A DNA stretch of 64,000 nt from Oscillospiraceae bacterium (lineage in GTDB: Bacteria > Bacillota > Clostridia > Oscillospirales > Ruminococcaceae): contig JAUNSK010000008.1 in assembly GCA_030539275.1 (NCBI GenBank), forward strand, positions 62,001-126,000. The letters are read 5' to 3'. The notes beneath the pieces were generated by a model that saw only the letters and a program-made list of their open reading frames with translations, searched no databases and was not told the origin of the DNA. Positions 1 through 64,000 of this stretch are shown in pieces. The translations under genes were made by a program, and so were the position numbers. Each line of letters starts with the position of its first letter. Position 1 is the first letter of the stretch.

Positions 1-1341
1 TCTAATAACGAAACAGCAGCATTAATTGATGCTTATTGTGACATTTTCGGTGAGCTTGCAGATAACAATACTGACTGGAAAATCGGCGCTGACAACTATT
101 CTTCATCAGGCTATTGTGAGCGCGATCTGGCAAATCCCAGCGCAACAAAAACGTTGAACGAGAGTGGAGTTGAGTTAGCAAGCAATTTCTATACTAACTA
201 TGAGCTGTTTAAATACGATATCGATAATTATCGGGTAAACGTAAATGTACCGTCCAATATGCGCCGAACTCCTGCGGCATTAGGCTCAACGGTTATTTCA
301 CATACTTTATACCTTATGAATAAGTATAATATCTCAAGAGATGATTTGGCTGAAATCTGGTATAATTCTCTTTCATATTATACAAACCCTGCAACTGCAA
401 CATTCAAGGACTGCAGAAGAGCTGTTACCCTGGCAGCAGATGCATATTACAGCGACTTCTCAAATGACCTCCGTATGCAGAGACTTGAAGTTATAAACAA
501 CGCTTTTGACAGTGCAAATATATTCTTAGAAGATGAAACTATAACATATCCCAAGACATACACGACTATGAGTCAGAAGTCAGCAATCAGCGCTGCAACC
601 ATGACAAGCTTTGTAACAAGAGAAAAGAAGAAGTATCCTAACGGAAAGTATTGGGTTGGCAGTGATATAAACACCTACTCAAGCACTGCAGCTCCTGCAG
701 CAAATATCAAGCTGGAAAGCGGCGTTACACCTTTCTCAACGTTCTATCAGGGTTTCGGACTCGGATTTGCTTCTGCAAATAACGGAGAAGCTTATTATGC
801 ATGTGCAGGATTTGCAAGAAAATTGCAGATGGATTACTTCGGCACAACAAAGTATCTCCAGCTGAACACTGCTTCAAGCTATTCTCCAAGAATTGGTGAC
901 CATCTTCGTGTTATACCATCACGTACAGGCCCAAATACAACAGCACACAGCATTTTTATCACAAGTGTAAACGGCAATACGATTCAGTATGCTGACTGCA
1001 ATGCAAGCGGAAACAACAACATAGCATGGGATAAAACAGGAACAATATCCAAAAGCAACGGAGTACTCAATATCACGCTCGGCAGTTCATCCTATAACTT
1101 TGTCTGGGTTGAGCGCCCGATTATGATGGGCGATATAAATGGAGACTCAAACGTCAACCAGAGCGACGTGACAGCATTAAATCAGATTATTGCCAATCCT
1201 TACGCTCCTACTTATAACTGTAATACAGCATACAGAAACTTTGTTGCTGATATGAACAAGAACGGAAGCATTTCTTCAAGCGACCTTACTGTTCTCCAAA
1301 ATGCAATCGCAGGCACAGCATATCCCGCATTTGTAAGATAA
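1..1341 (+). CDS. Partial secreted protein: degenerate M4 (thermolysin-like) C-terminal half, CHAP/NlpC-like domain, type I dockerin
   Basis: The frame is open from the first base, so the 5' end lies outside the window; the TTG at 154 is only an internal codon. Codons 1-135 follow the thermolysin C-terminal half: a DIFG motif, then DWKIGADNY, then a helical stretch ending NNAFDSANI. The residue at thermolysin Glu166 appears to be Asp (codon 10) and that at His231 appears to be Ala, so peptidase activity is doubtful. Codons ~195-365 look like a CHAP/NlpC-P60 cysteine amidase: Cys268 in YACAGFA, a GDH motif, His316 in TAHSIFI and a following ADCN. Codons ~377-446 form a dockerin with two Ca-binding repeats (GDINGDSNVNQSD and DMNKNGSISSSD). 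Inferred role: a non-CAZyme component of a cellulosome or cell-surface complex. Confidence 0.8.
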   Translation, partial: SNNETAALIDAYCDIFGELADNNTDWKIGADNYSSSGYCERDLANPSATKTLNESGVELASNFYTNYELFKYDIDNYRVNVNVPSNMRRTPAALGSTVISHTLYLMNKYNISRDDLAEIWYNSLSYYTNPATATFKDCRRAVTLAADAYYSDFSNDLRMQRLEVINNAFDSANIFLEDETITYPKTYTTMSQKSAISAATMTSFVTREKKKYPNGKYWVGSDINTYSSTAAPAANIKLESGVTPFSTFYQGFGLGFASANNGEAYYACAGFARKLQMDYFGTTKYLQLNTASSYSPRIGDHLRVIPSRTGPNTTAHSIFITSVNGNTIQYADCNASGNNNIAWDKTGTISKSNGVLNITLGSSSYNFVWVERPIMMGDINGDSNVNQSDVTALNQIIANPYAPTYNCNTAYRNFVADMNKNGSISSSDLTVLQNAIAGTAYPAFVR

Positions 1342-1365
1342 AGCCTTTTATTAAAAGATTAAATT

Positions 1366-1414
1366 AACTCACCTCGTCAGCGCCCTGACCGGCACGAAAC
1401 GGGGTGAGTTTTTT
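1366..1414 (+). terminator. Rho-independent terminator after dockerin protein 1
   Basis: AACTCACC at 1366-1373 pairs with GGTGAGTT at 1403-1410, and the 3' arm runs into a T tract. It ends the first dockerin gene. Confidence 0.8.
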
Positions 1415-1519
1415 ATCCTGAATGTATCTGATGTTTCCTTTTGCCAATACACTAAAAGTATTTAATTTAAATATTTAATTAAAAAAAATAAAAAATTAAC
1501 TTAATAATGCAAAATAATA

Positions 1520-1548
1520 TTCACTTTTTCTTCTTAACAATGTATAAT
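1520..1548 (+). promoter_or_regulatory. Candidate promoter for the SGNH-dockerin gene
   Basis: A TATAAT -10 box lies at 1543-1548. A weak -35 (TTCACT, 4 of 6 matches) sits 17 bases upstream, in an A+T-rich stretch. A GGGAGG ribosome-binding site precedes the ATG at 1592. Confidence 0.55.
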
Positions 1549-1591
1549 ATAAACAGATGAATATTTATACAAATTTCAGGGAGGAATTTTA

Positions 1592-2974
1592 ATGAAAAAG
1601 ATCATTGCCGCTATAGTCTGTGCAGCACTAGCCACAAATTCAGTTATTTATTATCCTACATCAGCATCGGCTGCGGAACCAGCCGGACAAACTGAAAAAA
1701 CTGCTGTCAGTGATTCAGTTTCCATGACATCTGTTACTGGCCCTTATAAATATGTTTCCGGAGCAGCAAATCCTGTTATAAGCAGAAATGTCCCTGCATA
1801 CTCAGGTACGTCATACAACCCATCAGCCGGAAATGATGATTTCTATTACTCTTTATGGAACGCCTCTCCCGAGGACTATCTCGCCTATGACCTGTCAGCT
1901 GTGCCTGCGCAGCAGAAAAAAACGGTCATCGCAGTCTGGTATAATCTGAGTTCATATGACAGCATCGGACAGTATATCAGCTGCAATGCAGAACCTATAG
2001 ATTATACAATAGAAGTAAACTCAGCAGCAGGCGGCAGTTATCCTGAAACGGGATGGGAAATTGCCGAAACAATCGAGAACAACGGCTACAGCTCACGTCA
2101 GCATGTTATTAACATGGAAGGTTACAACTGGATCAGAGTAAATGTTACAAAAGCCGCCGGTAACACCATAAACCTTAACTTTGATATTCATGATGTTTCA
2201 GAAGGCATTTCTGACAGCTGGATATTTTTCGGTGACTCAATAACGGCAGGAGGCGTGAATAATGCCTATGGTACAGGCTTTGCAACATTTATAAACAAAC
2301 TTGATCCACGTTACTTCCCTGTTCAGGAGAACGGCGGCATAGGCGGAATCACAAGTACTGACGGTAAACAGAACATAGATAAATGGCTCTCGACAAGCCC
2401 TGCAAAATATGTGAGCATTGCCTATGGTACAAATGATGCATGGGGTAATCCGGGCAATACGCAGAAGTATTATGACAATACAAAATACATGATTGATGCA
2501 GTTTTGCAATCAGGAAAGACACCGGTACTCCCCAAAATACCTTCTTCAACTAATCCTGATGTAGGTCCGAACATAGGTTATTACAATGCAATGATCGATA
2601 AGCTTTACAGTGAGTACGGTGACAAGCTGGTTAAAGGTCCTGATTTTGAAAGCTTTTTCAATGATAATCCGGAGTACCTGAGTTCTGACGGTGTACATCC
2701 AAATTCGGAGGGATACGAAGCAATGCGCAGTTTCTGGGCAGAGACCATGTATAAAAATGTATATTCCAGTGCAGCAGATACTGTAAAACACGACGTTAAC
2801 ATGGATAATGCTTTTAATGTTGAGGATATTGTTCTGGTTGAACGTTATATGCTTAATGTACCGGATACAACACTTTCAGACTGGGAAGCTGCAAATTTTA
2901 ACGAGAATGACAAACTGGACGTGTATGACCTGTGCATGATGAAAAATGCATTATTAAAATCATTTGAATCATAA
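1592..2974 (+). CDS. Secreted SGNH/GDSL-type esterase with C-terminal dockerin
   Basis: 460 residues. The signal peptide has a basic start and an Ala-rich cleavage region (ASA-AE near residue 28). Residues ~45-200 form a beta-rich accessory domain that I do not assign to a family. The SGNH hydrolase follows with all blocks visible: FGDSIT (Ser216), the block II glycine in GGIGG, YGTND, and DGVHP carrying Asp366 and His369. This gives an intact Ser-His-Asp set. The last ~65 residues look like a dockerin with rather divergent Ca-binding loops (DVNMDNAFNVED, NENDKLDVYD). By family it probably removes acetyl groups from plant polysaccharides such as xylan. The adjacent dockerin gene supports a cellulosomal role, but the substrate is inference. 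Confidence 0.88.
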   Translation: MKKIIAAIVCAALATNSVIYYPTSASAAEPAGQTEKTAVSDSVSMTSVTGPYKYVSGAANPVISRNVPAYSGTSYNPSAGNDDFYYSLWNASPEDYLAYDLSAVPAQQKKTVIAVWYNLSSYDSIGQYISCNAEPIDYTIEVNSAAGGSYPETGWEIAETIENNGYSSRQHVINMEGYNWIRVNVTKAAGNTINLNFDIHDVSEGISDSWIFFGDSITAGGVNNAYGTGFATFINKLDPRYFPVQENGGIGGITSTDGKQNIDKWLSTSPAKYVSIAYGTNDAWGNPGNTQKYYDNTKYMIDAVLQSGKTPVLPKIPSSTNPDVGPNIGYYNAMIDKLYSEYGDKLVKGPDFESFFNDNPEYLSSDGVHPNSEGYEAMRSFWAETMYKNVYSSAADTVKHDVNMDNAFNVEDIVLVERYMLNVPDTTLSDWEAANFNENDKLDVYDLCMMKNALLKSFES

Positions 2975-2983
2975 GAAGTAAGT

Positions 2984-3931
2984 TTATACTCCCCCGCCTG
3001 GATTCTCATACAATGCCGCAATATCATTTATCCTCCTTTTCATTTCCTGACGGATATGTTCAGGCTCCAGGCATTCACATTTATCCCCGAAACCCAGAAG
3101 AATACTGTAGCAGAAGTCATTTTCCAGAAAAGGAAATCTGACAATATAATGCTCATCACCGTCTGGTGTAAAGTTATCAAAGGAACAAAAATCAAGTACT
3201 CTCTCCATAACGGATCTATGGATGCGTATCCTGATCTGAGTCTGCACAGTATCTGATATCTCACTCATAAATAGCTTTGGAACCGGGAAATCACGCGGCG
3301 TAAAAGATTCATCTTTGATCTGCAGATCCGTGGTACGTGATAGTTTGAACAGACGAAAATCATTTCTTAAAAGGCAGTACCCCTGCCAGTACCAATGACT
3401 GCTTTTGAGTACAAGCTGACACGGCTGCGCAGTTCGTGCAGTCTTATCTCCGCATCTGTCAGCATATACAAACGAAAGCAGTTTCCTTTCCTGCATCGCT
3501 GTTTTAATGATCTCCAGGTTCTTTTTGATGTCTGTGTTCCCTATCCAGGGACTCAGATCTATGTAGATCTGGTTTGCTTTAACTGAAATCTCCTTCGCTC
3601 TTTCCGCAGGAACAAAGCTCTTTACCTTGGCGAGGGCGTTTACCAGTTCATCGCCACGTATAACAGAAGAAAGATTTGAAAGTCCCATCAGGATAGCGGA
3701 CAGGTCAGCTGATGAGAAAATATTCTTATCCACCTTGTACTCCGGCATGATCTCAAAACCGCCGCCGACTCCCGTTGTTGCGCGTACAGGAATACCTGCC
3801 ATATTTATAGTGTCTATGTCGCGGTAAATTGTACGCACAGACACCTCAAACATCCGGGCTAAATCCTGTGCACCTATACGCTCTTTTTCAAGGAGTATCA
3901 TAATAATGCTTACAAGTCTGTCAATTTTCAT
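2984..3931 (-). CDS. WYL-domain transcriptional regulator (YafY/DeoR-like HTH)
   Basis: 315 residues. The N-terminal winged helix covers residues 1-60 and has the typical SVRTIYRDIDTINMAGIPV helix-turn-helix. It is followed by a GVGGGFEI wing and a C-terminal WYL ligand-binding domain with HWYWQGYCL. Start: ATG at 3931 with GGAGG seven bases upstream. It is divergent from the DJ-1/PfpI gene at 4051 and shares a 119-base intergenic region holding an inverted repeat, so it probably controls that gene and perhaps itself. WYL domains sense small molecules or nucleic acids; the ligand here is unknown. Confidence 0.88.
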   Translation of the reverse strand: MKIDRLVSIIMILLEKERIGAQDLARMFEVSVRTIYRDIDTINMAGIPVRATTGVGGGFEIMPEYKVDKNIFSSADLSAILMGLSNLSSVIRGDELVNALAKVKSFVPAERAKEISVKANQIYIDLSPWIGNTDIKKNLEIIKTAMQERKLLSFVYADRCGDKTARTAQPCQLVLKSSHWYWQGYCLLRNDFRLFKLSRTTDLQIKDESFTPRDFPVPKLFMSEISDTVQTQIRIRIHRSVMERVLDFCSFDNFTPDGDEHYIVRFPFLENDFCYSILLGFGDKCECLEPEHIRQEMKRRINDIAALYENPGGGV

Positions 3932-3969
3932 ACGACAGCCTCCTCCCTTGTTTTTTTCTTAATTATATA

Positions 3970-3995
3970 ATTGTTGCCATACTGTTGTCAACAAT
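3970..3995. promoter_or_regulatory. Candidate operator between WYL regulator and DJ-1 gene
   Basis: ATTGTTG at 3970-3976 and CAACAAT at 3989-3995 form a perfect 7-bp inverted repeat with a 12-bp spacer. A third TGTTG lies inside. A TACAAT -10-like box for the plus-strand gene follows at 4003-4008. The position between divergent genes suits binding by the WYL protein; this is inference. Confidence 0.5.
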
Positions 3996-4050
3996 TCCAT
4001 GATACAATAGAGATACAAACAATCCAATAAAGAAAAGCGGAGGATATGAT

Positions 4051-4689
4051 ATGATTACAGTATATGTTTATGTTCTTGATACTTTAGCTGACTGGGAGAC
4101 AGGATATGTGACTTCTGAGCTTAATTCAGGCAGGTTTTTCAGAAAGGATGCACAGCGTGTATCTCTTAAAACGGTCAGCTGCTCAAAAGAACCTGTTAAG
4201 ACAATGGGAGGAATGACTGTTGTACCTGACTGCCTGGTTGATGATATTGTTGTAAGTCAGTCAAGCGTATTGCTGCTGCCCGGTGCAAATACATGGAATG
4301 ACCCGAAGCACAACGCTGTAATAAAAAAAGCTGGTCAGATGCTGTCCTCAGGCGCTGCTGTATGCGCGATCTGCGGAGCTACTGAAGCTCTTGCAAACTT
4401 CGGACTGCTTGATAACCGTCCGCATACCAGCAACGGGCCCGGATTTCTTGAAATGATTTCTCCTGGATATACAGGTCAGCGCTTTTATAAAGACCAGCCG
4501 TCTGTTAAAGATAATAATCTTATTACTGCAGCCTGTACAGGAGCTTTGCTTTGGACAAAACAGATTATTGAGTACCTGGATGTTTTTCAGGCTGACACTC
4601 TGAAGGCATGGTATGATTATTTCAGTACGGGCAGTCCCGAAAGTTTCTTTGCTCTGATGCAGACGCTGCCGGCAGCCGGTGAATCGTGA
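4051..4689 (+). CDS. DJ-1/PfpI family protein (class I glutamine amidotransferase-like)
   Basis: 212 residues with the family's Rossmann-like fold cues. VLLLPGANTW forms the strand-loop before the elbow, and AICGATEALA carries the likely nucleophile Cys108. Members range from chaperones and deglycases to amidotransferase-like hydrolases, so the substrate cannot be named. Start: ATG at 4051 with GGAGG seven bases upstream. It lies alone on the plus strand, divergent from a WYL regulator that likely controls it. Confidence 0.85.
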   Translation: MITVYVYVLDTLADWETGYVTSELNSGRFFRKDAQRVSLKTVSCSKEPVKTMGGMTVVPDCLVDDIVVSQSSVLLLPGANTWNDPKHNAVIKKAGQMLSSGAAVCAICGATEALANFGLLDNRPHTSNGPGFLEMISPGYTGQRFYKDQPSVKDNNLITAACTGALLWTKQIIEYLDVFQADTLKAWYDYFSTGSPESFFALMQTLPAAGES

Positions 4690-4790
4690 TATTTTTTCAC
4701 ATTTTAATATTCGGCTTACACTAATCAATTTTTTATATCAGACTTTGGTATTATAAAAGAGACAAATAAAACCGAAGGAGAGTTGCGACA

Positions 4791-4953
4791 ATGAAAAAAA
4801 CTTGCAAACGTCGGGTATTTGTTCTACAATACCATCAGTGAAAAAGATATAAAAGCATGCAGAAAAGTGAAACAGTATATATGGTCTGCTCTCAGTATTG
4901 CATGCACAGTATTTATTATCGCATTTAAACTGTACGGCTTCATTAATCTGTAA
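4791..4953 (+). pseudogene. Small single-pass membrane protein with a +1 frameshift in an A7 run
   Basis: The ATG at 4791 has a good GGAGAG site. As written, translation stops after 16 residues. If the seven A's after ATG were six, one continuous reading of about 53 residues results. It has a soluble start (LANVGYLFYNTISEKDIKAC), a basic patch, and one hydrophobic helix (WSALSIACTVFIIAFKLYGF) to a TAA at 4951-4953. A hairpin follows. The good start site, coherent composition and terminator suggest a gene whose product is broken here, made by slippage on the A run, or misread by a one-base sequence error. I do not recognise the family. Confidence 0.5.
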
Positions 4954-4974
4954 TGTTAAAAAAACAAGCAAAAC

Positions 4975-5004
4975 AGCGGCTCAGGGCATTTGCTCTGAGC
5001 CGCT
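4975..5004 (+). terminator. Rho-independent terminator-like hairpin
   Basis: AGCGGCTCAG at 4975-4984 pairs perfectly with CTGAGCCGCT at 4995-5004. It is preceded by an A-rich stretch and followed by a weak T-containing tail. It lies just after the small frameshifted ORF. Confidence 0.65.
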
Positions 5005-5097
5005 TTGCTGCATCGGCAGAACTTATCTCTCTTTTTTTTACAGATATAAACTGTTGTTTTATATTGTAAAATTATTAAAATAATTTACCTTTAATTA

Positions 5098-5126
5098 TTG
5101 ACAAAAATGGCCTTCTGATATATAAT
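5098..5126 (+). promoter_or_regulatory. Consensus promoter of the CsoR-type operon
   Basis: A perfect TTGACA (5098-5103), a 17-base spacer and a perfect TATAAT (5121-5126) form one of the strongest sigma-A-type promoters in the window. Such a promoter needs tight repression, consistent with the operator just downstream. Confidence 0.9.
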
Positions 5127-5130
5127 GTGA

Positions 5131-5151
5131 ATATCCCCACCATGGGGATAT
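5131..5151. promoter_or_regulatory. Palindromic CsoR-type operator
   Basis: ATATCCCC (5131-5138), five bases, then GGGGATAT (5144-5151) make a perfect 8-bp inverted repeat. It covers the expected start of transcription and abuts the AGGAGG ribosome-binding site at 5152-5157. C-tract/G-tract palindromes are the known operator style of CsoR/RcnR-family repressors. Autoregulation is the simplest reading. Confidence 0.8.
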
Positions 5152-5164
5152 AGGAGGAAGAATA

Positions 5165-5434
5165 ATGGAACATCACCACGAGGATACACAAGCAATCATA
5201 AATCGCCTGTCGCGTGCGATCGGACATCTTCAGGCAGTAAAGAAAATGGTCGAGGATGATAGGGACTGCAGTGAGGTTCTTATTCAGCTTGCAGCTGTTA
5301 AGTCCGCAATAAACAACACAGGAAAGTTGATATTGAAAGATCATATAAACCACTGCGTTGTTCATGCTGTTGAAACAAATGATTCAAAAGCGCTGGAAGA
5401 TCTGAATGATGCAATTGACAAGTTTATAAAGTGA
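5165..5434 (+). CDS. CsoR/RcnR/FrmR-family metal-sensing repressor
   Basis: 89 residues, all-helical DUF156 fold. Candidate ligands are Cys35 (in DRDCSEV), His60 and Cys64 (in HINHC), the C-H-C pattern of copper-sensing CsoR. A His-rich start (MEHHHED) could add metal ligands. Family members repress their operon and release DNA when Cu(I), Ni(II), formaldehyde or sulfur species bind. The gene is first in an operon with a DMT exporter and a methyltransferase, behind a palindromic operator. No copper ATPase or chaperone is nearby, so the inducer is uncertain. Confidence 0.9.
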   Translation: MEHHHEDTQAIINRLSRAIGHLQAVKKMVEDDRDCSEVLIQLAAVKSAINNTGKLILKDHINHCVVHAVETNDSKALEDLNDAIDKFIK

Positions 5435-5441
5435 GAAAGGC

Positions 5442-6344
5442 ATGATGAAAATAAAACATGGCAGGGCTGTTATATCCGCAGAACTTGCCGCAGTGTTGTA
5501 TGCAATAAATTCACCTGTTTCAAAACTCCTGCTTGACAAAGTATCTCCGTCTATGATGGCAGCGCTGCTTTATTTAGGTGCAGGCACAGGACTTTCTGTT
5601 GTCGGACTGATTCAGAAGAAAACAAGCAGAAAGGTACATGAAGTGCCGCTGTCAAAGTCAGATCTGCCGTACACCATAGGTATGATCCTGCTTGATATTG
5701 CTGCACCGATTTTTATTATGACAGGTCTTAATATGACCACTGCTGCAAATGTTTCACTTCTCAATAACTTTGAAATAGTCGCAACAAGTCTGATTGCACT
5801 TAGAATATTCAAAGAAGTCATATCCAGGCGGCTCTGGCTTGGAATTACTCTGGTTACAGCAGCAAGCATCATACTGTCAGTTGAAGATGCATCCAGTTTT
5901 GCATTTTCTCCCGGCTCACTTTTTGTACTGCTTGCCTGTATCTGCTGGGGTTTTGAAAATAACTGTACAAGAAAATTATCTGTGAAAAATCCGCTTCAGA
6001 TTGTCGTTATAAAGGGATTGTGTTCGGGAACAGGCTCACTTTTAATTGCACTAATCAAAAATGAATGGTACTGCGGACTGCCGTATATACTGATCACACT
6101 ATTTCTCGGATTTATTGCATACGGACTCAGTATCTTTTTTTACATCTATGCTCAGCGTGAGCTCGGTGCTGCAAAAACCAGCACATATTATGCATCATCA
6201 CCATTTATCGGCGCTGCTGTGTCACTGATAATTTTCAGAGAAAAACCGACTGTTTCATTTATTGCGGGTCTTGTAATAATGACAGCCGGTACATACTTTG
6301 CTTCAACAGAAGATAAAAAGGAGAAAAACAATAATGAACATTAA
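5442..6344 (+). CDS. EamA/DMT-superfamily permease
   Basis: 300 residues with about ten hydrophobic helices and the two-fold repeated EamA architecture. The second repeat begins near residue 155 with SPGSLFVLLACICWGFEN. DMT permeases move metabolites or drugs across the cytoplasmic membrane, usually outward. It starts seven bases after the CsoR-type gene, and its 3' end overlaps the methyltransferase start, so the three are co-transcribed. Start could be ATG 5442 or 5445. Substrate unknown; the operon suggests it exports whatever the repressor senses. Confidence 0.85.
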   Translation: MMKIKHGRAVISAELAAVLYAINSPVSKLLLDKVSPSMMAALLYLGAGTGLSVVGLIQKKTSRKVHEVPLSKSDLPYTIGMILLDIAAPIFIMTGLNMTTAANVSLLNNFEIVATSLIALRIFKEVISRRLWLGITLVTAASIILSVEDASSFAFSPGSLFVLLACICWGFENNCTRKLSVKNPLQIVVIKGLCSGTGSLLIALIKNEWYCGLPYILITLFLGFIAYGLSIFFYIYAQRELGAAKTSTYYASSPFIGAAVSLIIFREKPTVSFIAGLVIMTAGTYFASTEDKKEKNNNEH

Positions 6345-6927
6345 AAAAGACATAAAGTTTGATAAACGTGCCTGTAAGTATGATGATGACTATGAAGGGA
6401 AACTCTCAGAAAAGTTCTATTGTTTTGTAACAGATAATGTAGTCCTCAAGCCAAACTATAAAATACTTGATGCGGGCTGTGGAACCGGTACTATCCTCAG
6501 ACGTCTTAATGATAAATGTGCTGTTGACTCATATGGCATTGACGTTGAGGAGAACATGCTTAAAGAAGCAAGAGAAAAATGTCCCGGAATGAGTATTCAG
6601 CTTTGTTCATGTGATAACACGCCGTTCGAGGACAATACTTTTGATGTGATAACAGCCTGTATGGCATATCATCATTTTCCGGACAAGCAAGGTTTTGTAA
6701 AGGAAGCAGCGCGTATTCTAAAAAGCGGCGGAACGCTTTACATTGCTGATCCGAAGTTTCCGCTTCCCATAAGAAAGGTCATTAATACTGCACTTAATGT
6801 CCACAACATTGTCGGTGAATTTCATAATGCACAGGAAATTGCTGAATTAACAGCGCCATATGGGTTTTATCAGACAGGATACAAATCTGACGCTTATGCA
6901 CAGATTGTTATTCTCACAAAAAAATAA
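6334..6927 (+). CDS. Class I SAM-dependent methyltransferase
   Basis: About 197 residues. I chose the ATG at 6334 because an AAAAGGAG site lies just upstream; it overlaps the permease stop by 11 bases, suggesting translational coupling. SAM-binding motif I is ILDAGCGTGTILRR, the acidic residue ending strand 2 is in GIDVEENML, and the motif IV region is FDVITACMAYHHFPD. These are UbiE/Methyltransf_11 features. Several cysteines (CPGMSIQLCSCD) are reminiscent of metalloid methylases, but the ArsM cysteine pattern is not clear. The substrate is unknown; the operon hints at modification and export of a toxic compound. Confidence 0.85.
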   Translation: MNIKKDIKFDKRACKYDDDYEGKLSEKFYCFVTDNVVLKPNYKILDAGCGTGTILRRLNDKCAVDSYGIDVEENMLKEAREKCPGMSIQLCSCDNTPFEDNTFDVITACMAYHHFPDKQGFVKEAARILKSGGTLYIADPKFPLPIRKVINTALNVHNIVGEFHNAQEIAELTAPYGFYQTGYKSDAYAQIVILTKK

Positions 6928-6939
6928 TAACTAAGCACA

Positions 6940-6982
6940 AATCCCCGTACTATAATGCGTGTTCATTATAATACAGGGATTT
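6940..6982. terminator. Bidirectional terminator between convergent genes
   Basis: A long hairpin has arms from AATCCC and TATAATG on the left to CATTATA and GGGATT on the right, with A and T flanks. It separates the methyltransferase operon from the convergent GNAT gene. Confidence 0.8.
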
Positions 6983-6997
6983 ATTTTATTAATCATT

Positions 6998-7819
6998 TCA
7001 GATATCAAGTCCCATAACGCACATTCCATCCTCTGTATCAAACCCGCAGTGTTTGTAAAAATCTTCTGTATATTTACCTCGCATAGTTATAAGATATATC
7101 CTTTTTATATCCCGGTCTGACAGTCTCTCCTTCAGCTCTGAGAGCAGTTTTCCCGCATAACCCTGATGCTGATACTCAGGTTCTGTCCAGAACTCAATTA
7201 TCTGAAAACAGTTACCGTCATAATAACGTTCCTCTTTTCCCATGATCACACTTACCGGGCTGCCATCCTTCCATATTACATAGCCGCAGAAGCCTCGCAT
7301 CCCGTATATACCTTCAAGTCGCTCATAAGCTGTAGTTTTATCCCACTTGTCATTCCATGGCTCACTGTTGAAGGTATGCATATATGAATCTGCCAGCTTG
7401 TCTATATCAGTAAAATATACCCCATTAACGCCGTCAGTATGAGAATATTCTTTATTGATAGCAACAACAGGTACTGGATCATAGCCAAGGCTTGTAAGAT
7501 ATCCATCAAGCAGCTCCCAGAACTTATTCAACGCGTTTTTCTCTCCTGATTCATTGCAAAGAATATGCGAACAGTAATTCATCGCACCCACTTGCGTGTG
7601 ATAATGTCCGGCCACATATTCATTGAAACCGTCAGGTATAAAAACATGATGATCGTGATCATTATCCTTATTCATAAATGTATCTCTATAGTTCATTCCA
7701 TTAATAAATGCATTTAAGAGCGTAAGGCTGGCTGTGCCGAGAAAAATACCTGGTCTGAATCTTATCTCTTTGTATATGTTTCTTACCTTGTCTGAAATAT
7801 CTTCTGGTCTGTTACTCAT
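6998..7819 (-). CDS. Two-part GNAT-family acetyltransferase
   Basis: 273 residues. The C-terminal ~130 residues are a GNAT domain: IIEFWTEPEYQHQGYAGKLL holds the acetyl-CoA pyrophosphate loop (QHQGYAGK), and FYKHCGF is the usual closing motif. Residues 1-130 form a separate helical, His-rich module (HDHHVF) that I do not recognise. Start: ATG 7819 with AGGAGG upstream. Single gene, convergent with the methyltransferase operon. Substrate unknown. Confidence 0.8.
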   Translation of the reverse strand: MSNRPEDISDKVRNIYKEIRFRPGIFLGTASLTLLNAFINGMNYRDTFMNKDNDHDHHVFIPDGFNEYVAGHYHTQVGAMNYCSHILCNESGEKNALNKFWELLDGYLTSLGYDPVPVVAINKEYSHTDGVNGVYFTDIDKLADSYMHTFNSEPWNDKWDKTTAYERLEGIYGMRGFCGYVIWKDGSPVSVIMGKEERYYDGNCFQIIEFWTEPEYQHQGYAGKLLSELKERLSDRDIKRIYLITMRGKYTEDFYKHCGFDTEDGMCVMGLDI

Positions 7820-7913
7820 TTTGTCCTCCTGATAATACTTTTTTGTTTTATAAATATTATACCATATAATTTTCTCGCAATAAATATTTAAACACCATAA
7901 TAAGTAAACTCAA

Positions 7914-7942
7914 TTTACTTTTATAAATATTCATGGTATAAT
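7914..7942 (+). promoter_or_regulatory. Candidate promoter for the P-loop kinase gene
   Basis: TATAAT at 7937-7942 with TTTACT (4 of 6) at 7914-7919 and a 17-base spacer. Confidence 0.6.
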
Positions 7943-7986
7943 CAGGGTAAATATCTACTTTAAGCTATGGAGGTGCAGTGGTTATT

Positions 7987-8490
7987 ATGGCAAAGGTCAT
8001 ACTGATATGCGGCAAGATCTGCAGCGGAAAATCCTATTATGCAAAAGGCCTGCAGGCAGATACAAAAGCTGTTATCTTATCTACTGACGAAGCAACATAT
8101 GATCTTATTAATAATGAACAAGGTGATTTTTATAATATATTTGCTGCCAGGGTCAACAGGTATCTGAGAAAAAAGGCAGTGGAAATTATAAATGCAGGTG
8201 CTGATGTTATACTTGACTGGGGATTCTGGACTGAAAGTAACAGAAGAGAGATCTCTCAGTTTTTTAAAACAAATAACGTTGAATATGAATGGCATTACAT
8301 AGACGTTGATGATAAGACCTGGTACAGCAATATCAGAACAAGAAATGAAAGGATCACAGAAGGATGCGGCGGCTCTGATTTCTATGTTGATGATGGGCTG
8401 ATGAAAAAATTGCTGTCATTGTTTGAAGTTCCTCACAAAGATGAGATAGATGTATGGTATAAATTAAACATGACCAGCAATGATCAGTGA
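7987..8490 (+). CDS. Small P-loop ATPase/kinase (AAA_33/zeta-toxin-like)
   Basis: About 167 residues. The Walker A motif is at the very start (ICGKICSGKSYYAKGL), a DWGFWTESNRRE segment mid-protein fits the Walker B region, and IRTRNERI gives basic lid residues. These features are shared by small phosphotransferases acting on nucleosides, aminoglycosides or other small molecules. A GTG at 7978 lies only three bases from the GGAGGT site and the ATG at 7987 twelve bases from it; I prefer the ATG, but the choice is not firm. Single gene with its own promoter and terminator. Confidence 0.75.
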   Translation: MAKVILICGKICSGKSYYAKGLQADTKAVILSTDEATYDLINNEQGDFYNIFAARVNRYLRKKAVEIINAGADVILDWGFWTESNRREISQFFKTNNVEYEWHYIDVDDKTWYSNIRTRNERITEGCGGSDFYVDDGLMKKLLSLFEVPHKDEIDVWYKLNMTSNDQ

Positions 8491-8524
8491 TCCCGAGACA
8501 GCAAAAAACATATTTAAATAAATT

Positions 8525-8567
8525 AATCCTCCATTATTCGTAACAGACGACTAACGGAGGATTTTTA
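8525..8567 (+). terminator. Rho-independent terminator
   Basis: AATCCTCC (8525-8532) pairs with GGAGGATT (8556-8563), followed by T's. It ends the kinase gene and can also serve the convergent ABC permease. Confidence 0.8.
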
Positions 8568-8604
8568 TATATTTTAAGAATCTTAAAACTATTTGAATTT
8601 ATGA

Positions 8605-9255
8605 TCAGAGATCCAGTGCACAGAAAGATTTTACTGACTTTTTATATGACACCAGTGTCAGCACCGCATAAATAACAATACCTGCAGCAAGTATAACAAG
8701 TCTGTACGGCATATCTGCAGAGAGTGTATTGTCAATATGCTCATGTACAAAAGGGATAGCAAATGAACAGGCTTCTGCAATAAGCATAGCTGCGAAATAA
8801 ATTATACTTGATACGGCAAATGCCTTGCCTACCTTGTCAGGATCTTTATAATACTTTGTAAAGAACACAAAATTGAATAATCCTAGCAGAACAAATGAAA
8901 TACCGAACATAGCTGCATTTGCATCCATACCTGCCTGATTCGGCGGAACAGATTTAAATGTACTTCTGAGAATTGCAAAAGGGAGTGCAAGAATGATCTG
9001 AGTAATTTCAAGGATAACTGCCATAATGAATCTTGCACTGACTACGCTGCTTTTTGCAACAGGAAGTGTCATTGTATAAAAAATATCATGATTTTCACGT
9101 CCGCCAAGACATATAAAGAAAATAGCCAGCGTCATGTAGAAAAATGTTACATAGTAAGGATAGTTAGGGATCAGCATCATCACTGCAAGCGCCATGAACA
9201 AAAATGCTGTCGGGTGCATGGCAAGCCTGAACTCTTTATAAAGCATGTTTTTCAT
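8605..9255 (-). CDS. ABC-2 type transporter permease
   Basis: About 216 residues with six hydrophobic helices. The start MKNMLYKEFRLAM is followed by a first helix and matches the small ABC2_membrane_5-type permeases of Firmicutes. I place the start at ATG 9255: an AGGAGG site lies upstream, inside the end of the ATPase gene, and only one base separates the two genes. Upstream in-frame codons lack a site. With the ATPase it forms a two-gene exporter, possibly for peptides or antibiotics; no substrate evidence is visible. Confidence 0.85.
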   Translation of the reverse strand: MKNMLYKEFRLAMHPTAFLFMALAVMMLIPNYPYYVTFFYMTLAIFFICLGGRENHDIFYTMTLPVAKSSVVSARFIMAVILEITQIILALPFAILRSTFKSVPPNQAGMDANAAMFGISFVLLGLFNFVFFTKYYKDPDKVGKAFAVSSIIYFAAMLIAEACSFAIPFVHEHIDNTLSADMPYRLVILAAGIVIYAVLTLVSYKKSVKSFCALDL

Positions 9256-9256
9256 A

Positions 9257-10096
9257 TCACTCTTCCTCCTTTTCCATATGTACCATGATATCTTCAAGAT
9301 CAGCAGGCTGTGCCTGTGGGATATCTTTGCAGTCCATGGTTTTTATAAGAGCACTCCAGCCGTGCCTGCTCTTTTTGCAGCCGATCAGCTTATCCTTAAG
9401 TATCTGTGCACCTTCATCATCCAGTTCAAGCAGACGATAACCTGCAGTATAGTGCTCCATATTATCCTGTGCAAGAATCCTGCCGTTCTTTATGTAGATT
9501 ATATTGTCGGCACATTTGTCAAGGTCTGAAGTGATGTGTGTAGAAAACAGAATAGTTTTTCCCCCAGAGCACAGCTCAAGGAAAACATCCAGAAGCTCAT
9601 CGCGGGATACAGGGTCCAGTCCGCTTGTAGGTTCATCAAGAATAAGAAGCTGTGCGTTGTGTGACAGTGCCAGTGCCAGAGAGTACTTTACCTTCATGCC
9701 GGCAGAAAGCTGTGAAGGCGTTTTGCTTTCATCAAGACTGAACAGCTCAAGGTATTTTTTATATGCCTTTTCGTCCCATTCAGGATAAAACCTTTTTGTA
9801 GTTGTGCTGATCGTTCTCAGCTTGCTTTTGATATAGCAGTCCATACCGCCGGATACAAAACCTATCTTCTGTTTTATTTCATTTTCTGCCTCTGAAAAAT
9901 TTTTACCGAAAAAGTTTATTTCTCCGCTGTCCGGGTGGACAAAATTAAGCAGAGACTTAAGTGTAGTGGTTTTGCCCGCGCCGTTTCTGCCGATAAATCC
10001 GGTTATCTTCCCCTTTTCGAGTGAAAATGAAACATTGTCCAGTCTGAACTTTTCATAGCTCTTGCATAGCTTGTCTACTGTCAGTATATCACTCAT
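9257..10096 (-). CDS. ABC transporter ATP-binding protein
   Basis: About 279 residues. Walker A is GRNGAGKTTT, the signature LSAGMKVKYS, Walker B LLILDEPTSGLDP, and the switch His is in STHITSD. The start is ATG 10096 with GGAGGGG seven bases upstream, rather than codons further out. It is first in an operon with the ABC-2 permease. The arrangement resembles YtrB-like exporters, but the GntR regulator usual for that group is absent here. Confidence 0.9.
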   Translation of the reverse strand: MSDILTVDKLCKSYEKFRLDNVSFSLEKGKITGFIGRNGAGKTTTLKSLLNFVHPDSGEINFFGKNFSEAENEIKQKIGFVSGGMDCYIKSKLRTISTTTKRFYPEWDEKAYKKYLELFSLDESKTPSQLSAGMKVKYSLALALSHNAQLLILDEPTSGLDPVSRDELLDVFLELCSGGKTILFSTHITSDLDKCADNIIYIKNGRILAQDNMEHYTAGYRLLELDDEGAQILKDKLIGCKKSRHGWSALIKTMDCKDIPQAQPADLEDIMVHMEKEEE

Positions 10097-10161
10097 AATA
10101 ATCCCCTCCTGATGCTGCAAAAAAGTCATTTTAGTGCGAAAAGTATGATTTGTATAACTTT

Positions 10162-10189
10162 ATTATACCACTTAATTCTTTATTGTCAA
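10162..10189 (-). promoter_or_regulatory. Promoter of the ABC exporter operon
   Basis: On the minus strand TTGACA (10184-10189), a 16-base spacer and TATAAT (10162-10167) are perfect boxes. A GTATAA/TTATAC inverted repeat overlaps the -10 and could be an operator. Confidence 0.8.
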
Positions 10190-10275
10190 TCATTTTTAAA
10201 TTATAAATTCAAATTTTTTTATTTTCTATAAATAAAGATATATTTCATCATTTTCAAAAGACAAATGCTTATGAC

Positions 10276-10304
10276 TTTACAAATAAAAATATTTGGAGTA
10301 TAAT
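10276..10304 (+). promoter_or_regulatory. Promoter of the GNAT gene pair
   Basis: TTTACA (10276-10281), a 17-base spacer and TATAAT (10299-10304). AAAGGAGG precedes the ATG at 10364. Confidence 0.8.
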
Positions 10305-10363
10305 TTTGATAAAAATCCGGATATTAATACCCGAACAGACATCAAAGGAGGAAGTAAGACATT

Positions 10364-10870
10364 ATGAAAGAATATCAGGGACTGGTTTTTGAAGACATCA
10401 ACGTTCAGGACATCGATATGCTGACTGCAATAATGAAGAGGGCATTTGACGAAGATACGCGCATTCACCTTGGAAAAGAAAGCGGAGGCCCTCCGGGATA
10501 TGACAATGGTGAATTTGTACGTCACTGGGTATTTGAGGATAAGACTACAACATCATATAAGGTTCTAAAAGACGGCAAAGCTATCGGCGCTGTTATACTG
10601 TTTATAAACACTCAGACACAGGAAAACTTTCTTGGAACAATATTTATCGACCCTGCACTGGAAAACAAGGGTGTCGGCAGGATCGTCTGGGATTTTGTAG
10701 AGCATGAATATCCTGACACAAAGATATGGCGCACTGAGACTCCGATCTTTTCTCATAGAAACCACCACTTCTATATAAACAAATGCGGTTTTCATGTAGT
10801 TAAAATAGAAAACCCGAGAGAGATCGACAACGGCGACGGCAGCTTCAAATTAGAAAAGGTAATGAAATAA
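10364..10870 (+). CDS. GNAT-family N-acetyltransferase
   Basis: 168 residues covering the whole GNAT fold. FLGTIFIDPALENKGVGRIV supplies strand 4 and the acetyl-CoA loop (ENKGVGR), and FYINKCGFHVV is the closing motif. It begins behind a strong promoter and ribosome-binding site and is followed 38 bases later by a second, unrelated-looking GNAT. Substrate unknown. Confidence 0.85.
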   Translation: MKEYQGLVFEDINVQDIDMLTAIMKRAFDEDTRIHLGKESGGPPGYDNGEFVRHWVFEDKTTTSYKVLKDGKAIGAVILFINTQTQENFLGTIFIDPALENKGVGRIVWDFVEHEYPDTKIWRTETPIFSHRNHHFYINKCGFHVVKIENPREIDNGDGSFKLEKVMK

Positions 10871-10908
10871 GTGTCTCAGATCTGCAATACTATAAAGGAC
10901 GAAATTAC

Positions 10909-11382
10909 ATGACTATAAGACTTTTTAAGAATGATGATGCACAGGAAACCTCTGAAATTATTGCACGTACTCTGCGTATGTGTAACAGTGCTGACTATCC
11001 TCGTGACTATATTGAAGAAAATATTCTGTCACACTCACCACAGGTTCTTATCCGGCGTGCCTCAGAAGGACATTTTTACGTAGTCTGTGATGATAATAAA
11101 ATAATAGGCTGCGGGGGAATTGCCGGCTACTGGGGAAGCAAAACAGAAAGCATTATACTTACAGTATTTGTTGCTCCTGAGTATCAGAAAAAAGGAATCG
11201 GCGCAAAGATCATTGAAACTCTTGAAAAAGATGAGTATTTCCTCAGGGCGCAGAGAGTTGAGATCCCGGCTTCTGTTACAGCATGTGAATTTTATAAAAA
11301 GATGGGATACATATATGTAAACGGAATTACGACACCTGACGATGAAGGCTGTATACGCCTGGAGAAAAAATGTGATGCCTGA
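10909..11382 (+). CDS. GNAT-family N-acetyltransferase
   Basis: 157 residues. VFVAPEYQKKGIGAKII carries the CoA-binding loop (QKKGIGAK), and EFYKKMGYIYVNG is the closing beta-bulge region. It is probably co-transcribed with the preceding GNAT and ends at a strong terminator. Substrate unknown. Confidence 0.85.
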   Translation: MTIRLFKNDDAQETSEIIARTLRMCNSADYPRDYIEENILSHSPQVLIRRASEGHFYVVCDDNKIIGCGGIAGYWGSKTESIILTVFVAPEYQKKGIGAKIIETLEKDEYFLRAQRVEIPASVTACEFYKKMGYIYVNGITTPDDEGCIRLEKKCDA

Positions 11383-11408
11383 TTACCGTAAGTAAATACT
11401 TTTTTAAT

Positions 11409-11449
11409 AGCCGTACGTTTCAGGTCTGCCTGAAATTTACGGCTTTTTT
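11409..11449 (+). terminator. Rho-independent terminator
   Basis: AGCCGTA and GTTTCAG pair with CTGAAA and TACGGCT, followed by a run of T's. It ends the GNAT pair. Confidence 0.85.
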
Positions 11450-11563
11450 CCATTTGTTATCATTCCGGTTTCATTACTCATTTTACCTTATACGTTATAT
11501 TTTATATCTTATTTTGTTTATTTGTTGTTTTGATAGAAAATAAATGATATATACAAATAAGCA

Positions 11564-11592
11564 TTGAAAAAATCGTCGAATTATGTTATCAT
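11564..11592 (+). promoter_or_regulatory. Promoter of the two-component system
   Basis: TTGAAA (11564-11569), 17 bases, TATCAT (11587-11592). The leader to the ATG at 11672 is about 75 bases. Confidence 0.65.
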
Positions 11593-11671
11593 ATAAAATG
11601 TTTAAAATTTTATAACTATTATAGATGCAACTACGCCCATCATTTGAGGGCTTTATAAATGGAGAAATCAG

Positions 11672-12976
11672 ATGAACATACTTGCAAATGCTGTAATAGA
11701 TACTTCAGCATTAATCATAATAATTTTACTTTACATAAGTTCAAAACGAGTCAGCAAAAAAGACTTCAGAATGCGTATTTTCAGATATCAGCTTATAGGC
11801 TCATCTGTGTTTATGATTTCTGATATTCTGGCGTGGTATTTAGACGGGTGTATTTTTACAGGATCACGCCCCACTGCAATGATCCTTAATGCTTTAATAT
11901 ATTTTTCTCAGATATTCAACTCATTTTTATTTCTGTTGTTTACAGATTTCTGGGTATATCACAGTATGGAAAGACTGAAAAAGAGAATTCCTGTTTACAT
12001 CATTCCGCTTATCGTAGATACCCTGCTTCTTATTTCAAACTTCAGCCATAAACAGATATTCAGCATAAATGATATAAATATGTATGAACGCGGAGAGCTG
12101 TATGTTCCCAGCATGCTTTTTTTCTATTCATACGGAATTTTTTCACTGTTTATTGCATTAAATGAAATGTTTCGTACAACTGAAAAAGAACAAAGGATCA
12201 GCTGTATCTGGATAACCAGTTTTCTGGTTTTTCCGTTTGCAGTAGCTGTTACAGGACTTTTCGTCTACGGCATCTCACTTACTGCCCCTTCCTATGCTAT
12301 ATCCCTGCTGATGATCTATCTGAATGTTCATCAGAGAAGACTGCTTGAGGAAAAGATAAAGGTTGCACAGAGAGATGCACAGCTGCAGCAGGCTAACGTT
12401 TCTGTAATGCTGTCTCAGATCCAGCCGCATTTTCTGTATAATTCACTTAACGTTATAAAGGAACTGTGCCGTACAGATCCTGAGCTTGCAGAGAAGGTCA
12501 CTGTTGACTTTTCCAGATATCTCCGCAGCAATCTTGACTCTATAAGTTCTCAGAAACCTATTCCGTTTTATAAAGAACTTGAACATACCAAAAACTTTCT
12601 GTCCATCGAAAAAATGCAGTATGAAGACAACATTGATGTTATCTATGACATAAAAATAGATTCATTTCTTCTTCCTACACTCACTCTTCAGCCTCTTGCA
12701 GAAAATGCAGTAAAATACGGCCTGAAGAAAAAAGAACATATAACCGTCAAAATCTCTACGTACGACGATGAAAATAATTATTATGTAAGTGTTGAGGATG
12801 ACGGAACAGGATTTGATCCTGATGCACCTCTGAGTAAATCACGTTCTCATGTAGGCCTGACAAACGTCAGTGAACGCCTTGCACTTCAGTCAAACAGTAC
12901 GATGACTATAGAAAGTTCTCAGGGAAACGGAACCAAAGTAATTATCTCAATACCTAAGGAAAGGAAATGCTCATGA
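11672..12976 (+). CDS. LytS/YehU-type membrane sensor histidine kinase
   Basis: 434 residues. Six or seven hydrophobic helices fill residues 1-220. A coiled linker leads to the His_kinase domain with phosphoacceptor His253 in SQIQPHFLYNSL. An HATPase domain follows: N-box PLAENAVKYGLKKK, G1 VEDDGTGFD, G2 GNGTKVII. This family usually pairs with LytTR regulators in sensing of cell-wall or small-molecule signals. Here its stop codon overlaps the start of a response regulator with a different output domain. Its position next to the polysaccharide locus suggests it regulates surface structure. Confidence 0.92.
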   Translation: MNILANAVIDTSALIIIILLYISSKRVSKKDFRMRIFRYQLIGSSVFMISDILAWYLDGCIFTGSRPTAMILNALIYFSQIFNSFLFLLFTDFWVYHSMERLKKRIPVYIIPLIVDTLLLISNFSHKQIFSINDINMYERGELYVPSMLFFYSYGIFSLFIALNEMFRTTEKEQRISCIWITSFLVFPFAVAVTGLFVYGISLTAPSYAISLLMIYLNVHQRRLLEEKIKVAQRDAQLQQANVSVMLSQIQPHFLYNSLNVIKELCRTDPELAEKVTVDFSRYLRSNLDSISSQKPIPFYKELEHTKNFLSIEKMQYEDNIDVIYDIKIDSFLLPTLTLQPLAENAVKYGLKKKEHITVKISTYDDENNYYVSVEDDGTGFDPDAPLSKSRSHVGLTNVSERLALQSNSTMTIESSQGNGTKVIISIPKERKCS

Positions 12977-13776
12977 ATATTCTTGCAGCAGATGACAATA
13001 AATACGCTCTGGAAACACTGATAAGAGAAATAGAAGACATCATACCCGGCAATACTATAAATTCTTTTACACTGCCAAGCAAAGCGCTGGACTTTATAAA
13101 TAATGAATGCAGAGAACTAAAACTTGCTTTTCTGGATGTTGAAATGCCGGGAATGTCGGGTATAGAGCTTGCAGCCTGGATAAAAAAGAAGTTCCCCCGT
13201 GTTGTCATAATATTTGTGTCTGCCTATCCTCAATATACTCTGGACGCTTTCAAAGTCCACGCGGCAGGATATCTTGTAAAACCGATATCCAAAGAGATGC
13301 TTGAAACTGAGCTTTCAGAACTTTCCCAGCCTTTTATCTATAAGACGCTCGGACGTATCAGAGCTCATACTTTTGGTAATTTTGAATTATATGTAGATGA
13401 GAAGCCTGTACGGTTTGCGAGATCGAAATCAAAAGAGCTGATTGCCTTTCTTATAGACCGCCGCGGTGCATCATGCACCATGAATGAACTGGCTGCTGTA
13501 CTGTTTGATGAATCGGGCAATGAAAAGGCTCAGCAGCGTTATATACGCAATCTTATTGCAGATATAAAGGCCTCGCTCTCAGACATAAAAGCTGAAAGCA
13601 TCATATGTAAAGGGCGCAACAGCATTTCAATCGATATATCACAGATCGACTGTGATTACTACCGGATGCTTGAAGGAGAACCTGCAGCTGTAAACATGTT
13701 TCTCGGTGAATACATGACAAATTACAGCTGGGCAGAATTCACGGTCGGCGAGCTTAAGCATATTACAGACAGATAA
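12973..13776 (+). CDS. Response regulator with SARP-like winged-helix output
   Basis: About 267 residues. The receiver covers residues 1-118, with acidic pair AADDNK, phosphoacceptor Asp55 in FLDVEMPGMSG and Lys in LVKPIS. The C-terminal 145 residues start RAHTFGNFELYVDEKPVRF, then SKELIAFLIDRRGA and a long helical wing region. This is the OmpR-like winged helix seen in SARP and BTAD-type regulators. I chose ATG 12973, which overlaps the kinase TGA and has AAGGAAAGG eight bases upstream. The tandem 11-bp repeats at 13830-13851 are a plausible target. A terminator follows, so the kinase and regulator form their own unit. Confidence 0.88.
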   Translation: MNILAADDNKYALETLIREIEDIIPGNTINSFTLPSKALDFINNECRELKLAFLDVEMPGMSGIELAAWIKKKFPRVVIIFVSAYPQYTLDAFKVHAAGYLVKPISKEMLETELSELSQPFIYKTLGRIRAHTFGNFELYVDEKPVRFARSKSKELIAFLIDRRGASCTMNELAAVLFDESGNEKAQQRYIRNLIADIKASLSDIKAESIICKGRNSISIDISQIDCDYYRMLEGEPAAVNMFLGEYMTNYSWAEFTVGELKHITDR

Positions 13777-13793
13777 AATTCATAAAATATATT

Positions 13794-13833
13794 ATCCGTA
13801 ATCCAGATTGTTTCTGTGATTACGGATTTTTTT
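13794..13833 (+). terminator. Rho-independent terminator after response regulator
   Basis: ATCCGTAATC (13794-13803) pairs with GATTACGGAT (13818-13827), followed by seven T's. It isolates the kinase/regulator unit from the downstream operon. Confidence 0.9.
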
Positions 13834-13866
13834 GTGGCACTTTTGTGGCACTATGCTTATTATAAT
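13830..13866 (+). promoter_or_regulatory. Tandem 11-bp repeats replacing the -35 of the surface-locus promoter
   Basis: TTTTGTGGCAC occurs twice in perfect tandem (13830-13840 and 13841-13851). Nine bases after the second copy is a perfect TATAAT (13861-13866). No -35 consensus exists; that position falls within the repeats. SARP and OmpR-type activators bind direct repeats with one-turn spacing just upstream of the -10, so the regulator at 12973 is the obvious candidate. That link is inference. Confidence 0.7.
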
Positions 13867-13919
13867 ATAATTATAACGTATCATAAAATGCAAAAAGTCT
13901 AATATTGGAGGCGTTTTCG

Positions 13920-14288
13920 ATGGTATTTTTTGTAGTAGACGTCAATGTTGAACAACTCAATAAATTTGCTGAATGCCTGAAAGAAATATGCCCTGATGCT
14001 CATATCGTATTACACTGCAATCCGGCTACAGCCGTTGCAGCGGCTGTAAAAATAAAACCTGATTATTATATCACAGAAGCAGAGCTCGGCAATACAGACG
14101 GCATATCACTTGCAAGAGTTGTAAAAGAAAAACTGCGCCGCGTGAAGATCTGCATAATGAACGACAGCAGTGAATATGGTCTTGCAGCATGGCAGGTCCA
14201 TTCAGAAGGTTACCTTCTCAAACCTATAACAACGCAGAAAATAAGAGATGACATTTTATGGGCAGCAGCTCCATCATTGTCATCATAA
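13920..14288 (+). CDS. Stand-alone degenerate receiver (pseudo-receiver)
   Basis: About 122 residues. It aligns over its length with the receiver at 12973: strand 1 FFVVDVNVE, YYITEAELGNTDGISLA, and the conserved Lys in YLLKPITT. The phosphoacceptor position is Glu53 instead of Asp, and the second acidic residue of the usual DD pair is Val. It has no output domain. I use ATG 13920; a TTG 15 bases upstream precedes the GGAGG site and cannot be the start. It is the first gene after the tandem-repeat promoter. It may act as a constitutively active-like or decoy partner for the kinase or regulator. Confidence 0.8.
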   Translation: MVFFVVDVNVEQLNKFAECLKEICPDAHIVLHCNPATAVAAAVKIKPDYYITEAELGNTDGISLARVVKEKLRRVKICIMNDSSEYGLAAWQVHSEGYLLKPITTQKIRDDILWAAAPSLSS

Positions 14289-14375
14289 ATACAGACAATC
14301 AGAAACAATCGCAGCCAGAATTCAGCAAAAGATCATACATTTAAACTCTGAAATTCGAAACGAGGTTTTTTCAAC

Positions 14376-15104
14376 ATGAATATTGCTGTCCTTTTAGCCG
14401 GCGGCACCGGCCAGCGGTTCGGTGCATCGGTTCCAAAACAGTTTGTAACTCTTAATGATAAACCAATGATAGTATATGCTCTTGAAATCTATGAACGGTC
14501 CCCGCATATCGATGCTGTCGAGGTTGTCTGTGTACCGGAATATATCCCGTTAGTCCGTCAGTGGGCAGACAGATGGGGCATCACCAAGCTTAAATGGATC
14601 GTCGAAGGAGGCTCATCATGTCAGGAGTCTACGTACAAAGGAATTCTCGGTCTTGAGAGACACTGCAGCCAGGATGACCTGATAATGCTTGGAATGAGTA
14701 CCAGTATTTTTGTCGATGAAGACATTATAAGCGACTCACTACGGGTATGTAAGAAGTTCGGCAACGCATTTGCAGCTATGCAGTGCATATATAATCTGGC
14801 TTATACAGATGACGGTGAATCTTTTGAAAAGATCAACCGCAAAGAAAAGCACCGTACAATAAATATGCCGTGGACGGCACCATACGGAACATGGGATACT
14901 CTTTACCGGAAAGCTGCGCAGGAAAATATTGAAATGAAAGCAGACTCATATGCACCTACTCTCTTTCTGGCAATGGGTGAAACACTATATTTCTCAAAAG
15001 ATACTCCCAAAAATAAGATACATGTAACTACACAGCAGGATTATGATATTCTCTGTGCATTATTTGAATATGAAAAAAGGAGCAAAGACAAATGCGATAT
15101 CTAG
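14376..15104 (+). CDS. IspD/TarI-like cytidylyltransferase, atypical active site
   Basis: 242 residues. The N-terminal nucleotide loop is classical (LLAGGTGQRFGASVPKQF), and the fold follows IspD/TarI, which make CDP-methylerythritol or CDP-ribitol. The usual second motif with Asp and Arg (as in HDAARPF) is replaced by LGMSTSIFVDED, so substrate or activity may differ. It overlaps the next gene by 13 bases and is followed by an FGGY kinase and LicD. Inferred role: activating a polyol phosphate as its CDP derivative for transfer to a surface glycan. The housekeeping IspD role is less likely in this setting. Confidence 0.8.
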   Translation: MNIAVLLAGGTGQRFGASVPKQFVTLNDKPMIVYALEIYERSPHIDAVEVVCVPEYIPLVRQWADRWGITKLKWIVEGGSSCQESTYKGILGLERHCSQDDLIMLGMSTSIFVDEDIISDSLRVCKKFGNAFAAMQCIYNLAYTDDGESFEKINRKEKHRTINMPWTAPYGTWDTLYRKAAQENIEMKADSYAPTLFLAMGETLYFSKDTPKNKIHVTTQQDYDILCALFEYEKRSKDKCDI

Positions 15105-16609
15105 TAGGAATAGATGAAGGAACGACCGGTTGCAAGGCTTGTGTATTTGATGAAAAAGGAACACTTATTGCAAGCGCATCTAAAGAATATCCGAGTTACT
15201 ATCCGCAGCCCGGATGGGTTGAACAGGACATAGAAGAAATTAAGAACAGTGTTTTTACAACCTGCAGGGAGGCAATAGAAAAATCGGGTGTCTCGCCGGA
15301 TGATATCGCAGGTGTAAGTCATTCAAATCAGGGAATAACGATGGTTCTTCTTGATGAGAATGAAAAGCCGGTCAGAAACAGGACTATCGGATGGCAGGAT
15401 CTCAGATTTACTGAAATGCTCCCCCGTCTGCAGAAAAATGTTGATGAGGATGAACACTGGGAAATAAGCGGAATGATGTACGGAACATATAATATTCCGG
15501 TTCTCAACTGGATCAGGGAAAATGAACCTGATACCTGGGCACGTGTCCGTCGTATCTGTTCCCATCAGGACTACTTTCTGCGTCAGTATGGTGCTGACGG
15601 ATACTACATTGACGAAGGCAATGTAAACTTTCTGAGTATGGCAAGGCAGTCTGATAATGAGTGGGATGAACGCCTGACAAGACTATATGGCGTTGACAAA
15701 TCAATGCTTCCCACAGTAGTTCACACCCCCGGTAAAGTTGTTGGTGCCGTAACAGCAGAAATATCCGCTCTTACAGGACTTCCTGAAGGATGCAAAGTCT
15801 GTCTCGGGGGACTTGATGCCAACTGCTGTGCAACAGGTGCCGGTGCCTCAGAACCGGGAACACAGATGCTGATAATAGGAACTGCGGGAGTTTCGATCTT
15901 TATATCAGACAAGCTTGTTCCTGACAGGAACAGAAGACTCACTGTCCGTTCAAACCCCGGGTTTGACAACTGGCAGTATTATATAATGACAAATACAGGT
16001 GCCTCATCATTCCGGTGGTTCCGCGATGAAATGTGCAGCATGGAAGTTGCAACAGGACGTCTGATGGGATGCGACCCGTACGATATAATTACTGCAACGG
16101 CAAGCAATTCTAAACCAGGAGCTAACGGTATTACAGCACTTACATGTTTTCAGGGTTCACATGTACGCGTGAAAAATGAAAATGCACGCGGAACATTTTT
16201 CGGTATTAATCTAGCAACATCAAAAGCAGATATAGCAGAGGCTATACTCGAAGGAATATGCTTCGAAATGAAAGACATCCTGAGTATGAACCGTGAAGCT
16301 GCCGGAGAAATAAGTCATATACGTCTGTGCGGCGGAGTCTCAAAAAGCCCTGTATGGTGCCAGATGTTCGCTGATATCCTTGAACGTCCTGTAGAGCTTA
16401 CAAAAACCGGTGAGCTTGGCTGTCTCGGTGCAGCAATGTGTGCCGGAATCGGAGCAGGGATATTCACTGACTGCCGTGATGCAGTGAGCAAATGTGTGCA
16501 TATTGAGAAGACATACGTTCCGGACGAAAGAAACCTGGAAGTATACAGACAGGCATTCAGACGGTGGGAACATTTTTATTCGGTTGCCAATAATCAGATT
16601 TATCTGTAA
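15092..16609 (+). CDS. FGGY-family carbohydrate/polyol kinase
   Basis: 505 residues, the usual FGGY length. The N-terminal phosphate loop is GIDEGTTGCKACVFD. The C-terminal domain has IGTAGVSIFIS, the ATP-site motif IRLCGGVSKSPVWCQMFADI, and GCLGAAMCAG. FGGY enzymes phosphorylate glycerol, xylulose, ribulose, ribitol, erythritol or similar. Start: ATG 15092 with AAAAGGAG upstream, overlapping the cytidylyltransferase end. The pairing with a cytidylyltransferase and LicD suggests it supplies the phosphorylated polyol; the exact substrate is not deducible from motifs I can read. Confidence 0.9.
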   Translation: MRYLVGIDEGTTGCKACVFDEKGTLIASASKEYPSYYPQPGWVEQDIEEIKNSVFTTCREAIEKSGVSPDDIAGVSHSNQGITMVLLDENEKPVRNRTIGWQDLRFTEMLPRLQKNVDEDEHWEISGMMYGTYNIPVLNWIRENEPDTWARVRRICSHQDYFLRQYGADGYYIDEGNVNFLSMARQSDNEWDERLTRLYGVDKSMLPTVVHTPGKVVGAVTAEISALTGLPEGCKVCLGGLDANCCATGAGASEPGTQMLIIGTAGVSIFISDKLVPDRNRRLTVRSNPGFDNWQYYIMTNTGASSFRWFRDEMCSMEVATGRLMGCDPYDIITATASNSKPGANGITALTCFQGSHVRVKNENARGTFFGINLATSKADIAEAILEGICFEMKDILSMNREAAGEISHIRLCGGVSKSPVWCQMFADILERPVELTKTGELGCLGAAMCAGIGAGIFTDCRDAVSKCVHIEKTYVPDERNLEVYRQAFRRWEHFYSVANNQIYL

Positions 16610-16625
16610 CGGAGGAATGGTAGAA

Positions 16626-17438
16626 GTGAGAAAACTTGATCTGAAAGAACGTCAGCAGGTTCTGCTGCGGCTGCTTATACAGCTTGATGAATATTGCAGT
16701 GATCACAGTCTCAGATATTATCTCGGCGGCGGAACACTACTCGGCGCTGTCCGCCATAAAGGTTTTATTCCATGGGATGACGACGTGGATGTATATATGC
16801 CGCGTCCGGATTTTGAACTTCTTATTAAAGAAAGTGAGATCGCACCGAATGCACGCGTTGTAACTTCAGATAATGCCTTTGGCTACTATCACCCTTTCAA
16901 CTTCTGCAATATAACCGATACAGAAACTGTAATGATGGAGCACAAAATCAGATGTCAGACACAAAAGGGCGCCTCAATTGATATCTTTCCCCTTGACGGA
17001 GTTCCTGATAATGAAAATGAAAGAAAAAAACATCTGAAATATCTCATGAGGTGGCAGTCAGTCCTTACTGCACGCATCATGCGTCTTGACGGACCTCTTA
17101 ACATAAAAAAAGCAGCAAAAACAGCTGTAAGGTTCATCTCTCTTCCGATGAGCATTAAGGCTATTATCCGCAGGATCGATAAAACAGCACGCAGATATGC
17201 GTTTGATTCCTGCCGTGATGTAACTCACTGTGTACTGTTATTCCGCTCACCGCAAAGGTTCATTGTTGAACGTGAGGTATTTTGCGACTCAGTTCCAGTT
17301 GAGTTTGAAGGAAGAAATTTTCCTGCGCCCGCCGGATGGGAAACAATTCTTACACGCAGCTACGGAGATTATATGCAGCTGCCCCCTGAGAACGAACGGG
17401 GCGCACACCATGGTACAGACATTTATTCTCATATCTGA
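16626..17438 (+). CDS. LicD-family phosphotransferase
   Basis: About 270 residues. The core is unmistakable: YYLGGGTLLGAVRHKGFIPW followed by DDDVDVYMPR. LicD proteins are nucleotidyltransferase-fold enzymes that move phosphocholine or polyol phosphate from a CDP donor onto glycans. The start is difficult: ATG 16617 is one base from the GGAGG site, so GTG 16626 (ten bases away, protein beginning RKLDLKERQQ as in homologues) is preferred. It follows the kinase by 16 bases and completes a putative make-and-transfer module. Confidence 0.9.
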   Translation: MRKLDLKERQQVLLRLLIQLDEYCSDHSLRYYLGGGTLLGAVRHKGFIPWDDDVDVYMPRPDFELLIKESEIAPNARVVTSDNAFGYYHPFNFCNITDTETVMMEHKIRCQTQKGASIDIFPLDGVPDNENERKKHLKYLMRWQSVLTARIMRLDGPLNIKKAAKTAVRFISLPMSIKAIIRRIDKTARRYAFDSCRDVTHCVLLFRSPQRFIVEREVFCDSVPVEFEGRNFPAPAGWETILTRSYGDYMQLPPENERGAHHGTDIYSHI

Positions 17439-17481
17439 TATTATAGATTTTCGTCTTTTAAAGACAGATTACTCTGATTTA

Positions 17482-17500
17482 TTAACAGTTCATCTGTTAA
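17482..17500 (+). promoter_or_regulatory. Small hairpin ahead of the giant surface-protein gene
   Basis: TTAACAG (17482-17488) and CTGTTAA (17494-17500) are perfect inverted copies with no T tract. This could be an operator or a weak RNA stem in the 97-base gap between LicD and the 2032-residue protein gene. Confidence 0.4.
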
Positions 17501-17535
17501 TGAAATAAATATTCAGTATAAAGGAGTGAACAGAC

Positions 17536-20500
17536 ATGAAAAAAACTAGCTGGCGCTGCATAGCAGCATTCCTGGGTCTTACAATGAGCTTCAATCAGAT
17601 ACCGCTTGGTGCATTTGCACAGGAAACGGTTGAAGAAGCAAGCATGAATCAGGCATATCTTGAAAAGAGCGGATCTGTTGTCACTGTAAGAGATAATGAA
17701 TCAGGTGTTACAACCGTAAGGTATATGTATACTGAGCAGCCATATGAAGCCTCAACCTGGTACAACTACTATACTACAGGAAAACAAAACAGTACTGTAA
17801 ACACAACAGCCGGTTTCCGAAGTGTGACCGGAAAGGTCAACTCAGTGACCGGAATCTCATCACTTGACTTAAAAACAATCGATCTCTCTGTCGCCGGCTT
17901 CTATACTTTCTGGATCAACGACAGCAGCGGTACCCATTTTCAGTATTTTACCGTTGAGGAAAATGATCTGTTAGTAGAAAAACCGTATGTAACAGTTGAA
18001 GGAAACAATCTTGTCCTGCATAACAACTCAAGCAATCTTACTTCTGCAAACTGTATGTATACACAGGATACGTATACATATTCAACCTGGTATAATTACT
18101 GGAAAACAGGTCAGCAGAACACTTCCGTAAACGGGTCTGCTGGTTACAGAGGTATCAAAGATATCAATGCACCCTATGAATGCAGTGTCCCGGGATATTA
18201 CACAATACTGATGTCGTACGGCAGCGGACTTACCCGCACACAGACGGTCCGTGTAAATCAGTACAAAGCATCAGTTACTCTCCGCACAGACGGTATTCTT
18301 AATGAAATTACTTCTGTTTACAGCGGCAAACAGCTCGCCCTTCGCGACGGTGAGTCATATATTCCTATGACTTACACAGGAAAAGGAGTTTATACAGCAT
18401 CCGGACTTGGCAGTGACAGCTGTCAGCTCTATATTAAGGACGGCAGCACATACACCGCTTTTCCCGGTTCAGCAGCTGCAGTAACCTCCGGTACACGAAA
18501 TATTGAAGTTTCATTATATTCCGTTACTTCAAACACAAACGGTGCAGTCTTCAGCGGAAGTCCGTGCGCACGTTCAGGAGAGGTATATACAGCAAAGCTT
18601 ACTCCTAACACAGGAATGCAGCTTCCGGCATTTATCAACGTCCGTGTTGACGGAGGTACTCTCGCCTTCAACGAATACAGTTATGATAAAAGTACCGGAA
18701 TTGTCAGCATCCCACGCGCTGACGGTCGAATTTCTATTACGGCAGTCGCACAGGAAAAGACAGTACCGGTTACGATAACTCTTAACACAATGGGCGGCAC
18801 TGTTTATGACGGCAGCTGGCAGGACCGCGGAAACTACAACTACACCTACAATGCAAACGGTCTTACTCTCCTGCCGGTACCTGAAGCACCGTGTTCAAGT
18901 GAAACAATATCATTTGCAGGCTGGTATACTGATTTAGCGTATACAAATAAAGTCACATCGGCAAACTTTTCAACTGACACTACCCTGTATGCGAAATGGG
19001 TATATTCAAGTACTTCATATACATCAAACAGTATGTATTATGCTTATTCAGCAACTATGGCAGATGTCAGGGGCTACAGCAGCGGAAATTATATAAAAAC
19101 TACATACTCTAACGGCGGCTACAGAGCATTTTACTATTATAACGGCAACGCATATCCATATACCGCAAACGGTACAAACAATTATGGCGGTACTGCATTT
19201 TCCTTTGCATCAGGTACAGGTACCAGTATATTTAAGCAGATAGGAACTACAGGAATATACTATGCACAGGTTATGGCTGTAGAAGGAAGCTTTGTAACAA
19301 TCAACTACGTTATAGTCAACACAAAAACTACAGAGATAAAGAACTTCACTCTCGGTGCTGCCGCAGACGTTCAGATTGCTAGCAATGACCGTGCAGCGAT
19401 ATCTGTAGGCTCTGATGCCAACGGAACATATCTTGTTATGGAGGACGGAAGCACTTATGCGTTCCGTATGTACACCGGTTCAGGCAACTACTGGATAGGC
19501 GGTTACTCCTCAAGCTATTGTTACAACGGTTCAGGTTTTCAGTCCAACGTCTTCAACTCATCATCCATGAACTCAAATCACTATGACAGGAAGTTTTCAA
19601 ACGGCGTAGACTCTGCAATGGCATACAACTGGCTAAACCAGACCATTCCGGCAAAAGGCACCATTATAAGGACTGCAAAGCTTGGTGTAGGAACCATCAG
19701 CCAGATGGGTAAAAACTCCAGTACATCAGTAACTCTCAGCTCCAACGGCGGTTCATTCACTACCGGCACAGTCTATTCCTTGTCTGCAACCACAAAGACT
19801 CTTAGTCTGAGCGGTGCCCAGATCCCGGTCAGAAACGGCTATACTTTCACAGGCTGGAACACAAGATCTGACGGAAGCGGTACAGCATATAGTCAGAATT
19901 CATCCGTACCAAGCATAACGCTTTATGCACAATGGGTAAAAGACGCTGTTCCGATGTATACCGTTTATAACAAATCCCTTGTCAAGGATATTGACGGCAA
20001 TACACTTCCTTCTGCTACTGCCGGTATTCTTATTTCCTATGACAGCGGACTTATTTTACAGGGCTCAAATGCTTCTGAACTGGTAAATACAGAAGCTGAC
20101 TTTGCGGCAACACTGTCCATTACAAATGACAGCTACTGTCTGCCGGAAACTATTACAGTAACCGTCGGCGGTGTTACACTCCGTGAAGGCACAGATTATG
20201 TATACAGTCACTATTCCGGTGATTCCACAATGGCTAATCTTCTGATATACAGACGTGCACTTACCGCAAAGGTCGTAATTACTGCTGTTGGCACACTTGT
20301 TCCTGCAGCAGCACCCGAAATCACATTAACTAACTGGCGTGAGGCACAGCTCAGAGATACAGTTACGATCCCTGCAAATGTTGTAAAAGCTGCAAATCAT
20401 ACATATGCTTATCAGTGGTATATGACAGATAACAACACAAACAGCGGAGGAAAAGCACTGGCACAGTACACAAATACTCTGAAAGTTACCTCTGCAACAA

Positions 20501-23500
20501 CAAAGAATGCGGGCACATATTACTACTACTGTGTTGTAACTGCAACAAGAGACAACGGACAGAAGGCAAAAACGGTCAGTGATGTTGCGACTCTTGTAGT
20601 AAATAAAGCACAGCTGAGCGACATTACGGTCATAGTAGATGACCACGAAACAAGCCTTTCATCCAACCCCGGCGGCGGTGCTGTATCATATGAATACTTT
20701 ACCGATGCAGACTGCACACATAAAACTACATCTTCCGACGGTGCAGGTCTTGTCGGCGGCAAGCCAAGTGTAAACGGTACATATTACGTCAGAGCACTTA
20801 TCGCAGAGTCAGCCAGCTACTACAGTTATACAACCGCACCTTCTCAATATATCGTCAATGGTCTTCCATATATAGAACAGGACAGCAAGTATGCAACAAT
20901 CAGAAATAATGACAGTGCCCTGTCAACTGTTTTCTATATGTACACTCAGGATATATACTCCTACACCACATGGTATAACTTCACAGTAACAGGCAAACTC
21001 AATCCTTCCATTAACAGCAGCAAAGGCTATCTTGCTGTAAGCGGCACGGTAAACGGCCTCAGTTCTACTCTTGATGGAAAGACGATCACTCTTGATCATG
21101 CAGGTTACTATACCTTCCTGATGAAGTACAGGGACGGCAAAAGTACGCAGATGACCATACTGGTTACTGAAAATGATCTGCTGCGTGATCTGCCTTTTGT
21201 AACCCAGCAGTATATCAACGATAACTATGCGATAGTTGACAACAACAACAGCGGAGTATATAAGATATCATACATGTACACAGAGGACCCTTATACATTC
21301 TCTACAGTTTATAACTTTGCTGTTACAGGTAAACAGAATATCCAGGAAAACACCTCAGCCGGCTACAAAACAATAAAAGGTGAAACAGCACCCGGTGAAG
21401 GCCATAATATCACATCCACACTTGACGGCAGCAAAATTCTGATGTCCAGGGCTGGATATTACACATTTGTTATTACCTATGGTAACGGCAAGGTAGTCGC
21501 AAATACACTTCACGTTGGTAACGATATTTCCGAAGTCTCATCCCAGGGAATGAAAATCACCTACACCGATGAGCTTACATCAGGCACGCTCACACAGTAC
21601 AGCTATATGTACGCCGGAGACACGCAACCTGATATAACAGGTACATTTACATACAAAGCCAATGCAGCAGACAACACAGAAATAGTACGAAGCTCTGATC
21701 AGCAAACCGAATTCTCATTTATAGCTCAGAAAAACGGCTGGTATATTGTACGTGTACTTGATGATGTACTGGGAACAAAGTTCTATAAGGTACATGTTGA
21801 GCAGACACAGCAGACCGGTGCAGAAAAAGCAGTACTTATCGTAAACGGAACAAATATTTCTGCTTCTATGTTAAATGACAGTGATATTGTTTATGTCAAG
21901 TTCTCAGATAAGACGGATTATGTAAGAGGAAACCGACTCAAGGTAGACAATATCGGAATTTATACCGTAGACATGATCGACAGTGACGGATACAATCATA
22001 CTCTTGTTGCAAACATTCTCACCCTTAATCCGAACGATTCTGTTGATTACTCAAAGCTTACATCACAATTAACCACTTCACAGAAAGCTCTTACACTATA
22101 CCAGGCTGTTGATAATCCTCAGGCACAGACAATAGCAGGTTCATATGTTTCGCTCTCAGCAGTACAGACACTTAAAACAGCTATCCAGACTGCCAAAACA
22201 CAGCTTGAAGATGCAGTGACCCAGACTGATGTTGACAATGCATATAAAGAACTCAGAACACAGACAAATACATTCACAAATTCAGTCTATGTAATCAATC
22301 CTGAACTTGTATCAGTAAACGAAGACACTATCACAGTTTCACCGGCTGACCAGTCCTATTCACTTGAAAATGTAATATACAACGTAGATGACAACAAATC
22401 ACTTATGCCATATGTAATCAAGAGCTGGACCGGATTAAGTGCACGTCCTTACCTTTCAGTCAGAAACTTTGAAGACGGTAAACTGATACTGAGAAACGTA
22501 CCAAACGGCATTTACTCATTCTACATAAATCAGAATGAGAGCGGAAGCGTCAAGACATATGTCAGGTATGCGGTCGTAAGTAGCGGCTCTGATAAACAGA
22601 CTGTTGCAAACAGCGAACTCGACAGATATATTTTACAAGCAGATAACAGTCTTGCATCCTGCACACCTCAGAGTAATGCAGTGCCTGGTGACCTGTACGT
22701 AAGCGATGCTGTTTACAATAATCTTGTAAGCAGAATTGCAAGTGCAAAGACAATGGCACAGGCACTCAGTGAAGATCCGGCATGCAAAGATATTGACAAT
22801 GACATCATACCTGAACTCATTTACCTGCTTGATGCTCTCAAACAGGTTGACCAGAGTGCAAAGACGATGGAAGCGCCGATTGAGAATGATCCTGTAGTCA
22901 TCACAGTAAATAATGACACTACAGTTGATTTTGCAAGCACTAGCGTATCACATGCTTACGTCGCATACGGCAGATGCAGCAACTGGTATCAGATAAACAA
23001 ATCAGGCTACACAAAGCTTACCTTCCAGAACTCACAGGCAAGATTCTCAAATGCAAAGTACAACGGAACATACACAGCACTTGTAGTCTATACTGATGGT
23101 ACACAGGAATATAAGAACTTTGATATTTCCGGAATAGAATATCCATTCAGCGTTACTCAGGATAATGGTCTTATAAATATAGACTTCTCAGACAATACAA
23201 ACGTCACACGTGTCGGATATGGATTCGGAGAAATCAATGACAAGGATTCAAAAGACTTCTATGCACAGAACGTAAATGCAGGCTCTTCACAGCATACATT
23301 CCATGCAATGGGCAACGGACTTCACAGTGTATATGTACAGTACTCAAACGGTGATATTTACTACGTTACTATAAACGTTGACAGCTGTACAGCACCTGCA
23401 GTATTTGAACTTAACGGAAACCTCGGTGTATTTACCAACGGTTTTGATATTCAGTATGTAGGATATGCACAGGGCACTTTCAGAACCTGGAATGAGATGT

Positions 23501-23634
23501 ATGACAGCGCAAAATATGTAGATCAGAATACCTGGTTCCAGATGAACAGCTCCGGCGGTTTCACGCAGGGTTCGTCATACACTTTCTATTTCAGCGGCAC
23601 TCAGAACAGCTACATTGTTAATGTAACATTCTGA
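17536..23634 (+). CDS. Giant secreted repeat protein (2032 residues) of the surface polysaccharide locus
   Basis: A signal peptide (MKKTSWRCIAAFLGL to GAFAQE) leads a Thr/Ser/Asn/Tyr-rich extracellular protein. Modules seen: two ~110-residue repeats with a W-Y-N/T-G-K-Q-N motif centred on Trp75 and Trp185; two InlB-type/Flg_new beta repeats (~415-491 and ~732-802, ending TLYAKW and TLYAQW); an Ig-like domain (~922-1025, YAYQWYM to GTYYYYCVV); two more of the 110-residue repeats (at ~1146 and ~1258); and a helical FIVAR-like segment (~1506-1585). The C-terminus (SYIVNVTF) has no LPXTG, dockerin, SLH or transmembrane anchor. It may be an adhesin held by the polysaccharide made next door; this is inference. 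Confidence 0.85.
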   Translation: MKKTSWRCIAAFLGLTMSFNQIPLGAFAQETVEEASMNQAYLEKSGSVVTVRDNESGVTTVRYMYTEQPYEASTWYNYYTTGKQNSTVNTTAGFRSVTGKVNSVTGISSLDLKTIDLSVAGFYTFWINDSSGTHFQYFTVEENDLLVEKPYVTVEGNNLVLHNNSSNLTSANCMYTQDTYTYSTWYNYWKTGQQNTSVNGSAGYRGIKDINAPYECSVPGYYTILMSYGSGLTRTQTVRVNQYKASVTLRTDGILNEITSVYSGKQLALRDGESYIPMTYTGKGVYTASGLGSDSCQLYIKDGSTYTAFPGSAAAVTSGTRNIEVSLYSVTSNTNGAVFSGSPCARSGEVYTAKLTPNTGMQLPAFINVRVDGGTLAFNEYSYDKSTGIVSIPRADGRISITAVAQEKTVPVTITLNTMGGTVYDGSWQDRGNYNYTYNANGLTLLPVPEAPCSSETISFAGWYTDLAYTNKVTSANFSTDTTLYAKWVYSSTSYTSNSMYYAYSATMADVRGYSSGNYIKTTYSNGGYRAFYYYNGNAYPYTANGTNNYGGTAFSFASGTGTSIFKQIGTTGIYYAQVMAVEGSFVTINYVIVNTKTTEIKNFTLGAAADVQIASNDRAAISVGSDANGTYLVMEDGSTYAFRMYTGSGNYWIGGYSSSYCYNGSGFQSNVFNSSSMNSNHYDRKFSNGVDSAMAYNWLNQTIPAKGTIIRTAKLGVGTISQMGKNSSTSVTLSSNGGSFTTGTVYSLSATTKTLSLSGAQIPVRNGYTFTGWNTRSDGSGTAYSQNSSVPSITLYAQWVKDAVPMYTVYNKSLVKDIDGNTLPSATAGILISYDSGLILQGSNASELVNTEADFAATLSITNDSYCLPETITVTVGGVTLREGTDYVYSHYSGDSTMANLLIYRRALTAKVVITAVGTLVPAAAPEITLTNWREAQLRDTVTIPANVVKAANHTYAYQWYMTDNNTNSGGKALAQYTNTLKVTSATTKNAGTYYYYCVVTATRDNGQKAKTVSDVATLVVNKAQLSDITVIVDDHETSLSSNPGGGAVSYEYFTDADCTHKTTSSDGAGLVGGKPSVNGTYYVRALIAESASYYSYTTAPSQYIVNGLPYIEQDSKYATIRNNDSALSTVFYMYTQDIYSYTTWYNFTVTGKLNPSINSSKGYLAVSGTVNGLSSTLDGKTITLDHAGYYTFLMKYRDGKSTQMTILVTENDLLRDLPFVTQQYINDNYAIVDNNNSGVYKISYMYTEDPYTFSTVYNFAVTGKQNIQENTSAGYKTIKGETAPGEGHNITSTLDGSKILMSRAGYYTFVITYGNGKVVANTLHVGNDISEVSSQGMKITYTDELTSGTLTQYSYMYAGDTQPDITGTFTYKANAADNTEIVRSSDQQTEFSFIAQKNGWYIVRVLDDVLGTKFYKVHVEQTQQTGAEKAVLIVNGTNISASMLNDSDIVYVKFSDKTDYVRGNRLKVDNIGIYTVDMIDSDGYNHTLVANILTLNPNDSVDYSKLTSQLTTSQKALTLYQAVDNPQAQTIAGSYVSLSAVQTLKTAIQTAKTQLEDAVTQTDVDNAYKELRTQTNTFTNSVYVINPELVSVNEDTITVSPADQSYSLENVIYNVDDNKSLMPYVIKSWTGLSARPYLSVRNFEDGKLILRNVPNGIYSFYINQNESGSVKTYVRYAVVSSGSDKQTVANSELDRYILQADNSLASCTPQSNAVPGDLYVSDAVYNNLVSRIASAKTMAQALSEDPACKDIDNDIIPELIYLLDALKQVDQSAKTMEAPIENDPVVITVNNDTTVDFASTSVSHAYVAYGRCSNWYQINKSGYTKLTFQNSQARFSNAKYNGTYTALVVYTDGTQEYKNFDISGIEYPFSVTQDNGLINIDFSDNTNVTRVGYGFGEINDKDSKDFYAQNVNAGSSQHTFHAMGNGLHSVYVQYSNGDIYYVTINVDSCTAPAVFELNGNLGVFTNGFDIQYVGYAQGTFRTWNEMYDSAKYVDQNTWFQMNSSGGFTQGSSYTFYFSGTQNSYIVNVTF
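17680..18256 (+). repeat. Protein-level tandem repeats 1 and 2 (about 110 residues each)
   Basis: Two successive copies in the giant surface protein share YMYT/CMYT, STWYNY, TGKQN/TGQQN, an AGF/AGY box and a GFYTFW/GYYTIL strand. Copy centres are 110 codons apart (Trp codons at 17758 and 18088). The DNA is diverged, so this is old duplication rather than recent slippage. Confidence 0.75.
20875..21525 (+). repeat. Protein-level tandem repeats 3 and 4 (about 110 residues each)
   Basis: A second pair of the same module shows FYMYTQD/SYMYTED, TTWYNF/STVYNF, TGKLN/TGKQN and AGYYTFL/AGYYTFV. Copy 4 has Val where the others have Trp. Centres are 112 codons apart. Confidence 0.75.
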
Positions 23635-23644
23635 TATCTATAGT

Positions 23645-23711
23645 CTCACGCACCCCTTTTTGGGGTGTTGTGAGCAAATCACATTGCGGTTTGCGGAATG
23701 TGATTTGCTCA
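23645..23711 (+). promoter_or_regulatory. Two overlapping, mutually exclusive hairpins in the surface/EPS junction
   Basis: Hairpin A: CTCAC and CACCCC (23645-23656) pair with GGGGTG and GTGAG (23662-23674). Hairpin B: TGAGCAAATCACATT (23671-23685) pairs perfectly with 23697-23711. They share TGAG at 23671-23674, so only one can fully form. No T tract follows either, so this looks like an RNA processing or attenuation element, not a plain terminator. Confidence 0.6.
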
Positions 23712-23745
23712 TAACCAGCGACATAAAAAGGAGAAGTGTACCGAT

Positions 23746-24498
23746 ATGAAGACAATAAAAGACATACTCTTAGTGTTAAGAAAACAGATAAAGTGGATAG
23801 CAGCATCATTTTTTCTAATGGGACTGCTCGCCGCCGCATACACTGTGCTCTTTGTAAAACCTGTTTATTCATCCTCAGCCTCACTCTATGTTATCAATGG
23901 CTCCAAAGACAAATCAAATATTTCTACTTCTGAGATCTCAGCCTCACAGCTTCTTGTAAAGACTTACATAGTTGTAATGAAAAGTGAAACTACACTGCAG
24001 CAGGTTTCAAAAAAACTGGATGAATCGGGTTACACTCTGTCGGTAAGTGAGCTGCGCGGCATGATATCAGCCAGTGCGATTGACAATACAGAAGCGTTTT
24101 CGATCACTTCAAGGGGCACAGACAAGGAACTTGTCAGAGTTGTCACTTCATCTATACTTGATGTACTTCCTGATGAAATTGTACGTGTTGTCGGTGCAGG
24201 CAATGTAAACATTATCGACAATGCTTCTTACCCGGGCAAGCCTGTATATCCACTTGTAAAAAATATTCAGTACGGTCTGGCAGCCGGACTTGTTATCTCG
24301 GTTGCAGCAGTACTTCTGCAGGCAATTTTTGACACTAAGGTACACTCGGAATCACAGTTAAAGGAGGAATTTGATATAGCAGTTATAGGCCGCATCCCTC
24401 AGTATTTTGGAAATGCAGAAGCAAAAGATCAGCCAGTAAACTCAAATAAACCAGATGATGCTTCAAAAGATATCAAAAAGGATGAGGTCAGAGTATGA
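23746..24498 (+). CDS. Wzz/CpsC-type chain-length determinant (BY-kinase adaptor)
   Basis: 250 residues. A first transmembrane helix lies near residues 17-37 (WIAASFFLMGLLAAAYTVLF), followed by an extracellular alpha/beta domain, the YPGKPVYP proline motif and a second helix. These are the marks of polysaccharide co-polymerases. The acidic/basic cytoplasmic tail would contact the kinase encoded next, whose start overlaps this stop (ATGA). It sets polymer length and activates the kinase at the membrane. Confidence 0.9.
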   Translation: MKTIKDILLVLRKQIKWIAASFFLMGLLAAAYTVLFVKPVYSSSASLYVINGSKDKSNISTSEISASQLLVKTYIVVMKSETTLQQVSKKLDESGYTLSVSELRGMISASAIDNTEAFSITSRGTDKELVRVVTSSILDVLPDEIVRVVGAGNVNIIDNASYPGKPVYPLVKNIQYGLAAGLVISVAAVLLQAIFDTKVHSESQLKEEFDIAVIGRIPQYFGNAEAKDQPVNSNKPDDASKDIKKDEVRV

Positions 24499-25220
24499 GA
24501 AAAAAAAGCACAAAACAAACTAAACTTCAGGAAATGATTCTTAATGAAAAGACACCAAGCTATGTTCTTGAGGCATACCGTGAAATGCGTACAAATATTC
24601 TGTACCTTCCCATCAGTGCACGCTGCAGAAAACTGGCATTTACCAGTGCCTGCGCCAAAGAAGGAAAAACCGTGACCTCAATCAATATAGCAATATGCCT
24701 GGTGCAGCTTGGGAAAAAAGTTCTTCTGATCGATGCCGATATCCGTGCATCACTCGTAAGCCGGTACCTTGACCTTAAGAAAACAAACGGTCTTAATGAA
24801 TATCTTCTGCTTATGGATGACGAACCAAATGTTCTGACTGATATTCCGGCTGCAAAAGGAGTAGATGTCCTGCTTGCCGGAACATTGTCATCAAATCCCG
24901 GCGATCTGATGATGAGTGAGCGCATGAAGAAAATGATCGATGTTTTCTCTCTCAAGTATGACTACATAATTTTCGACACTCCACCTGTCAACGTTGTTAA
25001 TGACGCAACCACACTACTTGGACTTGTTGATGGATATATTTTTGTTGTCCGAAGCGACTATTCTGACATCAATGATGTAAAGGAATCCATTGAAAAGTTT
25101 TCGAAACTTGATGCAAACGTATATGGTTTCGTTCTAAACGATGAAAAAGAAAGACGAGGTAACTATGGCAGATATAAAAACGATCAATATGACAACTATT
25201 ATGGAGGATACGGCGATTAA
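24495..25220 (+). CDS. CpsD/CapB-type bacterial tyrosine kinase
   Basis: 241 residues. Walker A is deviant but readable (CAKEGKTVTS), Walker A' is VLLIDADIR and Walker B is YIIFDTPP. The C-terminus has a Tyr cluster (YGRYKNDQYDNYYGGYG) for autophosphorylation. BY-kinases cycle phosphorylation to control polymerisation and export of capsule or EPS. The start overlaps the Wzz gene by four bases, and the end overlaps the sugar transferase. Confidence 0.92.
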   Translation: MRKKSTKQTKLQEMILNEKTPSYVLEAYREMRTNILYLPISARCRKLAFTSACAKEGKTVTSINIAICLVQLGKKVLLIDADIRASLVSRYLDLKKTNGLNEYLLLMDDEPNVLTDIPAAKGVDVLLAGTLSSNPGDLMMSERMKKMIDVFSLKYDYIIFDTPPVNVVNDATTLLGLVDGYIFVVRSDYSDINDVKESIEKFSKLDANVYGFVLNDEKERRGNYGRYKNDQYDNYYGGYGD

Positions 25221-25926
25221 AGCTGTTATCCATGACACGATCAATCATGAATATAGTCTGACAGAAAATGAATCCGTTGTATCAGTCACGCAGCAGAGTC
25301 TTAGAAACATAGCTTATATAAAGCTATTTTTAAAACGAATGACAGATATTCTGCTATCACTCACAGCAATCATCATACTTTTATTTCCTGCCGCTGTTAT
25401 AGCATGCATAATTCATGCAGAAGACAGAGGACCGGTATTTTATAAATCAAGCAGGGTCGGCAGAAACGGCAGGACATTCTGGATTTATAAGTTCCGCACA
25501 ATGAAACAGAATGCCGACAAACTTGAGAATTATCTTACGGAGGAAGAACTCGAGGAATATCATAAAGTATATAAGATCAAACATGATCCGCGTATTACAA
25601 AATGCGGTAACTGGCTTCGCCGTACTTCTCTTGACGAATTGCCTCAGTTCTTTAATGTACTGACCGGCGATATGAGTTTAGTAGGACCGAGACCAGTCAC
25701 ACAGGAAGAAACAGAGCTTTACGGACCAAGCCGTGATCAGTTTCTGAGCGTACGTCCCGGGATCACCGGATACTGGCAGGCATATGCCAGAAACGGTGCT
25801 ACATATGAGGGCGGAGAACGCCAGGCAATGGAGTTGTTCTATATACAAAATCACTCAGCATTACTTGACATAAAAATACTGATGCGTACAGTCTACGCAG
25901 TACTTACACAACACGAAGCAAGCTAA
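25165..25926 (+). CDS. Undecaprenyl-phosphate sugar-1-phosphate transferase (initiating enzyme)
   Basis: About 253 residues. One transmembrane helix (LSLTAIIILLFPAAVIAC) precedes the bacterial sugar transferase domain: YKFRTMKQNAD, RRTSLDELPQFFNVLTGDM and SLVGPRP. It loads the first sugar phosphate onto the lipid carrier to start the repeat unit. I favour ATG 25165 (GAGGT upstream) over an in-frame ATG at 25141; either way the start lies inside the kinase gene in another frame, which implies tight coupling. Confidence 0.9.
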   Translation: MADIKTINMTTIMEDTAIKAVIHDTINHEYSLTENESVVSVTQQSLRNIAYIKLFLKRMTDILLSLTAIIILLFPAAVIACIIHAEDRGPVFYKSSRVGRNGRTFWIYKFRTMKQNADKLENYLTEEELEEYHKVYKIKHDPRITKCGNWLRRTSLDELPQFFNVLTGDMSLVGPRPVTQEETELYGPSRDQFLSVRPGITGYWQAYARNGATYEGGERQAMELFYIQNHSALLDIKILMRTVYAVLTQHEAS

Positions 25927-25966
25927 TTCACAAATAAATCAAAAAACCGATAGGAGTCTTGAACAG

Positions 25967-26791
25967 ATGTACAGTGTCCTCATGTCTCTTTACAGTGGAG
26001 AAAAATCAAGTAATTTAAAGCAAAGTATTGACAGTATCTTAAACCAGACAGCTCCCCCGGATCAGATCGTCGTAGTAAAAGACGGTCCGCTTACGGCAGA
26101 ACTCGAAAATACTCTCATGACTTACTGCAGCAGTTTTCCCCGGATATTTGATCTGGTTGTGCTCGAAGAAAATTCAGGACTCGGTGCAGCACTTCGAGAA
26201 GGTGTTCTTGCCTGCAAAAATGAGTGGATCGCACGGATGGATACTGATGATATTGCCGTCAATACACGTATGGAAACTCAGCTCTCCTATCTGAAAGAAC
26301 ATCCCCGGCTTGACATGCTGGGATCACTGTATTATGAGTTTTTTGATGATATATCAAATCATGTACTGCGTGATTCGGCACATACTCATGATGATCTTGT
26401 AAAGTTCATGCACCGGCGCAACCCGTTCGGTCATGATACACTGTTTTTACGCAAAAGCATGGTACTTAAGGCTGGAAACTACCGGCCTGTCAACCGTTTT
26501 GAAGACTATGATCTCTGGATCCGTATGGTACAGTGCGGTGTAAAAATGTACAATCTTGAGCAGCCGCTTCTCTATGTAAGAAGCAACCGCGATTACTTCG
26601 CAAGGCGCGGCGGATTTGCGTACTTGAAAAGCAACATCAGCTTTTTTTTAAGACATCACAGGACAGGATTTTTTACTGTTAAGGACTGCATTTTTTCTCT
26701 TATTCCAAGATGCGTCGTATGTCTGATGCCAAACGGACTGCGTTCATTTATTTACAAAAATTTTCTGCGCAATAATGAATTGGAGGCTTAA
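25967..26791 (+). CDS. Family 2 glycosyltransferase
   Basis: 274 residues. The GT-A start is SVLMSLYSGEKSSNLKQSID, with the metal-binding motif in ARMDTDD and the acceptor loop FEDYDLWIRM. The style resembles AmsE-like transferases of exopolysaccharide clusters. A basic amphipathic C-terminus could contact the membrane. It adds a sugar to the lipid-linked repeat unit; sugar and linkage unknown. Confidence 0.9.
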   Translation: MYSVLMSLYSGEKSSNLKQSIDSILNQTAPPDQIVVVKDGPLTAELENTLMTYCSSFPRIFDLVVLEENSGLGAALREGVLACKNEWIARMDTDDIAVNTRMETQLSYLKEHPRLDMLGSLYYEFFDDISNHVLRDSAHTHDDLVKFMHRRNPFGHDTLFLRKSMVLKAGNYRPVNRFEDYDLWIRMVQCGVKMYNLEQPLLYVRSNRDYFARRGGFAYLKSNISFFLRHHRTGFFTVKDCIFSLIPRCVVCLMPNGLRSFIYKNFLRNNELEA

Positions 26792-26793
26792 AA

Positions 26794-29031
26794 ATGGCCG
26801 GATCTATCAGAAAATCTTTCGGACGTTTAATCAGCATATTTCTAGCTCTTATTATTTTTTGCCTGTTTTCTGAACCTCTCACTGCCGGTGCAGCTACCGG
26901 CCTTCAGAGCAATGATAATCCGGATGACGCAGGTCATCTCATCGTTTCCATGGTTTATGATGACAGCGAAAGTATGGAAGGCACAAAAGCCATGTACTGT
27001 AACTATACATTTCAGATGTTCCTGTCGCTTTTCAGTGAAAAAGATGAACTGTTTATTACATACATGAATAAACCTCGTGCCTCAGCAAACTACAGTATTA
27101 GGGATAACCGCCAGGCCCGTGTTGATAACCTGAGAGATCACAGGCAAGGTGTATTTACTCCTATTACTGCAGTTGAAACTGCATACAACAGGCTTCTTAA
27201 TCAGCAGGGCGGTATTAACGACTCCTACTGGCTTGTCGTTCTGACCGACGGTGAATTTCATGATACCGCGGGCAAACAGCTCAGGGACAACTATCTCGAT
27301 GATTACTTCAGAGCCTATACAAATGCTGAAATGCCAAACGGCACAAAGGTAAACATTCTCTATGTCGGCATCGGAGAAGGGTTGACACTCCCGACTGAAA
27401 GCACTGACCGCAATATCCATGTTTACAGTGCCTATACACCGGAGGATATTCTTAATATTCTCAATGCTTCAGGAGAATTCTTCTCAGACTGTCTACTGGC
27501 TGATTCTTTTCCGTCAATAAGCTATGAGATTCAGAATAATGTACTGCAGATAAATACTGACGTACCGCTGAGCAAAGTAATCGTTGTGGCTCACGGAAAT
27601 CAGAGCGCACAGCAGGATATAACAGGGCGGGACAAGAACGGGAATGCGCTTGTTATGGATGAGTATATAAATGCCTATTATCAGAATATGAACTACTCCG
27701 ACGGACTAAAGGAATCACTCAACGGAACAGTGACCTACTGGAAGACGGTGGATGACTCAGCAATAACAGACGCCATGTACATCTCCTATGACCAGGATCT
27801 TGATGACAGCATCAAAGTGTATATTCTTCCTGCAATTGAGGTAAAGATCTTATTATATGATGAAAATGACAACCCTGTTACAGCAGAGGAATGTACTGAG
27901 TCAACTGTTTTTACTGCGGAAATGGTATTTAACAGGATAGACACAGGTGAGGAGATCTCCCCTGATATTCTTACTTCAAATAATGAAACGACAATAATCG
28001 TAAGAGATCAGCCAAACAATATGTATCTTATGACCGGTGAAGGTTCAAGGCTCTCAGATATTTCTATGGTCAACGAGGGAATTGTTATACAGGGTACTAC
28101 TGTCTTCAATGAATCATACAGCATGTACGCTTCAAAATCAATTTCGATATACAAAAGCAAGCCCGCTTCTGAATCAGTTTATACTTACTCACGTACGGGA
28201 CTGCCGCTCAACTCCAGAAAAGTACGCCTTAGTCTGAGTAAAAACAATGTGGATCTGACAAGGCGCGAGGCTGTAAAGATCACGGTTCGGACAGATACTT
28301 CTGAATTTCCGGCACTTTTCATGGCAGATTATACTGTCGATCTTGACGGAATAGTTCAAATGAAGCCGAAGTTCGGAACTTCAGATATTTTCGGACGTAT
28401 ATTTCTGAGCTGGCTCACAGTATGGACCATGCCTCTGGGAGATGTTCCGTTTACTATTACTATGAAGGACACAGGAACCGGCGCAACTCTGGTCGATACT
28501 GTAAATCTGAAAATTGTAAAAGGGCCCATGGCTCTTGAAATACTTTATTATGTGTACCCTTTCATAATTATTTTTCTTGTTCTGGGATTTATATTCAAAC
28601 GCCGTTTCTACGGAAATATGTATATTTCATGCAAGCCTGTTGAAGTCACAGGCAGATACTTTATTCCTGATAATAAAAGCAGGGTTACGTACAGACTTGT
28701 AAACAAGCTTCCTGCTGGTTTTCATCTTTTTACAGGCCTCAGCAGCTTTATACCTTTTGCGTCAAATGCAAAAAAATGCGGTACTGTAACTATAAAGGCA
28801 GCCGGATTCAGATGGAAAAAGAGCGGATATGTCCTGCTTAAGAATAAAGGCGGATGTGGGGTAAACCGCAACTTCAGAAAAGCGGATTACGGTGATGAGA
28901 AGTTTATTCTCAATGATATAAACTTCTCCCACGAACATACTGTTAAACTATATCCTAATCAGTCAGTCCTTATAAAAAATGAAAGCGGAGTGTACATGTA
29001 TAAACTGATCAGGGGGCGCATTCACAGATGA
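26794..29031 (+). CDS. Membrane-anchored von Willebrand A domain protein
   Basis: 745 residues. A signal peptide precedes the VWA domain (~residues 48-235) with an intact MIDAS: DDSES, the Thr region, and VVLTDGEFHD. Beta-rich, Ig-like regions follow (~240-570), then one transmembrane helix (YYVYPFIIIFLVLGFIF, near 587-603) and a ~140-residue cytoplasmic beta domain. Start ATG is three bases after the preceding stop; the end overlaps the polymerase start. VWA proteins make metal-dependent protein contacts. Finding one within the assembly operon suggests a scaffold or sensor; I know no standard role. Confidence 0.85.
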   Translation: MAGSIRKSFGRLISIFLALIIFCLFSEPLTAGAATGLQSNDNPDDAGHLIVSMVYDDSESMEGTKAMYCNYTFQMFLSLFSEKDELFITYMNKPRASANYSIRDNRQARVDNLRDHRQGVFTPITAVETAYNRLLNQQGGINDSYWLVVLTDGEFHDTAGKQLRDNYLDDYFRAYTNAEMPNGTKVNILYVGIGEGLTLPTESTDRNIHVYSAYTPEDILNILNASGEFFSDCLLADSFPSISYEIQNNVLQINTDVPLSKVIVVAHGNQSAQQDITGRDKNGNALVMDEYINAYYQNMNYSDGLKESLNGTVTYWKTVDDSAITDAMYISYDQDLDDSIKVYILPAIEVKILLYDENDNPVTAEECTESTVFTAEMVFNRIDTGEEISPDILTSNNETTIIVRDQPNNMYLMTGEGSRLSDISMVNEGIVIQGTTVFNESYSMYASKSISIYKSKPASESVYTYSRTGLPLNSRKVRLSLSKNNVDLTRREAVKITVRTDTSEFPALFMADYTVDLDGIVQMKPKFGTSDIFGRIFLSWLTVWTMPLGDVPFTITMKDTGTGATLVDTVNLKIVKGPMALEILYYVYPFIIIFLVLGFIFKRRFYGNMYISCKPVEVTGRYFIPDNKSRVTYRLVNKLPAGFHLFTGLSSFIPFASNAKKCGTVTIKAAGFRWKKSGYVLLKNKGGCGVNRNFRKADYGDEKFILNDINFSHEHTVKLYPNQSVLIKNESGVYMYKLIRGRIHR

Positions 29032-30146
29032 ACGTATACATCAACGCATTCCTGCTCTCTATGCTCGGTGCATGGCTGTATATGCGTGAATATGCAGCTG
29101 AAAAAGCTTCACGAAATGTGTCAATGCGTTATTTCAGACAAAAACCACGGTCCCATAAGACAAGTGCGATCCTTCTAATAATTTCAGCTCTTCCTATTAT
29201 TTTTGTAACTGGTCTGCGCTACAGGGTAGGTACTGATTATCTGTATTATGCAACAAGTTTTCACAGGGTATCCCACGGCTCACCAAGCTACTTCAATAAT
29301 CCGCTTTTCTGTCTTCTTGAATTTATAGTAAGCCTTTTTACGAATGATTATACCGGCCTGTTTATCGCTGATGCTGCTGTTATGTTCGGATGTTACTGGT
29401 TTGTCTTCTCGAAGCAGTCCGAAAATATTGTGTACAGTATTTTTCTGCTGTGCACAACCAATCTGTATTTCATTTCACTCAATGCCGTAAGACAGGGTCT
29501 TGCCATGAGTGTATTGTTTGTGGCCCTTTACTATGCAATACAGGAAAATAAACGTGCATATATCATAGCTTCTCTGTGTGCTGTTATGATACATAAGGGA
29601 GTTGTCGTTTTCCTGCCTGTTTACTGGCTCGCAAACAAAAAATTAAAACCGCTAAACGCCTGGGAGATCCTCGCAGGGGTTACCGGTGTCAGTCTTGCAG
29701 GGGCCGGCCTCCTCCGTTACTTTGTCAGGATGGCAGGATATGCGCACTACCTTAACAAAGCACTAAGCAATAATGAATTTGAATGGGTACTGACAGCAAT
29801 GAATGTAGCGGTTCTGGGTGTACAGTGCTTTTATTATCCGGCTGCACAGGAAAGCCCGAACAAAAAAGAATTTAATATGTATTTCTGGATGCAGACACTG
29901 GCATCTGCTGCAATAATAATGTCGATAGCAGTTCCGCTTACAAAAAGACTGTGCTGGACCTTCAGCATAGGACAGCTTCTGTCACTGCCTCTCATGAGCA
30001 GGTTTGAAAAAAGCAAGATCGGAAAGATCATTCTGAACTTTTCTATTATTATTCTGTTTTCCCTCTCAATTTATATAGGCATATACAAAAACGGCGCTCA
30101 CGGGGTACTGCCGTATAAATGGATAACTCAGAGAACAGGCTTATAA
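29028..30146 (+). CDS. EpsG-like polysaccharide polymerase (Wzy role)
   Basis: 372 residues with about ten hydrophobic helices. EpsG-family marks are visible: GLRYRVGTDYLYY near residue 65 and SLNAVRQGLAMSVLFVALYY mid-protein. EpsG proteins polymerise lipid-linked repeat units on the outer face of the membrane. ATGA overlap with the VWA gene. Confidence 0.88.
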   Translation: MNVYINAFLLSMLGAWLYMREYAAEKASRNVSMRYFRQKPRSHKTSAILLIISALPIIFVTGLRYRVGTDYLYYATSFHRVSHGSPSYFNNPLFCLLEFIVSLFTNDYTGLFIADAAVMFGCYWFVFSKQSENIVYSIFLLCTTNLYFISLNAVRQGLAMSVLFVALYYAIQENKRAYIIASLCAVMIHKGVVVFLPVYWLANKKLKPLNAWEILAGVTGVSLAGAGLLRYFVRMAGYAHYLNKALSNNEFEWVLTAMNVAVLGVQCFYYPAAQESPNKKEFNMYFWMQTLASAAIIMSIAVPLTKRLCWTFSIGQLLSLPLMSRFEKSKIGKIILNFSIIILFSLSIYIGIYKNGAHGVLPYKWITQRTGL

Positions 30147-30200
30147 CTTAATTACATGCAGGCATTGCGCCTGCATACCGTTTTTTATGAAGGAGTTAAA

Positions 30201-31298
30201 ATGATTCGTGTATTACATATCTGCGCAGCCCTTGACGGAGGCGGTGTTGACCGTTTCCTGCTCAATTACTGGCAGGCTGCGAATAAGGAAATATTACACT
30301 TTGACTTTGTTGTACACAGCAATAAAAGAGGAATTTTAGAGGATCAGATTGAAGAACTCGGCTCAGCAATATATCATGTTGTTCCTAAAACAGAAGATTT
30401 CATAGGATACTTAAAACAGATGACCCGCATTTTTAAAGAAGGAAGCTATGATATTGTTCACTGTCATCAGGGATACAACAGCTATATTCCTCTGATAAAC
30501 GCACGCAGATGCGGCATTACTAACACGATTGCCCATGCGCATACAGCGTTTGAACCAGAAAGCAGGTTTTCTTCATTGCTCAGAAAGATAAGCTCTTATC
30601 TGACCCGGATCACTGCCTCGCAGCTTGCTGCCTGTTCTCAGGATGCAGGACTATATATGTGGGGCACTCATTCATTTACCGTTCTAGAAGATGCCATTGA
30701 CCTGTCAGCGTACGCCTTCAGCCAGACTGCCCGCAGTTGCTTCAGAGACCGGCTTGGCTTCTCATCAAAATTTGTAGTGGGCTGCGTGGGACGTCTCTGC
30801 CCGTCAAAAAATCATATGCGGCTTCTGAACATTTTCAGACTAATACAGTCTGATCATCCTGAGAGTGCTCTTCTAATAGTCGGTACCGGCAGTGAAGAAC
30901 AAAGAATAAAAAAAACTGCAGATCAGCTGAAACTGCGCAATGTCTGTCTTTTTGGTGTAAGCAATCAGACCGGGCAGCTGCTGAGTGCAATGGACGTTTT
31001 TGTTCTGCCCACCCTGTATGAAGGTTTCGGAATGGCTTTTCTTGAAGCTCAGGCAAACGGCCTGAATACATTTGCCTCAAAAACCGTAGTTCCCGAAGCA
31101 ACACGCATCTCAGATCTTATTCATTATATTCCGCTCGAAGCGACGGACAGCGAATGGGCATCCTGCATTACAAAATACATGCGTAAACGCACAAAATTTG
31201 AACCGCTCCCTCAGGCTGATGATTATGACATAAAGATAAAGGCAGATCAGCTGTGTAAATACTATCTGGATATATGTAAGGATGATACAAAAAAATGA
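30201..31298 (+). CDS. GT4-family glycosyltransferase
   Basis: About 365 residues, GT-B fold. The N-terminus is RVLHICAALDGGGVDRFLLN, DIVHCHQGY lies mid-domain, and the GT4 E-x7-E region is LPTLYEGFGMAFLEAQANGL. I chose ATG 30201 with AAGGAG upstream rather than an in-frame ATG 45 bases earlier. Adds a sugar to the repeat unit; specificity unknown. Confidence 0.92.
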   Translation: MIRVLHICAALDGGGVDRFLLNYWQAANKEILHFDFVVHSNKRGILEDQIEELGSAIYHVVPKTEDFIGYLKQMTRIFKEGSYDIVHCHQGYNSYIPLINARRCGITNTIAHAHTAFEPESRFSSLLRKISSYLTRITASQLAACSQDAGLYMWGTHSFTVLEDAIDLSAYAFSQTARSCFRDRLGFSSKFVVGCVGRLCPSKNHMRLLNIFRLIQSDHPESALLIVGTGSEEQRIKKTADQLKLRNVCLFGVSNQTGQLLSAMDVFVLPTLYEGFGMAFLEAQANGLNTFASKTVVPEATRISDLIHYIPLEATDSEWASCITKYMRKRTKFEPLPQADDYDIKIKADQLCKYYLDICKDDTKK

Positions 31299-32344
31299 AA
31301 ATAGGAATATTAACTTATCACGATGCAGTAAATTACGGTGCTGTACTCCAGGCATATGCACTGCAGAAAGTGCTTGAGTCTATGGATGCTGACACCGTGA
31401 TCCTTGACTACAGCAAGCCTGCACGCCCACAACCCTTAAAAACAAAAATATCCGCAGTTCTCAAGTTCCCGGTTCATAATAAAACTTCACGGGAATTTGC
31501 CCGGTTTCGAAGCAGTTATCTGACACTTACCGCACCTATAACCGGCCATAAGCAGCTTACAGATGAGATCTCAAAGACAGACGCAGTCATTGTCGGCAGT
31601 GATCAGGTATTCAATCCGAGACTCAACTGTGCTGATCCTGCATACTTTCTGAATCTCCCTGTTTCAGAAAAAACAAAGAAATACTCATATGCCGCAAGCT
31701 TCGGAAGATATGACTTTACACCGGAAGAAGAAACACTTATATCCTCTCTTGAAGATTTTGATGCGGTCTCAGTAAGAGAAACAGAAGGTATATCGGCAGC
31801 CCGGAGATTTACCGGATGTCCGGTTAAAAAATGTCTTGATCCGGTACTCCTTCTTGCAGCCTCCCAGTGGAAGTCTTGTGCTGATATCTCTCTTTCATCA
31901 TCATATCCGGAGTATGTTCTTTTATATCTTGTCGGAATGCATGATCAGATGATATATGAAACTGCCAGACTTACAGCGCAAAAATATGGCTGCCCCGTTC
32001 TATGGATCTCTGACAGTACTAAGATAAAGAAAGGTATCCATGTACTTCACAGCTGCTCACCTCAGCAATTTATCGGTCTGATGATGGGGGCAAAAGCCAT
32101 AGTGACAAACTCATTTCATGCTACTGCTTTTTCAGTCATCTTTCGCCGGCCATATGATGTAGATATTGAGAATGCCGGACTTAAACATAATAACCGCTCT
32201 GAAGACCTTCTTTTATCACTTAAGCTGCCGCTTAAATGTACAGACAGTGAACCGGACTGGGATAATGCACACCTTGCTCTTGATGAGCAGCGAAGACATT
32301 CCCTTGACTACTTACAGGATATATGCAAAAGGAGGCTTCCATAA
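31295..32344 (+). CDS. Polysaccharide pyruvyltransferase-family protein (copy 1)
   Basis: 349 residues. It begins KIGILTYHDAVNYGAVLQAY, then DAVIVGSDQVFNP and a C-terminal TNSFHATAFSVIF with the conserved His. These match the PF04230 branch common in EPS loci beside FrhB-like genes, as here two genes downstream. The family transfers pyruvate ketals from PEP to sugars, though this branch is little studied. ATGA overlap with the preceding glycosyltransferase. Confidence 0.88.
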   Translation: MKIGILTYHDAVNYGAVLQAYALQKVLESMDADTVILDYSKPARPQPLKTKISAVLKFPVHNKTSREFARFRSSYLTLTAPITGHKQLTDEISKTDAVIVGSDQVFNPRLNCADPAYFLNLPVSEKTKKYSYAASFGRYDFTPEEETLISSLEDFDAVSVRETEGISAARRFTGCPVKKCLDPVLLLAASQWKSCADISLSSSYPEYVLLYLVGMHDQMIYETARLTAQKYGCPVLWISDSTKIKKGIHVLHSCSPQQFIGLMMGAKAIVTNSFHATAFSVIFRRPYDVDIENAGLKHNNRSEDLLLSLKLPLKCTDSEPDWDNAHLALDEQRRHSLDYLQDICKRRLP

Positions 32345-33892
32345 TTGCAAACAGACAGCCGTACACAAAACACAATACGCAACACAATGGCCGCACTGCT
32401 TCTGAAACTGCTCACAGCCGTTGTTTCGTTTGTTATGCAGACTGTGTTTATTTATACTCTCGGAAAACAGTACACAGGGATATCAGGCCTGTTTTCTGAT
32501 ATTCTTCTGATGCTCTCCATGACAGAGCTCGGTATCGGGGCAGCAGTACTGTTTGCATTGTACAAGCCGGTTCACGACAATGATAATGTTACAGCGGCGA
32601 AGTATCTTCGGCTCGTACAGCGTGCCTATCTGACTATAGCTGCTGTAATTACCGCAGCCGGTCTTCTGCTTATACCTTTCCTTGACCTGATCGTAAGGGA
32701 TGTTCCTGATATCAGGGAAAATATCAGACTGATCTTTATGATGTTCGTATTCAGGTCAGCAGCTACATACCTTTTTTCTTATAAAACTATCCTGCTTGAG
32801 GCATATCAGAAAAAAAGAAAAATATCTCTGATCTCCTGTGCAGTTACTGTAACGGCAGTTCTTACAGAAGTTCCGCTGCTTATTATTACACACAACTACT
32901 TATTGTATCTGGGAATTGAGATAGTTTCTGTATTCGCTAAAAATCTCCTTATTTCCGCTGCAGCAAAGAAAACCTGTCCAGAGGTTTTTTCACTGAAGGT
33001 TTCACCGCTTGAAAGGGATGTCCGCAATAAGTTATGGAATGATGTAAGTGCACTTGCGATATACCGTGTCGCCAATGTAGTACTTAATTCAACTGACAGT
33101 ATTATTATTTCCGGAGTAATCGGAACACAGGTCGTCAGCCTTCTGGTAGGCTACCGTCTGATAATTAACCTTGTATGCGATCTGACAAGTCAGTTTTTTT
33201 ATTCTGCACTGCCGAGTGTCGGCAACTATATAGTCAGCAAGACAAAAGAAGAAGCCTATCATATGTACCGGCGCTTTCAGTTTGTTCTTTTCTTTCTGAC
33301 ATCCGTTTCGTCCGTATGTCTGATAACACTTCTTAACCCTTTTATTGAAATATGGCTTGGTGGGGATTTCTGTTTTCCTGTACATGTAACTGCCGTACTG
33401 GTCCTGAACTTCTATACAACTATGATGATGCAGGTAAATACGACCTTCCGCAACGGTTATGGTCTGTATATTGAAGGACGTTTCTGTCCTCTTGTTATGG
33501 CAGTTTTAAATATTGTTCTGTCAGTCTGGTGGGCAAATCTCTGGGGAATAGCCGGAGTACTGCTTGCAACAAGTGTATCAAGGCTGCTTACACAGATATG
33601 GGTCGATCCTGTACTTCTTTACAGGTATGCATTTAAACGTTCATGCAAAAAGTATTTTGCTGTTTACTTTTTCTGTTTTGTTATCACAGCAGCAGTATGT
33701 ACAGCATCCTTTTGGATAACCGGATTTTTTGCCCATTCATTTATTATGCTTTTCATACGTCTGGCCGCTGTACTGATGATCTCATGTACTGCACTGTATC
33801 TGATATTCCGTAAAACAGAAGAATTTCAGTACATGATCTCCATGCTCAGGCGTCTGACTGACAGGCTTTTCAGAAAAGGAGTTTCTTTATGA
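32345..33892 (+). CDS. Polysaccharide flippase (Wzx/MOP superfamily)
   Basis: 515 residues with 12-14 hydrophobic helices. An early helix pair is followed by GIGAAVLFALYKPV. The start is TTG at 32345, directly after the previous stop, with AAAGGAGG ten bases upstream; an ATG 16 codons later has no such site. It flips lipid-linked repeat units outward for the EpsG-like polymerase. Confidence 0.9.
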   Translation: MQTDSRTQNTIRNTMAALLLKLLTAVVSFVMQTVFIYTLGKQYTGISGLFSDILLMLSMTELGIGAAVLFALYKPVHDNDNVTAAKYLRLVQRAYLTIAAVITAAGLLLIPFLDLIVRDVPDIRENIRLIFMMFVFRSAATYLFSYKTILLEAYQKKRKISLISCAVTVTAVLTEVPLLIITHNYLLYLGIEIVSVFAKNLLISAAAKKTCPEVFSLKVSPLERDVRNKLWNDVSALAIYRVANVVLNSTDSIIISGVIGTQVVSLLVGYRLIINLVCDLTSQFFYSALPSVGNYIVSKTKEEAYHMYRRFQFVLFFLTSVSSVCLITLLNPFIEIWLGGDFCFPVHVTAVLVLNFYTTMMMQVNTTFRNGYGLYIEGRFCPLVMAVLNIVLSVWWANLWGIAGVLLATSVSRLLTQIWVDPVLLYRYAFKRSCKKYFAVYFFCFVITAAVCTASFWITGFFAHSFIMLFIRLAAVLMISCTALYLIFRKTEEFQYMISMLRRLTDRLFRKGVSL

Positions 33893-35010
33893 GAATAGAT
33901 AAGGTTTTAAAAACTCAATGTACAGGCTGCAGCGCCTGCAGCAACGCCTGTCATGAAGGTGCAATATCGATGATGCCTGATAATGATTTGTTTTTATACC
34001 CCCGGACAGATGAATCTCTGTGTATATCATGCGGCAGATGTGCAGCAGTGTGTCCTGCACTTACGCCGGCACCGGCAGTTCATTCATCACAGTTCTTCGC
34101 GGCAAAACATAAAGAACACAGCGTTCATGTTTCAAGCCAGTCAGGCGGTGTGTTCTTCACACTAGCCGCACAGTGTATTGAAAACGGAGGAAAAGTGTTT
34201 GGCGCCGCATTTGCGTCTGACTGGAATGTCAGTCATATCTGTGCAGATTCTCTGACCGGACTTGAAAAGCTCCAGGGGTCAAAGTATGTTCAGAGCGATC
34301 CGGGAGATACTTTTTCTCAGGTAAAAAAGGCAGTGGGAGAAAATATTCCTGTTATCTTTTCAGGTACTCCATGTCAGTGTGCAGGACTTCGCAGGTTCCT
34401 TGGAAAATCCTACGAAAACCTGCTGACGGTTGACCTTATATGTCATGGTGTTCCGGCACCGAAGCTATGGCAGGATTACCTCGCTTACATGAAAAAGAAA
34501 TACCACGGTGAAATTGACAACGCGGTTTTTCGTGTTCATGACGGCACCCGCCGTGGGCACACAGAGTGTATTACCATAAACGGAATCAACCGATATACTG
34601 TAACGTACGGCCAATTGTTCTATACGCATGCATTCTTAAGACAGTCGTGTCTTAACTGCCAGTACCGGACACTTGAACGCACAGGAGATATATCTATAGG
34701 TGACTGGGTCGGCGGACAGCGCATAGATCCTGATTTCTGGGATAATTGCGGGGTCTCACTTGTTCTTATCAATACCGCTGCCGGAAAAACGGCCTGGGAT
34801 ATGGTAAAAAACAAGTTTACACTCAGAACACTTACTGAGACCGAGGCTTTACAGCCGCCTCTCAAAAATGTATTTCATATACCTCCTGCGAGTGATAAAA
34901 TGCGCACGGTCTGGCACAGCAGAGGTTTTGCTGCAGCTGCCAGAAAATATGGTCATGAACCATATGCAAAGGTTTTAAAACGCAGACTGAAAAAAATAAT
35001 AAAGCTGTAG
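33889..35010 (+). CDS. FrhB/CofH2-dehydrogenase-beta-like Fe-S protein of EPS loci
   Basis: 373 residues. Two ferredoxin-type 4Fe-4S motifs lie at the N-terminus (CTGCSACSNACHEGAI and CISCGRCAAVCP). The coenzyme F420 hydrogenase beta-like domain follows (SGTPCQCAGLRRFL, LICHGVPAPKLW, GDISIGDWVG). In polysaccharide clusters such proteins accompany pyruvyltransferase genes and may be reductases, but their reaction is not established. Start ATG overlaps the flippase stop. Confidence 0.88.
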   Translation: MRIDKVLKTQCTGCSACSNACHEGAISMMPDNDLFLYPRTDESLCISCGRCAAVCPALTPAPAVHSSQFFAAKHKEHSVHVSSQSGGVFFTLAAQCIENGGKVFGAAFASDWNVSHICADSLTGLEKLQGSKYVQSDPGDTFSQVKKAVGENIPVIFSGTPCQCAGLRRFLGKSYENLLTVDLICHGVPAPKLWQDYLAYMKKKYHGEIDNAVFRVHDGTRRGHTECITINGINRYTVTYGQLFYTHAFLRQSCLNCQYRTLERTGDISIGDWVGGQRIDPDFWDNCGVSLVLINTAAGKTAWDMVKNKFTLRTLTETEALQPPLKNVFHIPPASDKMRTVWHSRGFAAAARKYGHEPYAKVLKRRLKKIIKL

Positions 35011-35030
35011 ATAATAAAGGAGAAACCTAT

Positions 35031-36089
35031 ATGCATATCAGATGCCTGCCTATGTGGATGAGGTATTATATTAAGTTCCGTAGATCTTTTACCCATCCGT
35101 TTAACACTATATCCGGCATTACAGAAAAGACAATTATTTTTGCTGATGCACCCGATTACGGAAATCTTGGTGATCAGGCTATTGCTCTGGCAGTACATAA
35201 GTTTGCAGAGATTTATTTTCCTGATCATAAAATTCTTGAGATCCCGATGGAACAGTTCGCAAAATATGCTCATATTCTTAAAAAAACTCTGCCTGATAAA
35301 TGTCCTGTTTTTCTTACCGGCGGAGGCAACATGGGTGACCGCTACCCGATATATGAAGCAGCACGACGTTATGTAATATCGCAGTTTTCAAATCACAAAA
35401 TAGTTGTTTTCCCACAGACATACGATTATGCATCTGATCTTGCAGGCTGTCTGTTCAGTCTGGGCGCAAAACAGGTCTACTCCGCTCATCCCAGACTGCT
35501 TCTGTGTGCGCGTGAAAAAGAAAGCTATAGAAAAATGAGCAATATGTACACCCACAATACCTGCATCCTCTGCCCTGATACTGCACTGATGCTGGACTTT
35601 AAATCTACACAGGTCCACAGGAGAAACACAATAGGCATATGCCTCAGGGATGACTCAGAACAGGCGTTATCAACAGCTGACCGCAGCATTGTTGAAGAAT
35701 ACATCAGTAAGAGCGGTGAAAAGATCTGCAGAATTGAAACTTGTCAACAGTCAGGACTCTACAATGTTGAAAACAGAGAGCAGGCTGTAAATTCACTGCT
35801 TGAAAAAGTTGCTTCCTGCCGCCTGCTCGTGACCGACCGTCTACATGCAATGATTTTTGCGTATATAACACACACACCTTGTGTTGCATTTGACAACAGC
35901 AACAAAAAAGTCCGGGGTGTATACGAATGGCTTAAAAACGATCAGCAGATACAGCTGGCGCAAAGCGCTGATGATTTTGCACGTGCTGTCCGTCTTGCTC
36001 TGGCAGCCGGCTGCACCAGAACAGATTTTTCTGAACACTTTGCAAGGATATCCGATTGGATAAAAGGAGAGAACCATGGCACAGATTAA
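35031..36089 (+). CDS. Polysaccharide pyruvyltransferase-family protein (copy 2, ExoV/EpsI-like)
   Basis: 352 residues. ADAPDYGNLGDQAIALAVHK near the start, FLTGGGNMGD, VFPQTYDY and LVTDRLHAMIFAYI are typical of the PF04230 group containing EpsI/EpsO and PssM-like enzymes. It is not a close duplicate of the copy at 31295. The family adds ketal pyruvate to sugars, giving negative charge. Its end overlaps the radical SAM gene start by 14 bases. Confidence 0.9.
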   Translation: MHIRCLPMWMRYYIKFRRSFTHPFNTISGITEKTIIFADAPDYGNLGDQAIALAVHKFAEIYFPDHKILEIPMEQFAKYAHILKKTLPDKCPVFLTGGGNMGDRYPIYEAARRYVISQFSNHKIVVFPQTYDYASDLAGCLFSLGAKQVYSAHPRLLLCAREKESYRKMSNMYTHNTCILCPDTALMLDFKSTQVHRRNTIGICLRDDSEQALSTADRSIVEEYISKSGEKICRIETCQQSGLYNVENREQAVNSLLEKVASCRLLVTDRLHAMIFAYITHTPCVAFDNSNKKVRGVYEWLKNDQQIQLAQSADDFARAVRLALAAGCTRTDFSEHFARISDWIKGENHGTD

Positions 36090-37164
36090 AAAATTTTTTG
36101 AATGTCTTATTCCTGTATCTGTCTGCAATCTGGAATGTGACTACTGCTATATTATTCAAAGGCACGGCAATATGCAGAAGGTGCCGCAGCTTAAGTATTC
36201 TCCGGAACATATAGGACAGTCACTGACACAAAAAAGGCTCGGCGGCGTATGCTATTTCAGTCTCTGCGGTGCAGGAGAAACATTTGTTCCGGATTACCTT
36301 ACCGATATAGTTTTCCAGCTTCTCAAAAACGGGCACTATGTAAATGTTACTACAAACGGTACACTTACAAAGAAAATACAGAAGCTCGGCACTCTCCCGC
36401 CTGAATACTGCAGCAGACTGCATATTTCATTTTCACTGCATTTTCTTGAACTTAAAAAACGCAGCCTTCTTGATACCTTTTTTGCCAACATAGAATTTGT
36501 CCGCAGCCTGGGCTGCTCTGTTCTGGTTCAGCTGAACGTTTATGACGGATATCTTGAACATCTTGAAGAAATACGAAATCTCTGCATCAGCCGCACCGGT
36601 GCCCCTCCGCAGCTCGTCGCTACACGTAAGGAAACATCTCTTAACAGCAGGATCGATCTGATGACATCACTCTCACATGATGATTACCTTAACAGCGGCA
36701 GCTCATTTGACTCACCGCTGTTTGATTATACTGTACACAATATAAACAAAAGACAGCGTGGTTTCTGTTATGCCGGTGACTGGTCATACGTATTGAATAT
36801 GCAGACAGGAATAATGAAAAGATGCTATGCTTCCTGCCTTTATCAGAATATATTCAGTGATCCGGATAAACCGCTTATGTCCCTGGCAGTCGGCAGACAC
36901 TGTGCTTCCCTGTACTGCCTCAACGCAAGCCATTTTCTGACCCTCGGAACAATTGCGGACGATGCATCACCATCATATGCACAGCTCCGCAACAGACCAG
37001 AAGCATCATGGTACAGTGATGATATGGATTCTTTTCTGAACACAAAGCTGTGTGAACAAAATAAACAGTACAGTTTACCGAAAAGGTGTCTTAGCGGTGC
37101 AGTAGGCACTGCAGATTACCTTATGTATCATCTGTGGACACACCTGAAAAATAAAAAGAAATGA
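36076..37164 (+). CDS. Radical SAM protein in the polysaccharide locus
   Basis: 362 residues. The SAM-cluster motif is CNLECDYCYI near residue 16, followed by the GGE-like FSLCGAGETF and VTTNGTLT. Extra cysteines occur late (MKRCYASCLY, SLYCLNASHF), possibly for an auxiliary cluster, but no clear SPASM pattern. Start ATG 36076 has AAAGGAG upstream. The most likely job is a radical modification of a sugar, lipid or peptide linked to the polymer. Nothing in the motifs fixes the substrate. Confidence 0.88.
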   Translation: MAQIKKFFECLIPVSVCNLECDYCYIIQRHGNMQKVPQLKYSPEHIGQSLTQKRLGGVCYFSLCGAGETFVPDYLTDIVFQLLKNGHYVNVTTNGTLTKKIQKLGTLPPEYCSRLHISFSLHFLELKKRSLLDTFFANIEFVRSLGCSVLVQLNVYDGYLEHLEEIRNLCISRTGAPPQLVATRKETSLNSRIDLMTSLSHDDYLNSGSSFDSPLFDYTVHNINKRQRGFCYAGDWSYVLNMQTGIMKRCYASCLYQNIFSDPDKPLMSLAVGRHCASLYCLNASHFLTLGTIADDASPSYAQLRNRPEASWYSDDMDSFLNTKLCEQNKQYSLPKRCLSGAVGTADYLMYHLWTHLKNKKK

Positions 37165-38051
37165 GAGTACGTATGAAGATCGCCTATCTGATACTGTGTC
37201 ACCGTGATCCGGGACAGGTCTCATCACTGATCAGCAGCCTTGACACACCTGACACTTCATTTTATATACACATTGACCGCAAATGTCCGGACTTTGCTGT
37301 ACAGGAGAAAAATAATATTTATGTGATCCCTTATAGGCTGCGTGAAGAAATAAAGTGGGCTTCAAAGGAAATGGTCATTGCTACTTTAAAGCTTATAAAA
37401 GCCGCACTTGATTCACCTGTACAGTATGACTACATATTTCTGCTTAGCGGACAGGATTACCCGTTAAAAAGCAACGCAGATATCATTACATATCTTGCAG
37501 CAAATAAAGGAGCAAACTATATTGAGATGATCTCACATGATGATCCTATGTATATGAGATACAGAAAACGCTGCGATATTTTCTATCCGCGTTTTGTTCT
37601 TTCGAGCAGAAAACTGCTCAACGGCTGCAAGCGGCTGCTTATCGAGCTTACAGGCGGGTACACTCATACATTCAGATGGGCTGCTCGCAGAAGTCCGTAT
37701 AATACAACATTTGAATTCGGAAGTCAGTGGTGGTGTCTTACAGAAGAATGCCTTAAGTGGATATATAACTATATAGAAGAACACCGGCTTATCCTTGATT
37801 ACTTCGATCATGCCAACGTACCGGATGAATGTCTGTTTCAGACAGTGTTTGCTATGTCCCCCTACAGCAGCACACGCCTTGACAAACTGACCTATGTTGA
37901 CTGGGACAAAACACGCAGGCACCCGCGTATTCTGACAAGCAGCGACCTGCGTACTCTTTTAAACAGCGGCAGGCTGTTTGCAAGAAAATTTGACTGCAGT
38001 ATTGATTCAGATATTACCTCAATGCTCGAAAAGGAGAGACGCCGGCTATGA
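37161..38051 (+). CDS. GT14 (Core-2/I-branching-like) glycosyltransferase
   Basis: 296 residues. KIAYLILCHRDPGQVSSLI, YIHIDRKC, YIFLLSGQDYPLK and FEFGSQWWCL are diagnostic of the Branch family, which transfers beta-linked N-acetylglucosamine or xylose. ATGA overlap with the radical SAM gene favours ATG 37161; a second ATG is at 37173. It probably adds a side branch to the repeat unit. Confidence 0.88.
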   Translation: MRVRMKIAYLILCHRDPGQVSSLISSLDTPDTSFYIHIDRKCPDFAVQEKNNIYVIPYRLREEIKWASKEMVIATLKLIKAALDSPVQYDYIFLLSGQDYPLKSNADIITYLAANKGANYIEMISHDDPMYMRYRKRCDIFYPRFVLSSRKLLNGCKRLLIELTGGYTHTFRWAARRSPYNTTFEFGSQWWCLTEECLKWIYNYIEEHRLILDYFDHANVPDECLFQTVFAMSPYSSTRLDKLTYVDWDKTRRHPRILTSSDLRTLLNSGRLFARKFDCSIDSDITSMLEKERRRL

Positions 38052-38980
38052 TTAAAACCAGTATATCAGTGATTATTCCTGTATATAATGCTCAGGATAC
38101 TATAGAACGTGCCGTTAAGTCTGTACTTGATACAGCAGGTCTTATCAGTGAGATCATTGTGGTCGATGACGGCTCTGATGACCGTACACCCCAGATTCTT
38201 AAGCTTCTTGCATCTGAGCATCCTCAGATACGACTGTTTGCCGGCGGACACAAAGGAGTGAGTGCCGCACGAAATACAGGAATAAATAATGCAAAAGGTG
38301 AATGGATAACATTTCTCGACAGTGATGACTATATAGAAACTTCAAATATCTCAGCTGCTGCAGAATATCTGACACATGATACGGATATGGTTGTCACTCA
38401 GGTTACCGAACACCGCAAAGAACGGACAAAGGTATTAGAACGCCGTAAACTTCTGATAAATGATCCGTGTAAACATCCCGGACAATGGCTCAGTCCGCTT
38501 ATTACCGGAAGTGTATGGGCAAATTTTTACAGGCGAGATATACTGACTGACAGCAATATAAGTTTTTGTGAACAGCTCAGTGCCTATGAGGATCTGTTTT
38601 TCAATATTTCATATCTGAAATCATGCCGGAATTCACTCGCAGCTGTTCCTGTTTCTCTTTATCATTATTTCGTGAACAGTTCATTTTCCGAAAAAACTTT
38701 TTTAAGACGCGATATGGCCGTTTTTGCAGCATTTGAAATGATCTTCGGTATCTGCACTGAAAATGAACATCCTTATGTGCGTCTTCTGTATACTGAACGG
38801 CTTATCCGTGCAATGCGCCATCTTATAATGCTTACCGGATGTTATGAAAACGAATATGCAAAACTGCGCAGTGAGCTGAGCACACAGTATCTGTTCTATC
38901 TGTTTTCACGCAAAGCCAGTATAAAAATGAAACTTGCTCTGCTCGCACAGTCTGTGTATCCATATAAAATGCTGCACTGA
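38048..38980 (+). CDS. Family 2 glycosyltransferase, last gene of the locus
   Basis: 310 residues. SVIIPVYNAQDTIERAVKSV, IVVDDGSDDRTPQIL and the metal motif FLDSDDYIE are classical GT2. ATGA overlap with the GT14 gene. No strong terminator follows; a GTTCAGG/CCTGAAC hairpin at 38990-39025 lacks a T tract and overlaps the next promoter. Confidence 0.92.
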   Translation: MIKTSISVIIPVYNAQDTIERAVKSVLDTAGLISEIIVVDDGSDDRTPQILKLLASEHPQIRLFAGGHKGVSAARNTGINNAKGEWITFLDSDDYIETSNISAAAEYLTHDTDMVVTQVTEHRKERTKVLERRKLLINDPCKHPGQWLSPLITGSVWANFYRRDILTDSNISFCEQLSAYEDLFFNISYLKSCRNSLAAVPVSLYHYFVNSSFSEKTFLRRDMAVFAAFEMIFGICTENEHPYVRLLYTERLIRAMRHLIMLTGCYENEYAKLRSELSTQYLFYLFSRKASIKMKLALLAQSVYPYKMLH

Positions 38981-39008
38981 TCCTCATAAGTTCAGGCAGA
39001 CTGTTTTC

Positions 39009-39037
39009 TTTACATTTCCCTGAACCTGCAGTATAAT
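39009..39037 (+). promoter_or_regulatory. Upstream promoter of the ABC exporter operon
   Basis: TTTACA (39009-39014), a 17-base spacer and a perfect TATAAT (39032-39037). Confidence 0.7.
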
Positions 39038-39089
39038 CTGTATACATTCAACAGCTAAATTTTCAGGGCAGCCGGAGCAGACACAGCAG

Positions 39090-39144
39090 TTAACATAAAA
39101 TTAACCTTTTGCTTAACAGTTTCTTTACCCTGATTCTATATACT
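39090..39144 (+). promoter_or_regulatory. PHO-box-like direct repeats at a second promoter
   Basis: TTAACA (39090), TTAACC (39101), TTAACA (39113) and TTTACC (39124) are spaced 11, 12 and 11 bases. A TATATACT -10 region lies at 39137-39144. TTAACA repeats with helical spacing overlapping the -35 are the known layout of PhoP boxes in Bacillus. This makes an OmpR-type activator likely; which one is unknown, and none is encoded nearby. Confidence 0.55.
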
Positions 39145-39175
39145 ATGGCTAAAGAAATATGAAAGGAAGGTTGTT

Positions 39176-40090
39176 ATGGACGACACTATTCTTAAGCTTG
39201 AATCAATTACAAAAATGTACGGAAAAAATACAGTCGTAAAAGATTTCAGTATGTCTCTTCAGAAGGGACATATATGCGGACTTATAGGACCAAACGGTGC
39301 AGGAAAAACAACTATTATGAAAATAATAGCAGGACTTGCCCGTCCTGACAGCGGCAGTATGACATTTTTCTCTGATAAAACAGATCTTGACAGATCACGC
39401 AGCAGAATGAGCTTTATGCTGGAGGCACCTATTATTGATTCCGGACTCACCGCATATTACAATATGCAGTACGTACGCCGTATAAAAGGGGTTGCAGATA
39501 AAAAGAAAATTAATGAACTGCTTGAATTTACAGGTCTGTCTGACACAGGCAAAAAACCGGCAGGCAAATTTTCTCTTGGCATGAAGCAGCGCCTTGGAAT
39601 TGCAATGGCACTTCTGACACAGCCTGAAATAATGGTCCTTGATGAGCCTGTGAACGGACTTGATCCTGAGGGTATTGCAGAGATCAGACTGATGCTGAAA
39701 AAACTTGCAGAAGAAAAATACGTTTCTATTATAATATCAAGTCATATACTGAGTGAACTCTCAGAACTCTGCACTGATTTTGCAATAATAAACCATGGTT
39801 CCCTGATTGAAAGTCTGAGCCGTGAAACACTGCTTACGAAATGCAGCAATCACATAACAGTAAGAACAGATGATATAAACAGGACAGCAGCTGTTATCGA
39901 AAATAAACTTGATATTCACAGATTCAAAGTTGTGCATGGTGAGGAAATACACATATTTGAACATCTTGATGATATTGATAATATTTCAAAAACTATAACA
40001 GGCAGCGGACTCATAATAAGAAAACTTATATGTGAGGGCGAGAGTCTTGAGCAGTATTATCTATCGAAAGCAGGTGTTCAACATGAATAA
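39176..40090 (+). CDS. ABC transporter ATP-binding protein
   Basis: 304 residues. Walker A GPNGAGKTTI, signature FSLGMKQRLGIAMAL, Walker B IMVLDEPVNGLDP and switch His in IISSHIL. The long C-terminal extension after residue 215 is typical of BcrA/lantibiotic-immunity-like subunits. AAAGGAAGG precedes the ATG. It overlaps the permease start by eight bases. Confidence 0.92.
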   Translation: MDDTILKLESITKMYGKNTVVKDFSMSLQKGHICGLIGPNGAGKTTIMKIIAGLARPDSGSMTFFSDKTDLDRSRSRMSFMLEAPIIDSGLTAYYNMQYVRRIKGVADKKKINELLEFTGLSDTGKKPAGKFSLGMKQRLGIAMALLTQPEIMVLDEPVNGLDPEGIAEIRLMLKKLAEEKYVSIIISSHILSELSELCTDFAIINHGSLIESLSRETLLTKCSNHITVRTDDINRTAAVIENKLDIHRFKVVHGEEIHIFEHLDDIDNISKTITGSGLIIRKLICEGESLEQYYLSKAGVQHE

Positions 40091-40820
40091 GCTCATAAGT
40101 GCTGAATTATTAAGGGTAGTTCATTCAGGGATGTTCTTCAGATTTCTGATATTGCTCAGTGTCCTGTCACTGGCTATGCCGTTTATGACATCCTATGTAG
40201 ACACTGACAGCAGTCTGAGCATGGCTGTAAAAGCTTTTGCTGAATCATCTGCATTGATTATTATGCTGCCCGGCTTAATTTTTACTGTAATATTTGCAGG
40301 CATTTACCGAAGCCGTTTATATTATTATGAGATAATGGACGGCTGCAGCACACACAAAATCATTCTCAGCAAGCTGGTTTCATACATCCTGCTCGCCTGT
40401 GCTTTTATAATTATTCCGTATACATTGATCTGCGGATTTCTGGGAATAAAAAACGGCACCGGTGATATCAGAAACATCTGGCTGCTTCTTGTTCTTTTTA
40501 TTATTATCATAGTTCATTTTATATGCATAAAGATCCTGACTGCAATGATACTGAGAAATATGGCAGTCAGTACACTTGCAGCATATACGTGGATGATGGC
40601 GATCCTGATGGTAAACATGTTTATATTTGAGGCAGGCCCCAGTGATCCTGAAAAAATACAGAAAATTTTTGACTGGTTCCCTGTCATACAGCTTCAGAGA
40701 CTTGCGCAGACTGAGTATTCATCAACATTTATCATAACCGTTTTTACAAGCTTTGTTATTGAAACAGCTTTGTTTTATATACTGACATTTATAAGCTACA
40801 GAAGAAAGAATTTTAAATAA
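40083..40820 (+). CDS. ABC-2 type permease
   Basis: About 245 residues with six hydrophobic helices, beginning MNKLISAELLRVVHS. The start is ATG 40083, overlapping the ATPase stop; in-frame codons upstream lie inside the ATPase gene. With the ATPase it forms a BcrAB-like exporter, perhaps for peptide antibiotics, controlled by the repeat-bearing promoter. Substrate unknown. Confidence 0.85.
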   Translation: MNKLISAELLRVVHSGMFFRFLILLSVLSLAMPFMTSYVDTDSSLSMAVKAFAESSALIIMLPGLIFTVIFAGIYRSRLYYYEIMDGCSTHKIILSKLVSYILLACAFIIIPYTLICGFLGIKNGTGDIRNIWLLLVLFIIIIVHFICIKILTAMILRNMAVSTLAAYTWMMAILMVNMFIFEAGPSDPEKIQKIFDWFPVIQLQRLAQTEYSSTFIITVFTSFVIETALFYILTFISYRRKNFK

Positions 40821-40848
40821 ACAGACATGTTCATGATCTTACATATAA

Positions 40849-40891
40849 AAAAGCACTGTACGGATATTTTCTCCATGTACAGTGCTTTTAA
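40849..40891. terminator. Bidirectional rho-independent terminator
   Basis: AAAAGCACTGTAC (40849-40861) pairs perfectly with GTACAGTGCTTTT (40877-40889). It lies between the ABC operon and the convergent GrpB-family gene. Confidence 0.9.
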
Positions 40892-40899
40892 ATTTCATA

Positions 40900-41466
40900 T
40901 CAGTATCTTCTGCCATACTTTATTTTTGCTTTTTCAGTCTGTTCTCTGATAAAGTCCGTTTTACCCAGGGTATAAGCATCCCTGTTGTGTTTGAATTTTT
41001 TTGCAAGTGATAACTTTAAAGTCTCGTACTGCTTTGCAGGAAGCTGTGATTCATTCATATAGTCCCTGAAATACAGTTCATCATTATCTCCTGCAAATCT
41101 CAGATGAATATGAAAAACCTTTTGCGAAAATCCGTTTTCTGTATATCCTTTATTGAATGAGATCCTGTTTTCCTCCTCGCACATACATCTGTACCCACTG
41201 CTGCACAGCAATGTCCCTATCTCGTGCATATCACATTCACAGCATACCTCAACAAGTATATCAACGATCGGCTTTGCCATAATGCTTTTTATTGCAGTTG
41301 ACCCTATATGGCTGATTCGTACAACCTCAATGAGCGGAAGAACGCTGCTAAGCAGAGCTGCTTCATCCTCATACCATGTATCCCACTCATCATTATGCTG
41401 TGTAAGAAAAATAGGAAACAGATGCCACAGCTCCTGCAGAGACATTTCTGATAATTGTTTTGCCAT
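40900..41466 (-). CDS. GrpB-family (UPF0157) nucleotidyltransferase-fold protein
   Basis: About 188 residues. The family core is visible: ISHIGSTAIKSIMAKPIVDILVE (GST helix and the acidic D-I-L), followed by FHIHLRFAG and FRDYMN. Start ATG 41466 has GGAGGT upstream. GrpB proteins have a polymerase-beta-like nucleotidyltransferase fold, but their reaction is unknown; some are fused to dephospho-CoA kinase. Single gene. Confidence 0.85.
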   Translation of the reverse strand: MAKQLSEMSLQELWHLFPIFLTQHNDEWDTWYEDEAALLSSVLPLIEVVRISHIGSTAIKSIMAKPIVDILVEVCCECDMHEIGTLLCSSGYRCMCEEENRISFNKGYTENGFSQKVFHIHLRFAGDNDELYFRDYMNESQLPAKQYETLKLSLAKKFKHNRDAYTLGKTDFIREQTEKAKIKYGRRY

Positions 41467-41667
41467 CCCTGACCTCCGTATCTTAATAGTTTGTAATATA
41501 ATTGAGGTGACCATAACCTGCAGATTTTTACACTCACTTTAAATATATGCTGTATTTGTTGTTTTCTTGACCTTTACTGCTTGTCAGTCTCAAAAATCCG
41601 TAAAAAACTATGATAATTTTATAAAGTCTTATCAGGCCTGCTTCATACAAACTTTAACTTATAAGCA

Positions 41668-43140
41668 TCAGAATGTATATTTTCTGAGATTTTCCAGTAC
41701 GCTGCTGCTGACTTCCTTCTCCCTGAGTTCCTGCACATCTGCATACATCTGTTCTGAGAGCTCCTCAAGCGTGCATTTTTTTGCTTTGCACCATGAATCC
41801 AGAGCACGAAGCGAAATATTTCTGTTGTTGATTACCGGAGACTTAAGTCCCAGTCTTACAAAATCTTCCCCACACATAGGATACGCACACAGGCTCTGAA
41901 TAATAAATGCCAGTTTTGAATAATCCCTGTACTCTCTGCCTGTTCCCATTATATCTGCAGGACCTTTTGCCATCTCATCCATCGGAAGATTTTTACGAAA
42001 CAGATCAAGTACCTTATCCCTGTATTCATCAAATCCGATAAGCTGACTGCAGTTATAATATCCATTGTCAAAGTCATCCGACATGTATTCAAAGAGAGAT
42101 TTTTTAAAATCAATGCTTAGATATTTTGCTATCTCAACGCCTTTTCCTCTGCTGACTTCATCTGTGATACAGGCTTTGCATTTCTCACTTTTTATTATCT
42201 CATCACATACACCATGCAGACTTTCATATTCTTTGTCAGATAATATATGAAATACCGTCTCATAGACCTTTATGCCGCCGCCTGCATTTTTAACTTGTGT
42301 AAGAAAATCAGATAGCATTTCATCAGCATTATCAACTCCGCTTATTCCGGTCACCGGACCTTCATCCATAAGATAAAATATGATCTGCGAAACAGATTCA
42401 AGCTGTGAGTCACTGAGGTTTTCTTTCGCAAGCGCCTGTATATTAATTTTACCGGCTACTGTATGAGCTGAGTACGAAGGATAAACATCATTGAATATTG
42501 CGTCACTCAAAAGCCAGTCTTTTATTTCACTGTCTGAAGGCTCAAGACGTTCAACTGCATGAATTCTTCCCCATCCGTGAACTTTTTTTGCTGCACTGAA
42601 TATTTCAGCATTTGAATCCTTCCATCCCATCATATTAAACACAGCAAATATTGTAAACTCATCACTCAGGGCCAGTATACGGATAATTTCCTTGATATTA
42701 TCTGACGGCTCTGAAAACACTTCAATAATCTCAAGTCCGAACTTCACTGTTTCTTTATCATCACTATTAAGGCAGTCGACTGCAAAAGTATAGAGGTTCT
42801 GAGCATTGATCCACTGTGTATTATTCATAATAAATCGTTCAAACTGATCTATTGATTTAAGCGCACTGTTTTTTTCGGAAAACCCGGTGAGCAACTGGGA
42901 GCCGTCTTCGAAATTACCTTCTGACACGGCATGCAGTACTTTATCAAGTATTTTCATATCCTCTTCTGTTACATCTGTGTGTCCCATGTGAAATAAACTT
43001 ATACCATCCAAAGCACCGTCTGCAAATGAAGCAGTATTCTGTTTTACTTCTTCCGGCAGTGAAAATTCTGACGGAAGAATACCGTCCTTCATATTTTGCT
43101 TTATGTATTCAAGCAATGATACCTTTTTATCCGTATTCAT
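41668..43140 (-). CDS. Unrecognised helical-repeat protein (490 residues)
   Basis: I do not recognise this family with certainty. It is soluble, has no signal peptide or membrane helix, and is acidic. It appears almost entirely alpha-helical, with HEAT/alpha-solenoid-like stretches (FGLEIIEVFSEPSDNIKEII, then ILALSDEFTIFAVFNMMGW). Cys occurs in KCKACITDE and NNGYYNC-like positions but no clear zinc motif. AGGAGGGG precedes the ATG at 43140. It is a single gene with its own promoter and no informative neighbours. Confidence 0.75.
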   Translation of the reverse strand: MNTDKKVSLLEYIKQNMKDGILPSEFSLPEEVKQNTASFADGALDGISLFHMGHTDVTEEDMKILDKVLHAVSEGNFEDGSQLLTGFSEKNSALKSIDQFERFIMNNTQWINAQNLYTFAVDCLNSDDKETVKFGLEIIEVFSEPSDNIKEIIRILALSDEFTIFAVFNMMGWKDSNAEIFSAAKKVHGWGRIHAVERLEPSDSEIKDWLLSDAIFNDVYPSYSAHTVAGKINIQALAKENLSDSQLESVSQIIFYLMDEGPVTGISGVDNADEMLSDFLTQVKNAGGGIKVYETVFHILSDKEYESLHGVCDEIIKSEKCKACITDEVSRGKGVEIAKYLSIDFKKSLFEYMSDDFDNGYYNCSQLIGFDEYRDKVLDLFRKNLPMDEMAKGPADIMGTGREYRDYSKLAFIIQSLCAYPMCGEDFVRLGLKSPVINNRNISLRALDSWCKAKKCTLEELSEQMYADVQELREKEVSSSVLENLRKYTF

Positions 43141-43179
43141 GATTGTCCCCTCCTGATTATAGTGTTTTTGAATACAGAA

Positions 43180-43208
43180 ATTATATCACTTATTTGAATA
43201 TTTTACAA
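43180..43208 (-). promoter_or_regulatory. Promoter of the helical-repeat gene
   Basis: On the minus strand TTGTAA (43203-43208, 4 of 6), 17 bases, and a perfect TATAAT (43180-43185). Confidence 0.65.
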
Positions 43209-43269
43209 ATTATATTTAATGGAATATAAAATTTAACATACTCTTCTGCTATGTCTGTGCGAACGTTTA

Positions 43270-43298
43270 TTGACATTGACAGGTACCAGTGATATACT
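43270..43298 (+). promoter_or_regulatory. Promoter of GNAT gene
   Basis: Perfect TTGACA (43270-43275), a 17-base spacer and TATACT (43293-43298). A second TTGACA overlaps the spacer. Confidence 0.8.
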
Positions 43299-43329
43299 TT
43301 TAAAAAAAACAAAGGAAGGATGAAAATTA

Positions 43330-43824
43330 ATGGAAATCAGAAAAATCACATCACAGGATGACAGGGCTTCGCTCAGCCGAGTCTATGAGCAAAGCTGGAA
43401 ATCCGCCTACAGAAACATTATACCTCAGAATTATCTTGACTCTATCCCTGAAGGACGCTGGGCAAAGTCAGCTGACAAACCAGGGATGAACACCATGCTG
43501 CTTGTCGATGACGATAAGATCATCGGAACATCAGGCTACTGCAGTTCTAGATTTCCTGAAATGTCCGGATACGGTGAGATAGTATCAATATATCTTCTTC
43601 CGGAGTTTACAGGACAGGGCCTTGGACTAAAACTTTTTAAAACGGTGATAGCAGATCTTCAGGCACAGGGGTTCAGGGATATTTTTCTCTGGGTTCTTGA
43701 AGAAAACCTTCATGCAAGGAGATTTTACGAAAGATTCGGTTTTACATACAGCGGAAAGTACCTGGATGATAATATCGGAGGCAGAGATCTGAGAGAGCTT
43801 CAGTATGTGTATCATATAAAATAA
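43330..43824 (+). CDS. GNAT-family N-acetyltransferase
   Basis: 164 residues. VSIYLLPEFTGQGLGLKLF carries the CoA loop (TGQGLG), and WVLEENLHARRFYERFGF is the highly typical closing motif. AAGGAAGG precedes the ATG. Single gene with its own consensus promoter; substrate unknown. Confidence 0.88.
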   Translation: MEIRKITSQDDRASLSRVYEQSWKSAYRNIIPQNYLDSIPEGRWAKSADKPGMNTMLLVDDDKIIGTSGYCSSRFPEMSGYGEIVSIYLLPEFTGQGLGLKLFKTVIADLQAQGFRDIFLWVLEENLHARRFYERFGFTYSGKYLDDNIGGRDLRELQYVYHIK

Positions 43825-43871
43825 AACATATTAACAGGTATCAATATATCTGATATACTGAACACAAGTAA

Positions 43872-43994
43872 AGAAGTTCTGATGAAGACCGGGGACTGCC
43901 TGATCCCACAGGAGAATCAGATGAAGTATTTATCAGTGTCATCAGGGAAATAGAAAAAAAAATACTCAAGCTTGAGGAAAAGAAGGAAAAATAA
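43872..43994 (+). pseudogene. C-terminal remnant of an arsenate reductase (arsC, LMW-phosphatase type)
   Basis: After a TAA, 40 sense codons read RGLPDPTGESDEVFISVI and then a Lys/Glu-rich helix to TAA at 43992. This closely matches the C-terminal end of clostridial ArsC proteins (pattern WGLxDPTGxSDExF, then a charged helix), with Arg in place of Trp. The catalytic N-terminal part is absent and there is no start or ribosome-binding site. It is a leftover from deletion of an ars gene beside the metal-export gene. Confidence 0.7.
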
Positions 43995-44064
43995 ATATCT
44001 TTGAATCCGGATAAACCCTATGTGTGAATATCTGATTAATAGTATGTAAAATAATTTAATCACC

Positions 44065-44093
44065 TTGACATAATATACCACATATGATATATT
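44065..44093 (+). promoter_or_regulatory. Promoter of the riboswitch leader
   Basis: Perfect TTGACA (44065-44070), 17 bases, TATATT (44088-44093). Transcription would begin near 44100, about 50 bases before the riboswitch aptamer. Confidence 0.8.
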
Positions 44094-44148
44094 TAAATTG
44101 ATCTCTTTGCACTGCATTACATTCTCAGATGAATGCGAAATCAACAGT

Positions 44149-44276
44149 ACAAACTGAGCAGGCGATGAACTTTATTATACAATAAAGTCATGGGGCCGGG
44201 CCGCTTAAGACAACGGCAGCAGATGAAATTATTATTACATCTGTGGGACAGTTTTGTGTTCCACAGGTGTTTTTTT
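44149..44276 (+). promoter_or_regulatory. NiCo (czcD-type) riboswitch with expression-platform terminator
   Basis: Conserved blocks are in the known order: ACTGAGCAGGC (44153-44163), ATGA/TCAT of the second stem, GCCGGGC (44195-44201), CGGCA before CAGATGA, and ACATCTGTGGGACAGTT. P1 pairs AAACTG (44151-44156) with CAGTTT (44249-44254). The terminator pairs ACATCTGTGG (44237-44246) with CCACAGGTGT (44261-44270) before a T run. It uses the same strand the aptamer needs for CAGATG/CATCTG, so metal binding would block termination (ON switch). The class binds Ni(II) and Co(II) cooperatively; Fe(II) response has also been reported. Confidence 0.88.
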
Positions 44277-44361
44277 ATACCTTAATGAACACAAAGGCTG
44301 AAGGTAAAGTGCCATAGAGCTATCAACTGATTTGCAAATAAGCATAATGGAGGTAACTTTT

Positions 44362-46887
44362 ATGACAAACAACAAAGAAAACCTGACGGGACTTTCCTCG
44401 TCAGAAGCAAAAAAATTGCTGGAGCAATACGGAAAAAACGAACTGGCAGCACAGAAAAAAGAGAGTTTCATTAAAAAAATATTTCATATAGTCTGTGAGC
44501 CTATGTTTTTGCTGCTGATCGCTGCTGCAATTATTTATTTTATTCTTGGGGAACCAAGAGACGGCGCAATTATGCTGGTATTTGTTATCGGAATAATCAG
44601 CATAGATGTTATTCAGGAATGGAAAACAGACAAAACCCTGAACGCCTTAAAAGACCTTTCCGCCCCGCATGTTACAGTGATCCGTGATTCTCAGGAACAG
44701 CAGATCCCGAGCACTGAGCTTGTTCCGGGCGATCTTATGGTAATATGTGAAGGCGTTAAGATCCCTGCTGACGGCTGTGTTATTCAGTGTGCTGACCTGT
44801 GTGCAGATGAGTCGTCACTGACGGGAGAAGCACTCGGTGTATGGAAAACTCCTACAGACAACGTCTCTGCAAACGGCGAATATTTCAGACGTGATTACTG
44901 CTATGCCGGCACACTTGTTACACAGGGCACAGGTATAATCAGAGTCGAAAAAACAGGTTCACGCACTGAGTACGGTAAGATAGGGCTCGGAGTCGCTGCA
45001 GCTGTAAAGGAAGATACTCCTCTTCAGAAACAGACCGGGAAGCTTGTAACAACATGTGCAGTTATTGCCGGAATCCTGTTCATACTTGTAGGTGTATTCA
45101 CATGGTTTAATATTTCTGACCACAGTTTCGGTGACAGACTTATTGAAAGTATTCTGTCCGGCGTTACTCTCGCTATGGCTATGATCCCGGAGGAATTTCC
45201 TGTTATACTGACAGTGTTTCTTTCTATGGGGGCCTGGCGTCTGGCTAAGAAAAATTCACTTGTCAGAAAACTTCCGAGTGTCGAGACACTTGGTGCTGTC
45301 AGTGTACTCTGTGTAGATAAAACCGGAACTATAACAATGAACCAGATGACACTGCAGAAGACCTGGACAGCAAATTGTGATGAAAATACACTGCTTGAAA
45401 CTATGGGACTCGGATGTGAAACAGATGCCTATGATCCTATGGAAAAAGCTATGCTCGCTTACTGTGAAGAACATGATATTAAAAAGCAGGACCTGTTTTC
45501 AGGAGAACTGGTCACAGAGTATGCTTTTACAAATGAACTGAAGATGATGGGCCATGTATGGCGCAAAAACGAAAAACTCATTATTGCCGCAAAGGGCAGC
45601 CCGGAACGTATTCTGACGATATGTGATATAGACGATGAAGAACTTACGAAAGTAAAGAAGCAGATACAACTCTTGTCTTCAGAAGGTCTGCGTGTTATAG
45701 CAATAGCAAAAGGGACGCCTTCTGACGACACCATGATCCCAGCCTCACTTACTGACTGCCGTCTGACACTTCTCGGACTGGTCGGTCTTGAGGATCCGCC
45801 GCGTGAAAGTGTTAAAAAAGATATAGCTGTATGCAGCAAGGCCGGAATACGTGTAGTCATGATCACCGGCGACAACGGAATGACAGCAAGTGCGATCGCT
45901 AAAAAGGTCGGAATGCCAGACAGCGACAATATAATCACAGGTGACATGCTTGATAATATGAATGATGACGAACTTCGTAATGCTGTAAAGACCGTTTCCG
46001 TTTTTTCACGTGTAATTCCTGAACACAAAATGAGAATAGTCAAGGCCTTCAGAGAAAACGGTGAAATTACCGCGATGACAGGAGATGGCGTAAATGATGC
46101 ACCGGCGCTTAAAAATGCCGATATAGGTATTGCAATGGGCAAACGAGGAAGTGAGGTCTCACGTGAGGCCGCTGATCTTATTCTGCTTGATGATAACTTT
46201 ACAACAATAGTTGAAACCGTAAGAGACGGACGCAGGATCTATGACAATATAAGAAAAGCCGTAGGATATGTTTTTACCATTCATATTCCTATCGCATTTG
46301 CCTCTCTTCTCGCACCGTTTCTTGGCATTGCTCCCGGAGCACTGCTTCTGCTTCCTCTGCATGTAGTGCTTCTTGAGATCATGATAGACCCTACATGTTC
46401 TGTTGTACTTGAACGACAGCCTGCCGAAACAAACATTATGGACCGCTCGCCGAGAGATCCGAAAGAAAAAATGCTGTCGTCAGGGCTTCTTGTAAAAAGT
46501 GTTCTTCAGGGACTTTTTATTTTTGCGGCTTCGTTCGGATCATATTTTATTACGCTCGCAGGAGACCAGGTCAATGCTCCTGCTGCTCGCAGTATCGGTC
46601 TTACTGTTATTATGCTTGCAAACCTGTTTCTTGTTCAGGTTAACAGTTCTGACACAGATTATGCATTCCGCTGTGCGGCAAGACTTGTAAAAGACAAGAT
46701 AATGTGGGCCATTAATATAGGCACACTGATTCTTCTGGCAGTTATTCTTTATTCCCCGCTCAGCTCAGTACTGAAACTGTCTGCACTGTCTCCCTCTGCG
46801 CTTCTTGCCGCTTTCGGGCTCGCAGCTGTCAGCGTACTCTGGTATGATATCGTAAAGCTTATCAAAAAATCCGGAAAACTCAGATAA
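44362..46887 (+). CDS. P-type ATPase, predicted transition-metal exporter
   Basis: About 841 residues with a P2-like layout: N-terminal cation-ATPase domain, actuator with ESSLTGEALG, phosphorylation Asp319 in CVDKTGTITMN, the nucleotide-domain motif KGSPERIL, hinge MTGDGVNDAPAL, and six C-terminal helices. The M4 motif is IPEEFPV instead of PEGLP, and M6 reads LEIMIDPTCSVV, with no N/D-rich calcium site of the usual type. No CPx motif and no heavy-metal-associated domain. Start: ATG 44362 behind GGAGGT, not upstream codons. The NiCo riboswitch in its leader predicts Ni, Co or Fe as substrate. Confidence 0.9.
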   Translation: MTNNKENLTGLSSSEAKKLLEQYGKNELAAQKKESFIKKIFHIVCEPMFLLLIAAAIIYFILGEPRDGAIMLVFVIGIISIDVIQEWKTDKTLNALKDLSAPHVTVIRDSQEQQIPSTELVPGDLMVICEGVKIPADGCVIQCADLCADESSLTGEALGVWKTPTDNVSANGEYFRRDYCYAGTLVTQGTGIIRVEKTGSRTEYGKIGLGVAAAVKEDTPLQKQTGKLVTTCAVIAGILFILVGVFTWFNISDHSFGDRLIESILSGVTLAMAMIPEEFPVILTVFLSMGAWRLAKKNSLVRKLPSVETLGAVSVLCVDKTGTITMNQMTLQKTWTANCDENTLLETMGLGCETDAYDPMEKAMLAYCEEHDIKKQDLFSGELVTEYAFTNELKMMGHVWRKNEKLIIAAKGSPERILTICDIDDEELTKVKKQIQLLSSEGLRVIAIAKGTPSDDTMIPASLTDCRLTLLGLVGLEDPPRESVKKDIAVCSKAGIRVVMITGDNGMTASAIAKKVGMPDSDNIITGDMLDNMNDDELRNAVKTVSVFSRVIPEHKMRIVKAFRENGEITAMTGDGVNDAPALKNADIGIAMGKRGSEVSREAADLILLDDNFTTIVETVRDGRRIYDNIRKAVGYVFTIHIPIAFASLLAPFLGIAPGALLLLPLHVVLLEIMIDPTCSVVLERQPAETNIMDRSPRDPKEKMLSSGLLVKSVLQGLFIFAASFGSYFITLAGDQVNAPAARSIGLTVIMLANLFLVQVNSSDTDYAFRCAARLVKDKIMWAINIGTLILLAVILYSPLSSVLKLSALSPSALLAAFGLAAVSVLWYDIVKLIKKSGKLR

Positions 46888-46903
46888 ACACCACTTAAAA
46901 ATC

Positions 46904-46946
46904 AATAAGCTCTGCAGTTTACACTCACTGCAGAGCTTATTTTTTA
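46904..46946. terminator. Bidirectional rho-independent terminator
   Basis: AATAAGCTCTGCAG (46904-46917) pairs perfectly with CTGCAGAGCTTATT (46928-46941), followed by T's on the plus strand. It ends the ATPase gene and the convergent small-protein gene. Confidence 0.9.
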
Positions 46947-47147
46947 CTTTTTTTTATCATATGGACTGCGTTTTTTACCCAAACAATATCCGTTATAAGC
47001 TATACCCAGCATCATTAAGACAACACTTAATATCATAAGAGGATAAGCTGCTGCATCAGGTACTTCTGCAATAAATCTGTTTATTACACTATAGATAAAA
47101 AATATCAGAAGACCTGCCGGAGAACAAAAAGATAAAAATTTTTTCAT
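46944..47147 (-). CDS. Small two-helix membrane protein
   Basis: 67 residues: a helix from ~10-26 (AGLLIFFIYSVINRFI), a helix from ~35-56 (YPLMILSVVLMMLGIAYNGY) and a basic tail (KKRSPYDKKK). I do not recognise a family. It is the last gene of a three-gene operon with an XRE regulator and another membrane protein, and begins 17 bases after that gene. Confidence 0.65.
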   Translation of the reverse strand: MKKFLSFCSPAGLLIFFIYSVINRFIAEVPDAAAYPLMILSVVLMMLGIAYNGYCLGKKRSPYDKKK

Positions 47148-47163
47148 ATCATATCGCCTCTCT

Positions 47164-47601
47164 CTACATTTTTTTAATATATATAAACTTTACTGCTAAA
47201 CTTACAGAAAGCTGAACTATTGCTGCTGCAACAAGTGTGATGAATATTGTTGTGTCAACGTAACCTAAAATTATTCCTGCTGTTATCATAAGTACAGATG
47301 TAACAGGAAGTATCGGTATACCGGCTTTTGATCTGATCGCCTTCATCCTTTCATCGTTCTCCCTGTTATATTCGAGCCTGAGTTTTTTTTCGTCTTTTAG
47401 AGTAGATATATATCTGCTCATCATCAGTGCACCGCAAAATCCGAGAGATACTGCAGCTCCCGTTTCAAAACCGTGCATCATGCTGTCCCTGGAATGTGCA
47501 TCAGCAAAAAATACATCATAGACAATAGCAGCCACAGACAGCGCAACAAGTACAGCAAACAGAAAAATTCTGATTTTTAGTTTCTTTTTATAGTTTTCCA
47601 T
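47164..47601 (-). CDS. Membrane protein of XRE-linked operon (four helices)
   Basis: About 145 residues: two N-terminal helices, a charged middle (KLRLEYNRENDERMKAIRSK) and two C-terminal helices. The NDERMxxIRxKAG motif is typical of small DUF2178-like membrane proteins that sit beside XRE regulators in Firmicutes. Start ATG 47601 (GGAGAAGGTAAGG upstream) overlaps the regulator gene by 14 bases. Function unknown; these pairs may tune membrane stress responses. Confidence 0.75.
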   Translation of the reverse strand: MENYKKKLKIRIFLFAVLVALSVAAIVYDVFFADAHSRDSMMHGFETGAAVSLGFCGALMMSRYISTLKDEKKLRLEYNRENDERMKAIRSKAGIPILPVTSVLMITAGIILGYVDTTIFITLVAAAIVQLSVSLAVKFIYIKKM

Positions 47602-47812
47602 CCTTACCTTCTCCTTCGTACTCTGAAAAGTCAAAAACATCTTCGATAATCATGTCAAAATACTTCGCTATCTTATATGCAAGCGGCAGTGAGGCTGTAT
47701 ACTTTCCGACTTCAATAGATGTAATTGTCTGTCTTGTAACCCCTACTGCCAGGGCCAGCTCTTCCTGCGATATTTTTCTTTGCTTTCGCAGCTGCGCTAT
47801 TTTACTTTTCAT
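47588..47812 (-). CDS. XRE/Cro-CI family transcriptional regulator
   Basis: About 74 residues, nearly all helix-turn-helix: KIAQLRKQRKISQEELA, VGVTRQTITSIEVGKYTASL and a short tail. I set the start at ATG 47812 (AAGGAG upstream); codons further out lie in the promoter region. It probably represses its own operon through the palindrome over its -10 box. Confidence 0.9.
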   Translation of the reverse strand: MKSKIAQLRKQRKISQEELALAVGVTRQTITSIEVGKYTASLPLAYKIAKYFDMIIEDVFDFSEYEGEGKDGKL

Positions 47813-47848
47813 TATGCTTCTCCTTTCTGCAATGTTAGCTTTGCAAAG

Positions 47849-47879
47849 ATAGTATAGCATACTATGCATTTTATGTCAA
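47849..47879 (-). promoter_or_regulatory. Promoter and palindromic operator of the XRE operon
   Basis: Minus strand TTGACA (47874-47879), 17 bases, TATACT (47851-47856). ATAGTAT-AGC-ATACTAT (47849-47865) is a perfect 7-3-7 palindrome covering the -10. TTTGCAAA-type boxes flank both sides. Confidence 0.75.
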
Positions 47880-47897
47880 GTATGCTTTGCAAAAATA

Positions 47898-47954
47898 AAT
47901 AACGAAAATCCCTGTCCTTAATGCAGTGCATTGAGAACAGGGATTTTTGTTATT
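47898..47954. terminator. Long hairpin between divergent genes
   Basis: AATAACGAAAATCCCTGT (47898-47915) pairs almost perfectly with 47937-47954, with a nested AATGCA/GCATT loop stem and T's after the 3' arm. It looks like a strong terminator, yet the gene on its left is read away from it and LacI starts 240 bases to the right. It may be a relic of a lost gene or insulate the two promoters. Confidence 0.6.
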
Positions 47955-48114
47955 TATAAAAGATGAAGTTTTGGAAAAAATCCTGTATTAGATCTGTTAT
48001 TATTGTATCATAAAGTTTTAGATATGTCAACTAAATTGAAGCAATTTCAAAAGATTATTTTTGTGGGTTTTTATTGCAAACATATTATTATGAAGATTAT
48101 TTTAAGCTGCATTA

Positions 48115-48159
48115 TTGAAATATGTGAAATAACATGATACAATAATGAAATCAGTTTCA
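48115..48159 (+). promoter_or_regulatory. scrR promoter and operator
   Basis: TTGAAA (48115-48120), 17 bases, TACAAT (48138-48143). TGAAATCAGTTTCA at 48146-48159, immediately downstream, is a LacI-style inverted repeat (TGAAA/TTTCA). The identical 14-mer occurs at the PTS promoter. Confidence 0.8.
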
Positions 48160-48194
48160 CAATAAATAATGTGTTGTATTAAGGAGATAATATT

Positions 48195-49181
48195 ATGAAT
48201 ATAACAGAGTTTTCAAAAATAGCTCAGGTATCAAAATCAGCTGTAAGCAGATATTTCAACAACGGATATCTGAGCCAGGACAAAAGAGAAAAAATTGAAG
48301 AGGCAATAAGAACTACCGGATACTGTCCGAGCATTCAGGCACAGACTATAAGAACAAGAAAAACTAAGCTTGTCGGTGTAATAATTCCGAAACTGTCCAG
48401 TGAAAGCTGTGCTAAAGTTACAGAAGGAATAAGTGAGATCCTGAGTGAGGAAGGCTATCAGATCCTGCTTGCAAACACGGCAAATGATCCTGAAAAAGAA
48501 ATTGAATATCTTGATCTTTTCAGACAAAACAGAGTTGACGGAGTCATTTTTCTTGCAACTGTATTTTCGCAGGCACATCATACCCTTCTTCGTAAGATGA
48601 GGATACCTGTAATTATCGTAGGTCAGCAGTATAAAGGTTATAACTGTGTATGTCATGATGACTACGGAGCAGCTCATGCCCTGACAACTCTGATGATCTC
48701 AAAGGGTTCATCAAACCCTGCATTTCTTGGTGTCACAAACGAAGACATTTCAGCCGGACTGTCAAGAAAAGAAGGATTTATACAAGCCGTAAAGGATGCA
48801 GGCATTGCTATTGGTGCATCAAATATAGGGCTGTCCGATTTTACTATGGAATCAGGTTATGTACAGACAAAACGTATGCTGAGTACTGCTCTGAGACCGG
48901 ACTGCCTGTTATGTGCAACTGACAATATTGCTCTGGGTGCTATGCAGTACTGCAGAGAAAAACATATCAGTATACCTGGTGACATAATGATAGCAGCATT
49001 TGGTGATAATAAAATTGACAGAGTTACAGAAGTATCCCTGACCTCAGCACATCTGCACTATACCACCAGCGGCCGTGATGCAGCACAGATGCTTCTTCTG
49101 AATCTGAGGACAAATGAAACAGTTCCTAAGATACTTAAGCTTGATTATGAAATTATTGAACGCCAGTCAACACAAAAATAA
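48195..49181 (+). CDS. scrR: LacI-family sucrose-operon repressor
   Basis: 328 residues. The N-terminal HTH (ITEFSKIAQVSKSAVSRYFN) and hinge are followed by a periplasmic-binding-like domain starting KLVGVIIPKLSSES and ending near FGDNKIDRVTEVSLTS. The same operator is present at its own promoter and the downstream PTS promoter, so it likely represses both. Sucrose, sucrose-6-phosphate or fructose would be typical inducers of ScrR-type proteins. The symbol rests on context. Confidence 0.85.
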   Translation: MNITEFSKIAQVSKSAVSRYFNNGYLSQDKREKIEEAIRTTGYCPSIQAQTIRTRKTKLVGVIIPKLSSESCAKVTEGISEILSEEGYQILLANTANDPEKEIEYLDLFRQNRVDGVIFLATVFSQAHHTLLRKMRIPVIIVGQQYKGYNCVCHDDYGAAHALTTLMISKGSSNPAFLGVTNEDISAGLSRKEGFIQAVKDAGIAIGASNIGLSDFTMESGYVQTKRMLSTALRPDCLLCATDNIALGAMQYCREKHISIPGDIMIAAFGDNKIDRVTEVSLTSAHLHYTTSGRDAAQMLLLNLRTNETVPKILKLDYEIIERQSTQK

Positions 49182-49249
49182 AAATGCTCCGACACTGAAA
49201 CTATGTGAAACCGATAATTTAAATTTTGTAACTTCATAAATTATAGCAA

Positions 49250-49304
49250 TAGACATATAATCTTTACTTTGATATAATATAAGCATGATATGAAATCAGT
49301 TTCA
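49250..49304 (+). promoter_or_regulatory. scrA operon promoter and operator
   Basis: TAGACA (49250-49255), 17 bases, perfect TATAAT (49273-49278). TGAAATCAGTTTCA at 49291-49304 is identical to the operator of the regulator gene. Confidence 0.85.
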
Positions 49305-49344
49305 TATAATTATGAAACAGTTAAATGAAGGAAGGGATCAGAAT

Positions 49345-51237
49345 ATGAATTACAATGCATGTGCAAAGGATATTCTCTCTGCCATCGGCGGAAAAGAAAA
49401 CATAGTCAGTGCCGCACACTGTGCAACCAGACTGAGGCTTGTAATAGCAAATGATGAAAAGGTCAACAAAAATAAACTTGAAAATACTGACGGAGTCAAG
49501 GGTGTATTTTCAGCATCCGGTCAGCTTCAGGTCATTATAGGAACCGGAGCAGTAAATAAGGTTTATGATGAGTTTATATCTCAGGCAGGAATTGCAGGAG
49601 GTACGAAGGAAACTGTAAAACAGGCGGCGATGAGCAAAGCACCATGGTACAAACGTGCAGTAAAAACTCTTGGTGATATATTTGTCCCAATTATCCCTGC
49701 CATAGTTGCCAGCGGACTTCTTATGGGACTTCTTGAAGGCTTTACAAACTTATTCCCGTCACTGCTTCAGAGTGACACATATACAGTTTTCCATCTGTTC
49801 AGCAATACAGCCTTCGTCTTTCTCCCGATCCTGATTGCAGTCAGTGCTGCAAAAACATTCGGAGGCAATCCTTATCTGGGTGCTGTAATCGGAATGATCA
49901 TGATCCATCCTGATCTTCTTAATGCATGGAGCGTGGCGGGTGCGGAAAGTGTTCCGACAGCCGGTGTCTGGTTCGGACTTTATGATATCAATCTTGTCGG
50001 ATACCAGGGGCATGTTATTCCGGTTGTGATTGCAGTATGGTTTATGAGTTTTATAGAAAAACGTCTTCACAGGATCGTCCCTGAAATCCTGGACCTGTTT
50101 ATAACCCCGCTTGTAACTGTACTTGTAACAGGTTATCTTACACTTACAGTTTTCGGTCCTGTATTCAGCTGGCTGGAAAACGGTATTTTATCAAGTGTCA
50201 AGTGGCTCATCGCAATTCCGTTCGGAATCGGCAGCGCACTCTGCGGCGCAATATATGCACCTACTGTAGTCGGAGGAATCCACCATATGTACAATGCACT
50301 TGAAGCCGGAATGCTCAGTGCTGACGGAGTAAACAAGTGGATGCCTATTGCAACTGCAGCAAACGTAGCACAGGGTGCAGCTGCACTTGCATTCAGTATA
50401 AGAACTTCAGACCGCAAACAGAAGGCTGTTGCTCTGCCTGCATCTCTTTCGGCATTTCTCGGAATTACTGAACCTGCTATATTTGGTGTAAACTTAAGAT
50501 TTATGCGTCCGTTTATTGCAGGCTGCATCGGCGGTGCTGCCGGCGGTCTTGTTGCAGGTCTGTTTAGTGTAGGAGCTACTGCATATGGCATCACCGGTGT
50601 ATTCGGAGTTCTCATTACAACAAATAATATTCTTCAGTACCTTCTTGTTATGGGTGTATCATTTGCAGTTTCATTTATACTCACACTGTTTCTTTATAAA
50701 AAAGAAAATCACCAGCCTCAGGAAAATACAGAAAATGTGCAGCCTGTCAAGGTTTCAGCTGACACTTCCGACAGTGATCCTCTCAGTATAAGCTCACCAC
50801 TTACCGGAAACGCTGTATTTCTCTCCGATGTTCCGGATCCGACATTCTCTGAAGGAATTCTTGGCCTTGGTGCAGCGGTTGAACCGCTTGAGGGAAAAGT
50901 CTGCGCACCATGCAAAGCGACAGTGTCAACACTTTTTGATACTCATCATGCGATCGGACTTACTCTTGAAAACGGTGCGGAGCTTCTCATTCATATAGGC
51001 ATCAATACAGTCGAGCTCAACGGTGAAGGCTTTACAGCACTTGTAAATGAAGGTGAGAGCGTTGAGGCAGGACAGACACTGATCACATTTGATCCTGATT
51101 TTATTGCTTCAAAGGGATATAAAACAATAACACCTGTCATAGTAACAAATCCTGATGAATTCTCGGAAATATCCCAGGCAGGCACAGGCAGCATTAATGT
51201 GCTTGAGAAGCTGATTTTATTGAAACAGGAGAAATAA
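49345..51237 (+). CDS. scrA: Sucrose-type PTS Enzyme IIBCA
   Basis: About 630 residues in B-C-A order. IIB has phospho-Cys26 in SAAHCATRLRLV. IIC is a ten-helix Glc-family permease with FLGITEPAIFGVNLRF. A linker leads to IIA with the phosphohistidine in ELLIHIGINTVEL. Start ATG 49345 with GAAGGAAGGG upstream. It imports and phosphorylates sucrose to sucrose-6-phosphate using phosphate from the HPr and EI encoded downstream. Sucrose specificity is inferred from the family and from the GH32 and fructokinase genes that follow. Confidence 0.92.
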   Translation: MNYNACAKDILSAIGGKENIVSAAHCATRLRLVIANDEKVNKNKLENTDGVKGVFSASGQLQVIIGTGAVNKVYDEFISQAGIAGGTKETVKQAAMSKAPWYKRAVKTLGDIFVPIIPAIVASGLLMGLLEGFTNLFPSLLQSDTYTVFHLFSNTAFVFLPILIAVSAAKTFGGNPYLGAVIGMIMIHPDLLNAWSVAGAESVPTAGVWFGLYDINLVGYQGHVIPVVIAVWFMSFIEKRLHRIVPEILDLFITPLVTVLVTGYLTLTVFGPVFSWLENGILSSVKWLIAIPFGIGSALCGAIYAPTVVGGIHHMYNALEAGMLSADGVNKWMPIATAANVAQGAAALAFSIRTSDRKQKAVALPASLSAFLGITEPAIFGVNLRFMRPFIAGCIGGAAGGLVAGLFSVGATAYGITGVFGVLITTNNILQYLLVMGVSFAVSFILTLFLYKKENHQPQENTENVQPVKVSADTSDSDPLSISSPLTGNAVFLSDVPDPTFSEGILGLGAAVEPLEGKVCAPCKATVSTLFDTHHAIGLTLENGAELLIHIGINTVELNGEGFTALVNEGESVEAGQTLITFDPDFIASKGYKTITPVIVTNPDEFSEISQAGTGSINVLEKLILLKQEK

Positions 51238-51238
51238 T

Positions 51239-52597
51239 ATGAAAAATAACTGGCGTCAGACCTTCCATCCCGAGCCACACTCAGGCTGGATGAATGACCC
51301 CAACGGCTTATGCTGGTATAAAGGTGAATATCATGTATTTTTTCAGTATTCACCTGACAGCACAGACGGCAGCACATCTAAGTACTGGGGACATTACACA
51401 AGCAGTGATCTTATAAACTGGACATTTCATGGGGCTGCAGTCGCACCTGATACTGAGTATGACAAAAATGGAGCATATTCAGGATGTGCCGTCATAACAG
51501 ATGAAAGGATGCATCTGTTTTATACAGGAAACGTAAAATACGAAGGCAGTCATGACTATATCACAAGCGGACGCGGCGCGAATGTTATCCATATTGCCTC
51601 AGAAGATCCGTATTCATTTGATAAAAAACAGGTCCTTCTCAGAAACATCGACTATCCGTCCTTCTGTTCATGTCATGTACGTGATCCGAAGATCTGGTCA
51701 GACGGCCAAACATGGTACATGGTTCTGGGTGCCAGAACACTCAGTGATGAGGGCTGCGTATTAATATATAAATCAGATAATCTCCTTACATGGCTGTATG
51801 ACAGGGTTATTACAAAGGAAAACTTCGGTTACATGTGGGAATGTCCTGATTATTTTGAACTCTCTGATAAAAAATTTCTCAGCATATCTCCTCAGGGACT
51901 GACTCATCAGAAAACAAAATTTCAGAATGTCTATCAGTCCGGATGGTTCGATATTACTGAAAAAGACCATCACATGGTTCCCGGTAAATTTCATGAATGG
52001 GATATGGGTTTTGATTTTTATGCACCGCAGTCATTTGAAGCGCCTGATTCAAGGCGTCTTATGATAGGATGGATGGGGCTTCCTGATATCCCATATGAAA
52101 ATCCTACTGTTGCCTGCGGCTGGCAGCACTGCCTTACATGTGTCCGTGAAATAACCTGTGACGACAACGGAAATCTCCTTCAGGCTCCGGTTAAGGAACT
52201 GAAAAAACTCAGGTGCTCACAGACAGATCTTTCTGCTGATGAAACCGTACTTGTCAGCCTGCCTTTTGAACTTGAAGCCTCGCCTCAGGGTGAGTTCTCC
52301 ATAACAATTGATAATGGTCTGATTATAGAGTATAATAATTCCGATGGATTATTCAGACTCCAGTTCACAGACAAATCACTGGGAGGCGGCAGAGATACAC
52401 GTCTTTGTGAAATAAACAGATGCAGCAGTGTACATGTTCTTTGTGATAAGTCAAGCATCGAAATTTTTCTAAATAACGGAAGTACAGTACTGAGCTCCCG
52501 GATTTATCCAGAGGATGAATCAGTCAGGCTTACAATAAACAGAACAGACGCAGTATTGTGGAATCTAAGAAAGAAGGAGGTAGTCAGTAATGAATAA
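51239..52597 (+). CDS. scrB: Sucrose-6-phosphate hydrolase (GH32)
   Basis: 452 residues. The five-blade beta-propeller has the three catalytic signatures: nucleophile in GWMNDPNGLCWYKG, transition-state Asp in CHVRDPKIW and acid/base Glu in MWECPDYFE. A C-terminal beta-sandwich follows. It cleaves sucrose-6-phosphate to glucose-6-phosphate and fructose. It starts one base after scrA with AGGAG upstream; its end overlaps the fructokinase start. Confidence 0.93.
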   Translation: MKNNWRQTFHPEPHSGWMNDPNGLCWYKGEYHVFFQYSPDSTDGSTSKYWGHYTSSDLINWTFHGAAVAPDTEYDKNGAYSGCAVITDERMHLFYTGNVKYEGSHDYITSGRGANVIHIASEDPYSFDKKQVLLRNIDYPSFCSCHVRDPKIWSDGQTWYMVLGARTLSDEGCVLIYKSDNLLTWLYDRVITKENFGYMWECPDYFELSDKKFLSISPQGLTHQKTKFQNVYQSGWFDITEKDHHMVPGKFHEWDMGFDFYAPQSFEAPDSRRLMIGWMGLPDIPYENPTVACGWQHCLTCVREITCDDNGNLLQAPVKELKKLRCSQTDLSADETVLVSLPFELEASPQGEFSITIDNGLIIEYNNSDGLFRLQFTDKSLGGGRDTRLCEINRCSSVHVLCDKSSIEIFLNNGSTVLSSRIYPEDESVRLTINRTDAVLWNLRKKEVVSNE

Positions 52598-53549
52598 AAC
52601 ACTGCTGGCAATCGGTGAAGCACTGATAGATTTTATTCCTGCCCAGACAGGCTGTAAGTTCAGTGAAGTGAAAAGCTTTTCTCCTGCCCTTGGCGGTGCA
52701 CCTGCAAATGTGTGCGGTGCATATGCAAAGCTCGGGGGAAAATCAAAGATAATTACACAGCTTGGCTGTGACCCTTTCGGTTATAAAATAAAAGATGAAC
52801 TAGAATCCTCAGGGATCGATACTTCATGTGTCAGTATGACGAACAAAGCAAATACTGCACTCGCATTTGTAAGCCTTGAAAAAAACGGTGACAGAACATT
52901 TTCATTTTACAGAAATCCGTCGGCTGATATGCTTTTTGACAAGTCTCAGGTCAGTTCATCATGGTTTGATGATGCATATGCACTTCATTTCTGCAGTGTT
53001 TCACTCGGAAGATTTCCAATGCGTGATGCACACCTGACTGCAATACAATATGCCAGAGAAAGCGGCGCTCTTATCAGCTTTGACCCGAATCTCAGAACAC
53101 AGCTGTGGGATGATAAAGAAGATCTTAAGAAAACGGTATCTGAGTTTATCCCTCAGTCCGATATACTCAAAATATCAGACGAAGAACTTGAGTTTATTAC
53201 AGGCAAAAAAAATATAGAAGATGCGCTTGACAGTCTTTTTATAGAAAACGTGAAGCTTGTCATCTATACATGCGGTGCTGACGGTGCATATGCTTATACC
53301 GGAAAAGCAAAAGCTTATGCTGAGTCTTATAAAGTCAAAGCATTTGATACAACCGGTGCCGGAGATGGTTTTATAGGATCATTTTTATGGAGTCTCAGTG
53401 CACGCGGCATTTCTTCTGACAATCTGTCTGATATTTCACAGGAAACCCTCAGAGAATGCCTTATGTATTCAAACAAATTCTGCTCACTCAGCGTACAGTC
53501 CCCAGGAGCAATAGCCTCATACCCAGAACCAGACAAAATAAATATTTAA
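52590..53549 (+). CDS. scrK: Fructokinase (PfkB family)
   Basis: 319 residues. GEALIDFIP and GGAPANVCGAYAKLGG near the start, catalytic Asp in FDTTGAGDGFIGSFLW. It phosphorylates the fructose released by the GH32 enzyme. GGAGG lies upstream of the ATG within the scrB end, so translation is coupled. Confidence 0.92.
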   Translation: MNKTLLAIGEALIDFIPAQTGCKFSEVKSFSPALGGAPANVCGAYAKLGGKSKIITQLGCDPFGYKIKDELESSGIDTSCVSMTNKANTALAFVSLEKNGDRTFSFYRNPSADMLFDKSQVSSSWFDDAYALHFCSVSLGRFPMRDAHLTAIQYARESGALISFDPNLRTQLWDDKEDLKKTVSEFIPQSDILKISDEELEFITGKKNIEDALDSLFIENVKLVIYTCGADGAYAYTGKAKAYAESYKVKAFDTTGAGDGFIGSFLWSLSARGISSDNLSDISQETLRECLMYSNKFCSLSVQSPGAIASYPEPDKINI

Positions 53550-53574
53550 ACATAATTTTATAAGGAGAATTATT

Positions 53575-53835
53575 ATGAAAGAATTTAATTACACAATCAC
53601 AGATGCAGTAGGAATCCACGCACGTCCGGCAGGTCTTCTTGCAAAAAAAGCTTCAGAATACTCAAGCACTGTAACAATTGTAAAGGGCGAAAGAAAAGCT
53701 GATACCAGAAGACTTATGGCACTTATGAGCCTCGGAATAAAATGCGGCGATACAATTACCATTCAGACTGAAGGCGCAGACGAAGAAAAGGCTGCTTGCG
53801 AAATTTCAGCATTTCTGACTGATAACAAATATTAA
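53575..53835 (+). CDS. ptsH: HPr phosphocarrier with Ser46 replaced by Arg
   Basis: 86 residues. Active-site His15 lies in GIHARPAG, and the length and fold motif MALMSLGIKCGD are typical. Ungapped alignment with Bacillus HPr puts Arg at position 46, the regulatory serine that HPr kinase phosphorylates for catabolite repression; Ser52 is present. It can therefore carry PTS phosphate but should be blind to HPr kinase. Located between fructokinase and Enzyme I. Confidence 0.93.
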   Translation: MKEFNYTITDAVGIHARPAGLLAKKASEYSSTVTIVKGERKADTRRLMALMSLGIKCGDTITIQTEGADEEKAACEISAFLTDNKY

Positions 53836-53864
53836 TACTATACATGTGAACGGGAGGGCTCAGT

Positions 53865-55499
53865 ATGATCGCACTAAGAGGGACCGGCATTTCATCAGGG
53901 ATTGCTTCAGGACCGGTCGTATATTACAGGAGAACGCAGACTCAGACTAAACGAACCAGTGTACAGGACACAGATGAAGCTGTAGCACGCTGGCAGGCAG
54001 CAACACAGACAGCCATCAGCCAGCTTGAAGAGTTATCCCGTAAAGCTCGTGCAGAGGTTGGAGAAGAAGCCGCACAGTTATTTGAAACCCATCAGATGAT
54101 GTTGGGTGACCTTGACTATACTGAAAGAATAACCTCTCTTATCAGGGACGACCATCTCAATCCGGAGGCTGCTGTCGAAGATGCAGGAAAAGAGTTTGCA
54201 CAGATGTTCTCTGCAATGGATGATGAGTACATGAAAGCCAGAAGCGTTGATGTTCTGGATATTTCCTCAAGAGTAGTAAGAATTCTGAGCAACTGTGACG
54301 ATAAAGGGATAACCGGAAAAACTCCTGTTATTATCGCAGCTGATGAGCTAAAACCAAGTGAAACTGTCCAGCTTGACAAAAGTATGATACTCGGGTTTAT
54401 ACTTACAGGCGGAAACGCAAACAGCCATACTGCTATACTTGCACGCTCACTAGGCATACCGGCTATTATAAATGTTGATGGTCCGCTGAGGCCTGAGTAT
54501 GAAGGACGCACAGCGATCATTGACGGCAGTATCGGTTATATTGTTATTGATCCGGATGAATCAACCAAAGAATACATGAGCAAAAAAAAGCGTGAAGAAA
54601 AAGCGCTCAGAACGATGCTTGAACAGCTCAAGGGTCAGCCCGACGATACTCTTGACGGCAAACACATAAAAGTATATGCAAACATAACCACACCTTCCGA
54701 CACAGATTCTGTCATCACAAATGATGCATGCGGCATAGGCCTTTTCCGCAGTGAATTCCTTTATCTCAGAAGCAGTGATTATCCTACGGAAAATGCACAG
54801 TTTGAAGCATATAAATCAGTTGTACAGAAGATGAACGGTGCACCGGTAATTATCAGAACTCTTGATATAGGCGCTGACAAGCATGTTGATTACTTCAGGC
54901 TTGAGGAAGAGAGAAATCCTGCACTGGGCATGCGTGCACTGCGTATTTGCCTTACACGACCTGAAATATTCAAGACTCAGCTGCGTGCTCTGTACAGAGC
55001 ATCTGCATTCGGAAAACTCAGCATCATGTTTCCTATGGTCACAAGCCTGTGGGAAGTACAGGAAGCAAAAAGAATATGCAGTGCAGTACGCAGTGAGCTT
55101 AAAAAGGAAAGGATCCAGTTTGATGAAAATGTTGAGCTCGGTGTTATGATCGAAACTCCGGCTTCTGTCATGATCGCACTGGAGCTTGCAAAGGAAGTCA
55201 GCTTCTTCTCAATAGGAACTAATGACCTTACACAGTATACGATTGCCATTGACAGGGAAAGCACCGCAGGTCTTGAAAAGTTTTACGATGCTCACCATCC
55301 TGCCGTTATGCGTCTGATCGACATGACTGTAAAGGCAGGACATGACGCAGGAATATGGGTCGGCATATGCGGAGAAATTGCAGCAGATGTTTCACTTACA
55401 GAATCATTTCTCAGAATGGGAGTTGATGAACTGTCTGTATCACCCCGTGCTGTTCTGCCAGTAAGAAATGCTGTAAGAAGTGTAAATCTCTCAAAGTAA
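53865..55499 (+). CDS. ptsI: PTS Enzyme I (PEP-protein phosphotransferase)
   Basis: 544 residues, slightly short for the family. Active-site His188 is in GNANSHTAILARSLGIPAI, the PEP-binding signature is FRSEFLYLR, and the C-terminal barrel has GVMIETPASV, SFFSIGTNDLTQY and VGICGEIAAD. It takes phosphate from PEP and passes it to HPr. GGGAGGG precedes the ATG. A terminator follows, ending the sucrose cassette. Confidence 0.95.
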   Translation: MIALRGTGISSGIASGPVVYYRRTQTQTKRTSVQDTDEAVARWQAATQTAISQLEELSRKARAEVGEEAAQLFETHQMMLGDLDYTERITSLIRDDHLNPEAAVEDAGKEFAQMFSAMDDEYMKARSVDVLDISSRVVRILSNCDDKGITGKTPVIIAADELKPSETVQLDKSMILGFILTGGNANSHTAILARSLGIPAIINVDGPLRPEYEGRTAIIDGSIGYIVIDPDESTKEYMSKKKREEKALRTMLEQLKGQPDDTLDGKHIKVYANITTPSDTDSVITNDACGIGLFRSEFLYLRSSDYPTENAQFEAYKSVVQKMNGAPVIIRTLDIGADKHVDYFRLEEERNPALGMRALRICLTRPEIFKTQLRALYRASAFGKLSIMFPMVTSLWEVQEAKRICSAVRSELKKERIQFDENVELGVMIETPASVMIALELAKEVSFFSIGTNDLTQYTIAIDRESTAGLEKFYDAHHPAVMRLIDMTVKAGHDAGIWVGICGEIAADVSLTESFLRMGVDELSVSPRAVLPVRNAVRSVNLSK

Positions 55500-55506
55500 C
55501 ATATAT

Positions 55507-55541
55507 AAAAATGCCTGCATAAAATTTATGCAGGCATTTTT
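55507..55541 (+). terminator. Rho-independent terminator of the sucrose operon
   Basis: AAAAATGCCTGCATAAA (55507-55523) pairs perfectly with TTTATGCAGGCATTTTT (55525-55541). Confidence 0.95.
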
Positions 55542-55780
55542 GCATTATATAATGTATTGACATTTTGATTTCATGGTTATATAATTTTCATGTCTCAGAT
55601 TTTTTTATTTAAAGGCGTTATTAATGAAAACATGCAAAACAATTCAGATAGCAGCCAATGAATACACAACTATGATATCATTCTTATACTTGACCAGATA
55701 AAAAATCAACCCTCCACTTAAACGCCAACCTTTATTTTTATGATAAAATTATCTTAGACTTAAAATAAAGGAGTGATATT

Positions 55781-57007
55781 ATGAATATTAATTGGAAAAA
55801 GAAAATTTTATTGTTTCTCGGAGGGCAGAGCATCTCACTTTTCGGCTCATCAATTGTACAGTTTTCAATAATCTGGTTTGTGACCCGCGAAACTGCTTCT
55901 GGTACATGGGTAAGCGCTTTGACTATATGCTCATTTATTCCGCAGATGCTGATTTCATTTATATCAGGAGTCTGGGCAGACAGATATTCAAAAAAAGCTA
56001 TTATCATTGCTGCAGATGCAGTAATTGCCGCAGCGACCCTGTGTCTGTTTTTTCTGATCCCGTATATAAGAAATGATACCATCATTCTGTATACTCTGCT
56101 CATTGTATCAGTTATACGTTCTTTGGGAACAGGAATACAACAGCCTTCCGTTAACGCTTTCATTCCCGAAATAGTACCTCAGGAACAACTTATGAAAATA
56201 AACGGTATCAATGCAACATTACAGTCAGCTGTACAGTTTGCCGCTCCTGCCGCTGCCGGCGCTGTCCTTACTTTCAGCAGTCTGCGCAGTTCTCTGGCTA
56301 TTGATGTTGCTACTGCAGCTGCAGCGATCACGCTTATGTTTTTTATCCGCACTCAAAAGAAACAGGACACACCGAAGATATCTTCAAGTGCTGTACATGA
56401 CCTTATGAGTGGAGTAAAATATACTTTCGGTGATAAATTTCTCGGCAGATTACTGATCTCTTACGGAATATTTATTTTCCTGTGTGTTCCTGCAGGTTTC
56501 CTGGCAACTCTTTTTGTAAGCCGTACATACGGCAATTCGTATGCTGACATGAGCATAACAGAGATTATCGGATTTATCGGAATGACAGCAGGCGGACTGA
56601 TTATCGGTGCCTGGGGCGGCTTCAAAAACAGAATGACTACACTTCTTACAGGGCTTGTCGCTTTTGGCACACTGGCCGTTGCAATGGGTGCTGTTAAAAA
56701 CTTTATATTCTATCTTTCACTTATGTTTATATACGGAATTGCCCTGACAATGATACAGACTTCTGTAACAACCATGATCCAGGAAAATGCCGGCATGGAC
56801 ATGCAGGGACGCGTATTCGGTTTTCTGGGTTCCCTGTACAGCGGCTGTCTTCCTCTGGGCATGATAGTATTCGGTCCTCTGAGTGACGTTATTTCCCTGA
56901 ACCTTATCATGATACTGTCAGGTATACTTCTTCTTGTCATGGCACTAGTTATCAAAGCAGACAAAAGCTTTGACAGCAATAATACAACTGAGAACAAGTC
57001 AGCATGA
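55781..57007 (+). CDS. MFS transporter, macrolide-efflux-like
   Basis: 408 residues with twelve hydrophobic helices. LFGGQ-like start (LFLGGQSISLFGSSIVQFSI), SGVWADRYSKKAIII in loop 2-3 and RVFGFLGSLYSG in the second half are typical of the Mef/MFS_3 group. It probably exports a hydrophobic compound or drug. AAAGGAG precedes the ATG. Confidence 0.88.
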   Translation: MNINWKKKILLFLGGQSISLFGSSIVQFSIIWFVTRETASGTWVSALTICSFIPQMLISFISGVWADRYSKKAIIIAADAVIAAATLCLFFLIPYIRNDTIILYTLLIVSVIRSLGTGIQQPSVNAFIPEIVPQEQLMKINGINATLQSAVQFAAPAAAGAVLTFSSLRSSLAIDVATAAAAITLMFFIRTQKKQDTPKISSSAVHDLMSGVKYTFGDKFLGRLLISYGIFIFLCVPAGFLATLFVSRTYGNSYADMSITEIIGFIGMTAGGLIIGAWGGFKNRMTTLLTGLVAFGTLAVAMGAVKNFIFYLSLMFIYGIALTMIQTSVTTMIQENAGMDMQGRVFGFLGSLYSGCLPLGMIVFGPLSDVISLNLIMILSGILLLVMALVIKADKSFDSNNTTENKSA

Positions 57008-57085
57008 TATGCGGGCGTCTGCCGCATATGTTCTCAGTCAAACCACTTAAGGCATAAGCCTGTAATCTTAATCCCGGAGTTTATT

Positions 57086-58033
57086 ATGAAAAGAAAAATA
57101 TTTTTGACCTTTATATGCGTACTATTTATATCTCTGATGGTTATTCTCTCTCAGACACTTGGTGAACCTGAGATCATATTTCCGGAGGTCGCCGCGCTGA
57201 CTATCGGCGCATGGCTTGCGCCTGTCCCGGTCTGGAAAACGACCAGGCTTAAAATGAGCCTGCTCATCACTGCAAATGCATTTCTTGGCGTTGTTTTCGT
57301 AAGATATATTGATGCACCCGTTTTTATTAAAACAGGTGCACTTATTCTGATATGCTATGCTCAGCTTGATTTATTCAAAACGTCATTTGCACCTATGATA
57401 TGTGCCGCTGTTCTGCCTGTATACCTTGGCACACGATCATGGATATATCCTGTAAGTGCAGCTTGTTTTGTCGTTACCGTTTGTTTCATTCAGTTTATTA
57501 TGGAGAAAACCGGATTTAAGAGCCCGTATCAGGGACATACAGACTCAGGAATAAGCATAAGGCAGTTCTCAAGGCGTATTAAACAGTGGGCTGTACTGAT
57601 GGTAATTGCTTTTGTTCCTATTGCGGCAGATGATCTGTTCTTCATAGCGCCCCCTCTTCTCGTGGGGTTCACAGAACTCTCAGATCCCGCAGGCGGTGCG
57701 AGAAAACATCCTGTAAAACTCGTTGTACTGACTGCCTGCTGTGCCGGAGCAGGTGTTCTCTGCAGATACATATTTACAATAACCCTTGGACTGCCGCTTG
57801 CTGTCAGTGCATTTGCTGCGGCTTGTACCGTTGCGATAGTTATGCAGTATACACATCTGTTTTTTCCGCCTGCAGGAGCCATAACCATACTGTCCATGCT
57901 TATACCACAGCAGCAGCTTATCTTCTATCCTTTCAAAGTCTGTGCCGGGTTTACAGCCCTCACTCTTGCAGCAATATTCCTGTTTCGCAGTAACGTTAAA
58001 GAACTTTCTGTTTCTCAGAAAAAATCTGCCTAG
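57086..58033 (+). CDS. HPP-like integral membrane protein
   Basis: 315 residues with about ten hydrophobic helices in two similar halves (EPEIIFPEVAALTIG early; FFIAPPLLVGFTELSDPAGG later), and FFPPAGAITILSMLIPQQ near the end, recalling the HPP family of possible nitrite or anion permeases. The assignment is tentative. It follows the MFS gene by 78 bases and overlaps the convergent flavoprotein gene by four bases. Confidence 0.65.
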   Translation: MKRKIFLTFICVLFISLMVILSQTLGEPEIIFPEVAALTIGAWLAPVPVWKTTRLKMSLLITANAFLGVVFVRYIDAPVFIKTGALILICYAQLDLFKTSFAPMICAAVLPVYLGTRSWIYPVSAACFVVTVCFIQFIMEKTGFKSPYQGHTDSGISIRQFSRRIKQWAVLMVIAFVPIAADDLFFIAPPLLVGFTELSDPAGGARKHPVKLVVLTACCAGAGVLCRYIFTITLGLPLAVSAFAAACTVAIVMQYTHLFFPPAGAITILSMLIPQQQLIFYPFKVCAGFTALTLAAIFLFRSNVKELSVSQKKSA

Positions 58034-58572
58034 ATATTAAGTCCCAGCTTATAAGCATCAGCCAGAAGCGGATTTCCCTCTATATCTCCGATATTCTGTA
58101 CACCATGTACTGTAACCATTCCGCCGTCTTCCAGCGAAAAGTAACTGAGCACAGATCTATACATGACTCTTATCGAATCAAATACACTGTCGCTGTCATC
58201 AGCACAAACACTCAGAAGCGCAAGTTTCCTGACCTTAAATGTATTTCTTACAGGGTTATGTAGTCTGTCTATAAGACATTTTATCTGAGCACTGACACTG
58301 TAGAAATAAACCGGAACAGCTACTACTATAACATCAGCTGCGGCAAGCTTCTCATAGCATTCCTGCATATCATCCTTTACTGCACATCTGTGCGCAGGGT
58401 CTTTATAGCAGTAATTGCAGCCGCAGCATGCAGCTATCTTCTTATCTGCCGCTCTGATGATCTCTACTGTGTTCCCGGCCTCGAGTGCTCCTTTTACGAA
58501 CTCTTGCGTGAGTCTCTGTGTATTTCCGTTCCTGCGTGGACTTCCTGAAATCAAAACTATATTCTTGCTCAT
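58030..58572 (-). CDS. NADPH-dependent FMN reductase/flavodoxin-fold protein
   Basis: 180 residues. The FMN phosphate loop is SGSPRRNGNTQRL, a Cys-rich patch (CCGCNYCYKDPAHRC) resembles iron-sulfur flavoproteins, and VPVYFYSVSAQIKCLIDR is the second flavin contact. It is downstream of the ECF transporter S gene (74 bases) and could be the last gene of that operon, where a reductase might act on the imported corrinoid; this is inference. It could equally be an independent gene. Confidence 0.85.
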   Translation of the reverse strand: MSKNIVLISGSPRRNGNTQRLTQEFVKGALEAGNTVEIIRAADKKIAACCGCNYCYKDPAHRCAVKDDMQECYEKLAAADVIVVAVPVYFYSVSAQIKCLIDRLHNPVRNTFKVRKLALLSVCADDSDSVFDSIRVMYRSVLSYFSLEDGGMVTVHGVQNIGDIEGNPLLADAYKLGLNI

Positions 58573-58646
58573 ATCGGTCTGTTCCCTTCATTATGTTGAA
58601 TAAGAGATAAACGGTGTTTATTAAGCCGTCTTATCTCCTTTTTTGT

Positions 58647-59339
58647 CTATTCATTGACGCCATATTTATTTCGTATTCTAATAAGCTTTGCTTTAAGCGG
58701 TTTATAGAGCAGAAGACAGAATACAATATTCCCTGCCCCGTGAATAAAGTTAAAAAGCATTGAAGCAGAATATACCCCCAGTATAAGTCCGGTGCTCAGT
58801 CCATCCTGCGAGATAAATGATATTGTCCATGTATCAGTTATCAGTCCGTAAATAAATGCCATAACAAACGACAAAACCGCCATAAAAAAAATATTGTCTG
58901 AAATTTTTCTGTTTTTAAGCATGCCGCATATAAGTCCTGTCATTCCCCATCCAAGCATCTGCCAGATTGTCCATGGTCCCTGACCGAGTATCATGTTTGA
59001 AATAAGTGCACTTAGTGCACCCGTAATAAATCCCGTATATCCCCCGAAGCAGACACCCATTACCATTATTATTACTGTAACCGGCTGGATCTGAGGAATA
59101 AAGCTGAAGAGAACACGACCTGCTGATGCACATGTACACATAACGGCTACAGGCATAACATCCTTCGCTCGCGTGCTTCTGTTTTCAAAGCCTGAAAAAA
59201 GATCTGAGAGTATCAGAAGACAGACTGCCGTACTGGCCAGAGTGTAGTTTACACTTTGAGGGTTCGCAAAAGTATATGCACAAACTGAAGCAATGACTGC
59301 AGCAGTTAAAATATTTACTGTTATTCTTCTTTTCGGCAA
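58647..59339 (-). CDS. ECF transporter substrate-binding S component (CbrT-like)
   Basis: 230 residues with six hydrophobic helices. The middle (GVCFGGYTGFITGALSALISN, GQGPWTIWQMLGWGMTGL) is typical of ECF S components. The start is TTG 59339: GGGAGG lies ten bases upstream, inside the end of the ATPase gene; an ATG nearby is in the ATPase frame. Next to the duplicated ATPase and the T component it fits the predicted cobalamin transporter CbrTUV. Specificity is inferred from the transcobalamin-like proteins in the operon. Confidence 0.85.
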   Translation of the reverse strand: MPKRRITVNILTAAVIASVCAYTFANPQSVNYTLASTAVCLLILSDLFSGFENRSTRAKDVMPVAVMCTCASAGRVLFSFIPQIQPVTVIIMVMGVCFGGYTGFITGALSALISNMILGQGPWTIWQMLGWGMTGLICGMLKNRKISDNIFFMAVLSFVMAFIYGLITDTWTISFISQDGLSTGLILGVYSASMLFNFIHGAGNIVFCLLLYKPLKAKLIRIRNKYGVNE

Positions 59340-60937
59340 CGTCTCATTACCTCCCTCAGCGTCACTGCATCAGGCATTATATTTTTGACCAGCTTATTTA
59401 CCTGAGTTGTATAATAATAGTTATCGCAAAAAAAGCGGGAAGGCTCTTCGCATGATATGATCTGACCGTCAAACAGCATAGCACATCTGTCACAGCACTG
59501 TGCGGCAAACTCAAGATCATGAGTTACAAGTACAGTACAGATATTTTTCTTCCTGAGCCCTGTAAGAATATCTGCAAGCGCTGTCTTTGCTTTTGCATCA
59601 AGGCCTTTAGTAGGTTCATCCATCAGAATGATAGTCGGATCAGTCAGCATTATTTTGAAAAAAGCCAGCCTCTGCATTTCCCCTCCGCTCAGGTCCATCG
59701 GATTTTTGTCTATTGAAAGAAAAATATCTTTATAAAAGTCAGATGATTCAAGAAGCTTATAGGTATCATCTTTACTTTTATTATGAAGACGGGCAGTATA
59801 CGCAATATCCTCTCTGACACTTGATTTAAGAAACATTCCGGCAGGATTCTGAGGCATAAATACCACACGCCCGTCCGGGACAGATACCTTTCCGCTGTAC
59901 AGCCGCAGAGAGCCGCAAAGTACAGACAAAAGCGTTGTCTTGCCTGATGCATTTGCCCCTGTCAGTGCAAGTATCTCACCCCTGAAGCCCGTCAGGGAAA
60001 TATTCTTCAGAATATCTCTGCCGTTTCTCAGATATCTGAAATATCCTTTTTTAATTTCAAAAGCTTTCTGGGCTTTTATTTTTTCTTTTTGACGTGGCTT
60101 TAGGATTTCAGGTCTCAGTTTACTGATCATCTCTTTTGCAAGTGCATTTGACATAATAATTTCCCTGTCGCCGAAAAGAGCATGACACAGCTGAGTGCAT
60201 GAAGGAAGAGACGCTTTCATGGTTACGTCGTTTTTAAGCATGTAATTTGCAGCAGCCTGCGGTGTATCATTGCATATAATTTTTCCCTGATCCATCAGTA
60301 TTACTCTGTCTGCTGCACTATAGACATTTTCAAGATTGTGTTCACAGATGATCACTGTCATACCCAGATCCTTATTGAGTTTTCTTACAGTATCTATAAA
60401 ATTTTCTCTGGCTACAGGATCAAGCTGGGCTGTAGGTTCATCGAGCACCAGGACTTCCGGCCTCATTGCAATAACTGCAGCCAGATTTAAAAGCTGCTTC
60501 TGTCCGCCTGACAATACACTTATTTCTTTATTATACCACGAGGCAATGCCGAAGTAATATGATATTTCTGCTGTCCTGCTTCGTATTTCACGTGCATCAA
60601 GTCCTGTATTCTCAAGTCCGAAAGCAAGTTCTGATGATACCAGGTCTGTAACGATCTGTGCGTCCGGTGACTGAGACACATAACCTATATCAGTGACAAG
60701 TGTCCTTTCATCTGTCTGAGTTACATCTTTTGAGTTATACAAAATATATCCTGACCTTGTACCATGAGGTGCAGTGATTTGCTTGATACATTTTAAAAGC
60801 GTGCTTTTGCCGCAGCCTGATCTTCCTATAACAAGATTGAAGCTTCCTTTCTCAATGCCAAAACTTATATTGTCAAGAACATTCTGAGCACTTCCGTTAT
60901 ATGAGAAACTCAGATTTTTGACTGTAATAATCTCCAA
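59321..60937 (-). CDS. Duplicated ECF ATPase (two ABC domains, CbrU-like)
   Basis: About 538 residues with two complete ABC units in one chain. Unit 1: Walker A GRSGCGKSTL, signature LSGGQKQLL, Walker B VLVLDEPTAQLD. Unit 2: GANASGKTTL, LSGGEMQRL, IILMDEPTKGLD. It equals EcfA1-EcfA2 fused. I place the start at TTG 60937, seven bases after GGAGG; it overlaps the EcfT gene by 28 bases. It powers uptake through the T and S components. Confidence 0.9.
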   Translation of the reverse strand: MEIITVKNLSFSYNGSAQNVLDNISFGIEKGSFNLVIGRSGCGKSTLLKCIKQITAPHGTRSGYILYNSKDVTQTDERTLVTDIGYVSQSPDAQIVTDLVSSELAFGLENTGLDAREIRSRTAEISYYFGIASWYNKEISVLSGGQKQLLNLAAVIAMRPEVLVLDEPTAQLDPVARENFIDTVRKLNKDLGMTVIICEHNLENVYSAADRVILMDQGKIICNDTPQAAANYMLKNDVTMKASLPSCTQLCHALFGDREIIMSNALAKEMISKLRPEILKPRQKEKIKAQKAFEIKKGYFRYLRNGRDILKNISLTGFRGEILALTGANASGKTTLLSVLCGSLRLYSGKVSVPDGRVVFMPQNPAGMFLKSSVREDIAYTARLHNKSKDDTYKLLESSDFYKDIFLSIDKNPMDLSGGEMQRLAFFKIMLTDPTIILMDEPTKGLDAKAKTALADILTGLRKKNICTVLVTHDLEFAAQCCDRCAMLFDGQIISCEEPSRFFCDNYYYTTQVNKLVKNIMPDAVTLREVMRRCRKEE

Positions 60938-61797
60938 TGTATATCCTCCAGTACACAAATTGCAATCGGAATACTATAGAATACTGCTGATAAGCCAAAT
61001 AAAGTTATCTGTCTGTATGATATTGCGTAAATCTCTATCACCGGATAAAAACTGAAATCAGCTGTATGCTGAGTATACATCACAATGTAATAAACTAAAA
61101 ATGCTGCCGTTATTAAAAGCATGGCAAAATCACACGTCCTGAAAGTATAGAACCCTCTTGTCGACTTGTTTTTCAGTGAATACCCTCTTGCAGTCATACT
61201 GTCAGCCGTCTCCATGGTATCCTCGAGCGTAACTGAAACAAGGACTGACATAACAGAAGCTGAATTTTTCAGACGCTCTTTAAGTGTCCCGTCTGAAGCG
61301 CAGACACCGAGTGTTCTCTGGACCATAGTGATCTCACTGAGTTTCTTTTTAAAGTACGGAATAAATCCGGTCACCATACGTATAAGCAGCGACGACTGAG
61401 GAAACTTTCTGCCGAACAGAAAGATAAACTTGTCATTGCCAAGTGTTTTATGCCATATTCCAAACCATAGTATCATTACAGCTATCAGCAGTCCTGCATA
61501 CATTCCGTATAATATGGATTCAAGTGTAACAGGCCTGTCATTTATATAGAGTACAGGCGTATCACCTCTGTGACTCAGAAGAGATGAAACCAGAGCAAAT
61601 ATCGCTGTCATTGAAATTGAAGTAAGAAACTGTTTTACAGCTGTCTTTACTCCTGAAACATAAGCAGAAAAAATAAGAGCACAAAAAAAACCTGTAACCG
61701 TAACTGCAGGATGGTCAAATACTACAGTCACAGTTATCAGAGTCAGAAAATAAATAAGAATGCATGACGGATGAAAATCCGAAAAATGATTTCTCAA
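60910..61797 (-). CDS. ECF transporter T component (EcfT/CbrV-like)
   Basis: About 295 residues. Five or six hydrophobic helices plus the long coupling-helix region between them; the conserved MTARGYSL is the A-R-G motif that docks on the ATPases. A GTG at 61809 lies within the TGAGGTG ribosome-binding site, so TTG 61797 (ten bases away) is a better start. It couples the duplicated ATPase to the S component. Confidence 0.85.
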   Translation of the reverse strand: MRNHFSDFHPSCILIYFLTLITVTVVFDHPAVTVTGFFCALIFSAYVSGVKTAVKQFLTSISMTAIFALVSSLLSHRGDTPVLYINDRPVTLESILYGMYAGLLIAVMILWFGIWHKTLGNDKFIFLFGRKFPQSSLLIRMVTGFIPYFKKKLSEITMVQRTLGVCASDGTLKERLKNSASVMSVLVSVTLEDTMETADSMTARGYSLKNKSTRGFYTFRTCDFAMLLITAAFLVYYIVMYTQHTADFSFYPVIEIYAISYRQITLFGLSAVFYSIPIAICVLEDIHWRLLQSKI

Positions 61798-61830
61798 AAT
61801 ATAGTACACCTCAAAATATCTCTGTCATAA

Positions 61831-62607
61831 TCAGACAGTATATATAAATTCAACAATGTCTGAGTCATTAAGTATATAACCGCTCGCACCGGTCATTACT
61901 TTCTCTCCGTTTACAGTATATACCCAGCCGCTCATGCTTCCGCAGTCTTTTTCATACAACCCGTTTATCCCTGTAATATAAACTGTTTTCCTGGATTCAT
62001 TACCGCTATAGTCAAATTTTATATTATTTTCATTGCATGCCTGCCTTATAACACTGAATACCGTTGAACCCTGTTTGACGTTTACCGATACACTATCCAG
62101 AATTATTCCGCTTTGCGGCACAGTATCACTATTTTTAGCACTGTCAGCAAGCTTATCCCAGTTATCCAGTGCACTGTCACACCTTATCGAGATGCTAACA
62201 GAAATTTTGTTTTCCTGTTGAGTCTCTGTCATAGCCTCACCGTCTGTAGCAGGTAATGCCGCCTGTTCATCTGATAAGCTGTTATCAGTCTGTATTTCTT
62301 CAGATATATGACTGTCGGCGCTGTCTGAGGCCCCACCCTGCTTCACATTTTCCTGCTGCTCAGGTGCAGCAGCCGAATCATCTGATAACTGACTTTTCTG
62401 AGTAACAGAACCTGATGCCGGTCTTGTATCAGATGTCAATATCTCAGAAGAAACTGATGTCTTTTGTACAGACGTGATCTGTGTTGTCACTGACGTTTCA
62501 CTCTGTCTTAACTTTTCATCATGTGCTCCGGCCGTTTCAACTGAACATCCGGCAAGTATAAAACATAACAAAGAGCTTGCAGCAGTTATTAAAATCTTCT
62601 TATTCAT
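61831..62607 (-). CDS. DUF4430 lipoprotein (transcobalamin beta-domain-like)
   Basis: About 258 residues. The lipoprotein signal has lipobox LAGC. A long Ser/Thr/Gln-rich linker spans ~25-135. The C-terminal DUF4430 domain follows: SVFSVIRQA-type helix (VFSVIRQACNENNIKFDY), ITGINGLYEKDCGSMSGWVY, and the final YILNDSDIVEFIYTV. DUF4430 is the fold of the beta domain of transcobalamin and intrinsic factor. GTG 62610 or ATG 62607 may be the start. Anchored on the outer membrane face, it likely caps or hands over a corrinoid to the ECF transporter. Confidence 0.85.
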   Translation of the reverse strand: MNKKILITAASSLLCFILAGCSVETAGAHDEKLRQSETSVTTQITSVQKTSVSSEILTSDTRPASGSVTQKSQLSDDSAAAPEQQENVKQGGASDSADSHISEEIQTDNSLSDEQAALPATDGEAMTETQQENKISVSISIRCDSALDNWDKLADSAKNSDTVPQSGIILDSVSVNVKQGSTVFSVIRQACNENNIKFDYSGNESRKTVYITGINGLYEKDCGSMSGWVYTVNGEKVMTGASGYILNDSDIVEFIYTV

Positions 62608-62666
62608 CACATATAACCTCTGTTTTCATAACAGTTTTGTGTTTTACACTTTATAGTCTCATGTCA

Positions 62667-63875
62667 TCAGTTCTTCTTTGTGCCGCTCATCACGAGTGCT
62701 GCAAGTGCTATAACACCTACAACAGCTGCCATACCTGATTTTGCAGTATCAGATGTCGCAGGTGACTGACTTACTGCAGTCTGTTTTACGCTTGTTGCTG
62801 CCGGTGCTGATGTTACCGTCGGCTGCCCCTGCTGCCCGGCCTGCGTTGTAACCGGTGTCGTCTGAGTTGTTTCAGTTTTGTTATCAACAAAACTTACATC
62901 AGAAAAATCATACAAAGGCTTCATATCATGCTCCATACGATAAATGGCTGTCAGACCAAGAAGAGCCTGAGATGTTGTATAATAGTCAGCACCTGCATCT
63001 ACCCCATAGTAAGGTTCATAAAAACCGCCATTGTCAAGCTCAAACATCATCAGTCCGTCAACCAGACTTTTTCCTGACTGCGCAGTAAACTCTGCATACT
63101 TATCCTCATCAAGCATAGCAGCACTTATCAGACACTGTGCTGTACTTGACGGATTAGCAGCACCCCACGATGCTATTGCACCATCGTCTCCCTGCTGTGA
63201 TCTGAGATAAGCATAACTGTTTTCTATTGCTTTATTTATCTCATCAGAATTATCGATCAGTCCCAGCACCTGGATCGTCTGAGCTGTTGTATCAGGATCA
63301 ACTGATGCATATTCACCTGTCATATAGGTAAAGCCTGTGTCATCCATGTATCTTGTCATTATTTCAGCGCAGACTTTTTCTTTAAGACTCTGGGCATCTG
63401 CAATCTTATCACTGTATAAATATATCATATCAAGTGCATATGCAAGCGTACTTGTTGAACTGTTCTGATAGTCAGTAAAATCAAGACTGCTTATTTTGCT
63501 GCACAGGTCATATCCTGCAAAATCCGTTACATCACGGCCCATAGCAGTAAGTGCCATCATTACCCTGATATAATCATTCAGACTCTGATTCCCCTTTGAA
63601 TCCTTATATTCTCCGTCTTTAGCTTTCAGGTCCTCTGCGGCTGACAAGTAATACTTATCAAGAACACCTGATACGGACGTGTTGCCGCTTCTTGCAAGTG
63701 CAATAATATACCATTCATCTCCGAACTGCTGTGAACCGTCAGCAAACAGTGTATTTACCGTATAACCGATCGTCCTGTTCAGACAGCTGTCGGATGCTGT
63801 ATCAGCAAATACTGAATTTGATACCGCACATATCATAACAATAACTGCTGTAAACGCGCTAATTAATTTTTTCAT
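62667..63875 (-). CDS. Secreted alpha6/alpha6-toroid protein (prenyltransferase/squalene-oxidase-repeat; transcobalamin alpha-domain-like)
   Basis: About 402 residues. Signal peptide (MKKLISAFTAVIVMICAVSN to VFADT), then ~300 residues of paired helices with repeat motifs DEWYIIALARSG, DPDTTAQTIQVLGLI, PSSTAQCLISAAM and YYTTSQALLGLTAIY. A Thr/Pro/Gln linker, a SPATSDTAKSG motif, a hydrophobic helix and KKN resemble a variant sortase signal. Start ATG 63875 has AAAGGAAG upstream. This fold forms the alpha domain of B12 carriers; with the DUF4430 lipoprotein next door it suggests a split surface corrinoid-binding protein. Confidence 0.85.
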   Translation of the reverse strand: MKKLISAFTAVIVMICAVSNSVFADTASDSCLNRTIGYTVNTLFADGSQQFGDEWYIIALARSGNTSVSGVLDKYYLSAAEDLKAKDGEYKDSKGNQSLNDYIRVMMALTAMGRDVTDFAGYDLCSKISSLDFTDYQNSSTSTLAYALDMIYLYSDKIADAQSLKEKVCAEIMTRYMDDTGFTYMTGEYASVDPDTTAQTIQVLGLIDNSDEINKAIENSYAYLRSQQGDDGAIASWGAANPSSTAQCLISAAMLDEDKYAEFTAQSGKSLVDGLMMFELDNGGFYEPYYGVDAGADYYTTSQALLGLTAIYRMEHDMKPLYDFSDVSFVDNKTETTQTTPVTTQAGQQGQPTVTSAPAATSVKQTAVSQSPATSDTAKSGMAAVVGVIALAALVMSGTKKN

Positions 63876-63898
63876 TACAATTCTTCCTTTCAAAATAA

Positions 63899-63932
63899 AA
63901 AAAATCCTTATTCGTGTCGGTGAATAAGGATA
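63899..63932 (-). terminator. Leader terminator hairpin ahead of the corrinoid-uptake operon
   Basis: On the minus strand ATCCTTATTC pairs with GAATAAGGAT around an eight-base loop and is followed by eight T's, only about 25 bases before the first ribosome-binding site. A complementary TCGGTGA/TCACCGA pair (63983-63989 with 63917-63923) could form an antiterminator. It may be the 3' end of a riboswitch lying mostly outside the window, or the terminator of an upstream gene. Confidence 0.65.
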
Positions 63933-64000
63933 AACAAAGATACTGATGCATATAAAAACACATACATCACACCTGTCAATCCTCACCGAATGAAAAGTGT

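Follow-up and report, generated by a model that had tools for sequence, protein, structure and literature searches.

A riboswitch-linked locus with a candidate split transcobalamin-type trap and a CbrT-related ECF importer in an Oscillospiraceae bacterium

What do two neighbouring surface proteins, one an alpha/alpha toroid and the other a DUF4430 lipoprotein, contribute to the ECF transporter genes that follow them? The question is raised by a locus of an Oscillospiraceae bacterium, described as a gut-type bacterium (assembly GCA_030539275.1, contig JAUNSK010000008.1, positions 62,001-126,000). The whole stretch of 64,000 nt is referred to as the window. According to the ORF list, six ORFs lie on the minus strand, encoding the toroid protein, the DUF4430 lipoprotein, EcfT, a double EcfA, an S component and a flavoprotein (Table 1). 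A preliminary description of the sequence had proposed this order and these places, all of which are borne out; the claimed overlaps between EcfT and the double EcfA, and between the latter and the S component, are found when the ORFs are read from their earliest starts. We read the locus as a riboswitch-controlled corrinoid importer with a naturally split transcobalamin-type trap that feeds it. That the cluster is a cobalamin-repressed operon for corrinoid import is probable on computational grounds, namely gene order, riboswitch, relationship to CbrT, domain types, fusion in relatives and genome context; we infer which way the switch acts, that corrinoid is bound, that the ligand induces closing and that hand-off takes place.

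Table 1. Features of the locus in window coordinates, with strand and supporting evidence.
Feature	Position	Strand	Evidence
Cobalamin riboswitch aptamer, 3' end (RF00174)	63991..64000	-	ten bases within window
Intrinsic-terminator-like hairpin	63904..63931	-	10-pair stem, then T run; between aptamer and toroid start codon
Alpha/alpha-toroid surface protein	62667..63875	-	ORF; AlphaFold model; Foldseek and VIA-align matches
DUF4430 lipoprotein (transcobalamin beta-domain family)	61831..62607	-	PF14478, 63.6 bits (cut-off 23.8)
EcfT transmembrane component, energizing module	60910..61809	-	CbiQ E 0.56, below Pfam cut-off
Fused double ATPase EcfA-EcfA	59321..60958	-	two ABC_tran stretches; TIGR04520 318.5 bits (cut-off 315)
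S component, CbrT relative	58647..59339	-	PF07155 E 8e-11; phmmer 6fnp_A E 2.5e-10
FMN-reductase-like flavoprotein	58030..58572	-	FMN_red E 8e-26

The regulatory element sits at the edge of the window. The whole aptamer comprises 180 bases and runs past the edge (G000:C29:125992-126171; locus L002 5993-6172); it matches the RF00174 model over its full length with 64.4 bits (gathering score 31.5), and is the single RF00174 match found in the genome. A cobalamin riboswitch, suggested earlier as something to look for beyond the minus-strand start, is thus present upstream of the toroid gene. Directly before the aptamer, outside the window, lies a promoter-like TTTACA-17-TATTAT (L002 6173-6201; 10 of 12 consensus matches), obtained from a consensus scan whose regional total of 16 is not above that of shuffled sequences (mean 19.6). 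When corrinoid is scarce, the riboswitch would allow transcription through the terminator, and the cell would display an anchored alpha/alpha-toroid protein together with a membrane lipoprotein carrying a DUF4430 domain of the transcobalamin beta type.

The importer genes point to the same class of substrate. With a profile of the S component, CbrT (6fnp) is recovered at E 1.2e-21, ahead of 4hzu_S (2.8e-6) and then 3p5n, a riboflavin protein (7.7e-4), a ranking that covers S components with solved structures. The nearest named Pfam family is the riboflavin S-component, and the nearest in NCBIfam is the folate one, below cut-off. EcfT is assigned through its homologues, the CbiQ cut-off being passed by four of five scanned syntenic ones (the exception, L083, is among the closer ones). 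The claim of a CbrTUV-type importer holds as far as CbrT is the nearest solved relative of the S component, which stands with EcfT, two EcfA ATPase domains and a corrinoid-linked regulation and context, while EcfT itself is identified by way of relatives. The central proposal of the preliminary description, corrinoid capture and hand-off, is strengthened. CbrT was reportedly predicted in the 2009 ECF survey of Rodionov et al. The genome, at 96 percent completeness, further encodes a MetH-like protein with B12-binding domains and a corrinoid adenosyltransferase of the CobA/BtuR type. It gave no match to CbiD, to a PduO-type adenosyltransferase or to a FecCD/BtuC-type permease (PF01032), the permease family expected of a BtuCDF importer. 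Since CbiD was not found, early corrin synthesis looks absent.

The toroid protein has a signal-peptide-like N-terminus and, after SPATS, a hydrophobic C-terminal tail resembling a sorting signal (both by eye). In Pfam it has a sub-threshold match only (SQHop_cyclase_C, E 0.015). AlphaFold predicts an alpha/alpha toroid with high confidence (pLDDT 92.7, pTM 0.91), and as modelled the protein shares its fold with the transcobalamin alpha domain. In Foldseek the transcobalamins 2v3n and 2bb6 come 23rd (E 2.5e-4) and 28th (E 5.1e-4), outranked by terpene cyclases and others; the sequence profile search and the VIA list agree. Pfam Cobalamin_bind matches one of 32 toroids (E 0.0026). The proposed likeness to the transcobalamin alpha domain thus stands for the fold, but is not specific to transcobalamin. 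Alignment with relatives shows that the window toroid departs at conserved sites, with Ser for Glu at 219 and Glu for His at 263; among 65 aligned toroids, 59 have the His that is absent here.

The lipoprotein carries a lipobox, LAGC (by eye), aligns with relatives and is the sole DUF4430 match found in the host genome. Its best PDB sequence match is transcobalamin-1, not significant alone (E 0.068), and a profile of the DUF4430 domain retrieved nothing from the PDB at E 1. DUF4430 is named in TCN proteins (available portion of PMC4350170), and 121 of the 398 genomes sampled from the phylum carry it in one context or another. The open-access literature, in the portions available and with subscription papers mostly outside its scope, does not tie DUF4430 to bacterial B12 capture, an annotation in Lacticaseibacillus rhamnosus excepted; the accessible part of PMC7478625 adds nothing on carriers.

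A structural link to the vertebrate carriers comes from a relative, locus L104, in which toroid and DUF4430 domain are directly fused by a short linker. When the fusion model is compared with the PDB, each of the 15 top matches is a transcobalamin, an intrinsic factor or a haptocorrin (E 2.4e-9 to 1.5e-6); the next class follows at 1.7e-4. The beta part fits 5no0/5np4, the beta domain of human transcobalamin, with an rmsd of 1.9-2.0 A across 89 columns and a TM score of 0.69-0.70 by target; this match belongs to the DUF4430 part of L104, the beta domain of the window protein being assigned by PF14478. The domain arrangement in the model is uncertain and not transcobalamin-like (pTM 0.70, rmsd ~22 A), and the confidence of its DUF4430 part is lowered because its alignment holds only three fused relatives; toroid-only, DUF4430-only and fused proteins could not be aligned jointly with MAFFT. 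Structure prediction of the fusion recovers the B12 carriers first but does not reproduce their domain arrangement. The window itself has both domain types of the transcobalamin family, an alpha/alpha toroid and a DUF4430 beta domain, on two genes, and the toroid lacks specific likeness; a single chain with the toroid first is found in relatives. The notion of two transcobalamin domains made as separate proteins accordingly rests on the domain types and on their union in one ORF elsewhere, with the arrangement in the fusion model against it. Separately expressed alpha and beta domains of human TC assemble only upon addition of cobalamin (PMC5599065, available portion).

The cluster recurs in other genomes, and chance is therefore an unlikely explanation of it. 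The order toroid, DUF4430, EcfT, double EcfA and S component is found again: of 40 same-family loci, 24 contain the complete set of five, as do 48 of the 80 named loci. A single ORF with the toroid followed by DUF4430 occurs in 13 of the 40 loci, and with DUF4430 first in three; these counts use the best domain per ORF and profiles built from those same loci. Additional DUF4430-like proteins turn up in several loci. The toroid is not always attached in the same way: SLH was seen in three of four large proteins and a dockerin in one of seven proteins, with other types noted by eye. By crude regular expressions, split DUF4430 ORFs have the lipobox pattern in 8 of 72 cases and only a hydrophobic N-terminal stretch in 59 of 72, and toroid-only ORFs have a sorting-signal pattern in 3 of 58 and another hydrophobic C-terminal segment in 30 of 58. 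The counts being crude, lipoprotein and sortase anchoring should not be generalised beyond the window.

Of 38 same-family loci scanned, 17 have a cobalamin-class riboswitch, in every case upstream of the cluster genes and co-oriented with them; it was not seen in the other 21, some of which stop at contig ends. Among 50 named genomes, 25 have a riboswitch with the core motif ahead of a cluster ORF at a distance of up to 1.5 kb (29 without the motif filter). Matches outside the retrieved stretch were left out (L084, L095, L098, L131, L148, L149, L153), and both counts also omit places that no cluster ORF follows or whose next one is over 1.5 kb away (L087, L103, L112, L123, L134, L149). Some places distant from cluster ORFs may be misassigned. 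With strict filters, 10 of the 50 genomes with the cluster have no RF00174 match. In this mapping, contigs were identified by coordinates and strand instead of by name. A pattern, CCACTG..., was tried as a riboswitch check and rejected, as it matched 3 of 37 intervals; 7 of the others, when read, held cobalamin-riboswitch-like sequence, so that the pattern and not the mapping was taken to be at fault. A second core motif, picked after the intervals had been read, occurs in 29 of 41 places versus 78 of 5000 random 190-base windows.

The flavoprotein had been named as the end member of the system. It is possibly co-transcribed with the operon, but a search of 40 related loci at E 1e-3 gave no homologue, some of these loci stopping short of the corresponding place. 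A role as conserved reductase partner was rejected on this count, and the protein probably lies outside the conserved system.

We propose, as a possibility rather than a likelihood, that the two separately anchored surface proteins form a split transcobalamin that would close on cobalamin only if it is present and hand it to the CbrT-type ECF transporter, and that the vertebrate carriers are co-descended with it; the closing step is modelled on the separated human domains in vitro. Alternatively, the toroid and DUF4430 proteins of a cobalamin ECF importer could form a linear relay with no clamp, each binding corrinoid or a corrinoid-protein complex, comparable to the haem relays of Gram-positive bacteria. 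Separate anchoring, variable toroid attachment and the additional DUF4430-like proteins would suit such a relay, which we nevertheless consider unlikely: the toroid-first single ORFs and the L104 fusion suggest joint action, and the human TC domains bind jointly (PMC5599065, as far as available).

It is also conceivable, if rather doubtful, that what the operon takes up is a corrinoid precursor or a cobamide other than B12, for example cobinamide, with carriers that discriminate among corrinoids. Cobinamide is also transported by CbrT (available text of PMC5997447), and the window toroid is unlike most relatives at conserved sites; the apparent absence of early corrin synthesis argues against it. 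That the toroid is a secreted enzyme, terpene-cyclase-like or glycan-active, and only a bystander in the operon is highly improbable. Asp171 is invariant in the alignment and the next position is never Asp, so that DxDD, which we take to be the catalytic motif of class II terpene cyclases, is not kept at the aligned position in any of the 65 rows (D.DD occurs elsewhere in four); operon position, riboswitch and DUF4430 fusion point to corrinoid. The earlier interpretation as carrier plus importer thus draws on riboswitch, CbrT kinship, domain types and fusions, whereas toroid specificity, the arrangement in the fusion model and the flavoprotein speak against parts of it.

On this interpretation the operon may show how many Gram-positive anaerobes capture B12, the binding being predicted. 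The riboswitch-marked, recurrent carrier pair opens the reading to a direct test of binding, provides DUF4430 with a testable function and offers a bacterial counterpart to the human B12 carriers. If the split-transcobalamin proposal is true, the three vertebrate carriers have a common ancestry with surface corrinoid traps of bacteria, which Clostridia would widely use in split, membrane-tethered and directly fused form. If binding is tight, such traps could, speculatively, rival host intrinsic factor for B12.

Among known systems, BtuG/BtuH of Bacteroidetes share surface corrinoid capture feeding a membrane importer, which is predicted here; BtuG is a beta-propeller with BtuB as partner, and the available part of PMC6977713 mentions neither a toroid nor DUF4430. 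In L. rhamnosus, K8Q211 is listed as 'Additional lipoprotein component of putative cobalamin ECF transporter' (table of PMC9963975, seen as an excerpt), and the same text places the DUF4430 protein LGG_02295 beside rtpR. Common to both systems is a lipoprotein assigned to a cobalamin ECF transporter, a comparison by annotation in which K8Q211 is at most a candidate DUF4430 protein; no toroid or transcobalamin link is stated in the accessible text. ECF-CbrT of Lactobacillus delbrueckii (6FNP), which restores cobalamin- and cobinamide-dependent growth (PMC5997447, available portion), shares the ECF architecture and provides the nearest solved S relative, the corrinoid link here being made through the riboswitch. 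In the present locus, EcfT and the fused double ATPase share the operon, which by its naming also seems to be so for the CbrUVT set (accessible part of PMC6593275), and two surface proteins are added, while the available text of PMC5997447 describes no surface carrier. With transcobalamin, intrinsic factor and haptocorrin, finally, the system has in common the alpha/alpha toroid and the DUF4430-type beta domain, in equal order in fused relatives. It differs in a toroid very divergent from those of the carriers, and in being bacterial, divided between two anchored proteins and linked to an importer instead of a receptor, with both proteins as predicted carriers.

Reading the contig (135862 bases, of which the window comprises bases 62001-126000) past the window edge revealed a cobalamin riboswitch (RF00174) immediately upstream of the toroid gene and co-oriented with it. 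The preliminary description, which proposed a split transcobalamin-like carrier ahead of a CbrTUV-like ECF transporter, had asked for a search at this site, and the riboswitch found there scores 64.4 bits against a gathering threshold of 31.5; it is the only RF00174 match that the genome search returned. In this riboswitch class, a hairpin with a T run is expected in a transcriptional off-switch, and the placement of the leader hairpin would fit such a switch. A tRNA-Trp gene lies past the riboswitch on the same strand. The features of the window are listed in the table, together with two ORFs of related loci.

Features of the window and two ORFs of related loci (positions refer to the window unless a locus is named)
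Feature	Position	Strand	Remarks
Cobalamin riboswitch (RF00174)	63991-64170 (window-equivalent)	-	Rfam; strand of the toroid gene
Hairpin, 10-pair stem and T run	63904-63931		between riboswitch and toroid start codon
Toroid, DUF4430 lipoprotein, EcfT, fused EcfA-EcfA, S component, FMN-reductase-like flavoprotein, in that order	63875 down to 58030	-	ORFs
HPP-family membrane protein gene	57086-58033	+	convergent with the flavoprotein gene, 4-base overlap; Pfam TM_HPP score exactly at cut-off
P-type cation-transporting ATPase gene	44332-46887	+	directly after the NiCo riboswitch; likely a metal exporter
NiCo (nickel/cobalt) riboswitch	44144-44253	+	75.2 bits
2032-residue ORF	17536-23634	+	carries Listeria-Bacteroides (Flg_new) repeats; product probably large and surface-located
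2645-residue ORF	L149, 3-7937		PQQ-type beta-propeller repeats, toroid, DUF4430 and SLH domains
Secreted-looking protein	L100, 7805-8704		C-terminal membrane segment

Among the ORFs of the cluster, DUF4430, the double ECF ATPase, the ECF S component and the flavoprotein are confirmed by Pfam and NCBIfam. The toroid and EcfT score below the Pfam cut-offs themselves; structure prediction confirms the former, and the latter is confirmed by its positional homologues, since 4 of the 5 scanned exceed the CbiQ cut-off. The solved structure nearest to the S component is 6fnp, the ECF-CbrT complex (phmmer E-value 2.5e-10), and a profile made from 29 syntenic S components ranks the same structure (1.2e-21) ahead of 4hzu_S (2.8e-6) and the riboflavin uptake protein 3p5n (7.7e-4). 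An E. coli mutant given ECF-CbrT regained growth dependent on cobalamin or cobinamide (PMC5997447).

By its gene content, the genome seems to depend on corrinoid without synthesizing it de novo. Domain scans identify a MetH-like protein with S-methyltransferase, pterin-binding and two B12-binding domains, which scores below the NCBIfam metH cut-off and whose ORF runs off the stretch analysed; one B12-binding radical-SAM protein, five further, weaker B12-binding matches and CobA/BtuR are also encoded. A genome search found no CbiD, PduO-type adenosyltransferase or FecCD/BtuC permease, absences that are provisional at an assembly completeness of 96 percent.

Among 197 same-family genomes searched, 55 contain a toroid match, the source genome included. 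For 40 of the remaining 54 genomes a wider stretch around the match was taken, in some cases ending at a contig end. Profiles derived from these very loci place all five components (toroid, DUF4430, EcfT, double EcfA and S component) in 24 of the 40, toroid and DUF4430 in 34, and a toroid without the other components in 6. Rfam scans of 38 of these loci (L071 and L074 being left out) detected RF00174 in 15 and the AdoCbl-II class in 2, leaving 21 loci with no match to either. All 17 riboswitches lie upstream of cluster genes on the same strand. Across this set and the named genomes described below, reordered clusters are seen in L123, L047 and L063, in which the riboswitch is followed by the Ecf genes and then by the surface proteins.

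A motif search of named genomes, run with a DUF4430 alignment, gave at least 538 confirmed matches, the best 80 of which were picked for likeness to this DUF4430 type and are not a sample of all DUF4430. Within these best 80, the toroid is present in 70, EcfT in 69, the double ATPase in 59, the S component in 54 and all five components in 48; the titles are mostly Clostridia, plus two Coriobacteriia bins and one Bacillales bin. RF00174 was sought in 50 of these genomes, selected for available upstream sequence, and was matched in 40 (37 above cut-off) and unmatched in 10. In 25 of the 50, a match that also bears a core motif is followed within 1.5 kb by an ORF for toroid, DUF4430 or an Ecf component; without the motif filter the count is 29, of which 19 have no other match in the genome. 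Two Anaerosalibacter loci (L084, L095) carry several consecutive RF00174 matches ahead of successive toroid and DUF4430 genes. DUF4430 is also found in the control genomes of Lactococcus lactis and the archaeon Methanosarcina acetivorans.

Gene joining is commonly a sign of joint function. A single ORF with the toroid first and DUF4430 second occurs in 13 of the 40 same-family loci (12 by a cruder count), and the reversed fusion in 3. In three toroid-first proteins of named genomes (L075, L079, L100) hydrophobic stretches, judged by eye, separate toroid and DUF4430, which gives them the look of two anchored proteins merged into one; in L104 the fusion is direct, the linker measuring some 20 residues by eye. 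Attachment of the toroid varies among relatives: SLH domains are present in 3 of 4 large proteins scanned and a dockerin in 1 of 7 proteins scanned, with dockerin-like tails seen by eye in others, a variety that would fit a role in surface display. The toroid of the window ends in SPATS and a hydrophobic segment, the genome has five sortase matches, and the protein would be anchored by sortase. The giant ORF of L149, whose propeller recalls BtuG, adjoins a second toroid-DUF4430 pair. The L100 protein lies between riboswitch and fused carrier and by eye resembles a divergent DUF4430; a number of other loci likewise have additional ORFs that resemble DUF4430.

The alignment argues against an enzymatic role of the toroid: in none of 65 toroid rows does Asp follow the invariant Asp171, hence the cyclase motif DxDD is not kept at that site. 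The window toroid itself departs from its relatives at two conserved positions of the aligned fragment, with Glu at position 263 (His in 59 of the 65 rows) and Ser at position 219 (Glu in 61), and could bind another corrinoid or serve another role. For the pair as a carrier we infer a clamp, together with its ligand range and a hand-off to the S component. The alpha and beta domains of human transcobalamin, expressed separately, assemble only upon addition of cobalamin (PMC5599065); by analogy, toroid and DUF4430 lipoprotein could close on a corrinoid, and the closed pair could present it to the S component.

Parts of this arrangement have precedents in earlier work. CbrUVT is listed among B12 transporters (PMC6593275), and transcobalamins contain DUF4430 (PMC4350170). 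An L. rhamnosus protein is annotated 'Additional lipoprotein component of putative cobalamin ECF transporter' (PMC9963975), thus a lipoprotein in cobalamin ECF systems was already suspected by annotators; the same paper places a DUF4430 protein next to rtpR. Within the portions of the open-access literature searched, no paper was found that assigns B12 carriage in bacteria to the toroid-DUF4430 pair. We class the cluster as a probable cobalamin ECF importer with a putative split transcobalamin-type trap.
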